In this document: one piece after another, positions 1 to 64,000 of the stretch
Position numbering within the stretch: position 1 is the first letter of the stretch
Layout: each line of letters starts with the position of its first letter
Origin: Caulobacter sp.
Lineage (GTDB): Bacteria > Pseudomonadota > Alphaproteobacteria > Caulobacterales > Caulobacteraceae
Assembly (NCBI RefSeq): GCF_017744445.1
Contig: NZ_JAGIBH010000016.1
Location: forward strand, 1 to 64,000
Direction of reading: 5' to 3'
DNA: 64,000 nucleotides
Program-made: the position numbers and the translations under genes
Notes under the pieces: generated by a model
Seen by the model: the letters and a program-made list of their open reading frames with translations, nothing else
The model's database searches: none
Told to the model about the DNA's origin: nothing

Positions 1-1626
1 CGCTGCATCCAGTGCACCCGTTGCGTCCGCTTCATCACCGAAGTCGCCGGCTCGCCGGAAATCGGCCTGATCTCGCGCGGCGAAGACGTTGAAATCACGA
101 CCTATCTGGGCGCGGCGGTGACGTCGGAGCTCAGCGCCAACGTCATCGACCTGTGCCCGGTCGGCGCCCTGACCTCCAAGCCCTACGCCTTCGAAGCCCG
201 TCCGTGGGAACTGAAGAAGACCGAGAGCGTCGACGTCATGGACGCCCTGGGATCGTCGATCCGCGTCGACGCCCGCGGCTCGGCCGTGCTGCGCGTGCTG
301 CCGCGCATCAACGAGGACGTCAACGAAGAGTGGATCTCGGACAAGACGCGCTACGCCGTCGACGGCCTGGGCCGTCAGCGTCTGGACCGTCCGTATGTCC
401 GCGTGAACGGCAGCCTGAAGCCGGCCACCTGGGCCGAAGCCTTCGCCGCCGTCTCGCCCAAGATCAAGGCGACTTCGCCGGACCGCATCGGCGTCATCGC
501 CGGCGACCTGCAGGACGCTGAAAGCCTGAAGGCGACCAAGGACCTCTTCACCGCCCTGGGCGTGAAGAACCTGGACAGCCGCCAGGACGGTTCGGCCCTG
601 GGCGCTGGCCCGCGCGAGAGCTGGCTGTTCAACTCGACCCTGGCCGGCATCGAGAATGCCGACGTGGTCCTGTTCGTCGGCGCCAATCCGCGCCTCGAGG
701 CCCCGGTCCTGAACGCTCGCTTCCGCAAGCAGTGGATCGCCGGCAAGACCCGCTTCGGCGTCATTGGCGAGCAGGCCGATCTGACGTTCGACTACGACTA
801 CCTCGGCGCCGGCGCCAAGACGCTGTCGGGCCTGGCCAAGGCCAAGAACGACTTCGTCGCCGCCCTGAAGGCCGCCGAGCGTCCCGCGATCATCATCGGC
901 CAGGGCGCTCTGTCGCGCGCCGATGGCGCGGCGATCCTCAAGGCCGCCGCCGGCCTCGCCAAGACCGTCAAGGTCGTGCGCGAGGGCTGGAACGGCTGGA
1001 ACGTCCTGCACACCGCCGCCGCGCGCGTAGCCGGCCTCGACATGGGCTTCGTCCCGACCGAGGGTGGCCTGTCGGCCGCCGACATGCTGAAGCCGGGCGC
1101 CGTTGACGTCCTGTTCCTGCTGGGCGCCGACGAGTGCGAGGCCTCGGCTTCGAGCGCTTTCAAGATCTATCTCGGCACGCACGGCGACGCCGGCGCGCAC
1201 AAGGCCGACGTGATCCTGCCGGGCGCGGCCTATACCGAGAAGAACGGCCTCTATGTGAACACCGAAGGCCGCGTCCAGATGGGCCGCCGCGCGGTGTTCC
1301 CGAAGGGCGAGGCCAAGGAAGACTGGTCGATCCTGCGGGCTCTGTCCGAAGTGCTGGGTCACAAGCTGCCTTACGACAGCCTGGACCAGCTGCGCGCCAA
1401 GCTGTTCGCCGACCATCCGACCTTCGGCCAGATCGACTACGCACCGGGTTCCGTCGCCACGTCGTTCGATGTCGGCGCCCTGGGCGCTGACGGCGAGGCT
1501 TCGGACGCGCCGTTCGAAAGCCCGATCAAGGCTTTCCACCTGACCAACCCCATCGCGCGCGCCAGCGTGACCATGGCCGAATGTGCGGCCGTGGCTTCCG
1601 GCGCCGCCAAGATCGCGGCGGAGTAG
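1..1626 (+). CDS. nuoG: NADH-quinone oxidoreductase subunit G (5' truncated by window edge)
   Basis: Frame open from base 1 (RCIQCTRCVRFITEVAGSPEIGLISRGEDVEI, Fe-S cluster motif CxxCxxC); directly followed by nuoH. Confidence 0.95.
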   Translation, partial: RCIQCTRCVRFITEVAGSPEIGLISRGEDVEITTYLGAAVTSELSANVIDLCPVGALTSKPYAFEARPWELKKTESVDVMDALGSSIRVDARGSAVLRVLPRINEDVNEEWISDKTRYAVDGLGRQRLDRPYVRVNGSLKPATWAEAFAAVSPKIKATSPDRIGVIAGDLQDAESLKATKDLFTALGVKNLDSRQDGSALGAGPRESWLFNSTLAGIENADVVLFVGANPRLEAPVLNARFRKQWIAGKTRFGVIGEQADLTFDYDYLGAGAKTLSGLAKAKNDFVAALKAAERPAIIIGQGALSRADGAAILKAAAGLAKTVKVVREGWNGWNVLHTAAARVAGLDMGFVPTEGGLSAADMLKPGAVDVLFLLGADECEASASSAFKIYLGTHGDAGAHKADVILPGAAYTEKNGLYVNTEGRVQMGRRAVFPKGEAKEDWSILRALSEVLGHKLPYDSLDQLRAKLFADHPTFGQIDYAPGSVATSFDVGALGADGEASDAPFESPIKAFHLTNPIARASVTMAECAAVASGAAKIAAE

Positions 1627-1629
1627 ACC

Positions 1630-2694
1630 GTGGGCCCGACGAATCCGCTTCTCTGGTTTGGTCTCACGACGGGCGGCATCCTGCTGGTCGTGATCTGGGT
1701 TCTGCTGAGCCTGGCCTTCCTGCTGCTCGCCGACCGCAAGATCTGGGCCGGCGTCCAGATGCGCAAAGGTCCCAACGTCGTTGGTCCCTTCGGCCTGCTG
1801 CAGTCCTTCGCCGACTTCTTCAAGTTCGTGCTGAAGGAAATCGTCATTCCGGCCGGCGCCGATAAGGCGATCTTCCTGCTGGCCCCGCTGATCAGCCTGA
1901 TCCTGGGCTTCGTGGGCTGGGCCGTCGTGCCGTTCGCCCCGGGCTGGGTCGTGTCGAACCTCAATGTCGGCATCCTGTACCTGCTGGCGATGAGCTCGCT
2001 GGGCGTCTACGGCATCATCATGGGCGGCTGGGCTTCGAACTCGAAGTATCCGTTCCTGGGCGCGCTGCGTTCGGCCGCTCAGATGGTGTCGTACGAAGTC
2101 TCGATCGGCCTGATCATCATCACGGTGATCCTGCTGGCCGGCTCGATGAACCTGTCGACCATCGTCGAGAAGCAGTCGGGCTGGATCTGGAACTGGAACG
2201 TCTTCGGCGGCGGCGGTCTCAAGAACCTCGTCATCCTGCCGGTCATGGTCGTGGCCATGGGCATGTTCTACATCTCGGCCCTGGCCGAGACGAACCGTCC
2301 GCCCTTCGACCTTCCGGAAGCCGAATCCGAGCTCGTGGCCGGTTACCAGGTCGAGTACAGCTCGACCCCGTACCTGCTGTTCATGGTGGCCGAGTATTCG
2401 AACATCGTCCTGATGTGCGCCATGATCAGCGTGCTGTTCTTCGGCGGCTGGAACCCGGGCTTCCCGATCACCTTCACGGCCGGCTGGCCGCCGTTCCTGG
2501 TCAACTTCCTGTTGGCCTTGGTGTTTTACGCCAAGATCGTCTTCTGGTTCTTCATGTTCGCCATGGCCAAGGCCATCGTGCCTCGCTACCGCTACGACCA
2601 GCTGATGCGCCTGGGTTGGAAGGTGTTCCTGCCGACCTCGCTGGTGCTGGTGGCCGCGGTCGCCGCGTGGCGCGTGTTCGGTCCGGCGGCCTGA
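1630..2694 (+). CDS. nuoH: NADH-quinone oxidoreductase subunit H
   Basis: Multi-TM protein with the NuoH motif [29 protein letters not shown]. Confidence 0.98.
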
Positions 2695-2933
2695 TGCGCC
2701 GCGCCGCGATCCTTGCTCTGGGCCTGGTCGGCCTTGCCCTGAGCGCCTGTGCTGGCGTCGCGGCGGTGGACCGGTCCTATTCGCTGGGCGACGGGGTGGT
2801 CAGCTATGACGACCTCCGCCGCGAAGGCGACAAGTGCAAGGCGTCCGGCGGGACCATCCGGGCCAAGCAGGACGGGGGAGACCCCGCCCAGCTGTCGAAC
2901 TACACCTGCGTCATTCCCAAGGCTGGGAAATGA
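2694..2933 (+). CDS. small putative lipoprotein inside nuo operon
   Basis: ATG overlaps nuoH stop; [19 protein letters not shown] lipobox; 79 aa. Confidence 0.75.
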   Translation: MRRAAILALGLVGLALSACAGVAAVDRSYSLGDGVVSYDDLRREGDKCKASGGTIRAKQDGGDPAQLSNYTCVIPKAGK

Positions 2934-3154
2934 GGCGGGTTGTTCTCGGGATCGTAGCGGTGGGCCTGCTGGCCGGCTGTTCGACCTGGGGACGCGGTAT
3001 TCAGCGACCGCCGCAGCGGACGCACGATGAGCAGGTCGAGGCGCGACGTGATCGCGAGGCCAAGACCAACAAATGCGTCATCGAGCAGACGATGCGGCGG
3101 CAGCAGAAAGAGCAGGGCAGGGACGTCCGTCCTTTCCCCAAGGAAAAGTGTTAG
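2930..3154 (+). CDS. small putative lipoprotein inside nuo operon
   Basis: ATG overlaps stop of the preceding [20 protein letters not shown] lipobox; charged C-terminus; 74 aa. Confidence 0.75.
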
Positions 3155-3164
3155 GAGAGCTCTG

Positions 3165-3656
3165 GTGTTCCAGCGCATCACTCAAGCGGCCAAGGGCGCG
3201 GCCCTTCTGGACTTCGCCGGCGCCTTTGGCCTGGCCATGAAGTACCTGGTCGCGCCGAAGAAGACCGTGATCTATCCGAACGAGCGCGGCCCGCAGTCGC
3301 CTCGCTTCCGCGGTGAGCACGCCCTGCGTCGCTATCCGTCGGGCGAGGAGCGCTGCATCGCGTGCAAGCTGTGCGAGGCCATCTGCCCCGCGCAGGCGAT
3401 CACCATCGAAGCCGAACCGCGCGAGGACGGCAGCCGCCGCACGACCCGCTACGACATCGACATGGTCAAGTGCATCTACTGCGGTCTGTGCCAGGAGGCC
3501 TGCCCGGTGGACGCCATCGTGGAAGGTCCGAACATCGAGTTCGCGACCGAGACCCGCGAAGAACTCTACTACGACAAGGAACGCCTTCTCGATAACGGCG
3601 ACCGTTGGGAACGCCTGATCGCGAAGAATCTGGAGTTGGACGCGCCGTACCGCTAA
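3165..3656 (+). CDS. nuoI: NADH-quinone oxidoreductase subunit I
   Basis: Two 4Fe-4S motifs ([24 protein letters not shown]); GTG start proposed within the longer ORF 3027..3656. Confidence 0.95.
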
Positions 3657-3738
3657 ACGGTCGGGCGAATCCGAAACAGGCGGTGCGTCGTCCGGCGCAG
3701 CGTCATTGGACTTAAGTTATCAGGGGAGCCCTGGGCCG

Positions 3739-4356
3739 ATGCCCTTGCAGGCGATCGCTTTCTATTTGCTGGCATTCGTGACCATCGCGGCGGGTCTTCT
3801 CGTCGTGTCGGCGCGCAATCCCGTGCACTCGGTGCTCTTCCTGATCACCGCCTTCTTCTCGGCCGCCGGCCTCTTCGTCCTGTTGGGCGCCGAGTTCCTG
3901 GCGATGCTGCTGATCGTCGTCTATGTGGGCGCGGTCGCGGTGCTGTTCCTGTTCGTCGTCATGATGCTGGACGTCGACTTCGCCGAGCTCCGTCAGGGCT
4001 TCGCCCAGTACCTGCCAATCGGCGGTCTGGTCGGGGGCATCCTGACGCTGGAGATGGTGTTCGTCGCCGCCACGGTGGCCACCAACGGCGCGGCCTCGAA
4101 GAACCCGCTGCCGAACGCCTCGCCGGGCGGCGTCCCCAACACCGAAGCGATCGGTCGCGTGCTCTACACCGATTACGTCTTCTTCTTCCAACTGGCGGGC
4201 CTGGTGCTGCTGGTCGCCATGATCGGCGCCATCGTCCTGACCCTGCGCCACAAGCCGGGCGTCAAGCGCCAGGACATCGGCAAGCAGGTGGCCCGCACGC
4301 CCAAGACCGGCATGGAGCTGGTTCAGATCAAGCCGGGTGAGGGGATCTCCGAATGA
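3739..4356 (+). CDS. nuoJ: NADH-quinone oxidoreductase subunit J
   Basis: Multi-TM NuoJ-like protein ([24 protein letters not shown]); start after RBS-like ggggag. Confidence 0.95.
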
Positions 4357-4658
4357 TCGGCCTGCCGCACTATCTCGTCGTCGCCGCGATCCTGTTCACG
4401 ATCGGCGTCTTCGGCATCTTCGTGAACCGCAAGAACATCATCGTCATCCTGATGTCGATCGAGCTGATCCTGCTGGCGGTGAACATCAACCTCGTGGCGT
4501 TCTCGGCCTTCCTGCACGACGTGGCTGGGCAGATCTTCGCCATGTTCGTGCTGACCGTCGCCGCCGCCGAGGCGGCCGTGGGTCTGGCCATCCTTGTGAC
4601 CTTCTTCCGAAACCGCGGCGACATCGCGGTTGACGACGCCAGCATGATGAAGGGCTAA
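4353..4658 (+). CDS. nuoK: NADH-quinone oxidoreductase subunit K
   Basis: 101 aa, 3 TM, overlaps nuoJ stop; [18 protein letters not shown]. Confidence 0.97.
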
Positions 4659-4666
4659 GCGACGTC

Positions 4667-6760
4667 ATGCAGACGCTTGTCACCATTCTCGTTTTCGCGC
4701 CGATCATCGCCGCGGCCATCGCCGGCCTGTTCGGCCGCCGCATCGGCAACGTGGCTTCGCAGTCGGTCACCACCGGCGCGCTGATCCTGGCTTGCGGCCT
4801 TAGCTGGTACACGTTCAGCCAGTGGACCTGGGGGCACATGGAGGCCTTCACGGTCAACCTGCTGCCGTTCATCCACATCGGCGACTTCCAGGCCAACTGG
4901 TCGATCCGTATCGACGCCCTGTCGGCGACCATGCTGATCGTGGTCACGACGGTCTCGGCCCTCGTGCACATCTATTCCTGGGGCTACATGGCCGAGGACG
5001 ACAGCAAGCCGCGCTTCTTCGCGTACCTGTCGCTGTTCACCTTCGCCATGCTGTCGCTGGTCACCGCCGCCGACTTCATGCAGCTGTTCTTCGGCTGGGA
5101 AGGCGTGGGCCTGGCCTCGTACCTGCTGATCGGCTTCTGGTTCAAGAAGCCCTCGGCCAGCGCCGCCGCCATCAAGGCGTTCGTGGTCAACCGCGTCGGC
5201 GACTTCGGCTTCGCCCTGGGCATCATGACGACCTACTGGGCGTTCGGCACGATCCAGTTCGCCGAGCTGTTCCCGATGATCGCCAGCCACGCCGGCAAGA
5301 CCTGGGAATTCGCCGGTCACGCCTGGCCGCTGATGGATATCGCCTGCTTCCTGCTGTTCATCGGCGCGATGGGCAAGTCGGCGCAGTTCTTCCTGCACAC
5401 CTGGCTGCCGGACGCCATGGAAGGCCCGACCCCGGTGTCGGCCCTGATCCACGCGGCCACCATGGTCACCGCCGGCGTCTATATGCTGTGCCTGCTGTCG
5501 CCGATGTTCGAATACGCGCCCGTCGCCAAGAACATCGTCACGGTGATCGGCGCGGTGACGGCCCTGTTCGCCGCCACGGTCGGCCTGACCCAGAACGACA
5601 TCAAGCGTGTGATCGCCTACTCGACCTGTTCGCAGCTGGGCTACATGTTCTTCGCGGCGGGCGTCGGCGCCTATCAGGCGGCCATGTTCCACCTGTTCAC
5701 GCACGCCTTCTTCAAGGCTCTGCTGTTCCTGGGCGCCGGTTCGGTGATCCACGGCATGCACCACGAGCAGGACATGCGGAAGTACGGCAACCTGGCCAAG
5801 CTGCTGCCGGTGACCTTCCTGGCCATGACGATCGGCACGATCGCCATCACGGGCCTGGGCTTCCCGCCGCTGCACCTGGGCTTCGCCGGCTTCTACTCGA
5901 AGGACACCATCATCGAAGCGGCCTTCGCCGCCGGTGGCCACAATTCGATCGCCATGTTCGCGTGGGTGATCGGCGTGCTGGTGGCTGGCCTGACCTCGTT
6001 CTACTCGTGGCGCCTGGCCTTCTTCACCTTCAACGGCAAGGCGCGCTGGGGTCATGACGACCACCACGCTCACGACGATCACGCGCATGACGCCCATCAC
6101 GGCGCCGCGCACGAGACGCACGACGAGCCGCTGGCCGATGACCACGCGCACGACGACCACGGTCACGGCCATGGCCATGGCCACGACCACAAGCCGCACG
6201 AGAGCCCGTGGGTGATGCTGTTCCCGCTGGTCGTGCTGTCGATCGGCGCGGTCGCCGCTGGCTTCGTGTTCGTTGACTACTTCGTCGGTCACCACCAGGA
6301 AGAGTTCTGGCGCGGCGCCATCTACACCGCCCACAGCAACCACGTGCTGCACCAAGCGCACGAAGTGGCAGAGTGGGTGAAGTGGAGCCCGCTGATCGCT
6401 TCGCTGATCGGCCTGATCGTCGCGGCCTATGTCTACCTGCTGAAGGGCGACGAGCGCCTGGGCCTGAAAATGGCCGAGCGCAAGGGTCCGCTGTACGTCT
6501 TCTTCTACAACAAGTGGTTCTTCGACGAGCTCTACGCGGCCACGTTCGTGCGCTTCGCCAAGTTCCTCGGCGACCTGTTCTGGAAGGGCGGCGACCAGAA
6601 GATCATCGACGGCCTGGGCCCGGATGGCGTCTCCAACCTCTCGTATGAGGTCGGCAAGCGCACCGGCAAGCTGCAGACCGGCTATCTGTACCACTACGCG
6701 TTTGTCATGCTGCTCGGCGTCGCCGGCCTGCTGACCTTCGCCCTGTACGCCTTCCGTTGA
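4667..6760 (+). CDS. nuoL: NADH-quinone oxidoreductase subunit L with His-rich insert
   Basis: Proton-translocating subunit signature ([27 protein letters not shown]). Confidence 0.98.
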
Positions 6761-6774
6761 GGGGGACGGAGCTA

Positions 6775-8259
6775 ATGAGCGGCCTTCTCAGCCTTACGAC
6801 CTTCGCGCCGATCGTCGGCGTCGCGGTGATCCTCGCCGCGCGCGCCTTCAATGGTGCGAGCGAAAAGACCGACACCCTGGCCAAGTGGATCGCGCTCGTG
6901 ACCACGCTGGTCACGTTCGGCCTGTCGATCCTCCTGACCGTCCAGTTCGACCCGAAGAACCCGGGCTTCCAGTTCGTGGAAGACTTCGCCTGGTTCGCGG
7001 GCATCCATTACCGCATGGGCGTCGATGGCATCTCGGTGCTGTTCGTCCTGCTCACCGCGTTCCTGCTGCCGATCTGTATCGTGGCCAGCTGGAAGTCGGT
7101 CGAGAAGCGCGTCGTCGAATACCTGATCGCCTTCCTGGTCCTGGAGACCCTGGTGATCGGCGTGTTCTGCGCGCTGGACCTGATCCTCTTCTACCTGTTC
7201 TTCGAGTTCGGCCTGGTCCCGATGTTCCTGATCATCGGCATCTGGGGCGGCAAGCGCCGAGTGTACGCGGCCTACAAGTTCTTCCTCTACACGCTGCTCG
7301 GCTCGGTGCTGATGCTGGCCGCTATCCTGGCGATGATCAGCATCTCGGGCACCTCGTCGATCCCGGTGCTGATGACGTTCAAGTTCGCGCCGTGGCTCCA
7401 GACCTGGCTGTGGCTGGCCTTCTTCGCCTCGTTCGCGGTGAAGATGCCGATGTGGCCGGTGCACACCTGGCTGCCCGACGCCCACGTCGAAGCCCCGACG
7501 GCCGGTTCGGTCATCCTGGCGGGCATTCTGCTGAAGATGGGCGGCTACGGCTTCATGCGTTTCAGCCTGCCGATGTTCCCGAACGCTTCGGAGCTGTTCC
7601 AGCCGCTGGTGTTCGCGATGTCGGCCATCGCCATCGTCTACACCTCGCTGGTCGCCTTCCGTCAGACCGACATCAAGAAGCTGATCGCCTATTCGTCGGT
7701 CGCCCACATGGGCTTCGTGACCATGGGCATCTTCTCGGGCAACGCGGCGGGCGAGCAGGGCGCTCTGTTCCAGATGCTGAGCCACGGGGTGATCTCCGGC
7801 GCGCTCTTCCTCTGCGTCGGCGTCGTCTACGACCGCATGCACACCCGCGAGATCGCCTTCTACGGCGGCCTGACCAACCGCATGCCGCACTACGCCTTCG
7901 TGTTCCTGCTGTTCACGATGGGCAATGTCGGCCTGCCGGGCACCTCGGGCTTCGTCGGTGAAATCCTGACCATGACCGGCGTCTATAAGGCCTCGACCTG
8001 GACGGCGATCGTGTCGGCCACCGGCGTGATCCTGTCGGCCATGTACGCCCTGACCCTGTACCGCCGGGTCATGTTCGGCGAGATCACCAATCCCGAGCTC
8101 AAGACCATCACCGATCTGGACGCTCGCGAGATCCTGCTGTTCGTGCCGCTGATCGCGATGACCCTGATCCTGGGCGTCTATCCCAATCTCGTGTTCAACC
8201 TGACCGCGACGTCTGTCGACGCGCTCGTCGGCGCCTGGCGCGCCGCCGTGGGTGGGTGA
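6775..8259 (+). CDS. nuoM: NADH-quinone oxidoreductase subunit M
   Basis: [30 protein letters not shown] signature; start at MSGLLSL. Confidence 0.98.
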
Positions 8260-8266
8260 GGAGCCA

Positions 8267-9712
8267 ATGACGTTTTCCGCCAACTTCTCACTCGTCCTGC
8301 CTGAGATCGTCCTGGCGATCGCGGCGCTGGTTCTGCTGGTCGCCGGCGCCTTCCGGGGCAAGGTCGGGGCCATCTTCACCCTGGCCGCCGTCGCCTCGCT
8401 GGTCGCGGCCGCCGCCACGGCGGTGCTGGGTCCGCACGGTCACGCCTTCGGCGGCGTCTACGCGGCCGACGCCGCGGCGACCTACGCCAAGGTGGCCATC
8501 TACCTCTCGAGCGCCATCGCCGTGGTGCTGGGCGACCGCTGGCTGGCCCAGCGCGGCGACCAGAAGTTCGAATACGCCGTCCTGGTCGTCCTGGCCGCTC
8601 TGGGCATGGGCGTCACCGCTTCGGCCGGCGACCTGATCAGCCTGTATGTCGGCGTCGAGCTGCAATCGCTGGCCCTGTACGTCCTGGCCGCCATGCGCCG
8701 CGACGACGCCAAGTCGTCGGAAGCGGGCCTGAAGTATTTCGTGCTGGGCGCGCTGTCGTCGGGCCTGCTGCTGTACGGCAGCTCGCTGATCTACGGCTTC
8801 ACCGGTTCGACCCACTTCAGCCAGATCGCTCTGGCCGCCGCTCACGGCGGTTCGCACGGCGTGGGCCTGCTGTTTGGCCTGGTGTTCCTGATCTGCGGCC
8901 TGGCGTTCAAGGTCTCGGCCGCGCCGTTCCACATGTGGACCCCGGACGTCTATGAAGGCGCTCCGACCCCGGTCGTCGGCTTCTTCGCCGCCGCGCCGAA
9001 GCTGGCCGCCATGATGATGTTCGCCCGCGTGCTGGGCGACGCCTTCCCGGGCTCGGTCGACCAATGGCGCCAGATCCTGGTGATCGCCGCGCTGCTGTCG
9101 GTCTTCGTCGGCGCCTTCGCGGGCCTGGCCCAGACCAACCTCAAGCGCCTGTGGGCCTATTCGTCGATCGCCAATGTCGGCTACGCCCTGCTGGGTGTCG
9201 CCGCCGGCGGTGAAGTGGGCCTGCACTCGATGCTGGTCTTCATGGTGCTCTACATGGTCGACGTCACCGGCTTCTTCGCCTGCCTGCAGGCGCTGAACCG
9301 CGATGGCCGTCCGATGGAGACGATCGAAGACATGGCCGGCCTGATCAAGGAACGTCCGGGCATCGCCCTGGCCATGACCGCGTTTTCGCTGTCGGCCCTG
9401 GGCCTGCCGCCGTTCTCGGGCTTCTGGTCGAAGTACTATGTCTTCAAGGCCGCTCTGGGCACGGGCGACGTGATGCTGCAATGGGCCGCCGTTCTGGGCC
9501 TGGTCGGTTCGGTCGTCGCGGCGTTCTATTATCTGCGCCTGATCAAATCGATGTGGTTCGACGCGCCGGCCGGTTCGGTCGACGCCCCGTCGCCTTCGGC
9601 TCGCGCCGTCGGCTACGCGGCCGCGTTCTTCTCGTTCCCGATCGTGCTTGTGGCTCTGGTTTGGCTGGATCCCGCCGCCAAGGCCGCCGCGGCCGCCTTT
9701 GGTCACGCCTGA
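8267..9712 (+). CDS. nuoN: NADH-quinone oxidoreductase subunit N
   Basis: Antiporter-like subunit (FHMWTPDVYEGAPTPVVGFFAAAPKLAA). Confidence 0.98.
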   Translation: MTFSANFSLVLPEIVLAIAALVLLVAGAFRGKVGAIFTLAAVASLVAAAATAVLGPHGHAFGGVYAADAAATYAKVAIYLSSAIAVVLGDRWLAQRGDQKFEYAVLVVLAALGMGVTASAGDLISLYVGVELQSLALYVLAAMRRDDAKSSEAGLKYFVLGALSSGLLLYGSSLIYGFTGSTHFSQIALAAAHGGSHGVGLLFGLVFLICGLAFKVSAAPFHMWTPDVYEGAPTPVVGFFAAAPKLAAMMMFARVLGDAFPGSVDQWRQILVIAALLSVFVGAFAGLAQTNLKRLWAYSSIANVGYALLGVAAGGEVGLHSMLVFMVLYMVDVTGFFACLQALNRDGRPMETIEDMAGLIKERPGIALAMTAFSLSALGLPPFSGFWSKYYVFKAALGTGDVMLQWAAVLGLVGSVVAAFYYLRLIKSMWFDAPAGSVDAPSPSARAVGYAAAFFSFPIVLVALVWLDPAAKAAAAAFGHA

Positions 9713-9713
9713 C

Positions 9714-10454
9714 GTGACGGGCGTCCCGCCCGTCGTCGTTCTGGACGAGATCGACTCTACCAACGCCGAAGCCCGTCGCCGGGCCGAGGCGGGCGAGGCC
9801 GGCCCTGTGTGGCTGGTCGGCCTCCGCCAGACCTCGGGCCGCGGCCGTCGCGGCCGGGCCTGGGAAACGGGCGAAGGCAACCTCGCCGCCACGCTGCTCT
9901 TCCGCACTGACAAGCCGCCGGCCGAAGCCGCCCAGGTCTCGTTCGTCGCCGCCCTGGCCGTCGCCGACATGCTGGGCCAGTACGTGCCGGCCTCGCTGGT
10001 CAGCCTGAAGTGGCCGAACGACCCGCTGCTGGGCGGCCTGAAGGTCAGCGGCATCCTGATCGAGTCCGGAACCTCGCCGCAGGGCGGTCTGTGGATCGCC
10101 GCCGGCATCGGCGTGAACCTGGCCCGCAAGCCGATCGACGCCGAGCGTCCCGCCACCTCGATCGCCACCTATCGCGAGATCCCGCCGCCGCATCCGACCG
10201 AGGCCATCGAGGCCCTGGCCGGCGCGTTCGAGCGTTGGTTCCGCACCTGGGGCGCCCTGGGCTTCCCCGCCATCGCCGACGCCTGGACGGCCCGCGCCCA
10301 CGGCCTGGGTGAGCCCTGTGTCGCCCGTCTGGGCACCGAAACGGTTGAGGGCATCGCCGAGGGCCTGGACGGGGACGGCGCTCTGCGCTTGCGTCTGGAC
10401 GACGGCCGGATCCGCCGGATCACCGCCGGTGACGTCTTCTTTGGAGCCGCCTGA
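9714..10454 (+). CDS. birA: biotin--[acetyl-CoA-carboxylase] ligase
   Basis: [67 protein letters not shown] start proposed. Confidence 0.95.
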
Positions 10455-11236
10455 TGCTGCTGGCCATTGAACAGGGCAACACCAACACCATGTTCGCCAT
10501 TCACGACGGCTCGTCGTGGGTGGCCCAGTGGCGTTCGGCGACCGAGAGCACCCGCACCGCCGACGAGTATGTGGTGTGGCTATCGCAGCTGCTCTCGATG
10601 CAGGGCCTGGGTTTCCGGGCCATCGACGCGGTGATCATCTCCAGCGTCGTGCCGCAGTCGATCTTCAACCTGCGCAATCTCAGCCGCCGTTACTTCAACG
10701 TCGAGCCGCTGGTCATCGGCGAGAACGCCAAGCTGGGCATCGACGTGCGTATCCAGAAACCGTCCGAAGCCGGCGCCGACCGCCTGGTCAACGCGATCGG
10801 GGCGGGGATGGTCTATAAGGGGCCGCTGATCGTCATCGACAGCGGCACGGCCACCACCTTCGACATCGTAGCGGCCGACGGCGCCTTCGAGGGCGGCATC
10901 ATCTCGCCCGGCATCAATCTTTCGATGCAGGCCCTGCACGAAGCGGCGGCCAAGCTGCCCCGCATCGCCATCCAGAAGCCGGCCGGTAACAGGATCGTGG
11001 GGACGGACACCGTCTCAGCGATGCAGTCCGGCGTGTTCTGGGGGTATATCTCTCTGATCGAGGGTCTCGTCTCGCGCATCAAGGCCGAGCGCGGCGAGCC
11101 CATGACCGTCATCGCCACCGGCGGCGTGGCCTCGTTGTTCGAGGGCGCCACCGATAGCATCGACCACTTCGACTCCGACCTGACGATACGGGGTCTTCTC
11201 GAAATCTATCGTCGAAACACCGTTTCCGAGACCTGA
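10454..11236 (+). CDS. coaX: type III pantothenate kinase
   Basis: [47 protein letters not shown]. Confidence 0.96.
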
Positions 11237-12915
11237 TGAAAAAATCCAAGAGCGACGAGCTCGTCTTCCTGCCGCTGGGCGGGTCGAACGAGATCGGCAT
11301 GAACTTCAATCTGTATGGCTTTGGCCCGGCGCACGATCGCAAGTGGATCGTCGTTGACCTGGGCGTGACCTTCGGCGACCAGACGACGCCTGGCGTCGAG
11401 ATCATTCTGCCGGACCCGACCTATATCGAGCCCTATGCTGACGACATCGTCGGCATCGTCCTGACCCACGCGCACGAAGACCACCTGGGCGCGGTGCACT
11501 GGCTGTGGCCGCGCTTGAAAGCGCCGGTCTACGCCACGCCATTCACCGCTTTCCTGCTGCGCGAGAAGCTGCGCGACGCCGACCTGCTGGACGAGGTGTC
11601 GATCACCGAAGTACCGCTGGGCGGTAAGTTCTCGCTGGGTCCGTTCGACCTGGAGCTGATCACCCTGACGCACTCGATCCCCGAGCCGAACGGCCTGGCG
11701 ATCAAGACGCCGCTGGGTACGATCCTGCACACCGGCGACTGGAAGATCGACCCCGAGCCCCAGCTGGGCGCCCCGACCGACGAAGCCGCCATCCGCCGCC
11801 TGGGCGACGAGGGCGTGCTGGCCATGGTCTGCGACAGCACCAACGTCTTCGTCGAAGGCGAAGCCGGCTCGGAAGCCGACGTCCGCGTGGCGCTGGGCAA
11901 CCTGATCCAGAGCCTGTCGGGCAAGATCGCCGTGGCCTGCTTCGCCTCGAACGTGGCGCGCATGGACACCGTGATCCGCGCGGCCCAGGCCAGCGGCCGA
12001 AAGGTTTGCCTGGCCGGCCGCTCGATGCACCGCATGGCCGCAGCTGCGCGTTCGGTCGGACTGCTGCAGGGCCTGGAGCCCTTCATCACTGACGACCAGG
12101 CCAAGCACATGGGCGAGGACGAGATCCTCTTCCTGTGCACCGGCAGCCAAGGCGAGGCCCGCGCGGCCCTGTCGCGCATCGCCGACGGCAGCCATCCGCA
12201 TGTGAAGCTGGGGCAGGGCGACCACGTGATCTTCAGCTCGCGGGTGATCCCGGGCAACGAGATCCCGATCCGCAACCTGCAGAACAAGCTGGCCGATCGT
12301 GGCGTGCGCCTGCACACCGAGCGCGACACGCCCGGCATCCACGTCTCGGGCCACCCGTGCCGTGAAGAGCTGCGCCAGATGTACGCGTGGGTTCGCCCGC
12401 ACATTGCCGTGCCGACCCACGGCGAGCGCCGCCACCTGATCGAGCACGCCGCCTTCGCCAAGGACCTGCAGGTCCCGCACGCGGTCAGCCCGCGCAACGG
12501 CGACATGGTGCTGCTGGCCCCCGGTCAGCCCGGCATCATCGACGAGGTGCCGGCCGGTCGTCTGTACGTGGATGGCGGCGTGGTCACGCCCGAGAACGGC
12601 GACGCCCTGCGCGAGCGCCGGCACGCGGCGTTCAACGGCATCCTGGCCGTGTCGATCGTGCTGGACGGCCGCAACAAGATCGTTTCGGGTCCGCAGGTGC
12701 GCGGCATCGGCCTGACCGGCGACGAGGAATACAGCCTGGACGACGCCCTGGACGACCTCGCCGAGGAAGCCGAGGGCGCCTACAAGAAGCTGGATGGCGA
12801 CGCTCGCGAGATCGACGAGACCATCGAGAGCGCCATCTCCCGCGCCGTGAAGAAGGCCGCGTTCCGTATCTGGGAGCGCAAGCCGGTCGTCGAGACGACG
12901 GTCCTGCGCATCTAG
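11236..12915 (+). CDS. rnj: ribonuclease J
   Basis: Metallo-beta-lactamase/beta-CASP motif LTHAHEDHLGAV plus PTHGERRHL. Confidence 0.95.
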   Translation: MKKSKSDELVFLPLGGSNEIGMNFNLYGFGPAHDRKWIVVDLGVTFGDQTTPGVEIILPDPTYIEPYADDIVGIVLTHAHEDHLGAVHWLWPRLKAPVYATPFTAFLLREKLRDADLLDEVSITEVPLGGKFSLGPFDLELITLTHSIPEPNGLAIKTPLGTILHTGDWKIDPEPQLGAPTDEAAIRRLGDEGVLAMVCDSTNVFVEGEAGSEADVRVALGNLIQSLSGKIAVACFASNVARMDTVIRAAQASGRKVCLAGRSMHRMAAAARSVGLLQGLEPFITDDQAKHMGEDEILFLCTGSQGEARAALSRIADGSHPHVKLGQGDHVIFSSRVIPGNEIPIRNLQNKLADRGVRLHTERDTPGIHVSGHPCREELRQMYAWVRPHIAVPTHGERRHLIEHAAFAKDLQVPHAVSPRNGDMVLLAPGQPGIIDEVPAGRLYVDGGVVTPENGDALRERRHAAFNGILAVSIVLDGRNKIVSGPQVRGIGLTGDEEYSLDDALDDLAEEAEGAYKKLDGDAREIDETIESAISRAVKKAAFRIWERKPVVETTVLRI

Positions 12916-13026
12916 TGAAGGCAGGGCGGCCACGGAAACGCCGTGGTCGCCCTATCTTTCCGCGCCGCGGACCTGGTGCTAGGCCAATCGGCAAAGACCA
13001 GAAAAGCGCAGCGGGAGTTCCCTGGA

Positions 13027-13443
13027 ATGATCGGCAAGCTCAACCACGTCGGCGTCGCCACGCCGTCGATCGACGACTCGGTCAAGATGTACCGCGACCT
13101 CTTGGGCGCCACCTCGGTCACCGAGAAGTGGGCGATGCCCGAGCAGGGGGTCTGGGTTTGCTTCGTCAACCTGCCCAACAGCCAGATCGAGCTGATCGAG
13201 CCCTATGGCGAGAGCTCGCCGATCCACGGCTTCCTGGCCAAGAACCCCAAGGGTGGCCAGCACCACATCTGCTTCGAGGTCGAGAACATCTACGAAGCCC
13301 GCGATGACCTGGTGGCCAAAGGCGCGACCGTGCTGGGCGAGCCCCGCATCGGCGCCCACGGCACGATGATCATCTTCGTTCACCCCAAGGACATGGGCGG
13401 CCTGCTGGTCGAGCTCATGGAAACGCCCAAGGACGCTCACTGA
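13027..13443 (+). CDS. mce: methylmalonyl-CoA epimerase (glyoxalase-fold)
   Basis: MIGKLNHVGVATPSIDDSVKMYRDLLGA; HHICFEVENI; HPKDMGGLLVELME. Confidence 0.92.
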   Translation: MIGKLNHVGVATPSIDDSVKMYRDLLGATSVTEKWAMPEQGVWVCFVNLPNSQIELIEPYGESSPIHGFLAKNPKGGQHHICFEVENIYEARDDLVAKGATVLGEPRIGAHGTMIIFVHPKDMGGLLVELMETPKDAH

Positions 13444-13703
13444 TGAGCCCGATTACCTGGTTCGCCATCTACCTGACCATCTGGTGGACGGTGCTGTTCG
13501 CCGTGCTGCCGCTGGGCTCGCAAAGCTTTCACGAGGCCGGCGTCACGCCGCCGCCAGGCGTGGATCCTGGCGCGCCGCTGAACCCGAACCTGAAGCGTAA
13601 GTTCATCACCACGACCTGGGTCTCGGCCGTCGTGTTCGTGCTGTTCTTCCTGACCGTGCACTTTCACCTGGTGACTCTGCCGGATCTTCCAGCCGCCACG
13701 TGA
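13443..13703 (+). CDS. DUF1467 family small membrane protein
   Basis: ATG overlaps mce stop; WWTVLFAVLPLGSQSFHEAG motif; two TM segments. Confidence 0.85.
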   Translation: MSPITWFAIYLTIWWTVLFAVLPLGSQSFHEAGVTPPPGVDPGAPLNPNLKRKFITTTWVSAVVFVLFFLTVHFHLVTLPDLPAAT

Positions 13704-13716
13704 CGTGCGGATGCAC

Positions 13717-13764
13717 AAGCCTTGGGCGCGGAGCGGTCGATTTGCCCGCATTCGCCCAAGGCTT
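13717..13764. repeat. 12-bp perfect inverted repeat (aagccttgggcg ... cgcccaaggctt)
   Basis: Arms 13717-13728 and 13753-13764 read directly. Confidence 0.85.
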
Positions 13765-13897
13765 GGGCGAACCGCCTCATTGTTAGCGCTTCCCATGGAT
13801 GGCCGTGCCCCAACACGTGTTCGGGCGGTAAGGTGACTTCAGGAGATCGGCCTAGCCGGTCTCGCTCTGTGGCGTCTTCCCCGACGATGACTTGAAA

Positions 13898-13932
13898 GGC
13901 CGCGCGGCGATCCGCGCGGCCTCTCTTTTTTC
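13898..13932 (+). terminator. Rho-independent terminator
   Basis: ggccgcgcgg/ccgcgcggcc stem followed by tctctttttt. Confidence 0.85.
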
Positions 13933-14026
13933 TACGGCGGAGCCTTAGTTTGGCCTCGCGCGTTGCCAAGCTGTCGGGGGAGGGGCTATCTCAGGCCCTT
14001 CTCGAATTCCCGGAGTTTCCACGCGC

Positions 14027-15358
14027 ATGCGCTTGTCGCGCTATTTCCTGCCGGTGCTGAAGGAAGCACCGTCCGACGCCCAGATCGTTTCGCACCAGCT
14101 GATGCTTCGCGCCGGCATGATCCGCCAGGAAGCGGCGGGCATCTATGCCTGGCTGCCACTGGGTCTGCGCGTGCTGAACAAGATCGAGCAGATCGTCCGC
14201 GAGGAAATGGATCGCGCCGGCGCCATCGAGCTCTTGATGCCGACCATCCAGCTGGCCGAGCTGTGGCGCGAAAGCGGTCGCTACGACGACTACGGCGACG
14301 AGATGCTGCGCATCACCGACCGTCACAAGCGCGAGCTGCTGTTCGGCCCGACCGCCGAGGAAGTCGTCACCGACATCTTCCGCGCCTCGGTCAAGAGCTA
14401 CAAGGACCTGCCCAAGAACCTCTACAACATCCAGTGGAAGTTCCGCGACGAGCGCCGTCCGCGCTTTGGCGTGATGCGCGGCCGTGAGTTCCTGATGAAG
14501 GACGCCTACAGCTTCGACCTCGACGCCGAGGGCGCGCGCAAGTCCTACAACCGCATGTTCGTGGCCTATCTGAACCTGTTCGCGCGGATGGGCCTGAAGG
14601 CGGTGCCGATGCGCGCCGACACCGGCCCGATCGGCGGCGACCTCAGCCATGAGTTCATCGTCCTGGCCGAGACCGGTGAAAGCGCCGTCTTCTGCCACAA
14701 GGACCTGGTCGAGATGCCGGCTCCCGGTCCGGATCTGGATTGGGCCAACGGCGATCTGCAGCCGCTGGTGAACCAGCGCACGGCGCTGTACGCCGCGACC
14801 GAGGAAATGCACGACGAAGCCGCCTTCAACGCCCTGCCGGAAGGCGACCGCCTGTCGGCGCGCGGCATCGAGGTCGGCCACATCTTCTCGTTCGGCACCA
14901 AGTATTCCGAGCCGATGAAGGCCACGATCCAAGGTCCGGATGGCCAGCAAGTCCCGGCCCAGATGGGCAGCTACGGCGTCGGCGTCTCGCGTCTGCTAGG
15001 CGCGATCATCGAGGCCAGCCATGACGAAGGCGGCATCATCTGGCCGGAAAGCGTCGCGCCGTTTGATGTCGGCATCGTCAACATGCGGCAGGGCGACGCT
15101 GCCTGCGACGCGGCTTGCGAGACCGCCTACAACGCGCTGAAGGCCGCCGGTAAGGACGTGCTGTACGACGATACCGACGCCCGCGGCGGCGCCAAGTTCG
15201 CCACCATGGACCTGATCGGTCTGCCCTGGCAGCTGATCGTCGGCCCCAAGGGCATCGCCGAGGGCGTGGTCGAGATCAAGAACCGCAAGACCGGCGAGCG
15301 TCACACCGCCTCGCTCGAATCCGTCCTCGACGGCCTGACCAAGAGCAAGACCGCCTGA
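14027..15358 (+). CDS. proS: prolyl-tRNA synthetase
   Basis: [50 protein letters not shown]. Confidence 0.98.
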
Positions 15359-16638
15359 TGCCAGACGCCCGCGCCGCCGGTCCCTTCAGTCGCTGGGAGC
15401 GCTCTGTCGCTCGCCGGTATCTGTTCGCCAAGCGCAAGAACGGCGGCGTGGCGCTGATCTCGGTCATCTCGTTCAGCGCGGTGATGTTGGCGGTCTTCGC
15501 CCTCATCACCGTGATGAGCGTCATGAACGGCTTCCGAGCCGAGCTGCTGGGCCGGATCCTCGGCTTCAACGGCCACCTCTACGCCCAGTCGCCGATGATC
15601 AACGGCCCTGACCGCGACACCGTGATCCGCCGGATCAAGGCCGCGCCGGGCGTCATCCAGGCCGCGCCGATGGTCGAGGCCCAGGCCATGGTGCTGGGCC
15701 CGACCCAGGTGACCGGCGCCATCGTGCGTGGGGTCACCACCAGCGACCTGCGGCACATGTCGCTGATCGCCGGCAATATCAAGAAAGGCTCGATGGACGG
15801 CTTCGGCGTCGGCGAGTACGGCGGCGAGATCGTGCTGATCGGCGACCGTATGGCCCAGAGCCTGGGCGTGCAGCCTGGTGACCCCATCACCCTGATCTCG
15901 CCCTCGGGCCCGTCGACCGCCTTCGGCAGCTCGACCCAGGAAAAGAACTACATCGTCGGCGGCGTCTTCAGCGTCGGCATGAGCCAGTTCGACGAGGCCT
16001 TCGTCTACATGCCGCTGGCCCAGGCCCAGCTGTTCTTTGGCCGCGACACCTCGGTCGACTATGTCGAGATCAAGCTCGACGACCCCGACAAGGCCAAGGC
16101 GCTGAAGCACGACGTCGAGGTCGCCAGCGGCCCCGGCGCCCTGGTCAGCGACTGGCAGGACAAGAACCACAGCTACTTCACCGCCCTGCAGGTCGAGCGG
16201 AAGGTCATGCGCCTGATCCTGGGCTGCATCGTCGCCATCGCCACCCTGAACATCATCTCCAGCCTGGTCATGCTGGTGAAGAACAAGGGCAAGGACATCG
16301 CCATCCTTCGCACCATGGGCGCGGGGCAGGGCGCGATCCTGCGGATCTTCGTCATGGCCGGCGCCTCGATCGGCGTGGCCGGCACGCTGTGCGGCCTGGC
16401 CCTGGGCGCGCTGTTCTGCACCTACATCACGCCCATCCAGAACTTCGTGGAATGGGCCACCGGCACGGCCGTCTTCAGCGCCGACGTCTACATGCTCTCG
16501 CACATCCCGGCGAAGATCGACTGGACCGAGGTCGCGGGCATCGTGACCCTGTCGGCCCTGTTCAGCGTGCTGGCGACCCTGCCGCCGGCCTGGCGCGCCT
16601 CGCGTCTCGATCCGGTGGAGGCGCTTCGTTATGAGTGA
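15358..16638 (+). CDS. lolC: lipoprotein-releasing ABC transporter permease LolC/LolE family
   Basis: [31 protein letters not shown]-terminal [18 protein letters not shown]; followed by lolD. Confidence 0.94.
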
Positions 16639-17320
16639 TCCGATCCTGGCCCTACGTGGGGTCGAGCGCGTCTACAAGACCGAGGCTGGCCCGCTGCCGG
16701 TGCTGCGCGGCGTCGATATCGACGTTTATCCGGGCGAGGTCGTCGGCCTGATCGGGCCTTCGGGCTCGGGCAAGTCGTCGCTGTTGCACTCTGCGGGTCT
16801 GCTCGAGCGGCCTGACGCTGGTCTGGTGGCCCTGGAAGGCCGCGACTGCTCCAAGCTGTCCGAGCGCGTCCGCACCCGTATCCGTCTGGGCACGGTGGGC
16901 TTCGTCTACCAGTTCCACCACCTGCTGCCCGAGTTCTCGGCCATCGAGAACGTGGCCATGCCGCTGACCATCGCCGGCAAGAGCCGCAAGGAAGCCGAGA
17001 GCCGCGCTCGGGAACTGCTGGAAGGTCTGGGCCTGGGTCACCGCCTGACCCACCAGCCGGCCCAGATGTCCGGCGGCGAGCAGCAACGCGTCGCCATCGC
17101 CCGCGCCCTGGCCAATCATCCCAAGCTTCTGCTGGCCGACGAGCCGACCGGCAATCTGGACCCGGCCACCTCGGCGGCGGTGTTCCAGGCCCTGTACCAG
17201 ACCTGCCGCCAGCAGGGCGTCGCGGCCGTGATCGCCACGCACAACATGGAACTGGCCCGCTACATGGACCGCGTGGTCGCCCTGAAGGACGGCCACCTGG
17301 AAACCCAAAGCTTCAGCTAG
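16631..17320 (+). CDS. lolD: lipoprotein-releasing ABC transporter ATPase
   Basis: Walker [10 protein letters not shown], signature [14 protein letters not shown], Walker [13 protein letters not shown]. Confidence 0.96.
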
Positions 17321-18555
17321 AACTGATGGCGGAAGGCGGTCTGCACGACCGTCTGACGCTGGCGAGGGTCCAGGGCGAACCGCGTGCGATCACGGCGGAA
17401 GCTGTCGATATACAGCGCCTCGAACACGATCTGGGCGTTCGGCTTGACGTCCCAGCGATAGGCCGCCAGCCCCGACCAGCCGTGCTCGGCATTGTTGTCG
17501 AAGGCCTTGTTGGTGCGGTCCGTCGTCGAGAAGTGATCCAGGCGCGCGGTCGCCGAGCCCGGTCCCAGCGCCTTGCTGGCCGAGACATAGGCCGCCTCGA
17601 ACCCGACGTCCGCCCAGATGCCGAAGGCGTTCGAATAGCCCATCAGGGTCTCGCCGGTCATGACCTGGGCCTTCACCGCGACGGTGTCCAGGTCCAGGCG
17701 CATGCCGAGGTTCCAGAACCGGGTCTCCCACGACCATTCGCGATTGGCGTCGACGCTGGTGCGGTCGCCTTCGTTGTCATAGCGGAAAAGGTCGAAGGCC
17801 AGGCGCGACGATGGCCGCCACTCGATCCGGCCGTAATAGCCGAACCGGCCGTCGATCTCGGCCAGGGGCGTGGTCGACGGGGCCTGGCGAGAAGCCATGC
17901 GGCCGGCCAAGGGCGGCAGCGGGAAGCGACCGAACACCGGCGACTTGATGTCGTGCAGCGCCCAGCCGCGGAAGGTCAATTCGGTGCCCGAGGTGTCGCC
18001 GTTCTTGAACACTCCGGCCGTAAACCCGAAAGTCTGGCCGGCCAGGCTGCGCCGGATCGTGGCCTCGACCCCGACGACCTTGGTCTCCTCGGCCACCCAG
18101 CTGTTGATCGCCGAAGGGGTGATGGTGTCGGGCACGGACCAGTCCAGGCCGTCGTGCTCCAGCGAGATCGTCGGATAGAACACGCCGGCCCGGGCCGAAA
18201 GGCGTAGAGCCGAGCCCGGCCGAGAACGATAGGCTAGATAGCCTTCGCCCATGTCGACCAGATGCCGCTGGCCGTCCTGACTCTCGGCCACGATCACGGC
18301 CGACAGGGTGTCGGAAAAGCGCGGGTTCCAGACTAGGGCGGCTTCGCCCAGGCGCAGGCCCTGGTGATCGTCGCCGAACCGGGCCTTGCCCAGGCCGCCG
18401 TCGATCCAGGACGTCTCGCCATCGGCAGCCGCCAGGCGCAGATCGACCAGGCCCGAAAGGGTGTCGCGGGAGAACAGGTCCGCTTGCGCGCAAGCCGAAC
18501 CGGCGCTCGCCAAGACCAGGGCCGTCCCCACAACGGTCGAAGTCACTCTCCCCAT
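17317..18555 (-). CDS. putative outer-membrane beta-barrel (porin-like) protein
   Basis: Signal peptide ([14 protein letters not shown]), amphipathic strand pattern, C-terminal aromatic residue (FRHQF). Confidence 0.75.
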
Positions 18556-18590
18556 GACAGGGAGACTGCGGGACGACCGCTGCGATTGCG

Positions 18591-19547
18591 TTAAAGCAGG
18601 GCCTGTTTCATGGCGGCGAAAAAGCCGGCCTGATCGATCTTCTTGATCACCCGTGCATTGGGCGGCCGACGCTTCAGGGCCGGGTCGGCGATCTCGATGT
18701 CCGGCAGGATAGAGTGTGAGACGCTGAGGTAGCCACGTGTCAGCTCGCCCATGGTCTCGACGTCGACCACGCAGTCCTCGGCTTTCAGGATCAGGCGCTC
18801 ATCCAGGGCGATGGCGCAGGTGAGGGCGTCCGGGTGCAGGCTGCCGTCCAGTCCCTCGGTCTCGCGGGCGAAGGCCAGCGAGGCGCGGTTCACGTCGGTG
18901 AAGAACTTGGCCTTGTCGGTGCCCAGGGCTTCCAGCTCCGCCAGTTGCGCGGTGCTCCACAGGCCGTCGTTCAGCGTCAGGGTCCAGGTGGCGATCGACA
19001 GGTTGAAGCCGGCATTGACGACGATCTTGGCCGCCTCGGGATCGACATAGAAATTGTACTCGGCGGCCGGGGTGACGTTCCCGACGCCATTGTCCGTGCC
19101 GCCCATGACCCACAGATGCTTCAGCGCCTTGGCGATGCGCGGTTCGCGCAGATAGGCCAGGGCGATGTTGGTCAGCGGCGCCTGGGCGATCAGGGTGATC
19201 TCTCCGGGCGCGTCCATGATCCGCCGCACCAGCTCGTCGACCGCGTGGCCGTCGGCGGGGCGCTGGGCGGCTTCTGGAAAGCCGCTGTCGCTCATGCCGT
19301 CGTGGCCGAACACATAGGCGGCGTCCAATGGCGCGCGCGTGAACGGCGCCTGGGCGCCCAGATAGACCGGCACGCCGGCCTTGCCGCATTGCTCCAGCGT
19401 GACCAGGGCGTTCTCGGCATGCTGGACGAAGCCGACATTGCCGTGGGCGATGGTGATGGCCTCGACGGTCACGCCGGGGCGGGTGAGGGCGAGCATCAGG
19501 GAGAAGACGTCGTCGCCGGCGGTGTCGGTGTCGATGATCAGGCGCAT
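18591..19547 (-). CDS. inosine-uridine preferring nucleoside hydrolase family protein
   Basis: MRLIIDTDTAGDDVFSLMLAL (DTDxGxDD motif); ORF extends to 19781 but start at MRLIIDTD is most likely. Confidence 0.9.
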   Translation of the reverse strand: MRLIIDTDTAGDDVFSLMLALTRPGVTVEAITIAHGNVGFVQHAENALVTLEQCGKAGVPVYLGAQAPFTRAPLDAAYVFGHDGMSDSGFPEAAQRPADGHAVDELVRRIMDAPGEITLIAQAPLTNIALAYLREPRIAKALKHLWVMGGTDNGVGNVTPAAEYNFYVDPEAAKIVVNAGFNLSIATWTLTLNDGLWSTAQLAELEALGTDKAKFFTDVNRASLAFARETEGLDGSLHPDALTCAIALDERLILKAEDCVVDVETMGELTRGYLSVSHSILPDIEIADPALKRRPPNARVIKKIDQAGFFAAMKQALL

Positions 19548-19639
19548 GGCGCCGATCTGAACCGATCCGGCGGGCTTGGCCATAGGGACGGGGCGCCTAT
19601 CGAGTGACTCGGGCGAAGAAAATGTGGTGGAACGTCGCG

Positions 19640-19654
19640 GAACATCTTGTGAAC
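19640..19654. promoter_or_regulatory. LexA-type SOS box (GAAC-N7-GAAC)
   Basis: gaacatcttgtgaac, reverse complement of the alphaproteobacterial GTTC-N7-GTTC operator; 49 bp upstream of the 29-aa ORF. Confidence 0.8.
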
Positions 19655-19703
19655 AGAACAAAACCGGAATATGGAACAAAACAAGAAATCTGTGGAGGTT
19701 CCG

Positions 19704-19793
19704 ATGATCCGTATCGCGCGTGAGTCTCTGGCCCTTGTGTCGGTCGCCAGCTTCGTATGGATGATGTGTACGGTCGCCCAACTGGTGGCCTGA
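19704..19793 (+). CDS. sidA: 29-aa putative membrane peptide, SidA-like SOS division inhibitor
   Basis: [32 protein letters not shown] tggagg upstream; LexA box upstream; lies just before dnaE. Absent from ORF track because of length. Confidence 0.8.
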
Positions 19794-19822
19794 GTCTTTT
19801 GGTCGTGTAGCGGAGGTCGGTC

Positions 19823-22800
19823 ATGGCGGACGGGGAAGGACAGGGTTTCGTCCACCTGCGGGTCCGCTCGGCCTATTCGCTGCTCGAGGGCGCCATCAAG
19901 GCCGACCAGATCGGCAAGCTGGCCGCCGCGGCGGGCATGCCGGCGGCGGCGATCGCCGACCGGGCCAACCTGTTCGGGGCGCTGGAATATTCGTCCTACG
20001 CCAAGGACGCGGGGGTCCAGCCGATCATCGGCTGCGCCATTCCCGTCACCGGCATCGGCGGCGGCCCGACCGAGCGCTGGGCCCGCGCGCCGACGATCAT
20101 GCTGCTGGCCCAGAACGAGCTGGGCTATCTGAACCTCTCCGAGCTGTCGTCGATCGCCTATCTCGACAGCGCCGAACTGCCTGAACCGGTCGTGCCGTGG
20201 GCCAAGGTCGCCGAGTACAGCGAAGGCCTGATCATGCTGTCGGGCGGCACGGACGGTCCGGTCGACGCCCTTTATGCCGCAGGCAAGAACGCCGAGGCGT
20301 CGGCCGCCCTGGCCGAGATGCACCGGGTGTTCGGTGACCGGTTCTATGTCGAGCTGCAACGCCACGGCCTGCCCAAGCAGGCGGCCGCCGAGGCGGGCCT
20401 GGTCAACTGGGCCTATGACCATGACGTGCCGCTGGTCGCCACCAACGACGTCTATTTCGCCAAGGAAAACTTCTACGACGCGCACGACGCGCTGCTGTGC
20501 ATCGCCGACGGCTCGTTCGTCGGACAGGACGAGCGTCGCCGCGTCACGCCCGAACACTGGTTCAAGCCGGCGGCGGACATGCGCAAGCTGTTCTCCGACC
20601 TGCCGGAAGCCTGCGACAACACCCTGGATATCGCCCGCCGCTGCGCCTTCATGGTGCACAAGCGCGATCCCATCCTGCCTAGCTTCCCGACCGGCGATGG
20701 CCGTAACGAAGCCGAGGAGCTGCGCTACCAGGCGCGCGAGGGCCTGAAGATGCGCCTCGAAGGGCTGACGATGTCGGCCACTTTGGAGGAGTATGAGAAG
20801 CGGCTCGAGTTCGAGCTGAACATCATCGAGAAGATGGGGTTCCCCGGCTACTTCCTGATCGTCTCGGACTTCATCAAATGGGGTAAGAACCACGGCATTC
20901 CGGTTGGTCCGGGGCGGGGTTCGGGCGCCGGTTCGCTGGTCGCCTGGGTGCTGACCATCACCGACCTGGACCCGCTGCGGTTCGGCCTGCTGTTCGAGCG
21001 CTTCCTCAATCCCGAGCGGGTTTCGATGCCCGACTTCGACGTCGACTTCTGTCAGGAGCGACGCGAAGAGGTGATCTCCTACGTGCAGGAGAAGTACGGC
21101 CGCGACCGCGTGGCCCAGATCATCACCTTCGGTTCGCTGCAGGCCCGCGCCGTGCTGCGCGATGTCGGCCGCGTGATGCAGCTGCCGCTGGGTTTGGTCG
21201 ACCGTCTCTGCAAGATGGTGCCCAACAACCCGGCCGCGCCGGTGACCCTGGCCCAGGCCATCGACCTGGAGCCGCGCCTGAAGCAGGCCAAGAAGGAAGA
21301 CGCCAACGTCTCGGCCTGTCTGGACGTTGCCCTGCAGCTGGAAGGCCTGTTCCGCAACGCCTCGACCCACGCCGCCGGCGTCGTGATCGGCGACCGGCCG
21401 CTGACCCAGCTGACTCCGCTGTACAAGGATCCGCGCTCGGACCTGCCGGCCACCCAGTTCAACATGAAGTGGGTCGAAAGCGCCGGCCTGGTGAAGTTCG
21501 ACTTCCTGGGCCTGAAGACCCTGACCGTGCTGGACCGCGCGGTGAAGCACCTGAAGAAGCGCGGCTTCGAGATCGACCTGGGCAAGCTGCCCTTTGACGA
21601 CACCACGACCTACGAATTGCTCGCTTCCGGCCAGACGGTCGGCGTGTTCCAGCTGGAAAGCCAGGGCATGCGGGACACGCTGCGCAAGATGCGCTGCGGC
21701 TCGATCGAGGAGATCACCGCGCTGATCTCGCTCTATCGCCCGGGCCCGATGGATAACATCGATACCTTCGTCGACTGTAAGTTCGGCCGAAAGCCCGTCG
21801 ACACCCTGCACCCATCGCTGGAGACGGTGCTGAAGGAGACCTACGGCGTCATCGTCTACCAGGAACAGGTGATGCAGATCGCCCAGATCCTGGCGGGCTA
21901 CAGCCTGGGCGAAGCCGACCTTCTGCGTCGCGCGATGGGTAAGAAAAAGAAGGAGGAGATGGATCTCCAGAAGATCCGTTTCGTCTCCGGCGCCAAGGAA
22001 AAGAACGTCCCTGAGGAACAGTCGGGCTCGATCTTCGAACTGGTGGCCAAGTTCGCCGGCTACGGCTTCAACAAGTCGCACGCCGCCGCCTATGCCTTCA
22101 TCTCGTACCAGACGGCCTGGCTGAAGGCGAACACGCCGGTCGAGTTCTTCGCCGCGTCGATGAGCCTCGATCTGTCGAACACCGACAAGCTGGCCGTCTT
22201 CCACCAGGACGCTCGCAAGTTCGAGATCAATGTCCGGGCCCCGGACGTCAATGTCTCGGGCGCCGACTTCGAGGTCGAGAACGGCGAGGTGCTTTACGCC
22301 CTGGGCGCCATCCGCAACGTCGGTCTGGAAGCGATGAAGCACCTGGTGGCGATCCGCGACGAGGGCGGACCGTTCCGCGACATCTTCGACTTCGTCGAGC
22401 GCATCGATCCCAAGCAGGTCAACAAGCGCGCCATCGAAAACCTGGCGCGGGCCGGGGCTTTCGACCAGATCCACAAGAACCGCGCCCAGATCGTGGCCTC
22501 GGCCGACGTGCTGATCGCCCACGCCCAGAGCTGCCACGCCGATCGCCAGGGCGGGCAGGGCGGTTTGTTCGGCTCTGATCCAGGGGCGGGGCGTCCGCGC
22601 CTGTCCAAGACCGAGAACTGGAACCAGGTCGACCTGCTGGACGAAGAGCTGTCGGCCGTCGGCTTCTACCTGACCGGTCACCCGCTGGAAGACGTGGTCG
22701 GCATGCTGCGCCGCCGGCGCGTGGCCCTTGTGACCGAGGCCATGGGGCAGGCCGAGGCCGGCATGGAAGCCCTGCGCATGTGCGGCGTGGTCCGTCGCCG

Positions 22801-23254
22801 CCAGGAGCGCGCCTCGCAGAGCGGTGAAAAATTCGCCTTCGTCTCATTGTCGGATCCGTCCGGTGAGTACGAGGTGCTGTTCCCGCCCGAGAGCCTGCGC
22901 AAGTGTCGTGACGTGCTGGAACCGGGCAAGGCCGTGGTCATCAAGGTCCGCGCCAAGGCTCGGGACGGCGAGGTCCGTTTCTTCGGCGACGACGCCGAAC
23001 CGCTCGAGAAGGCTATCGAGAACGTCGTGGCCGGTCTGCGGGTCCACCTGTCGCCGTCGGCCACCGAGATCGAGGCGCTCAAGCGCCGCCTGGAGCCGGC
23101 CCAGGGCCAGAAGGGCGGCGAGGTCACCTTCGTCGCCGCGATTGGCGGCGGTCGCGAGATCGAGCTGCGCCTGCCGGGGCGGTATTCGCTGGATGCGGCT
23201 CTGCGGGGCGCGCTGAAGACCGCGCCGGGCGTGGCGCTGCTGGAAGATGTGTAG
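19823..23254 (+). CDS. dnaE: DNA polymerase III subunit alpha
   Basis: PHP domain start ([18 protein letters not shown]), [49 protein letters not shown]. Confidence 0.98.
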
Positions 23255-23289
23255 GAATATTTTCCTATTTTGGTGCGAGCGCTGGACTT

Positions 23290-23320
23290 GTCGGTGTGAG
23301 AGGGATTCGAACTCTCGATA
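23290..23320 (-). pseudogene. tRNA-Ser 3'-end relic (T-arm and part of acceptor stem)
   Basis: Minus-strand tatcgagagttcgaatccctctcacaccgac resembles a serine tRNA 3' end; no matching 5' half seen. Confidence 0.6.
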
Positions 23321-23382
23321 GAACTTGGCGCTGATGGACGTGTGAATGAGCCCGAAGCGGGCCACGAACAGGGAGAAGGCCG

Positions 23383-23733
23383 ATGGCCACGCATGAGGGC
23401 GGATGTCAGTGCGGGCGTGTGCGTTTCACGGTCGAGGTCGGACTGGACGACCTGATCAGCTGCAATTGCTCGCGCTGCGGCAAGCTGGGCGCAGTCATGG
23501 CTTTCGCGGGCGCCGATGACTTCGAGCTGCGAAGCGGCGAGGACGCCCTGACCGAGTACCAGTTCAACACCCACAAGATCACGCACCTGTTCTGCGAGAC
23601 CTGCGGCATTCAGTCGTTTGGGCGTGGAACCGCGCCGAACGGCCAGCAGATGGTGGCGATCAATGTCCGCGCCCTTGACGACGTCGATGTGTTCGCGCTG
23701 AAGCCGCAGCAGGTGGACGGCAAGTCGTTCTGA
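23383..23733 (+). CDS. GFA (glutathione-dependent formaldehyde-activating/CENP-V) family protein
   Basis: EGGCQCGRVRF, SCNCSRCGKLG, FCETCGIQSFGRG zinc-binding pattern. Confidence 0.92.
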   Translation: MATHEGGCQCGRVRFTVEVGLDDLISCNCSRCGKLGAVMAFAGADDFELRSGEDALTEYQFNTHKITHLFCETCGIQSFGRGTAPNGQQMVAINVRALDDVDVFALKPQQVDGKSF

Positions 23734-23777
23734 AGGCCTGAGCGGCAAGGCGCCAGCGTCAGGTCGGCTGAAAGCCA

Positions 23778-24320
23778 CTATCGCGGCGACCTTGTCAGGG
23801 CGTAGCAGTCGCTTGGTCCCGCCGCCTCTCCCAGCTGGGGGCGCGCTTCCCAGTTGGCGAGTGTGGCTTCATAGTTCAGGCCCGCCTTGCGAAGAACGGC
23901 GGCTGACGCGGCGTTGTCGGGATGGCAGGTGGCCCAGACGCGGAAGATGTCCGGCTGGGCTATCGCCCAAGCCACGACGGTCGACGCTGCTTCGGTGGCC
24001 AAGCCCCGACCCCAGAAGGACTCGCCTAGGATGTAGCCGAAATCGGCCTTCGGCGGCGACAGTCGCAGTTCGATGACGCCTGCGAAGCGCCCGGAGACCT
24101 TTTCGATGATGGCCCAGGGGAAGGCCGAGCCGGATGTCCAGCAGTCTTCGCAGCGCACGGCGAAGGCCTGGCTATCGGCCTCATCGCGATGGCGGACGAC
24201 GGGCATGAACCGCGTTGGCGCAGCCTCGCCCGCATAGGTTTGGAAGATCGCCGGGGCGTCCGAGCATTCGACCGGGCGGAGCCGCAGCCGGTCGGTCAGG
24301 AACTCTTCTGGCGGCCGCAT
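23778..24320 (-). CDS. GNAT family N-acetyltransferase
   Basis: LTDRLRLRPVECSDAPAIFQTY; FGYILGESFWGRGLATEAASTVVAWA. Confidence 0.9.
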   Translation of the reverse strand: MRPPEEFLTDRLRLRPVECSDAPAIFQTYAGEAAPTRFMPVVRHRDEADSQAFAVRCEDCWTSGSAFPWAIIEKVSGRFAGVIELRLSPPKADFGYILGESFWGRGLATEAASTVVAWAIAQPDIFRVWATCHPDNAASAAVLRKAGLNYEATLANWEARPQLGEAAGPSDCYALTRSPR

Positions 24321-24384
24321 CGGTCAAGAATGCGTTCGCGAGCGGATGTCCGCAATGGGGCTGGCGTCCGCGGCGGGACCCTCA

Positions 24385-24999
24385 CTACCAGGCCGCCGCG
24401 CATCCATTCGCCAGCCCCGCCCGGAATAGTCGTCGCTCGGCCGCCCTGCCGCCCTTGACGATCACCGGTCGGTCCGCGCCGCGTAGCAGCGGCAGGTCGT
24501 CGAGGCTGTCGGTATAGGCGTAGCCCCAGTACTCGCCGTGGCCGGCTTCGGCCAGGGCCTGACATTCGCGCTGGTGGCGGCAGTGGATGTCGGCGACCCA
24601 ACCGCCGGCGCGGCGCTTCAATGAGGCGCCCAGCACCTCGATCGGATGGCCCAGCGGCCCGATCAGTGTCCTGGCCAGGATAGCCGGAGCGGCCGTGACC
24701 ACCACGACGCGGTCCCCGGCGCGCCAGGACAGGGCGTTTCGTCCCGTCCGAAACGACTCGCCGAACTGGTCGCAGGGGCGGCGTAAGCCGGTTTCGCAGA
24801 GCCCGGCCGTGGCGATCCACAGTAGAAACGAGGCTCCGGCGCGACGGGTACGGGGCAGGGCGACCATGGGGCCAGCCAGTGGCAGCGCCGCCATGACCGC
24901 GAGCGCACGAAGCGGCGACCCCCTTACCCGATGCCAAGGCCTCAAGGCCGTGGAATCGCCGTCCAGCAAGGTTCCGTCCAGGTCGAAGACCGCCAGCAT
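24385..24999 (-). CDS. HAD-IB family hydrolase
   Basis: MLAVFDLDGTLLDGDS motif; VVVTAAPAILA; later YAYTDSLDDLPLL. Confidence 0.9.
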   Translation of the reverse strand: MLAVFDLDGTLLDGDSTALRPWHRVRGSPLRALAVMAALPLAGPMVALPRTRRAGASFLLWIATAGLCETGLRRPCDQFGESFRTGRNALSWRAGDRVVVVTAAPAILARTLIGPLGHPIEVLGASLKRRAGGWVADIHCRHQRECQALAEAGHGEYWGYAYTDSLDDLPLLRGADRPVIVKGGRAAERRLFRAGLANGCAAAW

Positions 25000-25363
25000 C
25001 TGACATCCTCCGGCGTTTTCCGGGTGAAGACGCATCGATTGCGCCGCGGCTCTGTGTCGGAACGACGACGCCTTCGCGGAGGGACTGTGGAGCGTCGGTG
25101 AAGGACCGCGCCTTCCGGGGATGATCGTGCGGTTCGGCGGCCGGACAAGGCATCCTTGGGGCGGCGAAGGGGCTGGAGGCGGCCGGAAAATGCGGTCGGG
25201 GCTTGCCTTTTGGTCCCCGAGAGACTATTTGCGCCGCCATTCCACACGTGGACGTTCGGTTGCACCGGGGAGACATCCCGGCGTCGCCGTTCCGGTCCCG
25301 CTCCAGAATGGTCTGGAACGGGGGTGTCCGCGGAGGTTCAACCGGAAAAAGGATAAAGGCCCG

Positions 25364-26164
25364 ATGGCTCTTCCCGAATTCTCCATGCGTCAGCTCCTGG
25401 AAGCCGGCGCCCACTTCGGCCACCAGACGCACCGCTGGAACCCGAAGATGGACCGCTACATCTTCGGTTCGCGCTCGAACATCCACATCATCGACCTGTC
25501 GCAGTCGATCCCGCTGCTGCACCAAGCCCTGGTGAAGGTCCGTGAAGTCGCCGCCGCCGGCGGCCGCGTGCTGTTCGTCGGCACCAAGCGCCAGGCCAGC
25601 GACCCGGTCGCCACGGCCGCCAAGCGCTGCGCCCAGTACTACGTGAACCACCGCTGGCTCGGCGGCACCCTGACCAACTGGCGCACCGTTTCGGGCTCGA
25701 TCGCTCGTCTGCGCGAACTGGAAGGCGTGCTGGCCGGTGAAGCCCTGGGCCGTTCCAAGAAGGAACTGCTGCAGCTGACGCGCGAGCGCGACAAGCTGGA
25801 ACTGTCGCTGGGCGGCATCAAGGACATGGGCGGCATCCCCGACATCATGTTCGTGATCGACACCAACAAGGAAGCGATCGCGATCCTGGAAGCCCGCAAG
25901 CTGAACATCCCGGTCGTCGCTATCCTCGACACCAACTGCGATCCGGACGGCATCACTTATCCGATCCCGGGTAACGACGACGCCGCCCGCGCGCTGCAAC
26001 TGTATTGCGACCTGATCGCCGACGCCGTCCTGGACGGCTTGGCCGCTGGTCAAGCCGCCTCGGGCGTCGACCTGGGCGCCTCGGTGGCTCCGGTCGAGCC
26101 GGCCCTGGCCCGCGAACTGGCTCCGGAAGCTCCGGAAGCCGCCGCGGAATCGGCCGAAGGCTGA
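25364..26164 (+). CDS. rpsB: 30S ribosomal protein S2
   Basis: [35 protein letters not shown]. Confidence 0.98.
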
Positions 26165-26180
26165 TTTCCCTACGTGTCTC

Positions 26181-26290
26181 CATCCCGGCTGGGCCGGGAT
26201 GCGGGACCGTCGCGCCCCTGACATGCGACCGGGCTAATAGCCCGGTCGCTATGCATTAGAGACTATGGCGGGCTAGAAGCCCGGTCGCTA
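26181..26290 (+). promoter_or_regulatory. Three consecutive hairpins in rpsB-tsf spacer
   Basis: catcccggc-tgg-gccgggatg (26181-26201); gcgaccgggct-aat-agcccggtcgc (26225-26249); gggct-aga-agccc (about 26270-26282). Confidence 0.6.
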
Positions 26291-26314
26291 ACCGTTTGAA
26301 TCTGGAGATTTTCG

Positions 26315-27253
26315 ATGGCTGAGATCACCGCCGCCCTCGTCAAGGAACTGCGCGAAAAGTCCGGCGTCGGCATGATGGACTGCAAGAAGGCGCTGTCGGA
26401 AAACAACGGCGACATCGAAGCGTCCATCGACTGGCTGCGCGCCAAGGGCCTGTCCAAGGCCGCCAAGAAGGCTGACCGCGCCGCCGCCGAAGGCCTGGTG
26501 GCCGTCGCCACCGCCGAGCAAGGCGCCGGCGAAACCGCCACGGCCGTCGAAGTGAACGCCGAAACCGACTTCGTGTCGCGCAACGACCTGTTCCAGGGCG
26601 CTGCTCGTCAGATCGCCGGCGCGGCTCTGAGCACCGACGGTTCGGTCGACGCCATCACCGCGGCCAAGCTGGCCGGCGGCGAGAGCGTGCAGGACCACCT
26701 GACCAACCTGATCGCCACGATCGGCGAGAACATGATGGTGCGTCGCGCCGCCAAGTGGACGGTCGAGAACGGCGTCGTCGCCTCGTACATCCACAACGCC
26801 ACCGCGCCGGACCTGGGCCGCATCGGCGTGCTGGTGGCCGTCGAGTCGACCGGCGACAAAGCCGCTCTGCGCGACTTGGGCCGCAAGATCGCCATGCACG
26901 TGGCCGCGACCGCCCCGCTGTCGCTGTCGCCGGACGATCTGGACCCGGCCGCCATCGAGCGTGAAAAGGCCGTGTTCACCGAGCAGGCTCTGGAATCGGG
27001 CAAGCCGGCCGCCGTCGTCGAAAAGATGATCGAAGGCCGTATCCGCAAGTTCCTGGAAGAAGTCGTGCTGCTGAAGCAAGCCTTCGTCATGAACCCGGAC
27101 CAGACCGTCGAGCAGCTGGTCGCCGAGACCGCCAAGACCCTGGGCGCCCCGATCACCGTGAAGGGCTTCACCCGTCTGGCCCTGGGCGAAGGCGTGGAAA
27201 AGAAGCAAGACGACTTCGCCGCCGAAGTCGCTTCGATGACCGGCCAAGCCTAA
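26315..27253 (+). CDS. tsf: translation elongation factor Ts
   Basis: [45 protein letters not shown]. Confidence 0.98.
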
Positions 27254-27296
27254 GGCTTGCCGTCGGGGGCCTTCAGGGGCTTCTGACAAACAATTA

Positions 27297-27333
27297 GGGC
27301 GCGGCGCGTCTAGACGCGCGCCGCGCCCTTTTT
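27297..27333 (+). terminator. Rho-independent terminator after tsf
   Basis: gggcgcggcgcg/cgcgccgcgccc stem followed by ttttt. Confidence 0.9.
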
Positions 27334-27433
27334 GCGCCTGCCGTATGGCTGCGAAGCCTGGTTGGCAAAACACATCCCACTTCTGTAGAACGCACCGTAA
27401 TGTGCGTGCCGACGACTCAGGAATAGCGGTCCC

Positions 27434-28171
27434 ATGTCCGATACCAACGCACCTCAGAAATACCGCCGCATCCTGCTGAAGGTGTCCGGCGAGGTCCTGA
27501 TGGGCGACACGCCCTACGGTATCGACACCAACACCGTTTCCGCCGTGGCCCAGGACGTGGCCGAGATCATGAAGTCCGGCGTCGAGCTGTGCCTGGTGAT
27601 CGGCGGCGGCAACATCTTCCGCGGCATGGCCGGCGCGGCCAAGGGCATGGAGCGGTCCAGCGCCGACTATATGGGCATGCTGGCCACCGTGATGAACGCC
27701 CTGGCCATGCAGGACGCCCTGGAGCGCATCGGCGTCCAGACCCGCGTGCAGTCGGCCATCCCGATGGCTACGGTCTGCGAGCCCTACATCCGCCGCCGCG
27801 CTCAGCGTCACCTGGAAAAGGGCCGGGTGGTGATCTTCGCCGCCGGCACCGGCAACCCGTACTTCACCACCGACACCGCCGCGGCCCTGCGCGCGGCCGA
27901 GATGGAGTGCGACGCCCTGTTCAAGGGCACCAGCGTCGATGGCGTCTACACCGCCGACCCCAAGAAGGATCCGGCGGCCGAGCGCTACGACCACCTGACC
28001 TACATGGACGTCCTGGCCAAGGATCTGCGGGTCATGGACGCCTCGGCCGTGGCGCTGATGCGCGACAGCAACATTCCGATCGTGGTCTTCTCGATCAAGG
28101 GGCGCGGCAACCTGCTGAACGTCCTGCGAGGCGAGGGGACGCACACCGTGGTCTCCGACCGCGCCGCCTAA
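27434..28171 (+). CDS. pyrH: uridylate kinase
   Basis: [49 protein letters not shown]. Confidence 0.97.
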
Positions 28172-28195
28172 TCATATAGAAGCGAGGAGAGCCTC

Positions 28196-28762
28196 ATGGC
28201 CGCCGCCGAAAAACCCGTCCTGTCGCGCTACCGCGATCGCATGGACAAGGCCGTCGCCGCTCTGAAGGAAGAGTTCGGCAGCCTGCGCACCGGCCGCGCG
28301 TCGGCCAGCCTGCTGGACCAGGTGATGGTCGAGGCCTACGGCTCGACCACGCCGCTGAACGCGGTGGCCTCGGTCAGCGTGCCCGAGCCGCGCCAGATCA
28401 ATGTCAGCGTCTGGGATCGCGGCGTCGTCGTCTCGGTCGAGAAGGCGATCCGCGCGTCGGGCCTGGGCCTGAACCCGGTCGTCGAAGGTCAGAACCTGCG
28501 CATTCCGATCCCGCCGCTGACCGAAGAGCGCCGCAAGGATCTCTCGAAGATCGCCGGCAAGTACGCCGAGCAGCAGAAGATCGCCGTCCGTAACGTCCGT
28601 CGCGACGCCAATGACGACCTGAAGAAGGCCGAGAAGGACGGCGCTATCGCCGAGGACGAACGCAAGAAGATGGAAACCGAGGTCCAGAAGATGACCGACG
28701 AAGCCATCAAGCGGGTCGACGAGGCCTTGAAAATCAAAGAACAAGAGATCATGCAGGTCTAA
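28196..28762 (+). CDS. frr: ribosome recycling factor
   Basis: [41 protein letters not shown]. Confidence 0.97.
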
Positions 28763-28812
28763 TCGCCTCCCTTGAGAGTTAGTGGGGAGACGACGAGGGA
28801 AGGTTGAAGACA

Positions 28813-29589
28813 ATGCCGGCGACCACCGGTCTGCAGAACGTTTCGGAACGCGCCGATGGCGCGTCCGGCCAACGTCTGCACGTGGCCATTATCATGGATG
28901 GCAACGGCCGCTGGGCGAAGCAGCGGGGGATGCCGCGCGTCCTGGGTCACCGGGCCGGCGTCAACGCCCTGAAACGCACCGTCGAGGGCGCCCAGAGCCA
29001 GAACGTCGGCGTGCTGACGGTCTTCGGCTTCTCGACCGAGAACTGGCGCCGGCCGGCGCACGAGGTCTCCGAGCTGATGAGCCTGCTCAAGGCCTATGTC
29101 GAATCGGATCTCGAGCGCCTGGCCAAGGCGGGCGTTCGTGTTCGTATCATCGGCCGTCGCACCGGCTTGTCGGCCGATATCGCCGAGGTCATCGACCGGG
29201 CCGAGAAACGCACCGCCGGCAATACCGAGTTCACCCTGCAGGTGGCCTTCAACTACGGCGGTCAGGCCGACATCACCGACGCCGCGCGAGCCTTCGCCGA
29301 GAAGGTCGAGCGGGGCGAGGCCAAGGCCTCTGACCTGACCGAGGAGACGTTCGAGCGGTTCCTGTCGACGTCGTCTTCGCCGGCTCCGGACCTGATCGTG
29401 CGCACCAGCGGCGAGCGCCGCATTTCCAACTTCCTGCTGTGGGAGTGCGCTTACGCCGAGCTGGTGTTCCAGGACGTGCTGTGGCCCGACTACGGCCCCG
29501 AGGCCCTGGCCGCCGCCATCGCCGACTATCGCCGTCGCGATCGACGTTATGGAGGGATCGCGGCCGATGACGTCGCCGTCGCCGGCTAA
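28813..29589 (+). CDS. uppS: isoprenyl transferase (undecaprenyl diphosphate synthase)
   Basis: HVAIIMDGNGRWAKQRGMPRVLGHRAG; RTSGERRISNFLLWECAYAEL. ORF call extends to a TTG at 28804. Confidence 0.95.
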   Translation: MPATTGLQNVSERADGASGQRLHVAIIMDGNGRWAKQRGMPRVLGHRAGVNALKRTVEGAQSQNVGVLTVFGFSTENWRRPAHEVSELMSLLKAYVESDLERLAKAGVRVRIIGRRTGLSADIAEVIDRAEKRTAGNTEFTLQVAFNYGGQADITDAARAFAEKVERGEAKASDLTEETFERFLSTSSSPAPDLIVRTSGERRISNFLLWECAYAELVFQDVLWPDYGPEALAAAIADYRRRDRRYGGIAADDVAVAG

Positions 29590-30394
29590 GCGCTTCAACT
29601 GGGGCAATCTGAAGACGCGCGTGGTTTCGGCCACCGTGCTCGTGCCTACGGTCGTGGCCGCCGTCTGGCTGGGTAACTTCTGGTTCCTGGCCCTGGCCCT
29701 GGTCTGCACCGCGCTGCTGGCGCGCGAGTGGGGCAAGATCAGCGCGCCCAAGGCGCCCAATGCCGTCGGCGGCGTGGTCGGCCTGTTCTGCGCCATCGCG
29801 GTCGCCGCCGCCTATCTGCATCTGTTCTTCATCGCCTGGTCGGTCGTGCTGGTTGGCGCGTTTCTGGCCGGCCTGATCGCGCGGGGCGCGGTCGAGCGCC
29901 GGGCCGATGCGGCCTATGGCGTTGTCTATATCGCCCCGGCCGTCATCGCCCTGGTCTGGGTCCGCTCGCTGTCCGACGGCCTGTGGTGGACGCTGCTGCT
30001 GTTCGTGGTGACCTGGTTCGCCGACATCTTTGCTTATGTGACCGGCAGCATTCTGAAGGGCCCCAAACTGTGGCCCCAGATCTCGCCCAACAAAACCTGG
30101 TCGGGCTTCATCGGCGGACTGGTGGCGGCGACGATCGGCGCCGTGCTGGTGGCTCACTTCGCTCATCTGAAGCTGGTTTGGCCCGCCGCGGCCCTGGTCG
30201 GCCTGCTGGGCGGCCTGGCCACCATGGCCGGTGACCTTTGGGAATCGATGCTCAAGCGCCGCTTCGGCGTGAAGGACAGCGGCGACATCATTCCGGGCCA
30301 CGGCGGCCTGCTGGATCGCGTCGACGGGCTGATGTTCGCGGCGATCGTCGTCGCCGCCGTCCGCCTGATCGACCATGTGGGATGGGCCCATTGA
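29567..30394 (+). CDS. cdsA: phosphatidate cytidylyltransferase
   Basis: [46 protein letters not shown]. Confidence 0.96.
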
Positions 30395-31584
30395 CCAACC
30401 CCCGTAAGGTGGTGGTGCTGGGTTCGACCGGATCGATCGGCCTTTCCACCCTGAGCCTTTTCGAAGAATCCGGCGCGCCGGTCGAGATCCTGGCCCTGAC
30501 GGCGGGACGCAATGTCGAGCGCCTGATCGAGCAGGCGCTGCGCTGGCGGCCTCAGGTCGCGGTGATCGAGGACGAAACCAAGCTCCAGCAGCTGAAGGAC
30601 GGCTTGGCCGGAACGGGCGTACGCGCCGCCGCCGGTGCGTCGGCGATCAACGAGGCCGCCGCGATGGGCGCGGACTGGGTGATGTCGGCCATCGTCGGCG
30701 CGGCGGGTCTGGCGCCGACCCTGGCCGCCGCCCGCACCGGGGCCGTGATCGCCCTGGCCAATAAGGAAAGCCTCGTCTGCGCCGGTCCGGCCCTGCTGGC
30801 CATCGCCAAGGCGGCCGGCGGCTCGGTGATTCCGGTCGACTCCGAACATTCCGCAATATTCCAGGTGCTGCAGCCCGACTGCGCCCACCGGGTGTCGCGG
30901 CTGATCCTGACCGCCTCGGGCGGTCCGTTCCGCACCTGGGACAAGGCCGCCATGGCCGCGGCGACCCCGGAACAGGCCATCGCCCACCCGAACTGGTCGA
31001 TGGGCGCCAAGATTTCGGTCGATTCCGCGACGATGATGAACAAGGGGCTCGAGATGATCGAAGCCTCGTACCTGTTCGGAACCCCGGAAGACCGCGTCAA
31101 CGTCGTGATCCATCCCCAGTCCGTGATCCATAGCCTGGTGGAGTACGCCGACGGCTCGACGCTCGCCCAGCTGGGCGCGCCCGACATGCGCCCGCCGATC
31201 GCCTGCGCCTTCGCCTGGCCCGACCGCCTGCCTTGGCCCGCCAAGCGCCTGGACCTGGCCGCCTATGGTCAGCTGACCTTCGAATCGCCCGACCTGGACC
31301 GCTTCCCGTCGATCGAGATCGCCCGAGAGGCGCTTCGGCTGGCCGGCGCGGCTCCGGCCGTTATGAATGCCGCCAACGAGGTCGCCGTGGCGGCCTTCCT
31401 TGACCGGCGTATCGGGTTTCTCGATATTGCCGCCTCGGTGGCGGGGACCCTCGAGCGCATGAACAGTCTTGGCACTCTGTCCGCCACGGATAATGACGAC
31501 GCGGTCGAAAACGCGATGATGATTGACGCCAGCGCTCGCCGCATTGCGGCCGAGGTTGTCGCGCAAAAGCATCGCGGGCGCTGA
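30382..31584 (+). CDS. dxr: 1-deoxy-D-xylulose 5-phosphate reductoisomerase
   Basis: [37 protein letters not shown]; start codon uncertain. Confidence 0.96.
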
Positions 31585-31605
31585 CCCGGGGGACCCGGCC
31601 ATCTC

Positions 31606-32802
31606 ATGACCGACGCTTTGATCTTCATCCTGTCCACGGTCTTCGTGCTGTCCGTCGTGGTGACCATCCACGAGCTGGGGCACTATTGGGCCGCGCGTGC
31701 GTGCGGGGTGGCGATCGACTGTTTCTCGCTGGGTTTCGGCCCACCGCTGGTCTCGTGGCGTGACAAGCAGGGCGTCGAGTGGCGGATCGCCTCGATTCCG
31801 CTGGGCGGCTATGTGCGCTTCTCGGGCGACGAGAACGCCGCCAGCGTGCCCGACCAGGACAATCTGGACGCGATGCGCGAGTCGATCGTGCGCCGGGAAG
31901 GCGAAGAGGGCGTCGCCAAGTATTTCCATTTCAAGCCGGTCTGGCAGCGGGCGATCATCGCCGCGGCGGGGCCGATCTCGAATTTCGTGCTGGCCATCCT
32001 GATCATGGCCGTCTTCCTGGTGATGGTCGGCTCGCCGCAGCGCGCCGCGGTCGTCAACGGCGTCGCGCCCGGCGGTCCCGCCGCGGTGGCTGGGTTCAAG
32101 GCCGGTGACGTGATCACCGCCGCCGACGGTCGCAAGATCGCCACCTTCCAGGACCTGCAGGGCTATGTGTCGCTACGCGCGAACCTGCCGATCAACTTTA
32201 CGGTCACGCGCGGCGAGCAGCAGATCCACCTGACCGCCACCCCGCGCCTGGTCGAGATCCAGGACAAGATCACCGGTCGCATGAAGACGGGGCAGCTGGG
32301 CATCGAGAATGTCAGCCGCAGCCAGTTCAAGCGCTCGACCGTGCTCGGCGCCATTCCCGACGCGACCGTCGAAGTCTGGGGCATGATCAAGACGATCGGC
32401 TTCTATTTGGGGCGTCTGGTCACCGGTCAGCTGCCCGCCGACCAGATCAGCGGCCTGATCGGCATTGGCCATACGGCCGGCGCCGTCACCAAGGCCTCGG
32501 CCCAAGGCGCGCCGGATGTCGCCACCATGGTGCTGCGCGTCTTCATCTCGTCGATGCTGCTGATCGCCAGCCTGTCGGTCAGCATCGGGTTCATGAACCT
32601 GCTGCCGATCCCCGTCCTCGATGGCGGCCATCTCTTGATGTACGCCTACGAAGCCATCGCCAAACGTCCCTTGCGGGCGGATTTCCAAGCCGCCGGTTTC
32701 CGCGCGGGGCTTGCCTTGATCCTGGGTTTCATGCTGTTCGCGGCGTGGAACGACCTCAACCGCTACGACGTGTTCAAATTCATCGGCGGCCTGTTCACGT
32801 GA
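31606..32802 (+). CDS. rseP: RIP metalloprotease RseP
   Basis: HELGHYWAAR motif, PDZ segment, NLLPIPVLDGGHLL. Confidence 0.96.
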   Translation: MTDALIFILSTVFVLSVVVTIHELGHYWAARACGVAIDCFSLGFGPPLVSWRDKQGVEWRIASIPLGGYVRFSGDENAASVPDQDNLDAMRESIVRREGEEGVAKYFHFKPVWQRAIIAAAGPISNFVLAILIMAVFLVMVGSPQRAAVVNGVAPGGPAAVAGFKAGDVITAADGRKIATFQDLQGYVSLRANLPINFTVTRGEQQIHLTATPRLVEIQDKITGRMKTGQLGIENVSRSQFKRSTVLGAIPDATVEVWGMIKTIGFYLGRLVTGQLPADQISGLIGIGHTAGAVTKASAQGAPDVATMVLRVFISSMLLIASLSVSIGFMNLLPIPVLDGGHLLMYAYEAIAKRPLRADFQAAGFRAGLALILGFMLFAAWNDLNRYDVFKFIGGLFT

Positions 32803-32834
32803 ACAGCGCTCGCCCTCCGTCCATGATTGGTCAC

Positions 32835-35186
32835 ATGAACAAACTTCGCGCCCACAGCGCCGCGTTCGCCACGGGTATGGCGCTGCTCCTCGGCTCGACG
32901 GCCCTGGTGGCTCCGCAGCAGGCCTTCGCGCAGTCCGCCCAGACCGGGGTGGTGTCGCGCATCGTCGTGCAAGGCAACGAGCGCATCGAGCAGGGCACGG
33001 TTCTGTCCTATCTGCCGATCCAGCCGGGCGACACGGTCGATAGCCAGCGCCTCGACCTGGCGCTGAAGACCCTGGCGCGCACCGACCTGTTCGCCGACGT
33101 GAAGATCGAGATGCAGGGCGGCGACCTGGTCGTGAAGGTCGTGGAAAACCCGATCATCAACCAGGTGGTCTTCGAGGGGAACTCGTCCCTGAAGGAAGAC
33201 AAGCTGAAGGACGAAGTGCAGATCCGCCCGCGCGGCATCTTCACCCGCGCCAAGGTGCAGGCCGACGTCCAGCGCATCATCGAACTGTACCGCCGCTCGG
33301 GCCGCATCTCGGCGACCGTGACGCCCAAGGTAGTCGAACTGCCGCAAAAGCGCGTCGACCTGGTGTTCGAAATTGCCGAGGGCCCCAAGAGCGGCGTCCT
33401 GGGCATCAACTTCCTGGGCAACAGCGAGTACTCGGACAACGACCTGCGCGACGTGGTCGTGACCAAGGAAAGCCGCTGGTACAAGATCCTGACCAGCAAC
33501 GACAATTATGACCCCGACCGGATCGAGTACGACCGCGAGCAGCTGCGCAAGCACTACCGCAACCGCGGCTTCTTCGACTTCCGAGTCGTTTCGTCCGTGG
33601 CCGAACTGGCGCCGGACAAGAACGGCTTCGCCGTCACCTACACCCTGGACGAGGGTCCGAAGTACAAGTTCGGCAAGGTCACGGTCGAAACGGAACTGAA
33701 GAAGCTGGACGGCAACCTGCTGGCCCAGATCCTGCCGATCCGCGCCGGCCAGCTGTACGAAGACGAGAAGATCGAGCAGGCCACCGACGCCCTGACCTTC
33801 GCGGCGGGCGCCGCCGGCTTCGCCTTCGTGGATGTGCGCCCCAAGTACGTGCCCAACCGCGAAACCAAGACCGTCGACGTCGTCTTCCAGGTCCGTGAAG
33901 GTCCGCGCGTCTACGTCGATCGTATCGACATCGTCGGCAACACCCGCACGCTGGACTATGTCCTGCGCCGCGAGCTGGAAGTGGCTGAAGGCGACGCCTA
34001 CAACCGCGTGCTGGTCGACCGTTCGAAGAACAACATCCGCCGTCTGGGCTTCTTCAAGGAAGTCGAGATCGAGGACGCGCCGGGCTCGGCTCCGGACCGC
34101 ACGGCCCTGCGGGTCAAGGTCGAAGAGCAGCCGACCGGCGAACTGTCGTTCAGCGCCGGCTACAGCTCGATCGACAAGCTGGTGCTGGACGTCGGCATCA
34201 CCGAGCGGAACTTCCGCGGTCGCGGCCAGAACCTGCGCGCCCGCGCCTCGGTCGGTTCGCTGCGCCAGCAGATCGATTTCGGCTTCTCCGAGCCGCGCTT
34301 CCTGGGTCGCAACCTGGTCGCCGGCGTGAACCTGTACACCTTCCGCTACGACCTGTCGGACTACGCGGCCTACGACACCAAGTCGGTCGGCGGCGACGTC
34401 CGCTTCGGCTTCCCGCTGACCAACGACGCGTCGATGAACCTGCGCTACACGATCCGCCAGGATAACGTGGACGTGGCCGACAGCCTCTGCACCACCGGCT
34501 CGGTGTCGCAGATCCTCTGCCTGCAGCGCGGCGCCTACATCACCTCGCTGATCGGCTATGGCCTGCGCATCGACAAGCGCAACGACCCGATCAACCCGAC
34601 TCGCGGCTGGTTCGCCGACCTGAACCAGGATCTGGCCGGCATCGGCGGCGACGTGAAGTACCTCAAGACCGAAGCCGACGCCGGCTGGTACTGGGGCTTC
34701 ACCAAGGACCTGGTGTTCAGCGCCACCGGTTCGTTCGGCTATATCGAGGGCTGGGGCGGCGACAACGTCCGCATCAACGACCGCTTCTATCGCGGCGGCA
34801 CCTCGTTCCGCGGCTTCGAGATCGCCGGTATCGGTCCGCGCGACATCTCGAGCACCAACAACTCGATGGGCGCCAAGCTTTACGCCATCAGCACCTTCGA
34901 GCTGACCGTCCCGACCTTCCTGCCCGAGCAGTACGGCATCAAGGCCGCCCTGTTCAGCGACGTGGGTACGGCCGGTCTGCTGGATGACGTGGATCGCCAG
35001 AGGTCGCCCGGCGTCTTCGATCCCAACATCAAGGATAACCTCGGCCTGCGTGCCACGGCCGGTATCTCGATCGACTGGAAGTCCCCCATGGGTCCCATTC
35101 GATTCGATATCAGCCGTATTTTGGCCAAGGAAAGCTACGACCGAACCGAAACGTTCCGGTTCTCCACCTCCACAAGGTTCCAATAA
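32835..35186 (+). CDS. bamA: outer membrane protein assembly factor BamA
   Basis: POTRA repeats and C-terminal barrel (FRGFEIAGIGPRD ... PMGPIRFDIS); start could be 32823. Confidence 0.97.
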   Translation: MNKLRAHSAAFATGMALLLGSTALVAPQQAFAQSAQTGVVSRIVVQGNERIEQGTVLSYLPIQPGDTVDSQRLDLALKTLARTDLFADVKIEMQGGDLVVKVVENPIINQVVFEGNSSLKEDKLKDEVQIRPRGIFTRAKVQADVQRIIELYRRSGRISATVTPKVVELPQKRVDLVFEIAEGPKSGVLGINFLGNSEYSDNDLRDVVVTKESRWYKILTSNDNYDPDRIEYDREQLRKHYRNRGFFDFRVVSSVAELAPDKNGFAVTYTLDEGPKYKFGKVTVETELKKLDGNLLAQILPIRAGQLYEDEKIEQATDALTFAAGAAGFAFVDVRPKYVPNRETKTVDVVFQVREGPRVYVDRIDIVGNTRTLDYVLRRELEVAEGDAYNRVLVDRSKNNIRRLGFFKEVEIEDAPGSAPDRTALRVKVEEQPTGELSFSAGYSSIDKLVLDVGITERNFRGRGQNLRARASVGSLRQQIDFGFSEPRFLGRNLVAGVNLYTFRYDLSDYAAYDTKSVGGDVRFGFPLTNDASMNLRYTIRQDNVDVADSLCTTGSVSQILCLQRGAYITSLIGYGLRIDKRNDPINPTRGWFADLNQDLAGIGGDVKYLKTEADAGWYWGFTKDLVFSATGSFGYIEGWGGDNVRINDRFYRGGTSFRGFEIAGIGPRDISSTNNSMGAKLYAISTFELTVPTFLPEQYGIKAALFSDVGTAGLLDDVDRQRSPGVFDPNIKDNLGLRATAGISIDWKSPMGPIRFDISRILAKESYDRTETFRFSTSTRFQ

Positions 35187-35188
35187 AC

Positions 35189-35827
35189 ATGTCCAAGTTC
35201 CTGTCCGCGGCCGCGTCCAGCGTCGTCGCCCTCGCTATCGCGACCAGCGCTTCGGCCCAGACGGCTCCCGCCGCCGCGCCTGCCGCTCCGGCCATCACGC
35301 ACGGTCCGGCTCTGCCGGGCGTCTGCATCCTGTCGACTCCGGGCGCCGTTGGCGGCTCGCAGGTCGGCAAGGCGGTCAACGCGCGCCTGCAGACCATCGC
35401 TCAGCAGGTCGAGGCCGAACTGAGGGGTGAGCGCACCGCTCTGGAGAACGAAGGCAAGGCCCTGGACGCCAAGAAGGCGACCACGGCCCAGGACGCCCTG
35501 GAGCAGCAGGCCGCCGCCCTGCAGGTCAAGGCCAACGCCTGGCAGCGCAAGGCTCAGCTGCGCCAGCGCGAAGTTGAAGCCACCGAGCAGAAGGCCATGT
35601 CGCGCATCTATCAAGAGATGGATACGCCGATTAAGCAGGCCTACCAGGCCGCCAAGTGCAGCATCCTGGTCGACCGCGAGGGCGTCCTGCTGGCCAACCC
35701 GGCCATGGACATCACGCCCGCCGTGGTGACCGCTCTGGACGCCCGCATCAAGACGCTGACCTTCGATCGCGAGCGTCTGGACCAGCAGCTCCCGGGCGCC
35801 GCCGCGCTGCAGCCGTCCAATAAGTAA
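35189..35827 (+). CDS. OmpH/Skp family periplasmic chaperone
   Basis: Signal peptide, coiled-coil KLxAKxxxLQ-like composition, position between bamA and lpxD. Confidence 0.9.
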   Translation: MSKFLSAAASSVVALAIATSASAQTAPAAAPAAPAITHGPALPGVCILSTPGAVGGSQVGKAVNARLQTIAQQVEAELRGERTALENEGKALDAKKATTAQDALEQQAAALQVKANAWQRKAQLRQREVEATEQKAMSRIYQEMDTPIKQAYQAAKCSILVDREGVLLANPAMDITPAVVTALDARIKTLTFDRERLDQQLPGAAALQPSNK

Positions 35828-35833
35828 GCGAAT

Positions 35834-35868
35834 CGTCTCCCTTGGGTTTACCTAGGGGGAGCGTTTTT
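35834..35868 (+). terminator. possible weak Rho-independent terminator or attenuator
   Basis: ctcccttggg-tttac-ctagggggag imperfect stem followed shortly by ttttt, between ompH-like gene and lpxD. Confidence 0.45.
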
Positions 35869-35881
35869 GCCGTGAGGAGCC

Positions 35882-36901
35882 ATGCCGGACCCGCGTTTCT
35901 TCGATAGCCCGGGTCCGGCGTCGCTTTCCGAGTTGGCCCGGGCCGGCGCCGCCGAACTGGCGGACGCGGCTTGGGGCGACCGCCTGATCGCCCATGCCGC
36001 GCCGCTCGACACGGCCGACGCGCACGCGATCACCTTCTTTTCCGATGCTAAGCGCAAGGACGCCGCCGGGGCCACCCAGGCCGGCGCCTGTTTCGTGCGT
36101 CCGGAACACAAGGATTTTCTGCCCGCGTCCTGCGACGCCTTGGTCACCCGGCATCCGCAGGCCGCCTGGGCCGCCGCCGCCAATCGCTTGCACGCGCCGC
36201 GCCGCCATCAGGCTGGCGCGGCCGCTATTCATCCTGAAGCCGAGATCGAGGACGGCGTCCTGTTGTCACCGAACGTGACGATCGGGCAGGGCGCTCGCAT
36301 CGGGCGCGGCACACGGATCGGCCCCGGGGCCGTGATCGGTCCGGGCGTTCTGATCGGCCGCGACTGCGTGGTCGGCGCCAACGCCGTGATCGGCTTCGCT
36401 CTGCTGGGCGACCGGGTTTCCATTTCCGCGGGCGCCGTGCTGGGTGAGGCGGGCTTCGGCGCCGCCGCCGGGCCGCGGGGCATGGTCGACATGCCTCAGC
36501 TGGGCCGGGTGGTCATTCAGGACAATGTCACGATCGGCGCCAACAGCTGCGTCGACCGCGGCGCGTTCGCCGATACGACGGTTGGCGAGAACACCAAGAT
36601 CGACAACCTGGTGCATGTCGCGCACAACGTCCGTGTAGGACGCAATTGCGTGCTGGCGGCCTATACGGGGCTGTCGGGCAGTACGGTCGTCGGCGACGGC
36701 GTCGCATTCGGCGGCAAGGCCGGCGTCGCCGACCACTTGAACATCGGCTCGGGCGCGAGCATCGGGGCGGCCGCCTCGGTGTTCAAGGACGTGCCGGAAG
36801 GTGAAACTTGGACGGGCTTCCCGGCGCGACCGCTCAAGCGGTGGCTTCGGGAGACCGCATGGCTGTCGCGCATGGCGGGCGGCCGAGGGACGAAGGGCTG
36901 A
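35882..36901 (+). CDS. lpxD: UDP-3-O-(3-hydroxyacyl)glucosamine N-acyltransferase
   Basis: Left-handed beta-helix hexapeptides; [24 protein letters not shown]. Confidence 0.97.
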
Positions 36902-36903
36902 CA

Positions 36904-37383
36904 ATGACCGAGAACACCGAGCAAACGGTGCGGACCGACATCGACATCGCCGAGATCCTGGCGCGTATCCCGCACCGCTATCCGTTCCTGCTGGTCGATC
37001 GCGCCGAGGACTACCAGGCCCACAAGTCGATCGTCGGCATCAAGTGCGTGACGGTCAACGAGCCCTTCTTCCAGGGCCACTTCCCAGGCAATCCGGTGAT
37101 GCCCGGCGTGCTGATCATCGAGGCCTTGGCCCAGACGGGCGCGGTGCTGATGAGCAAGAGCCTGGAGGTCGATACCGAGGGCAAGACCATCTTCTTCATG
37201 TCGGTGGACAACGCCCGCTTCCGCACGCCCGTGCGCCCCGGCGACGTGATCCGCATGGAAGTCGAGGTGCTGCGCGCCCGCTCGTCGATCTTCAAGTTCA
37301 AGGGCGTGGCCAAGGTCGGCGACAAGGTCGCGGCCGAGGTCGAGTTCGCCGCCATGGTCGTCGAGACGGGGCCCAAGGCATGA
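36904..37383 (+). CDS. fabZ: 3-hydroxyacyl-[ACP] dehydratase FabZ
   Basis: [39 protein letters not shown]. Confidence 0.97.
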
Positions 37384-38171
37384 CGATCCATCCCACCGCC
37401 ATCGTCGCTCCCGAGGCCAAGATCGCCTCGGACGTCCAGATCGGGCCCTACAGCATCGTCGGCCCGGACGTGACCCTGGAGGCGGGCGTACGCCTGCTGT
37501 CGCACGTGGTGGTGGAAGGCGCGACGACCCTGGGCGAGAACTGCGTCGTCCACCCCTTCGCCAATCTGGGCGGTCCGCCCCAGCACCTGGGGCACAAGGG
37601 TGAGAAGACAGAACTGCTGATCGGCCCGCGCAACATCATCCGCGAGCACGTGACCATGCACACCGGCACGGCCTCGGGTCGTGGCGTGACCACGATCGGT
37701 TCGGACGGCCTGTACATGGTCGGCTCGCACGTGGCCCACGACTGCATCGTCGGCGACTTCGTGGTGCTGGCCAAGGGCGCGACCCTGGGCGGCCACGTGT
37801 CGATCGGCGACTATGTGTTCATGGGCGGCCTGGCCGCCGCGCACCAGTTTTCGCGCATCGGCCGCTATAGCTTCATCGGCGGCCTGGCCGCGGTGACCAA
37901 GGATGTCATCCCGTACGGCTCGGTCTGGGGCAACCACGCTCACCTCGAGGGACTGAACCTGGTCGGCCTCAAGCGCCGGGGCTTCTCGCGCGAGACCATC
38001 AACGCGCTGCGCGCGGCCTATCGCCTGATGTTCGCCGACGAAGGCACCTTCCAGGAGCGCCTGGACGACGTGGCCGAGATCCATGCTGGCAATCCGGAAG
38101 TCATGGAGATCGTCGACTTCATCCGCGCCGACGCCAACCGCCCGCTCTGCCTGCCTGAGCGGGAAGTCTAG
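37380..38171 (+). CDS. lpxA: UDP-N-acetylglucosamine O-acyltransferase
   Basis: [59 protein letters not shown]. Confidence 0.97.
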
Positions 38172-38177
38172 GGTAGG

Positions 38178-39023
38178 GTGATGCGCAAGCTGGGTCTGAT
38201 CGCCGGCGGCGGGTCGCTTCCCGTCGAACTGGCGGCCCATTGCGAGGCCGCCGGACGGGCGTTTTCCGTCATGCGCCTGCGCGGGTTCGCCGAACCGACC
38301 TTGGCCCGCTATGCCGGCGTCGAGGTTGGCATCGGCGAGTTCGGCAAGGCGTTCAAGGCGTTGAAAGCCGAGGGCTGCGAGGTCGTCTGCTTCGCCGGCA
38401 ATGTCAGCCGTCCTGATTTCGCCAAGCTGTTGCCTGACGCCCGGGGCGTGAAGGTGCTGCCCAGCCTGATCGTCGCCGCCCGCAAGGGGGACGACGCCCT
38501 GTTGCGCCGGGTGCTGGACGAGTTCGAGAAGGAAGGCTTCGAGATCGAGGGCGCCCACGAGGTGATGGGCGAGATGACCCTGCCGCGCGGCCGCCTGGGC
38601 AAGCACATGCCCAAGCCCGAGCAAATGGCCGACATCGACAAGGCCCTGCATGTGGCGCGCGAGATCGGCCGCCTGGACGTGGGGCAGGGCGCCGTGGTCT
38701 GCGACGGCCTGGTCCTGGCCGTCGAGGCCCAGGAAGGCACCGACGCCATGCTGCGCCGAGTGGAGCAGCTGCCAGGGGCCATCCGAGGCTCGGCCGAGCG
38801 TCCGCGCGGCGTGCTGGCCAAGGCGCCCAAGCCGATCCAGGAGACCAAGGTCGACCTGCCCACCATCGGCGTCGCCACCATCCAGCGCGCCGCCCGCGCG
38901 GGCCTGGCCGGCGTGGTCGGCGAGACCGGTCGCCTGCTGGTGGTCGACCGTGAGGCGGTGATCGCCTGCGCCGACGACCTTGGCCTCTTCGTGCTGGGGG
39001 TCGATCCGCAGGGGCGGCCCTGA
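38178..39023 (+). CDS. lpxI: UDP-2,3-diacylglucosamine diphosphatase LpxI
   Basis: KLGLIAGGGSLPVELA; position between lpxA and lpxB. Confidence 0.94.
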   Translation: MMRKLGLIAGGGSLPVELAAHCEAAGRAFSVMRLRGFAEPTLARYAGVEVGIGEFGKAFKALKAEGCEVVCFAGNVSRPDFAKLLPDARGVKVLPSLIVAARKGDDALLRRVLDEFEKEGFEIEGAHEVMGEMTLPRGRLGKHMPKPEQMADIDKALHVAREIGRLDVGQGAVVCDGLVLAVEAQEGTDAMLRRVEQLPGAIRGSAERPRGVLAKAPKPIQETKVDLPTIGVATIQRAARAGLAGVVGETGRLLVVDREAVIACADDLGLFVLGVDPQGRP

Positions 39024-40189
39024 TGCTCAAAGTCATGTTGGTCGCCGCCGAGGCTTCGGGCGACGCGTTGGGCGCCAGCCTGGCCAAGGCGCTGCGGGCG
39101 CGGCTGGGCAAAGGCGTGACCTTCGTCGGCATTGGCGGGGCCAAGATGGCCGAGCAGGGGGTCGATAGCCCCTTCGATATCGCCCAATTATCGATCCTAG
39201 GCATCTGGGAGGGCCTGAAGGCCTATCCGACGGTCAAGGCCCGGCTGGACGACACCGTGGCCCTGGCGTCCCGCGAAAAGCCCGATGTAGCGATCCTGAT
39301 CGACAGCTGGGGCTTCAACATCCGCCTGGCCAAGGCGCTGCGGAAGCTCGATCCCAAGATGCCGCTGGTGAAGTACGTCGCGCCGCAGGTCTGGGCGTAT
39401 CGCGAAGGGCGCGCCCAGGGCCTGGCCAAGGCTGTCGACCTGCTGTTGTCGATCCAGCCGATGGACAAGCCGTATTTCGACGCCGCTGGGCTGAAAAACG
39501 TCTTCGTCGGCAACTCGGCCCTGGCCAAGCGCTTCGACCACGCTGACGGCGCGCGCCTGCGGGCCGCCGTGGGCGCCTCGGCGACCGACCAGGTCTTGCT
39601 GGTGCTGCCCGGCAGCCGCCCGTCCGAGATCGAGCGCGTCATGCCGGCCTTCGAGGACGCCGTGCGTCGGATCAAGGCCGACCGGCCCGACGTGGTCGTG
39701 GTGATCCCGGCCGCCTACACCGTGGTCGAGGCCGTGAAGGCTCGCGTGGCCGGATGGCCGTTCCGCGCCCATGTCATTGAGGACGAAGCGCTGAAGGACG
39801 ACGCCTTCGTCGCCGGCGACGTGGCCCTGGCCTGCAGTGGCACGGTCACCACCGAACTGGCCCTGGCCGGCGCGCCCATGGTCGTCGGCTACAAGACTGG
39901 CGCGATCACCTACGCCATCCTCAAGCGCCTGATGAAGCCAAAATGGGTGACGCTGTTCAACATCGCCGCCGGCAAGGCCGTGGCGCCGGAACTGCTGCAG
40001 GACGCCTGCGACGGCGAAGGGCTGGCGCGTGAGGTCGGCAAGCTGCTGGACGATCCTTCACTGAGGGCCCGCCAGGCGGCTGAGCAGAGCGCTGCATTGG
40101 ACAAGATGGGCCGAGGAATGCCCGACCCGTCGGAGGCCGCCGCCGACGCTCTGCTGAGCTTCCTGAAGGCTCACGGCCAAGGTGGTTAA
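39023..40189 (+). CDS. lpxB: lipid-A-disaccharide synthase
   Basis: MLVAAEASGDALGASLAKAL; YVAPQVWAYREGRA; LLVLPGSRPSEI. Confidence 0.97.
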   Translation: MLKVMLVAAEASGDALGASLAKALRARLGKGVTFVGIGGAKMAEQGVDSPFDIAQLSILGIWEGLKAYPTVKARLDDTVALASREKPDVAILIDSWGFNIRLAKALRKLDPKMPLVKYVAPQVWAYREGRAQGLAKAVDLLLSIQPMDKPYFDAAGLKNVFVGNSALAKRFDHADGARLRAAVGASATDQVLLVLPGSRPSEIERVMPAFEDAVRRIKADRPDVVVVIPAAYTVVEAVKARVAGWPFRAHVIEDEALKDDAFVAGDVALACSGTVTTELALAGAPMVVGYKTGAITYAILKRLMKPKWVTLFNIAAGKAVAPELLQDACDGEGLAREVGKLLDDPSLRARQAAEQSAALDKMGRGMPDPSEAAADALLSFLKAHGQGG

Positions 40190-40200
40190 CCGGAGCTTTA
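40186..40200 (+). promoter_or_regulatory. CtrA-like near-consensus site (TTAA-N7-TTTA)
   Basis: ttaaccggagcttta, one mismatch to TTAA-N7-TTAA; 48 bp upstream of the FliK-like ORF. Confidence 0.4.
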
Positions 40201-40247
40201 CGCTCGACTCCTAGTTTCGGTGGAACTGCCGCTGTGGAGTCGTCGTC

Positions 40248-42035
40248 GTGGCCATCGACCCGACCACGCCCCTGACCCCGATCCTTCCAGCCCATCCGGC
40301 CGGAACCCCTCCGGATTCGGTCGCCGTCCTGCAGGCCATGGCCCGCCAGGCCCTGACGAACATGAGCGCCGAGCTGGGCCAGATCGTCGACCGTCCTGCC
40401 ACGCCTCAGACCCCCAAGGGCGGCACACCCGTCGAGCAGGTCGGCCAGACCTCCACCCAGGACGCGGGACACACCGCCGACGCCGCCAGCACGGCCAAGG
40501 GCGCGCCTCAGGCTCAGCAGCAGGCCCTGGCAGCCAAGCCGACACCAGAGACCCGCATGGCGCGCGCCGTGCGCACCGCCGCCGCCGAGGCCGTGCCGCG
40601 CCAGGTCGGGATCGCGCCGCTGATGGCCAATGTTCGCGCTGTCGTCGACCGCCCCGACATGCCGCCCGAGGTGCGCGAGGCGGGCAGGGCGTTGCTGGCC
40701 CAGACGCCCGAGGCGGCCGATCTGGCTACGCCCCAAGGTCTGCGCCAAGCGGTCGAACGCTCCGGCGTGTTCCTGGAAGCTCGCATGGCCCGCGCCGCCG
40801 CGACGCCACCGACGGCGGCCGGCGAGACCGCGCCCGCGCTCCCGCAGGCCAACGACATGAAGGCGGCGCTGCTGGTGTTCCGGGGCGCGCTGTCGGCCTG
40901 GCTGGCCCGCGCCGTTCCGCAGTCGGCTACTGAACCGCCGACAGAGCCTGCCGCCGAGTCGCGTTCGACCCCGACGGAGCCTGGCGAACCTACGGTCCGC
41001 GCCACGCCGCAGAGCGCCGGCGCCCAACCAGCTTTGGCTCAGACGACCCCGACACAGGCGGCCACACGTCCGTCGAGCCCAGCGCTAGCTCAAACGACTT
41101 CGGCCGAGGTCCCGAACGACGCTCCGGCCGTGACGACGCAGGCAACGTCCACGCCGTCGCCGACGATCGCACAGGCTGAAGAAGCCATTCCGGCGCCCAG
41201 GCCGAACATGCCAGCGCCACAGCCGCCCGAGGACGAGCAACTCGCCGCGCGGTTTGGGTCCTTCGTGGCCCCGCCCAAGGCTTCGCCGAATCCCGTCGCG
41301 ACCATGCGGCAGGCGCTGTCGCCGCTGATCCAGGCCGGCCTGCTGGCTGAGGAGACCGTCGCCGAGGAGCCGCTTCCGCTAGCCGAGGCCAAGACCGTCG
41401 TCGCGCGCGGTTACGGCGCTCCGGCCGCCGAGATCGCCCGCTCCAAGGTCCCGCCGCCGCCCTACGCTGGCGGACCGATGGCGGGCCAGAAACCGACGGC
41501 TCCCGCGCTGTCCCCGGGCCAACCGACCATCGACGTCGTGCGCGGCCTGCTGAAAGGCGCGAGCGGCGCTCTGGCGCGCCAGGACCTGATGCAGATCGCC
41601 TCGCTGCCAGAAGCCCAGCAGCACGATCCCGAAACCCTTGAGACCCGCCCGCAAGGCGCGCGTCTGAACCTAGACCTGCCGTTCGTCACACCTCAGGGCG
41701 TGGCCGTCGCCCAGTTCGAGATCAGCCACGACGGCGGCGGTTCCAGCGGCGGCGCGGCCGGTCCGGCCGAGCGCACCTACAAGGCCCGGTTCTCGATCGA
41801 TATCGAGCCGCTGGGACCGGTCCATGCCATGGTCACCCTGACGGGGTCTCGCACCCGCGTCTCGCTGTGGGCCGAGCGGGCTGAGACGATCGCGCGCCTG
41901 CGGGCCGGCGAGGAGAGCCTGGGCGCGGCCCTGCGCGAAGCCGAGCTAACCCCCGAGGTCGCCGTCCATTCCGGCGCGCCGCCATCGCCCGGCGGCGTCA
42001 GCCCGCTGGGCCATTTCGTGGACCAGGCCTCATGA
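40248..42035 (+). CDS. FliK-like (hook-length control C-terminal domain) protein with long Ala/Pro/Thr-rich linker
   Basis: C-terminal globular segment GPVHAMVTLTGSRTRVSLWAERAETIARLRAGEESLGAALREAELTPEVAVH; adjacent FlhB-C-like ORF. Confidence 0.75.
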   Translation: MAIDPTTPLTPILPAHPAGTPPDSVAVLQAMARQALTNMSAELGQIVDRPATPQTPKGGTPVEQVGQTSTQDAGHTADAASTAKGAPQAQQQALAAKPTPETRMARAVRTAAAEAVPRQVGIAPLMANVRAVVDRPDMPPEVREAGRALLAQTPEAADLATPQGLRQAVERSGVFLEARMARAAATPPTAAGETAPALPQANDMKAALLVFRGALSAWLARAVPQSATEPPTEPAAESRSTPTEPGEPTVRATPQSAGAQPALAQTTPTQAATRPSSPALAQTTSAEVPNDAPAVTTQATSTPSPTIAQAEEAIPAPRPNMPAPQPPEDEQLAARFGSFVAPPKASPNPVATMRQALSPLIQAGLLAEETVAEEPLPLAEAKTVVARGYGAPAAEIARSKVPPPPYAGGPMAGQKPTAPALSPGQPTIDVVRGLLKGASGALARQDLMQIASLPEAQQHDPETLETRPQGARLNLDLPFVTPQGVAVAQFEISHDGGGSSGGAAGPAERTYKARFSIDIEPLGPVHAMVTLTGSRTRVSLWAERAETIARLRAGEESLGAALREAELTPEVAVHSGAPPSPGGVSPLGHFVDQAS

Positions 42036-42295
42036 GCGGGATCAGCGGACCCTCGGCGCGGCCGCGCATCGCCGTGGCCTTGCTCTACGAAGAACCCAAC
42101 GCCCCCAAGGTCGTGGCCTCGGGCCAGGGTTGGGTGGGCGAGAAGATCATCGAGACGGCCCGCGAGCATGGCGTGCCGATCGAGGAAGACCCCGTGCTGG
42201 CCCAGGCCCTGTCGACCATCGAGATCGACGAGGAGATCCCCGAGGCCCTCTACCGCGCCGTCGCCGAGGTCCTCAGCTTCCTGCTCAAGCGCTAG
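42032..42295 (+). CDS. FlhB C-terminal-domain-like protein (YlqH/FhlX family)
   Basis: RIAVALLYEEPNAPKVVASGQGWVGEKIIETAREHGVPIEEDPVLAQALSTIEIDEEIPEALYRAVAEVLSFL. Confidence 0.85.
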   Translation: MSGISGPSARPRIAVALLYEEPNAPKVVASGQGWVGEKIIETAREHGVPIEEDPVLAQALSTIEIDEEIPEALYRAVAEVLSFLLKR

Positions 42296-42298
42296 AAC

Positions 42299-42324
42299 GA
42301 AAAAGGCCCCGCCGAAGCGGGGCC
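42299..42324 (-). terminator. Rho-independent terminator for gltA
   Basis: ggccccgc-cgaa-gcggggcc stem; A-tract at 42299-42304 is a T-tract on the minus strand. Confidence 0.8.
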
Positions 42325-42351
42325 TGATCCGTATCTCCGAGGAGAAAACGC

Positions 42352-43635
<1,284 letters not shown>

Positions 43636-43708
43636 TAGACCCCTTCATAAATTGGAACGAGCAGTCCAACTTTCGTTTTCGCAGGTGCGTTATAGCGCCT
43701 CATGCGCG

Positions 43709-45115
43709 CTAGGCCAGGGCGTCGTCAAGGCGCCCCAAACTCTCTTCGCGGGAGAGCGCGGCCATGGTCTTGTTCAGGTCCGGAGCCGGCGCGCCGCCGG
43801 TCAGGATCCCGCGCAGGGCAGGGCCGAACTTGCCGAAGCCGACACCCTCGGATTCCGCGAACGTTTTCAACGCGGTTTCCAGGGTGGGGGCGTCGAAGCT
43901 GGCGACCGAGGCCAGTTGGTCCCGCAGGCGCTTCAGGCGCTCGACGGTTTCCTCGGTCAGCTGCTTTTGGGTTTTCTCTTCCAGCGCCAGCGGCCGCGTC
44001 TTCAGCGCGAAGGCGCAGTGGTCGACCAACTCCAGGATGGTCTTGGCGCCTTCCTTCACTTCCGGAACGGTGCGGGCGATGCGCTCGCGGGCGTCGGCGG
44101 GGAGGGTCTCGCCGCGTTTTTGAGCGGCGTCGAGGGCCAGATCCGTCAGGCGGGCGTCGTCGGCCTTGCGCAGGTGCTGGGCGTTGATGTGATTCAGCTT
44201 TGCCCAGTCCAGGCGCGCGGGCGCCTTGACCACGTCTGCCACGTCGAACCAGCTGATCGCCTGCTCGTCGTTGAAGACCTCGTCGTCGCCATGGCCCCAG
44301 CCCAGGCGGGCCAGGTAGTTGCGCATGCCTTCGGGGATGTAGCCCAGGTCGGCGAACTCGCCGACGGCTTGCGCGCCGTGGCGCTTGCTGAGCTTGGCGC
44401 CGTCCGGACCGTGGATCAGCGGGATGTGGGCGAAGGCCGGCACGTCCCAGCCCAGGGCCTTGTAGATCAGGCTCTGGCGGGCGGCGTTGTTCAGGTGGTC
44501 GTCGCCACGGATCACGTGGGTGACGCCCATGTCGTGGTCATCGACGACCACGGCCAGGTTGTAGGTCGGGGCGCCGTCGGCGCGCAGCAAAACGAGGTCG
44601 TCCAGCTCGATATTGCGGAAGGTCACCGGGCCCTTGACCATGTCGTCCACAACGGTCTCGCCGTCCAGCGGACCCTTGAAGCGAATGACGTGCGGGATCG
44701 ACAGGTCGCCTTCGGGCGCGTCGCGCCAGGGCGAGCGGATGGCGCGGCCTTCAGCGCGGGCCTTCTCGCGGGCGACTTCCAGCTCCTCGACGGTCATCCA
44801 GCAGCGATAGGCGCGGCCGGCGGCCAACATCTCCTGCACGGCCTCGACGTGGCGCGGGGCGCGGGTGTGCTGGAACACGACCTCGGCGTCCGATTCCAGG
44901 CCCAGCCAGTTCAGGCCTTCGAAGATGGCGGCGACGGCCGCTTCGGTCGAACGCTCGCGATCGGTGTCCTCGACGCGAATAAGGAACTTCCCTCCCGTAT
45001 GGCGCGCATATAACCAGTTGAACAGCGCCGTGCGGGCGCCGCCGATATGCAGGAAACCGGTGGGCGAGGGGGCGAAGCGCGTGACGACGCCAGTCGTGGA
45101 GGTGGGGTTCGACAT
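43709..45115 (-). CDS. gltX: glutamyl-tRNA synthetase
   Basis: VVTRFAPSPTGFLHIGGARTALFNWLYAR; KLSKRHGA; start at MSNPTSTTG within longer ORF. Confidence 0.97.
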   Translation of the reverse strand: MSNPTSTTGVVTRFAPSPTGFLHIGGARTALFNWLYARHTGGKFLIRVEDTDRERSTEAAVAAIFEGLNWLGLESDAEVVFQHTRAPRHVEAVQEMLAAGRAYRCWMTVEELEVAREKARAEGRAIRSPWRDAPEGDLSIPHVIRFKGPLDGETVVDDMVKGPVTFRNIELDDLVLLRADGAPTYNLAVVVDDHDMGVTHVIRGDDHLNNAARQSLIYKALGWDVPAFAHIPLIHGPDGAKLSKRHGAQAVGEFADLGYIPEGMRNYLARLGWGHGDDEVFNDEQAISWFDVADVVKAPARLDWAKLNHINAQHLRKADDARLTDLALDAAQKRGETLPADARERIARTVPEVKEGAKTILELVDHCAFALKTRPLALEEKTQKQLTEETVERLKRLRDQLASVASFDAPTLETALKTFAESEGVGFGKFGPALRGILTGGAPAPDLNKTMAALSREESLGRLDDALA

Positions 45116-45277
45116 GAGCTTCAAGTCTGTGGGGCTGGACGCCGAGATGGCGTCGAGGAACGCGAACCGCAAGGCGGTTCGGGCGGGGCGTCTTAGCATG
45201 CCGCTTCCTTCCGGGACCAGCCATTTTCCGCATCGCGGCGAACTTGGCTTAACCGTCAAAAATACAGTGGTTTCCGG

Positions 45278-47446
45278 GTGTTAGGCGCGGAACTTACTGA
45301 TGCCGCGCCGGCGACAGCGGCTATGCGGGTCTCCTGGCGGGACGCCGCGGCGCTGACGGTCGCCGAACTGCGAGTCAATACGGCGCGGGCCTTCCTGTGG
45401 ACGCCCGTGACGTTCGGCCTTGGCGCGGCCAGCTATCTGGACGCGAGCCGCGAGCCGTCGTTCTGGTTGCTGGGCGGCATGACGCTGGTCCTGGCGGTCG
45501 TCTGGTGGACGCTTCGGCAGCGGAACGCGGCCGCGCTGCTGGTGGCTGTGGCCAGTCTGGCGGCCGGCGGCGCAGCTGGAGGCCTGGCCGCCAAGGTTCG
45601 TAGCGACCGCGTGGCCGCGCCGATCATGGCCGGAGAGCGGGTCGTGCGGCGGGTGGAGGGTTTCGTCGTCGACGTGGTCAGTCCCGGCGCGGGCGGGCCG
45701 CGGCTGCTGATCGCCCCCGCCTGGGTGTCGGGTCTGCCGCCGGAGCACACGCCGCGCCGCATACGGGTGACGATCGGCGAGACCGAGACGCCGGCGCCAG
45801 GCCAGCCCATCCGCCTGCGGGCCATGCTGGGACCGCCGCCGCCACCGGCCGCGCCAGGATCCTATGACTTCGCCCGCGACGCCTGGTTCGACTCGATCGG
45901 CGGCGTGGGCTTCATGATTGGCGACTGGGACGTCGCGCGGCTGGACCCGCCGCCGTGGCGCCTGCGGCTGTCCATGGCGATCAATGCCTTCCGCTGGAGC
46001 TTGGCCCAGCGGATCCTGGCGCGGATGGGTCCCGAGAGCGGCGGTATCGGCGCGGCCATGGTCACCGGCCACGAAGCCTGGATCACCGAGGAGCAGACCG
46101 AGGCCATGCGGGCGTCGGGACTGGCGCACATCCTGTCGATTTCGGGCCTGCACATGGCCATTGTCGGCGGCTTCGTGTTCGGTGTGGTCCGGCTGGGCGT
46201 CGCCGCCTGGCCGTGGCTGGCCCTGCGGGCGCCGGGCAAGAAGATCGCCGCCATGGCGGGGCTCGTCGCCGTGCTGGGCTACCTCGTCATCTCCGGCGCG
46301 CCGCCACCGGCCGAGCGGGCGGCGATCACGGCCAGCGTGGCGTTCCTGGCCATCCTGTTCGACCGCCGGGCCATCACCCTGCACGGCTTGGCTCTGGCGG
46401 CGCTGTTGATCCTGGCGCTGAAGCCCGAGACCGCCGGCGAGCCGGGTTTCCAGATGTCGTTCGCCGCCACCGCAGCCTTGGTGGCCTTGGCCGAAGCCTG
46501 GCCGCGTCCGGTGAAGGAGATTTCGACGCCCTGGTGGATTCGCTGGCCGCAGGCGGGAATCGTCTGGCTGGCGGCCTCGGTCGCGGCGAGCCTGGTGGCG
46601 GGCCTGGCCACCGCGCCGTTCGCCATGCAGCACTTCAACCGCGTCGCCGTCTGGGGCTTGCCCGCCAACCTGGCGGTCGCGCCGCTGTCGTCATTCGTGA
46701 TCATGCCGTTCCTGGCGATCGGGACCTTGCTGGAGCCCTTCGGCCTGGGGGCGCCGTTCCTGGCCGTGGCCGGCTGGGGCATCGACGGCATGGTCGGGAT
46801 CGCCAATGGCTTCGCCGACGCCCACGGCGCGCAGAGGATCGTGGCCAGCGCGCCGCCCCAGGTGCTGGTGGTCGCGTTTCTGGGCTTGATGATCCTGTGC
46901 CTGTGGAAGGGCCGTCTGCGCTGGATCGGTGCGCCCATGGCCCTGGCGGTCGCCTTGTGGCCCAGGCCAACGCCGCCGGACGCCTGGATCGCAGCTGATG
47001 GCGCCACAGCGGCCGTTCGCTCCGGCGATGCCGCCGTGCTGCTGCGTACTGACGCCAAGCGCTTTGGCGCAGAGTTGTGGGCGCGCCGACGCGGTCTCGA
47101 GCCAGCAACCTGGAGCCTCTATGCCTGCGACAAGCGGGTCTGCGCGCCGGCCCTGGGCGCGCCGGTGCGGCTATCCCTGGCCTGGAGCCGCAAGACGCCT
47201 GACGCCGAGACGTTATCGGGCATGTGCGTGGCCAGCGAGGTGGTGGTCATCCGGGGCGCGGCGCCGGCGCGGATCCCGCCGCTGTGCGCTGACACCGTCC
47301 TGCTGGCCGCCGAGGATTTCGCGCGGGGCGGGGCCGCCGAGCTCTATCGCCATCCGGACGGCTGGCGCATCGTCTGGGCGCAGCCGCTGCGTGGCGACCG
47401 GCCCTGGAGCCGCCTGCTGACACCCGATGACACAGGTGGCGGCTAA
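45278..47446 (+). CDS. comEC: ComEC/Rec2 family competence-like protein
   Basis: VTGHEAWITEEQTEAMRASGLAHILSISGLHMAIVGGFVFG; KPETAGEPGFQMSFAATAAL. Confidence 0.93.
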   Translation: MLGAELTDAAPATAAMRVSWRDAAALTVAELRVNTARAFLWTPVTFGLGAASYLDASREPSFWLLGGMTLVLAVVWWTLRQRNAAALLVAVASLAAGGAAGGLAAKVRSDRVAAPIMAGERVVRRVEGFVVDVVSPGAGGPRLLIAPAWVSGLPPEHTPRRIRVTIGETETPAPGQPIRLRAMLGPPPPPAAPGSYDFARDAWFDSIGGVGFMIGDWDVARLDPPPWRLRLSMAINAFRWSLAQRILARMGPESGGIGAAMVTGHEAWITEEQTEAMRASGLAHILSISGLHMAIVGGFVFGVVRLGVAAWPWLALRAPGKKIAAMAGLVAVLGYLVISGAPPPAERAAITASVAFLAILFDRRAITLHGLALAALLILALKPETAGEPGFQMSFAATAALVALAEAWPRPVKEISTPWWIRWPQAGIVWLAASVAASLVAGLATAPFAMQHFNRVAVWGLPANLAVAPLSSFVIMPFLAIGTLLEPFGLGAPFLAVAGWGIDGMVGIANGFADAHGAQRIVASAPPQVLVVAFLGLMILCLWKGRLRWIGAPMALAVALWPRPTPPDAWIAADGATAAVRSGDAAVLLRTDAKRFGAELWARRRGLEPATWSLYACDKRVCAPALGAPVRLSLAWSRKTPDAETLSGMCVASEVVVIRGAAPARIPPLCADTVLLAAEDFARGGAAELYRHPDGWRIVWAQPLRGDRPWSRLLTPDDTGGG

Positions 47447-47474
47447 GCCTCCGGCGCCTTCTGGAGGATCCGTG

Positions 47475-48230
47475 ATGTCGAACCCGTTCGCTGCCCGCCG
47501 CGCCGCTTTCCGCGCCCTGCACGCCGAGGGCTGCTTTGCCCTGCCCAATCCGTGGGACGCCGGCAGCGCCAAGCGGCTGCAGAAGCTGGGCTTCAAGGCC
47601 CTGGCCTCGACCAGCGCCGGCGCGGCCTGGGCGCTGGGAAAGGACGACGGCCAGATCACGCGCGATGAGGTGATCGATCATCTGCGGATGCTGTGCGCCG
47701 CCACCGACCTGCCGGTGAACGCCGACTTCGAGGCCGGTTTCGCTGACACGCCTGAAGGCGTTGGCGAAAGCGTCACCCTGGCCATCGAGGCCGGTGTCGC
47801 GGGCCTGTCGATCGAGGACTGGTCGGGTTCGGCCCTCTACGACCTGCCGGTCGCTGTCGAGCGCTTGAAGGCCGCCCGCGCCGCCATCGACGCCTCGGGT
47901 CAGGATGTGATCCTGATTGGCCGCACGGAAGGCTATCTTCGGGGCAATCGCGACCTGGCGCCGACCCTGGAGCGTCTGAAGGCCTACGCCGAGGCGGGCG
48001 CCGACTGCCTCTACGCCCCGGCGGTGACCGATCCGGACGAGATCCGCGCCATCGTCCAGGCCGTGGCCCCCAAGCCGGTCAATATCCTGTTCTGGGGCTC
48101 GGACATGACGGTCGAGAGCCTGGGCGCGCTGGGCGTGCGCCGGGTCAGCACGGGCGCATCGCTGGCGGCGGCGGCGTGGGCCGGGTTCGACAAGGCTGCC
48201 AAGCGGTTGGCGGAGGAGGGGCGGCTGTAA
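47475..48230 (+). CDS. isocitrate lyase/PEP mutase family protein
   Basis: FALPNPWDAGSAKRLQKLGFKALASTSAG; PVNADFEAGF; GVAGLSIEDWSG. Confidence 0.92.
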   Translation: MSNPFAARRAAFRALHAEGCFALPNPWDAGSAKRLQKLGFKALASTSAGAAWALGKDDGQITRDEVIDHLRMLCAATDLPVNADFEAGFADTPEGVGESVTLAIEAGVAGLSIEDWSGSALYDLPVAVERLKAARAAIDASGQDVILIGRTEGYLRGNRDLAPTLERLKAYAEAGADCLYAPAVTDPDEIRAIVQAVAPKPVNILFWGSDMTVESLGALGVRRVSTGASLAAAAWAGFDKAAKRLAEEGRL

Positions 48231-48248
48231 CCAGCCCACCTTCCAGGT

Positions 48249-48379
48249 CGTCATTCCCGCCCTTGTGGCGGGAACCCCTCTAACCGCCGCAGGTGCAGTC
48301 GGGGCTTCACGCCAAGCGATGGCTTGCCTCTCACGTGTCAGCTGAACCAGGGGTTCCCGCCACAAGGGCGGGAATGACG
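48249..48379. repeat. REPIN-like element (31-bp perfect inverted repeat arms)
   Basis: cgtcattcccgcccttgtggcgggaacccct (48249-48279) and its exact reverse complement (48349-48379). Confidence 0.85.
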
Positions 48380-48386
48380 GGTAAAT

Positions 48387-48420
48387 GAAAAGGCCCCGAA
48401 CCTCAGGCGAGGTCGGGGCC
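48387..48420 (-). terminator. Rho-independent terminator for lexA
   Basis: ggccccgaacctc-aggc-gaggtcggggcc stem with minus-strand tttt tract. Confidence 0.8.
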
Positions 48421-48445
48421 AATTTTCAACTCGCTAGGGCAGCGC

Positions 48446-49153
48446 CTAGTGATACCGGCGGATCAGGCCCACCAGCTTGCCCTGCACCTCGACCTGGTCG
48501 GGGCCGAAGATGCGGGTCTCATACTTGGGGTTGGCGGCTTCCAGGGCGATTGAGCCGCCCTTCTTGCGCAGGCGTTTCAGGGTGGCTTCCTCGCCGACCA
48601 GGGCGACGACGATCTCGCCCGAGGTGGCGGTGTCGCCCTTCTTGATGATGACGTAGTCGCCGTCGAGGATGCCGGCCTCGATCATCGAGTCGCCCTGCAC
48701 CTCGAGGACATAGTGTTCGCCGTTGCCCAGCATGGCTTCCGGCACCGGCAGGCGCTCGCGTTCGTGCTGGATGGCGTCGATCGGGGTGCCGGCGGCGATC
48801 TTGCCCAGGATTGGCAGTTCGCGACTGTCATTGGCCGGCGCCGCCGAGGCGGCCGGCGCGGGCGGAGGCGAACCGCCGCCTTCGAACACCTGCGGGCGGA
48901 AGGCTCCGCGGCCCTTGGGCGGCGCGGCCGTCGTGGCCTGCTGCGGTAGCTTCACCACCTCCAGCGCCCGGGCTCGGTGGGCCAGGCGGCGGATGAAGCC
49001 GCGCTCTTCCAGGGCCGTGATCAGCCTGTGGATGCCCGACTTGGAGGCCAGGTCCAGGGCCTCCTTCATCTCGTCGAACGAGGGGGAGACGCCGGTCTCC
49101 TTGATCCGCTCGTGGATGAACATCAGCAGTTCGTGCTGCTTGCGGGTGAGCAT
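48446..49153 (-). CDS. lexA: LexA repressor
   Basis: [76 protein letters not shown]. Confidence 0.98.
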
Positions 49154-49198
49154 GTGAACCTCGGCTGGAGCGCGGAACAAACCGCAAACCTTTCGAAT

Positions 49199-49213
49199 GT
49201 TCTCTAGGCGTTC
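49199..49213. promoter_or_regulatory. LexA-type SOS box (GTTC-N7-GTTC), lexA autoregulation
   Basis: gttctctaggcgttc 46 bp upstream of lexA start. Confidence 0.85.
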
Positions 49214-49324
49214 CGCGTTAAAGTCAAGTCGAGCGTCGTTCGCTCGAGAAAGGTGTGGAAAATCAAGGACTAGCTTGGCCGATAGGGTAAATGTCGACCA
49301 GAATCAAAAGCTTAACGAAAGCTT

Positions 49325-50110
49325 TCAGGTGCGTTTGCGGGCCACGATGATGTCCTGGTCCTGCATGGGCTGGCTACGCCAGACGCCGAGCGCGACGGTC
49401 AGTACGTCCAGGCCCAGCGCCTCGTACTGCGCCAGGATCTCGGCCAGGTCGTAGGCGATCGTGTCTTCGGGCATGTCCGGGTTCGCCGTCCAGCAACCGT
49501 TCAGGGCGTGGACGAAGTCGAAGGCGATCTGGCCGTTTCCGGTGTTGGCGCGGGCTTCGTCGTCGATCAGGTACCAGGAGATGACGCTGGTCCCGGCGGG
49601 CTTCAGCACGCGGGCGATCTCGCGCGCGAACTGGGCCTGATCGGCCGCCAAGAGGTGGGTGAACACCGAGCCCAGCCAGACGAAGTCGAAACTCGCGTCC
49701 GGATAGGGAAAGACGAAGCGGCTGGCCGGCTGCGAGCCTTCCGGATTATACCGGTCGCTGTGCATGTCGGCGTGGGTGAATTCGAAGCGCGCATCGCCGA
49801 CGGCGATATTGGCGCGGCACCAGTCGATGGCCTGGGCCATGACGTCGAAGCCGGCATAGCGGCCGGTCTCGTCCAGATAGTCCACAAGCGGCGCGGCGGC
49901 GCGGCCGATGCCGCAGCCAACGTCCAGGATGGCGTGGTGGGGCTGCAGGCCCGCGTCGATGAACAGCTGCTTGAACTGCTGGCCGACGCGCACGTAGTCG
50001 GCGTCGGCGGCGCCCACCAGGTGCCAGAGCTCTTGCGGCGCGGTCACGGCGTCGTTCACGGGCGGTGCAGGCGACAACACGCGACGCAGCTTGGACAGGA
50101 AGGCCCGCAT
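49325..50110 (-). CDS. class I SAM-dependent methyltransferase
   Basis: HAILDVGCGIGRAAAPLVDYLDETGRYAGFDV; FVWLGSVFTHL. Confidence 0.92.
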   Translation of the reverse strand: MRAFLSKLRRVLSPAPPVNDAVTAPQELWHLVGAADADYVRVGQQFKQLFIDAGLQPHHAILDVGCGIGRAAAPLVDYLDETGRYAGFDVMAQAIDWCRANIAVGDARFEFTHADMHSDRYNPEGSQPASRFVFPYPDASFDFVWLGSVFTHLLAADQAQFAREIARVLKPAGTSVISWYLIDDEARANTGNGQIAFDFVHALNGCWTANPDMPEDTIAYDLAEILAQYEALGLDVLTVALGVWRSQPMQDQDIIVARKRT

Positions 50111-50159
50111 CCGATTCCCTCTACTCGAGCTGGCGCGGACCCTAGCGGCGGTTGTGGGC

Positions 50160-50951
50160 TCAGCCAACCTTGCGGGCAGGTAGCGACTTGAAGGTGCGAT
50201 CCAGGCGCAGGCCGTGGCCGTTCCACGAGAACAGCACCCGCTCGGCGCGGCCGACCAGGTTCTCGGCCGGGATGAAGCCCATGCCCAGCTCCGGCGGAAG
50301 GTCGGCGTCGCGGGCCACGTCCCAGGCGCAGGAGGCATAACCCTTCGGCGTCGAGCCGGGGTTAAAGCGGCTGTCCAGCGAGTTGTCGCGATTGTCGCCC
50401 ATCACGAAGTAGCAGCCGGCCGGTACGGTATAGACGCCGGTATTGGCGGCCTGGGTGTCGGCGCCAAAGCTGTTGGTGGCGTAGGTGCGGCCATTGGGCA
50501 GGGTCTCGCGCAGGTGGCGGACCGGGATCGGCCAGGCGCCGGGCGAACCTTCGGCGTCGATGCCGGTGAGGGTCTGGGTCACCGGCGCGCCGTTGATGCG
50601 CACGACGCCGCCGCTCATCTGGATGCGGTCGCCGGGCAGGCCGATGACCCGCTTGATCACGTCGGTGCGGCCGTCGCTGGGCTTCTTGAACACTACGATG
50701 TCGCCGCGCTCGGGCGCCTGGCCCAGCAGGCGGCCGTGGCCCACGGGCGGGCTGAGCGGGATCGAGTGGCGGCTCACCCCGTACGGATATTTGGAGACCA
50801 GGATGTAGTCGCCGACCAGGAGGGTGGGCTGCATCGACTCCGAGGGGATCGTGAACGGCTGGCAGAAGACCGTGCGCGGGATCAGGAACACCACCAGCAC
50901 GATGGCCATCGTCTTGGCGGTTTCGATCAGGCCTTCAGTCCACTTGCGCAT
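50160..50951 (-). CDS. lepB: signal peptidase I
   Basis: PFTIPSESMQPTLLVGDYILVSK; VIKRVIGLPGDRI; GDNRDNSLDSR. Confidence 0.94.
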   Translation of the reverse strand: MRKWTEGLIETAKTMAIVLVVFLIPRTVFCQPFTIPSESMQPTLLVGDYILVSKYPYGVSRHSIPLSPPVGHGRLLGQAPERGDIVVFKKPSDGRTDVIKRVIGLPGDRIQMSGGVVRINGAPVTQTLTGIDAEGSPGAWPIPVRHLRETLPNGRTYATNSFGADTQAANTGVYTVPAGCYFVMGDNRDNSLDSRFNPGSTPKGYASCAWDVARDADLPPELGMGFIPAENLVGRAERVLFSWNGHGLRLDRTFKSLPARKVG

Positions 50952-51014
50952 CGCCGTCCCCTTGCTTGGCTCAAGTCAAGGTTAGGACGGCGAGCTTGGC
51001 TAAATCGTGGCGCG

Positions 51015-51581
51015 CTAGAGCACGGTCTTCAATTCCGGATGCTTGGGCGTGACGGGCGCGTAGAACGCCGCCAGCACCGCCAGGTCCTTCTCGTAGTCGC
51101 CGCTGGGCATCATCGCCGGGCCCAGGCCCACCACCTTGCGCTTGTAGTCCATGAAGCCGGGCACCATCGGCACGCCGGCCTTGAGGGCGATGTTGTAGAA
51201 GCCGGTCTTCCAGCCGCTGGCCTTGCCGCGCGTGCCCTCGGGCGCGATCGTCAGCATGAACTCGTCGCGGCGGGCGAACTCATCAGCCATGGCCTGGACT
51301 GTGTCGCGCGACTGCGAGCGGTCGATCGGCACGCCGCCGAGGTCCCTCATCAGGCGCTCGAACGGCCAGCGGAACAGCGAGGCCTTGCCCATGAAGCTGA
51401 GCTTCAGGTTCAGCGCGTCGGCCGCGCCCAGGAAATAAACGAAGTCCCAGTTACTGGTGTGCGGCGCGGCGATGATCACGAATTTGCGGGTCGTGGTCGG
51501 GGCGGAGCCCTCGATCGTCCAGCCCTCGCGCTTGAAGAAGGCGACGAGGGACCAATTCACCACGCGGGCGAGCCAATGCAT
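51015..51581 (-). CDS. 1-acyl-sn-glycerol-3-phosphate acyltransferase-like protein
   Basis: IIAAPHTSNWDFVYFLG, FMGKASLFRWP, TIAPEGTRGKASGWKTGFYNIA. Confidence 0.9.
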   Translation of the reverse strand: MHWLARVVNWSLVAFFKREGWTIEGSAPTTTRKFVIIAAPHTSNWDFVYFLGAADALNLKLSFMGKASLFRWPFERLMRDLGGVPIDRSQSRDTVQAMADEFARRDEFMLTIAPEGTRGKASGWKTGFYNIALKAGVPMVPGFMDYKRKVVGLGPAMMPSGDYEKDLAVLAAFYAPVTPKHPELKTVL

Positions 51582-51668
51582 TCGCGTTTCCTCGCGCGGC
51601 CGTGTTCTTGTTGAGTAGACTGTGAGCGGGCGCGGGAAAAAACGCCAGATGGCGCGTACCCGATCCCG

Positions 51669-52457
51669 TCAGCCGATCAGGGTCTGGGTGGCCGTCGTGA
51701 CGTCGGCGTTGCGCATCAGGCTTTCGCCCACGAGCATGGCCTTGGCGCCGGTCGCTTCCATCCGCACGACATCCTCGTGGGTGAAGATGCCGCTCTCGGT
51801 GACCAGCAGGGCGCCCTTGGGCGCCTGGGTCGACAGGCGTTCGGTGACGGCCAGGTCGACGACGAAGCTCTTCAGGTCGCGGTTGTTGATGCCCACGAGG
51901 TCCGAGCCCAGGACGCCGGCGCGAGCCATCTCGGCCTCGTCGTGGACCTCGACCAGGGCGTCCATGCCCAGGCGCTTGGCCTCGGCCATCAGCTCGGCGG
52001 CCAGCACGTCGTCGATCATCGCCAGGATGACCAGGATGGCGTCAGCGCCCAGGGCGCGGCTTTCAGCCACCTGCCAGGGATCGACCAGGAAGTCCTTGCG
52101 GATGCAGGGCAGGGCGGTAGCCGCGCGGGCGGCCACCAGATACTCGTCGGCGCCCTGGAAGCTGGGGCCGTCCGTCAGCACGGACAGGCACGCCGCGCCG
52201 CCGGCCTCATAGGCGCGGGCCAGCACCGGCGGATCGAAGTCCTCGCGGATCAGGCCCTTGGAGGGCGAGGCCTTCTTGATCTCGGCGATCAGCGACAGCT
52301 TGCCAGGCGCATGATGGGCCTCCAGCGCGGCCTTGAAGCCACGCGGCGGCGTGGCGACCAGGGCGAGGGCGTCGACATCGGCCTGCGAGTGCTCGGCCTT
52401 GCGGCCTGCGACGTCCTCGCGCTTGTAGTTCGCAATCTTCGCCAGAATATCCGTCAC
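51669..52457 (-). CDS. trpC: indole-3-glycerol phosphate synthase
   Basis: [39 protein letters not shown] start proposed. Confidence 0.96.
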
Positions 52458-52473
52458 GAGCAAACCCCCACAC

Positions 52474-52563
52474 CGATCATCCCCGCGAAAGCGGGGATCC
52501 AAGCGGCCTTGGCCGAGTTCGCGGCGGACTCAGCTTGGGTCCCCGCTTTCGCGGGGATGATCG
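52474..52563. repeat. REPIN-like element (31-bp inverted repeat arms, one mismatch)
   Basis: cgatcatccccgcgaaagcggggatccaagc (52474-52504) versus gcttgggtccccgctttcgcggggatgatcg (52533-52563). Confidence 0.85.
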
Positions 52564-52581
52564 GATGAAGGTAAATGTCGG

Positions 52582-53607
52582 TCACGCGGGGACTTCCGTA
52601 TTGGTGGCGGCCACCAGGCCGGCCAGCGCCGCCTTGGCTCGGCCTTCGTCGATGACGTCGGCGGCCAGTTCGATGCCTTCGACCAGGGTCTCGACCTTGT
52701 CGGCCACCAGGAAGGCGGCGGCGGCGTTCAGCAGCACGATGTCGCGATAGGCGCCCTTTTCGCCGTCGAACAGGCGGGTCAGGGCGGCGGCGTTGAATTC
52801 GGGATCACCGCCGGTGATGTCGGCCAGCGAGGCGCGGGGCAGGCCCACGGCTTCCGGCGTAATCGTGAACAGGTGGATGCGGCCGTCGCGCCATTCGGCG
52901 ACCTCGGTCTCGCCCGTGGTGGTCAGCTCGTCCATGCCCGAGCCGTGCACCGACCAGGCGCGCTCGGCGCCCAGCGCGCCCAGCGCCTTGGCGATCGGCT
53001 CGACAAAGCGCGGGGCCGAGACGCCGACCACCTGCCGCTTGGCGCCGGCCGGATTGGTCAGCGGGCCCAGCAGGTTGAAGATCGTGCGGAAGCCCAGCTG
53101 CTGGCGGATCGGCGAGACGTGCTTCATCGCCCCGTGGTGGGCCTGGGCGAACAGGAAGCAGATGCCGGCCTCGTCCAGCGCCTTGCGCTGCTGCTCGCGC
53201 GTGGCGTCGATATTGACGCCCAGGGCGATCAGGACGTCGGCGGTGCCGGACTTCGACGTGATGGCGCGGTTGCCGTGTTTGGCGACCTTCAGGCCCCCAC
53301 CGGCGGCGACGAAGCCGACGGCGGTGGAGATGTTCAGCGTGTGCAGGCCATCGCCGCCGGTGCCGCAGACGTCGATGACGTCGTACGGGTGCTCCAGCTG
53401 CACGGCGGCGCGGCGCATGGCGCGGGCGCAGGCGGCGATCTCACCGACCGTCTCGCCCCGCAGGCGCATGGCGGTGACGGCGGCGGCCACCTGGGCCGGG
53501 GTCGGTTCGCCACGCAGGCAGGCGGCGAAGAAGACCTCGGCGTCTTCGTCGCCCAGGGTCTGGCCGTCGGCCAGCTTGGCCAGCAGCGGCTTGAAGGCGT
53601 CGGACAT
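52582..53607 (-). CDS. trpD: anthranilate phosphoribosyltransferase
   Basis: [43 protein letters not shown]. Confidence 0.97.
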
Positions 53608-53609
53608 GG

Positions 53610-54206
53610 CTAGACCCAGATCTGCGCGTCGCGCTTGACGTTGGCCAGGTCCATGAAGTTGGCCAGCATCTGGTGGCCGCCTTCGGTGGCGATCGATTCC
53701 GGATGGAACTGGACGCCGAACACCGGGCGCGTCTTGTGCTGCACGCCCATGATTTCGCCGTCGTCGGTCCAGGCGGTCACTTCCAGGTCGGCGGGAAGAT
53801 CCTCGCGGCGGACGGCCAGCGAGTGGTAACGCGTGGCGGTGAACGGGTTGGGCAGGCCCTTGAAGATGCCCTTGTCGTCGTGGCGGACCTTGCTGACCTT
53901 GCCGTGCATCACAGCCTTGGCGCGGATGACTTCGCCGCCATAGGCTTGGCCGATGGCCTGGTGGCCCAGGCACACGCCCAGGATCGGCAGGCCCTCGGGC
54001 GCGGCCTGCAGCAGCGGCAGGCAGATGCCGGCCTGGTGGGGGGCCTTGGGGCCGGGCGACAGCAGGACGGCGGCCGGCGCCAGGCCCAGGGCCTCCTGCA
54101 CGGTCAGCGCGTCGTTGCGGTAGACGACCGTCTCGGCCCCCAGCTCGTTCAGATAGTGGACGAGGTTGTAGGTAAAGCTGTCGTAGTTATCGATGACGAG
54201 GATCAT
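53610..54206 (-). CDS. trpG: anthranilate synthase glutamine amidotransferase component
   Basis: [50 protein letters not shown]. Confidence 0.97.
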
Positions 54207-54315
54207 GACGCCGCCTTTCGAGGTGCGGTTCTAGCCTGCGTGAAGCCTTTGTGTAGCGGCATTTTCGCGCGCGGCTTTCAGTTACGGTTACAGCGGTCGC
54301 GGTCTCAAGCATCAT

Positions 54316-54528
54316 ATGGGCATGGACCCGCGTGATTCCGCCCTGGACCCTGTCGCCGTCGCCTATGTCCGCGCTCTGCTGCGGCCGAAGACGCGCATCC
54401 AGAAGATGGCGCCGGTGCTGGCCGCCGCGGCCTTCGCCGCGATCTGTGCGCTGAGCTTCGCCACGGTGATGGTGCTGGCGCCGCCCGCGGTCACTCAGCA
54501 CCTCCCGGACGATCGCCTGGGCGACTAG
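54316..54528 (+). CDS. small hypothetical membrane protein
   Basis: 70-aa ORF with one hydrophobic helix, in gap between divergent neighbours. Confidence 0.5.
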   Translation: MGMDPRDSALDPVAVAYVRALLRPKTRIQKMAPVLAAAAFAAICALSFATVMVLAPPAVTQHLPDDRLGD

Positions 54529-54556
54529 TCCTCAAGCGGTGAAACAGCCCTAAGGC

Positions 54557-56092
54557 TCAGCTGAATCGCCAGGCTTCCTCGGCCGCGCGCTTGAGGGCGC
54601 GGGACTTGTGCAGGGTCTCGTCGTACTCGGCGTCCGGATCGCTGTCGGCGACGATGCCGCCGCCGGCCTGGACGTACATCATGCCGTCCTTGACCAGCGC
54701 CGTGCGCAGCACGATGCAGGTGTCGACCGAGCCGTCGGCGCCGAAATAGCCGACCGCGCCGGCATAGCCGATGCCGCGCTTTTCGACTTCCAGCTCGTCG
54801 ATGATCTCCATGGCCCGCACCTTGGGCGCGCCCGAGAGGGTGCCGGCGGGCAGGGCGGCCATCAGCACGTCGACCGGATCGACGCCGTCGGGGGCCGTGC
54901 CCTCGACGTTCGAGACGATGTGCATCACGTGGCTGTAGCGCTCGATCTTGAAGCTCTCGGTCACGCGGACGTTCGGGCCCTTGGGGCGCTCGGCCGGGGC
55001 ATTGCGGCCCTGGTGGTTCAGCATGGCCACGCGGCCGACGTCGTTGCGGCCCAGGTCCAGCAGCATCAGGTGTTCGGCGCGCTCCTTGGGATCGGCCAGC
55101 AGTTCGGCTTCCAGCGCCGCGTCCTGCTCGGGCGTGGCGCCGCGCGGACGGGTGCCGGCGATCGGCCGGATGGTGATCTTGTTATCGCGCAGGCGGACCA
55201 GGATCTCGGGGCTGGAACCGACCAGGTTGAAGCCGTCCAGGTTCAGGAAGAACAGGAACGGCGACGGGTTGGTCCGGCGCAGCGAGCGGTACAGCGCGAA
55301 CGGCGGCAGGTCGAAGGGCGCGCGGAAGCGGTGGCTGGCCACGACCTGGAAGATGTCGCCGGCGGCGATGTAGTCCTTGGCTTTGGCGACCACGTCGGCG
55401 TAGTCGGCGCGGCTGACCGGGGTGGTGAACTCCATCGGATCGCGGGCCGGACGCGGGGCGTCGTGGCCCAGCGGACGGTGCAGGTCGGCCATGACCGTCT
55501 CGATCCGCATGCGGGCGGCGGCATAGGCGTCCTGGGCCGAGACGCCGGCTTGCGGGCGTACGGCCGTGGTCAGGATGATCTCCTGGGCGATGGCGTCGAA
55601 GATCGCGACGATCTGCGGACGGGTCATGATCCCGTCCGGCAGGCCCAGCGTATCCTCGTTGATGTCGGGCAGGCGCTCGACCAGGCGCACCAGGTCATAG
55701 CCCAGGGCGCCGAACACGCCGGCGGCCATCGGTGGCAGGCCTTTGGGCAGGTCCATGCGCGAACGAGCGACCAGGTCACGCAGGCTGTCCAGCGCGCCGC
55801 CCGGCTGGGGCGTGTAGCGGCCGGCGGCGATGTCGTCGCCTTCCGCGATCTCGGCCTGGTCGCCGCGGCAGCGCCAAACCAGGTCCGGGTTCATGGTCAC
55901 GATCGAGTAGCGACCGCGCCAGGTCCCGCCTTCGACGCTCTCGAACAGGAAGCTGTAGGGACGCGTCTGGGCGATCTTCAGATAGGCCGAGACCGGGGTC
56001 TCGAGATCATCGATCAGACGGGTCCAGACGACCTGCTGCCGTCCGGAATCATAGGCTTCCGAAAAGGCGTCGAACGCGGGTTCCAGACTCAT
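54557..56092 (-). CDS. trpE: anthranilate synthase component I
   Basis: GDIFQVVASHRFRAPF; IRPIAGTRPRG; LDLGRNDVGRVA; GTLSGAPKVRAMEIIDELE. Confidence 0.97.
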   Translation of the reverse strand: MSLEPAFDAFSEAYDSGRQQVVWTRLIDDLETPVSAYLKIAQTRPYSFLFESVEGGTWRGRYSIVTMNPDLVWRCRGDQAEIAEGDDIAAGRYTPQPGGALDSLRDLVARSRMDLPKGLPPMAAGVFGALGYDLVRLVERLPDINEDTLGLPDGIMTRPQIVAIFDAIAQEIILTTAVRPQAGVSAQDAYAAARMRIETVMADLHRPLGHDAPRPARDPMEFTTPVSRADYADVVAKAKDYIAAGDIFQVVASHRFRAPFDLPPFALYRSLRRTNPSPFLFFLNLDGFNLVGSSPEILVRLRDNKITIRPIAGTRPRGATPEQDAALEAELLADPKERAEHLMLLDLGRNDVGRVAMLNHQGRNAPAERPKGPNVRVTESFKIERYSHVMHIVSNVEGTAPDGVDPVDVLMAALPAGTLSGAPKVRAMEIIDELEVEKRGIGYAGAVGYFGADGSVDTCIVLRTALVKDGMMYVQAGGGIVADSDPDAEYDETLHKSRALKRAAEEAWRFS

Positions 56093-58053
56093 TACTCGGC
56101 TTTCTTTCCAGCCTTGGCGTCCTGCGCCTTGGCCAGGGCGTCGGTGTCGACGCCGATGGCCTGGCGCGCCAGGGTCAGGTTGCTCTTGGTCTTCAGCTGC
56201 GTCTTGGCGGCGTTGCGCGAGGCCTCGCCCAGATCCCGCATCAGGCCGCCGGCCGTCTGCTGCTGGGTGAAGGCGGCGATCTGGGCCACCTGGGCCGACG
56301 GGGCGGCCTTCACGCCTTCCAGCTTGGCGACGACATAGGCCTCGCCCTGCTGGCCGGCGCGGGCGACGAAGGTTTCACCCGACTTGGCCGAGAAGGCCGC
56401 GCCCAGGAACTCCTGGCCCAGGCCCATGTGCTGGCGGGCGTTCTGGCGCGACAGGCCGGCGACCTTCTGGACCTTGGACTGGGCCGAGGCGGCGACGGCG
56501 TCCAGGCTCTCGCCCTTCTTGACGCGAGCGGCCAGGGCGTCGGCCTTGGCCTTGAGGCGCTTGCCCATCTCCTGGTTCAGCCAGATGCCGGTCAGTTGCG
56601 GCTTGATCTCGGCCAGGGGCGGCATGGCGGCCGGATTAATCTTCTCGACCTTCACGGCGTAATATTCGCCCTTGCCCAGCTCGACCAGTTCGCTCTCGCC
56701 GCCTTGCGACAGGCCGAAAGCGGTCTTGATGATGTCAGGGGTCAGGCCGACGGCCGGCTGGCCGACCGGGTCCGTGCCCTGAGCGGTCAGCGGGGCGGTC
56801 GTGGCGACCATGGCGCCGGCCTTGGTGGCGGCGGCGATCAGGTCGGCGCCGGCGTCGTGGGCGTCCTGATAGGCCTGGGTCTGGTCATAGGCCTTGCTCT
56901 GGGCGGCCTGGGCGCGAACCTCTGCCTCGATCTGCGGACGGACGCTCTCTAGCGTGGCCACGACGCCCGGGGTGACCTTGGTGACCTTGATCACCGAGAT
57001 GCCCAGCTCGCCGGCGATCGGCGCGCTGACCTGGCCGGCGGGCAGGGTGAAGGCAGCGTCGGCGACCTTGCGGTCTGGCACGGCGGTCTTGGGCTTGTCG
57101 GTCAGGACGAGCGGGGTCTTGCCATAGGCCTTGGCCACGGCAACCGGATCCTCGCCCTTCTTCAGGCGGTCGGAGATCGCGGCGGCGGCCTTGGCGTCCG
57201 GGGCGGCGATCTGGATCAGCGAGCGGGTTTCCGGCTTGGCCAGGCTGTCCTTGCGGAAGTCGAAGGCCTTCTGCACGGCGGCCTGGTCGATCGTGACGGT
57301 CGGCTCAAGAGCCTTGGCGCTGACGCGCATGATCGACAGCACGCGGGTTTCCGGACGCGTCAGGCGCTCGGCGTTTTCCTTCATGAAGGCGGTCAGCTGG
57401 GCGTCGGTCGGCGGCGCGGGGCGCTCCACCGAAGCCGGGTTCACGGCGAAGGCGGCCACGTCGCGGGCTTCCAGCAGGTAGGCGCCTTGTAGGGCGGCGT
57501 AGACGCGCGGGGCCTTCAGGCCGTCGGCCACGGCCGAGAAAAAGTGGGCGTTGGCGATCTCGTCGCGCAGCGAGGCCTCATAGGCCTGCGGCGTGATGCC
57601 GTTCTGAGCCAGCAGCGCGGCGTAGGCCTGCTGGTCGAACTTGCCGGTGATCGGGCTGAACGGACGCTGGCCGGGCGGCAGGGCGCTCATCTGCTGGTGA
57701 ACGATGTCGCCGACCAGCTTGTCCGACGGGGCCACGCCCATCTTCTGGATCGCGGCGGCCATCGATTCCTGCAGGGTCAGCTCCTGGACGATCTGGCGGT
57801 CGATGCCGCGCTCGACGGCCAGGTCAGGGGTGATGGCCTCACCGCCGCGCTGTTCCATCGCCTTGCGATAGTTGTCGAAGCGCGCCTTGAAGTCCTGGGC
57901 CGACATCGTGCGCGACCCGGCGCTGATGACACCCGAGCCTTGCGGGCCCTTGAACACGTCGCTGATGCCGAAGATGGCGAAGCTGACGATCAGCAGGCCA
58001 AACAGCAGCACCGCGAACGGCGATTTGGCGAAGGAGCGGAAACCGGCGAGCAT
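56092..58053 (-). CDS. SurA N-terminal/PpiD-like membrane-anchored peptidylprolyl isomerase
   Basis: MLAGFRSFAKSPFAVLLFGLLIVSFAIFGISDVF anchor; parvulin-like organisation; overlaps trpE start. Confidence 0.88.
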   Translation of the reverse strand: MLAGFRSFAKSPFAVLLFGLLIVSFAIFGISDVFKGPQGSGVISAGSRTMSAQDFKARFDNYRKAMEQRGGEAITPDLAVERGIDRQIVQELTLQESMAAAIQKMGVAPSDKLVGDIVHQQMSALPPGQRPFSPITGKFDQQAYAALLAQNGITPQAYEASLRDEIANAHFFSAVADGLKAPRVYAALQGAYLLEARDVAAFAVNPASVERPAPPTDAQLTAFMKENAERLTRPETRVLSIMRVSAKALEPTVTIDQAAVQKAFDFRKDSLAKPETRSLIQIAAPDAKAAAAISDRLKKGEDPVAVAKAYGKTPLVLTDKPKTAVPDRKVADAAFTLPAGQVSAPIAGELGISVIKVTKVTPGVVATLESVRPQIEAEVRAQAAQSKAYDQTQAYQDAHDAGADLIAAATKAGAMVATTAPLTAQGTDPVGQPAVGLTPDIIKTAFGLSQGGESELVELGKGEYYAVKVEKINPAAMPPLAEIKPQLTGIWLNQEMGKRLKAKADALAARVKKGESLDAVAASAQSKVQKVAGLSRQNARQHMGLGQEFLGAAFSAKSGETFVARAGQQGEAYVVAKLEGVKAAPSAQVAQIAAFTQQQTAGGLMRDLGEASRNAAKTQLKTKSNLTLARQAIGVDTDALAKAQDAKAGKKAE

Positions 58054-58191
58054 GCGATCGAAAACCTTCCAGGGGACCGCCAAGCGAACAGGCAAAGCGG
58101 TCGAGAGCAGCGGGTATAGTAGAGCCGTGGGTAGCCGGGCAAGCGGCCTGGGCTTGACTTCCCAAGCGAGGGTGACGCCAAGAAGGCGTCC

Positions 58192-58953
58192 ATGACCCTT
58201 TCGAGCACGACTCCCCGGCCGCTGATCGCCGGAAACTGGAAGATGAACGGCCTTTCGGCGGCTCTCGACGAGGCCCGCGCCGTCGCGGCGGGCCTGGACG
58301 GCCGGCCGGCCGGCGCCCGCGTCGCCATCTTCCCGCCCGCCACCCTGCTGCACCGCCTGTCGCAGGCCGTGGAGGGCTCGTTCGTCCTGACCGGCGGTCA
58401 GGACTGCCACGGCAAGGCCAGCGGCGCCCATACCGGCGACACCTCGGCCGAGATGATCGCCGACGCTGGCGGGACCTTGGTCATCGTCGGCCACTCCGAG
58501 CGCCGCACCGACCATGGCGAGACTTGCCAGCTGGTGGCCGGAAAAGCCGAGGCGGCCATCGCCGCGGGCCTGGAGCCGATCGTCTGCGTCGGCGAGAGCC
58601 TGGCGCAGCGCGAGGCGGGCGAGGCGGTCAGCTTTGTGATCAACCAGCTGCACAACTCATTGCCGCTCAGCCTGAAAGGCCAGGCGTTCAACGTCGCTTA
58701 CGAGCCGCTGTGGGCCATCGGCACCGGCCATGTGGCCTCGGTCGACAACATCATCGAGATGCACGCGGCCATCCGCGCCGAGCTGATCAGCCTGTTCGGC
58801 GAGCAGGGCGAGACGATCCAGATCCTGTACGGCGGCTCAGTGAAGCCCGAAAACGCCCGCGAGATCCTGGCCGCGCCCAACGTCGGCGGGGCCCTGGTCG
58901 GCGGCGCATCGCTGAAGGCCAAGGACTTCCTGGCGATCGTCGAGGCGGCGTAG
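58192..58953 (+). CDS. tpiA: triosephosphate isomerase
   Basis: [51 protein letters not shown]. Confidence 0.97.
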
Positions 58954-59042
58954 GGGCCACAAACGGCCCCAGAATCCTTGACATCGAGGCGCCCACGTGC
59001 GCCTTACCGCGCCTTGCAAATCACCGCGTATTCAAGACTTTC

Positions 59043-60881
59043 ATGACCTCCATGCACGCCTATCGCACCCACAACTGCGGCGCTCTGCGCGCTTCCGACA
59101 CCGGTTCCTCGGTGCGCCTGTCGGGCTGGATCCATCGCAAGCGCGACCACGGCGGTCTGGTCTTCATCGACCTGCGCGACCACCACGGCCTCACGCAGCT
59201 GGTCCTGCACCCGGAAACCCCGGGCTTCGCGATCGTCGAGCGCCTGCGCGCCGAAAGCGTCATCAAGATCGACGGCGAAGTCGTTGCTCGTGACGCCAGC
59301 GTGGTGAACCCGAACCTGCCGACCGGCGAGATCGAGATCCGCGTCTCGGCCGTCGAGGTGCTGTCGGAAGCCGCCGAGCTGCCGCTGCCGGTCTTCGGCG
59401 AGCCGGACTATCCGGAAGAGATCCGCCTCAAGCACCGCTATCTCGACCTGCGCCGCGAGACCCTGCACAAGAACATCGTCCTGCGCTCGCGCGTCATCCA
59501 GTCGATCCGCAACCGCATGTTCGCGCAGGGCTTCAACGAGTTCCAGACGCCGATCCTGACCGCGTCGTCGCCGGAAGGCGCTCGCGACTTCCTGGTGCCG
59601 TCGCGTCTGCATCCCGAGAAGTTCTACGCCCTGCCGCAGGCGCCCCAGCAGTTCAAGCAGCTGCTGATGGTCTCGGGTTTCGACCGCTATTTCCAGATCG
59701 CCCCGTGCTTCCGCGACGAAGACCTGCGCGCCGACCGTTCGCTGGAATTCTACCAGCTTGACGTCGAGATGAGCTTCGTCACCCAGGAAGACGTATTCGC
59801 GGCCATCGAGCCCGTGATGCACGGCGTCTTCGAGGAATTCTCGAACGGAAAGCCGGTCTCGCCGATCTCGGGCACGCACACCTTCACCAACGACCTGGGT
59901 GAATCGTTCGACCACAAGGGTTTCGAGCGCCTGACCTACATGCAGTCGATGGCCTGGTACGGCAGCGACAAGCCGGACCTGCGCAACCCGATCAAGATGC
60001 AGAACGTCTCGGAGCACTTCCGTGACGGCGGCTTTGGCCTGTTCGCCAAGATCCTGGGTGCTGACGCCAAGAACCAGATCTGGGCGATCCCGGCCCCGAC
60101 TGGCGGCTCGCGCGCCTTCTGCGACCGCATGAACAGCTGGGCCCAAGGCGAAGGCCAGCCGGGCCTGGGCTACGTGTTCTGGTCGGAAGACCAGGGCGGC
60201 TGGGGCGGCCCGATCGCCAAGAACCTGGGTGAACCGACGCAAGCCCTGATGGAATCGCTGGGCCTGGGCGCTGGCGACGCCGCCTTCTTCGTGGCCGGTG
60301 ATCCGGCCGTGTTCGCCAAGTTCGCCGGCCTGGCCCGCACCCGCGTCGGCACCGAGCTGAAGCTGGTCGACGAGAACCAGTTCAAGTTCTGCTGGATCGT
60401 CGACTTCCCGATGTTCGAGTGGAACGAGGACGAGAAGAAGGTCGACTTCAGCCACAACCCGTTCTCGATGCCGCAAGGCGGTCTGGAGGCCCTGGAAACC
60501 CAGGACCCGCTGACCATCCGCGCCTATCAGTACGACATCGTCTGCAACGGCTACGAGCTGTGCTCGGGCGCGATCCGGAACCACAAGCCCGAGATCATGC
60601 TCAAGGCCTTCGCCACCGCCGGCTACGGCCCGGAAGTGGTCGAGGAGCAGTTCGGCGGCATGCTGAACGCCTTCCGTTACGGCGCGCCGCCGCACGGTGG
60701 TCTGGCGCCCGGCATCGACCGCATCGTCATGCTGCTGGCCGACCAGGTCGCCATCCGTGAAGTCATCGCCTTCCCGCTGAACCAGCAGGGCCAGGACCTC
60801 CTGATGAACGCCCCGGCCAACGTGCTCGACAAGCAGCTCAAGGAACTGCACATCCGCACCGCGCCCCCCATCAAGGTTTAA
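59043..60881 (+). CDS. aspS: aspartyl-tRNA synthetase
   Basis: [75 protein letters not shown]. Confidence 0.98.
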
Positions 60882-60908
60882 GGCGCGGGCGAGAGCCCAG
60901 ATACAAAG

Positions 60909-60942
60909 AAGCCCTCCGGTCTGAGATCGGAGGGCTTTTTCT
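60909..60942 (+). terminator. Rho-independent terminator (possibly bidirectional)
   Basis: gccctccg/cggagggc stem followed by ttttt, between convergent aspS and pentapeptide gene. Confidence 0.85.
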
Positions 60943-60945
60943 TCA

Positions 60946-61812
60946 TCAGTACTTCGGAGGCTTGGCCGGTTTCGGCGGCGCTGGTGGGGCGGGCGGCTTG
61001 GGCATCTCGCGCAGCAGCATGAAGCGCGCGCTCCGCACGCCGTTGCAGGCGCGGATGGTGAAGCCCGAGGGCAGGCGGATTCCATCGGCGCAGGCTTCGT
61101 CCAGCTGGTCCTGGTCCAGGCCCTTGGCTCCCGAGAAATCCGCGCCGGTCAGCACCGCGGCGCTGAGATCGGCATTGCGGAAGTCGGCGCCGTTGAACAC
61201 CGCGCCGCGCAGGTTGGCGGCGGTCAGGTCGGCGTTGCGGAAGCTGGCGCCGTCGAACTTGCCGCCCGTCAGGTTGGCATGGGTCAGGTCGGCGTTCGAG
61301 AAGTCGGCGTCGCGGGCGTTGACGCCCTGCAGGCTGGAGCCGGTCAGCTCGGCGTTCGACAGGCGAGCGCGCTGCAGATTGGCGCCGACCAGCTGCGAGC
61401 CGTGCAGCTCGGACGAGGACAGGTCGACGCGGACCATGTTGGCCGATTGCAGGTTCACGCCGCTGCTCTCGACGCCCGACATCTTGGCGTCGGTGAAGTT
61501 GGCAGAGACGAAGTTGGCGCCGCGCATCTCGGCGCCGCGCAGGTCGGCGCGGGTCAGGTCGGCGGCGGCGAAGTTGCTGCCATAGAACATGGCGCCGCGC
61601 AGGTCGGCGCCGATCAGGACGGCCTTGGCGAAATTGGCGCCGGCGAACTTGGCGTTCATCAGCTTGCGGCCGGCGAGGTCACAGTTGGCGCACATACCGC
61701 CGAAGGAGGTCAGCTTGGCGACGTCCTTGTCTTCGATCGAGGCGTGAGCCTGGCCGGTCAGGGCCAGCAGGCTCAGCGTCAAGGCGGCGATTGAAACGCC
61801 CAAGCGGGACAT
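60946..61812 (-). CDS. secreted pentapeptide-repeat protein
   Basis: Signal peptide MSRLGVSIAALTLSLLALTGQAHA; CANCDLAGRKLMNAKF then many A(D/N)LxX repeats. Confidence 0.92.
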   Translation of the reverse strand: MSRLGVSIAALTLSLLALTGQAHASIEDKDVAKLTSFGGMCANCDLAGRKLMNAKFAGANFAKAVLIGADLRGAMFYGSNFAAADLTRADLRGAEMRGANFVSANFTDAKMSGVESSGVNLQSANMVRVDLSSSELHGSQLVGANLQRARLSNAELTGSSLQGVNARDADFSNADLTHANLTGGKFDGASFRNADLTAANLRGAVFNGADFRNADLSAAVLTGADFSGAKGLDQDQLDEACADGIRLPSGFTIRACNGVRSARFMLLREMPKPPAPPAPPKPAKPPKY

Positions 61813-61911
61813 CGACTTCTCCGTGCCAGTCCAACGATACGCGACTGTGTGAGTTACGGTTTGAACCGTCGGAGGGGCAGATGCCACTTAAATTGCGGTA
61901 ATGACGGGGAT

Positions 61912-62403
61912 TTAACGGCAGCGCGGAATGGAAAGCCCACGCGGCAGCAACGTGGAGTCGTCGCCGCAGGCGCCGTTCAACTGACCTTGGTTGAGACCCA
62001 CGGCGCGGTTCATCTCGGCGCCTGAGAAGTTCACGCCCGACAGTCGCGCGCCCGAAAAGTTCGCGCCTTGCAGATAGGCCCCGACGAAGCTGGCATTGGT
62101 CAGGTCCGCGCGAGCGAAGCTGGCGCCGGTCAGCACCGCGCCATAGGCGTTGACGTCGCGCAGGTCGCCGCCGGCGAAGCTGGTGCGGTTCATGATCGCG
62201 GTCGAGAAGTCGGCCTGGCGCAGGCGGGCGCCCGCCAGATTCTTGCTCTTCAGCTCCAGGTTCGACAGGTCGGCCTGGAACAGGTTGCAGCGCGGGCAGT
62301 TGGCGCCATTGCGCACGGCCGAGAGCTGGCCGGCGTTCTGGGCGCTGGCGGTCGTCGCGGCAGCGAGCGCGACGAGAGCGGCGATCAGGGCAAACGGTTT
62401 CAT
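61912..62403 (-). CDS. secreted pentapeptide-repeat protein (paralogue)
   Basis: Signal peptide MKPFALIAALVALAAATTASAQ; CPRCNLFQADLSNLELKSKNLAGARL then repeats. Confidence 0.9.
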   Translation of the reverse strand: MKPFALIAALVALAAATTASAQNAGQLSAVRNGANCPRCNLFQADLSNLELKSKNLAGARLRQADFSTAIMNRTSFAGGDLRDVNAYGAVLTGASFARADLTNASFVGAYLQGANFSGARLSGVNFSGAEMNRAVGLNQGQLNGACGDDSTLLPRGLSIPRCR

Positions 62404-62474
62404 TCTGGCGCACGTCCTACGCGGAAAAGGCTTCCGCACCATGCCGCAGCAAGCTTAACGCCAAGCCAACGCTG

Positions 62475-64000
62475 TTACGAGGAGGCGACCGGACCCGGAC
62501 GGTCCGACTGCGCCCCGCAGGTGTCGCAGACGGTCATGCCGCCACGGCGGATCAGCGAGAGGTCGCCGCAGGCCGGGCACATCTCGCCCTCGGCGCCGGG
62601 ACGATCCGCGCCCTCGACGCGTTTACGGCCGAACGAGGCGAAGACCAGGTTGTCGGGCGTGGCGCCGCGCGAGAAGCCCTTGGAGATGAACTTGCTGGCC
62701 AGGACGGGGTCCAGGCCGACATCGTCGATCTCGTCGTCCTCCAGCGGCTTGCCCCAGCCCAGGCCGTCGGCGTTGAACTGGCCGGTGTCGCCATTGGCCA
62801 GATCGTCGCGACCCAGGTACGAGACGCCCAGCTCGCGGAAGATGTAGTCTAGGATCGAGGTCGCCGACTTGATCGAGTCGTTACCCGACACCGGGCCGGC
62901 CGGCTCGAACTTGGTATAGACGAAGGCCTCGACGAACTCTTCCAGCGGCACGCCGTGCTGCAGGCCTAGCGACACGGCGATGGCGAAGTTGTTCATCAGG
63001 CTGCGGAACGCCGCGCCTTCCTTGTGCATGTCGATGAACAGCTCGCCCAGCTCGCCGTCCTCGTACTCGCCAGTATGCAGATAGACCTTGTGACCACCGA
63101 CAGCCGCCTTCTGGATGTAGCCCTTGCGACGATCAGGCAGGCGGCGGCGGGCGCGGTCGCGCTCGACGATCTTTTCGACGACGCGTTCGGTGACGACGGG
63201 CTCGCGGACCGGCGCGGCCGCGCGAGCGGGTTCGGGCGCGGCCTCATCGGGCAGGTCCAGCTTGAAGTCGGCCGGCGCGGCGGCGCGTTGCAGGCGCAGG
63301 GCGCGAACGCCCGCGCGGGCGGCGGCGGCCTGGGCGCGCACGGCGTCCGCCGGGCGGCTATCGAAGGCCACCGGCACGATGACGGGCGAGGGCAGGCAGG
63401 CAAAGCTCTCGACGGCGGCCAGCATGGACAGGCGGTCGGCGAAGGCCGGAGCCTCGATCGAGCGGAAGGCCTCGCGCAGTTCCGGGTTCAGCGCCTCGCA
63501 ATCGCCCAGCGTACCCGCGCCCAGGGCGTGGCGTTCGGCGGCGGCGATCTCGCTCGGCATGAAGTCAGCAAAGGCGAGTGTGTCGAAGTCGCGGCGTGCC
63601 ACGTCCTCGGCCGAGGCGCCCAGCACGTCGCGCAGGAAGCCAGCGCCGACCACGGCCGGGGCGAAGGCGGCGCGAATGCCGTGATGCTCGCGCAGGGCGT
63701 TCTCGGCCTTCTCGATCTCGTGGGCGGTGAAGCCACGGGCTTGCAGCATCTCGTGGTCGATGGCCGGGCTGTCCAGCAGCGAGCCGTGACCCAAGGCGTG
63801 ACGGCGCGCGGCGTCCAGGTCGACGCCTTCGGTCGAGAGCGCTTCGAAGGCGGCGGGGCTGAAGGCGGGCAGCAGCCAGCCGTCGGCGGTCTGGGTGACC
63901 GACACGGGCGACACGGCGCCGGCCGGGCCGACCGGGGCGCCGCCAAGGCGCAGGGAGGCCTCGACGTCCTCGAACGGACCGACCAGGGCGGCCGAGCGCA
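62475..64000 (-). CDS. nrdJ: adenosylcobalamin-dependent ribonucleoside-diphosphate reductase, C-terminal part (truncated by window edge)
   Basis: [68 protein letters not shown]-terminal zinc ribbon [22 protein letters not shown]; frame remains open to window end. Confidence 0.93.

Follow-up and report, generated by a model that had tools for sequence, protein, structure and literature searches.

The closest known counterpart of the locus considered here is SidA of Caulobacter crescentus, an inner-membrane inhibitor of 29 aa that is repressed by LexA and binds FtsW/FtsN (PMC4211646, PMC12700426). In this species, the filamentation of a lexA mutant is relieved by sidA deletion (PMC4211646, PMC12700426), and the production of SidA alone, from Pxyl, blocks cell division (PMC4211646). 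Mutations of C. crescentus FtsW at A31, F145, and A246 suppress SidA or a second small inhibitor, DidA (PMC4211646). Below, these properties are compared with those of a short ORF located in a 64,000-nt stretch of Caulobacter sp. DNA, the whole of which is hereafter designated as the window.

The sidA ORF and Its Family Membership

The original prediction, made from the letters of the window, had proposed that this ORF is sidA or its orthologue. Translation gives exactly the 29 residues it had stated. The hydrophobic part of the peptide, with a 19-residue mean reaching 1.9, comprises the C-terminal two thirds, in agreement with the helix it had described, and the ribosome-binding site it had judged to be good is a GGAGG motif situated 5 nt before the ATG (Table 1). 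The peptide matches NF033228.1, the NCBIfam equivalog model of the cell division inhibitor SidA (29 positions, curated cut-off of 35 bits), over residues 1-29 of 29 with 74 bits (E 6.4e-21), which upholds the proposed identity; a lack of similarity to SidA, named beforehand as a reason to abandon it, was thus not encountered. The same model is matched by all 32 members of the genus-peptide alignment A1. Among the 289 class genomes scanned, the window's genome alone passed the cut-off, and since Caulobacter vibrioides was the sole match among 14 named control genomes, NF033228 describes the C. crescentus/vibrioides protein. Family membership rests on this curated model, by which the ORF is identified as sidA; the locus adds a new member to the known SidA family and, as a family member, is ordinary. 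A Pfam search with the peptide returned no family, only weak unrelated matches, and the promoter-sidA region had no match in a phage collection searched for distant DNA similarity.

Table 1. Positions in the window of sidA, its presumed control elements, neighboring genes, and lexA.
Feature	Position	Strand	Remarks
Divergent gene	18591-19583	-	Nucleoside hydrolase-like, by eye
LexA box 1, GTTCACAAGATGTTC	19640-19654	-	Exact GTTC-N7-GTTC; near relatives L001-L022 only
Presumed sidA promoter	19647-19675	+	TTGTGA, 17-nt spacer, TATGGA; read by eye
LexA box 2, GAACAAAACCGGAAT on +	19656-19670	-	One mismatch; ancestral position; overlaps presumed -35/-10 spacer
LexA box 3, GAACAAAACAAGAAA on +	19674-19688	-	One mismatch; ancestral twin, 18 bp from box 2
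sidA ribosome-binding site GGAGG	19694-19698	+	Sequence; GGAGG-like site also kept in relatives
sidA	19704-19793	+	29-aa single-helix SOS division inhibitor; translation, NF033228.1 match, conservation
dnaE	19823-23254	+	DNA polymerase III alpha subunit; presumed second cistron
lexA	48446-49153	-	Presumed repressor; TIGR00498, 185 bits, over cut-off
LexA box, GTTCTCTAGGCGTTC	49199-49213	+	Exact; 46 nt upstream of lexA start

Conservation in Caulobacter and the Caulobacteraceae

A dnaE match was obtained in 74 of 75 genomes of the genus, and the sidA ORF was found in all 68 genus loci having a readable dnaE upstream region, a conservation of the frame whose absence would have spoken against the original prediction. 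L017, cut by a contig end, and L047, at a short contig end, were left out of this count; a similar frame is visible in L047, though the rule missed it. The length is 29 codons in nearly all 68 loci and 30 codons in four. In two relatives (L021, L022), the initiator is a GTG at the same position, so the start giving 29 aa is the conserved one, and not an in-frame upstream ATG (40 aa). Across 1891 pairs, the proposed frame evolves as a protein (pN 0.127, pS 0.425, pN/pS 0.30), and the other frames lack a protein-type signal (pN/pS of 0.12/0.15 in +1 and 0.16/0.05 in +2). An ORF of only 29 codons might have arisen by chance, but its occurrence at every readable genus locus, its constraint at the protein level, and its 74-bit family match leave this reading with a negligible probability.

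A profile of the genus peptides matched 221 of 249 Caulobacteraceae genomes, representing 20 of 22 genera, and at the loci inspected in this family the peptide precedes dnaE. Relatives bearing a name in the public collection included Caulobacter sp. Root343, C. vibrioides DSM 9893, C. endophyticus, and several Phenylobacterium. Some genomes that the profile missed carry the peptide by position; those of genus g15, which we take to be Asticcacaulis-like, hold a 28-29-aa helix after twin LexA boxes. Box and peptide seem to have been lost before dnaE in genera g17 (L220) and g18 (L209, L210). A second SidA-profile match in genome G037 (L201, E 2e-4), away from dnaE and devoid of the FVWMMC core, was dismissed, and the weak, partial hits that the narrow profile A1 gave in other families of the order (E 0.009-0.09, mostly in long frames) were attributed to chance.

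LexA Operator, Presumed Promoter, and lexA

The upstream LexA box that had been predicted is indeed present: an exact box, GAACATCTTGTGAAC, begins 64 nt before the start codon. It is the only full consensus match in the sidA operator of the window, boxes 2 and 3 having one mismatch each, and represents a clade-specific third box confined to the near relatives. Of the Caulobacteraceae upstream regions examined, nearly all have a counterpart of box 2. Two or more LexA boxes with 0-1 mismatch were found within 110 nt in 67 of 67 genus upstream regions, for 0.55 expected from composition shuffles, and in 21 of 23 loci from other Caulobacteraceae genera, for 0.15 expected from such shuffles. The ancestral sidA operator is a pair of twin LexA boxes about 17-18 bp apart. 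The presumed promoter reads TTGAC...TATAGA in relatives, and a consensus promoter scan of the sidA upstream region called no promoter.

The exact box found upstream of lexA places the motif where autoregulation would be expected in this genome. Within the window, about 25 kb separate this lexA gene from sidA-dnaE. The intergenic region containing the LexA boxes is shared by sidA and the divergent nucleoside hydrolase-like gene, so LexA might affect both.

Linkage to dnaE

The tight linkage to dnaE, like the further LexA boxes and the wider family, was absent from the original prediction. In the window, 29 nt separate the sidA stop from the dnaE start, a distance that ranges from 9 to 103 nt over the genus, and sidA comes first in an apparent sidA-dnaE operon in every genus genome with a readable region. 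This spacing suggests that the two genes are co-transcribed. A weak terminator-like hairpin spans the sidA stop (19772-19790) and is followed by TCTTTT, for 0.3 such hairpins expected by chance, so read-through into dnaE could be cut; the T run is absent from most relatives. Comparative studies of LexA may have listed dnaE among alphaproteobacterial LexA targets; the open-licence papers searched included no such study. In the same open-licence literature, no link between SidA and dnaE was found beyond one review treating both separately.

The short distance to dnaE, together with a dnaE linkage that extends throughout the family and beyond, would also suit a leader peptide tuning dnaE by its own translation, with a product inert in trans. 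Such a leader is, nonetheless, very unlikely: the peptide shows purifying selection at the amino-acid level and a hydrophobic helix in every case, the SidA equivalog model is passed, and SidA made on its own from Pxyl is active against division in C. crescentus (PMC4211646).

Proposed Mode of Action

Our preferred reading, a LexA-controlled division inhibitor encoded at the head of a sidA-dnaE operon, is considered very likely as a whole explanation. LexA control, FtsW/FtsN binding, and the division block come from C. crescentus and presumably apply to the present species as well; its ftsW was recovered with 360.7 bits, and the encoded FtsW carries A31, F145, and A246. In undamaged cells, LexA would occupy the operator between the divergent gene and sidA, keeping sidA expression low. 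Upon damage, RecA filaments would promote LexA self-cleavage and sidA would be transcribed. The 29-residue peptide would then enter the inner membrane as a single helix, bind FtsW (and FtsN), and keep the FtsW/FtsI/FtsN complex inactive, so that no septum forms until the damage is repaired. The sidA promoter probably drives the replicative polymerase gene dnaE as well.

LexA Box, Peptide, and dnaE Beyond the Caulobacteraceae

In two further families of the same order (f4 and f5), a 25-31-aa one-helix ORF and LexA boxes precede dnaE at nearly every locus. Box and peptide have mostly been lost in f3 (L286-L297), and the peptide upstream of dnaE seems to be lost in f2 (L224, L227), mostly together with the LexA box; any SOS division inhibitor in these two families, as in g17 and g18, would lie elsewhere.

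Outside the order, the DNA before dnaE was examined in 66 class genomes with a fixed rule combining an exact GAAC-N7-GAAC and an ATG ORF of 24-50 codons that is preceded by a Shine-Dalgarno site and encodes a hydrophobic stretch. Both elements were found in 17 genomes, the box only in 1, the ORF only in 1, and neither in 47, an association for which the Fisher p of 1.3e-13 is indicative only, because relatedness among genomes violates independence and the thresholds were chosen after inspection of the first loci. In the single "box only" case (L236), the peptide is the same as in L255 and has a start that the rule did not accept. The ORF begins 5-90 nt after the box in 17 of 17 loci, and no pair of box and ORF was obtained in 100 shuffle rounds or on the reverse strand. 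The combination of LexA boxes and a SidA-like one-helix peptide immediately ahead of dnaE was seen outside Caulobacterales at L234, L239, L243, L250, L255, and L308, and further at L310, L338, L354, L364, and L368. The dnaE-linked peptides outside this order have no Pfam or NCBIfam name. Within families, the SidA-like peptides are under protein-level constraint, with pN/pS values, from small samples, of 0.14 in f125, 0.19 in f46, 0 in f14, 0.43 in f5, and 0.58 in f4.

Profile A4, built from pooled peptides and run on 290 class genomes with position ignored, placed 21 of 22 matches at E<1e-3 upstream of dnaE (coordinates compared; G813 and G546 checked), most of the genomes matched having fed the profile; the lone match away from dnaE fell inside a 366-aa frame. 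G474, G761, G546, G705, and G813 had not contributed to A4. The first three hold close relatives of its members, and G813 belongs to f171, a family not represented in the profile. Weaker A4 matches were fetched as a selected set (short frames or near dnaE), and 12 such places were examined: an exact LexA box lies 42-87 nt upstream in 11 of the 12 selected places, and 10 are at dnaE, adding families f74, f130, and f23. The match on contig C84 of G693 (L347), without a box and away from dnaE, was set aside. A second profile, A5, searched against 269 phylum genomes, yielded 21 hits with E<1e-4, each of them from within the class and, where coordinates were compared, located before dnaE; no match at this threshold came from outside the class in these genomes, and the best one there (E 0.0066), inside a 308-aa frame, was dismissed. 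A5 also yielded, some through weaker matches, families f175 (genomes of 5.6-7.4 Mb), f176, f177, and f180; the stretch inspected for f176 showed no dnaE.

NF033228 matches only 5 of 34 A5 members at E≤1 and leaves most of the distant peptides unrecognised. These are, by their position, operator, and profile similarity, SidA-like and are not filed as SidA. In profile-profile comparisons, SidA was related to the order peptides with a probability of 89% (E 2e-6) and to the class peptides with 91% (E 1.3e-6), and the order and class peptides to each other with 96% (E 3e-9). A common pattern can be written as hydrophobic-x-[K/R/Q/E]-[D/E]-x-x-[A/S]-[L/F/A/G]-x-S-[V/I/L]-x-x-F.

A dnaE-linked SOS peptide of SidA-like type is probably class-wide and is well supported as a genetic arrangement: a one-helix peptide of about 25-38 residues, driven by a LexA box and situated directly before dnaE, recurs in many lineages of Alphaproteobacteria. 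We consider it fairly probable that SidA represents one branch of a family of SOS peptides that is ancient and class-wide, and whose members would serve as the SOS division inhibitors of these lineages and be co-expressed with dnaE; by this reading, the distant peptides may block division. For the distant peptides only, a convergent origin of SOS-controlled membrane peptides that are not SidA homologues, e.g., depolarising peptides of the TisB/DinQ type, would account for identities to SidA as low as 10-30%, for the resemblance of short hydrophobic peptides to one another, and for profile-profile probabilities of just 89-91% from alignments of low diversity. Convergence appears rather unlikely, since place, operator, and size are common to all, an acidic residue followed by [A/S][L/F]xS[V/I]xxF is shared, and intermediates are known in the Asticcacaulis-like g15 and in families f4, f5, f8, f14, and f171. 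In the open-licence papers searched, the distant dnaE-linked peptides seem not to have been described previously.

To our knowledge, the only SOS division inhibitor known in this class is that of Caulobacter. The window illustrates how an easily overlooked gene was correctly called from sequence, and the succession of LexA box, peptide, and dnaE offers a ready inhibitor candidate for each lineage that has kept it. This arrangement would tie a division brake to the expression of the replicative polymerase.

Comparison with Known Division Inhibitors

The window peptide agrees with published SidA of C. crescentus (NF033228; PMC4211646, PMC12700426) in its 29 aa, its single hydrophobic helix, and its upstream LexA box, and comes from another species. 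DidA of C. crescentus is likewise a small one-helix, damage-induced inhibitor of FtsW/I/N but differs by its 71 aa, its SOS-independent control by DriD, and its binding to FtsN (PMC4211646). YneA of Bacillus, ChiZ of Mycobacterium, and SosA of Staphylococcus resemble SidA as SOS-induced one-helix inhibitors of the late divisome, whereas they are larger, unrelated in sequence, and endowed with extracellular parts (LysM in YneA); the 29 aa of the window peptide are too short for such a domain. YneA binds FtsW, and SidA is predicted to bind FtsW TM7 on the other side from YneA (PMC13396833). SulA of Escherichia coli is, as SidA, an SOS-induced division inhibitor, but it targets FtsZ polymerisation (PMC4211646) and is no 29-aa membrane peptide.
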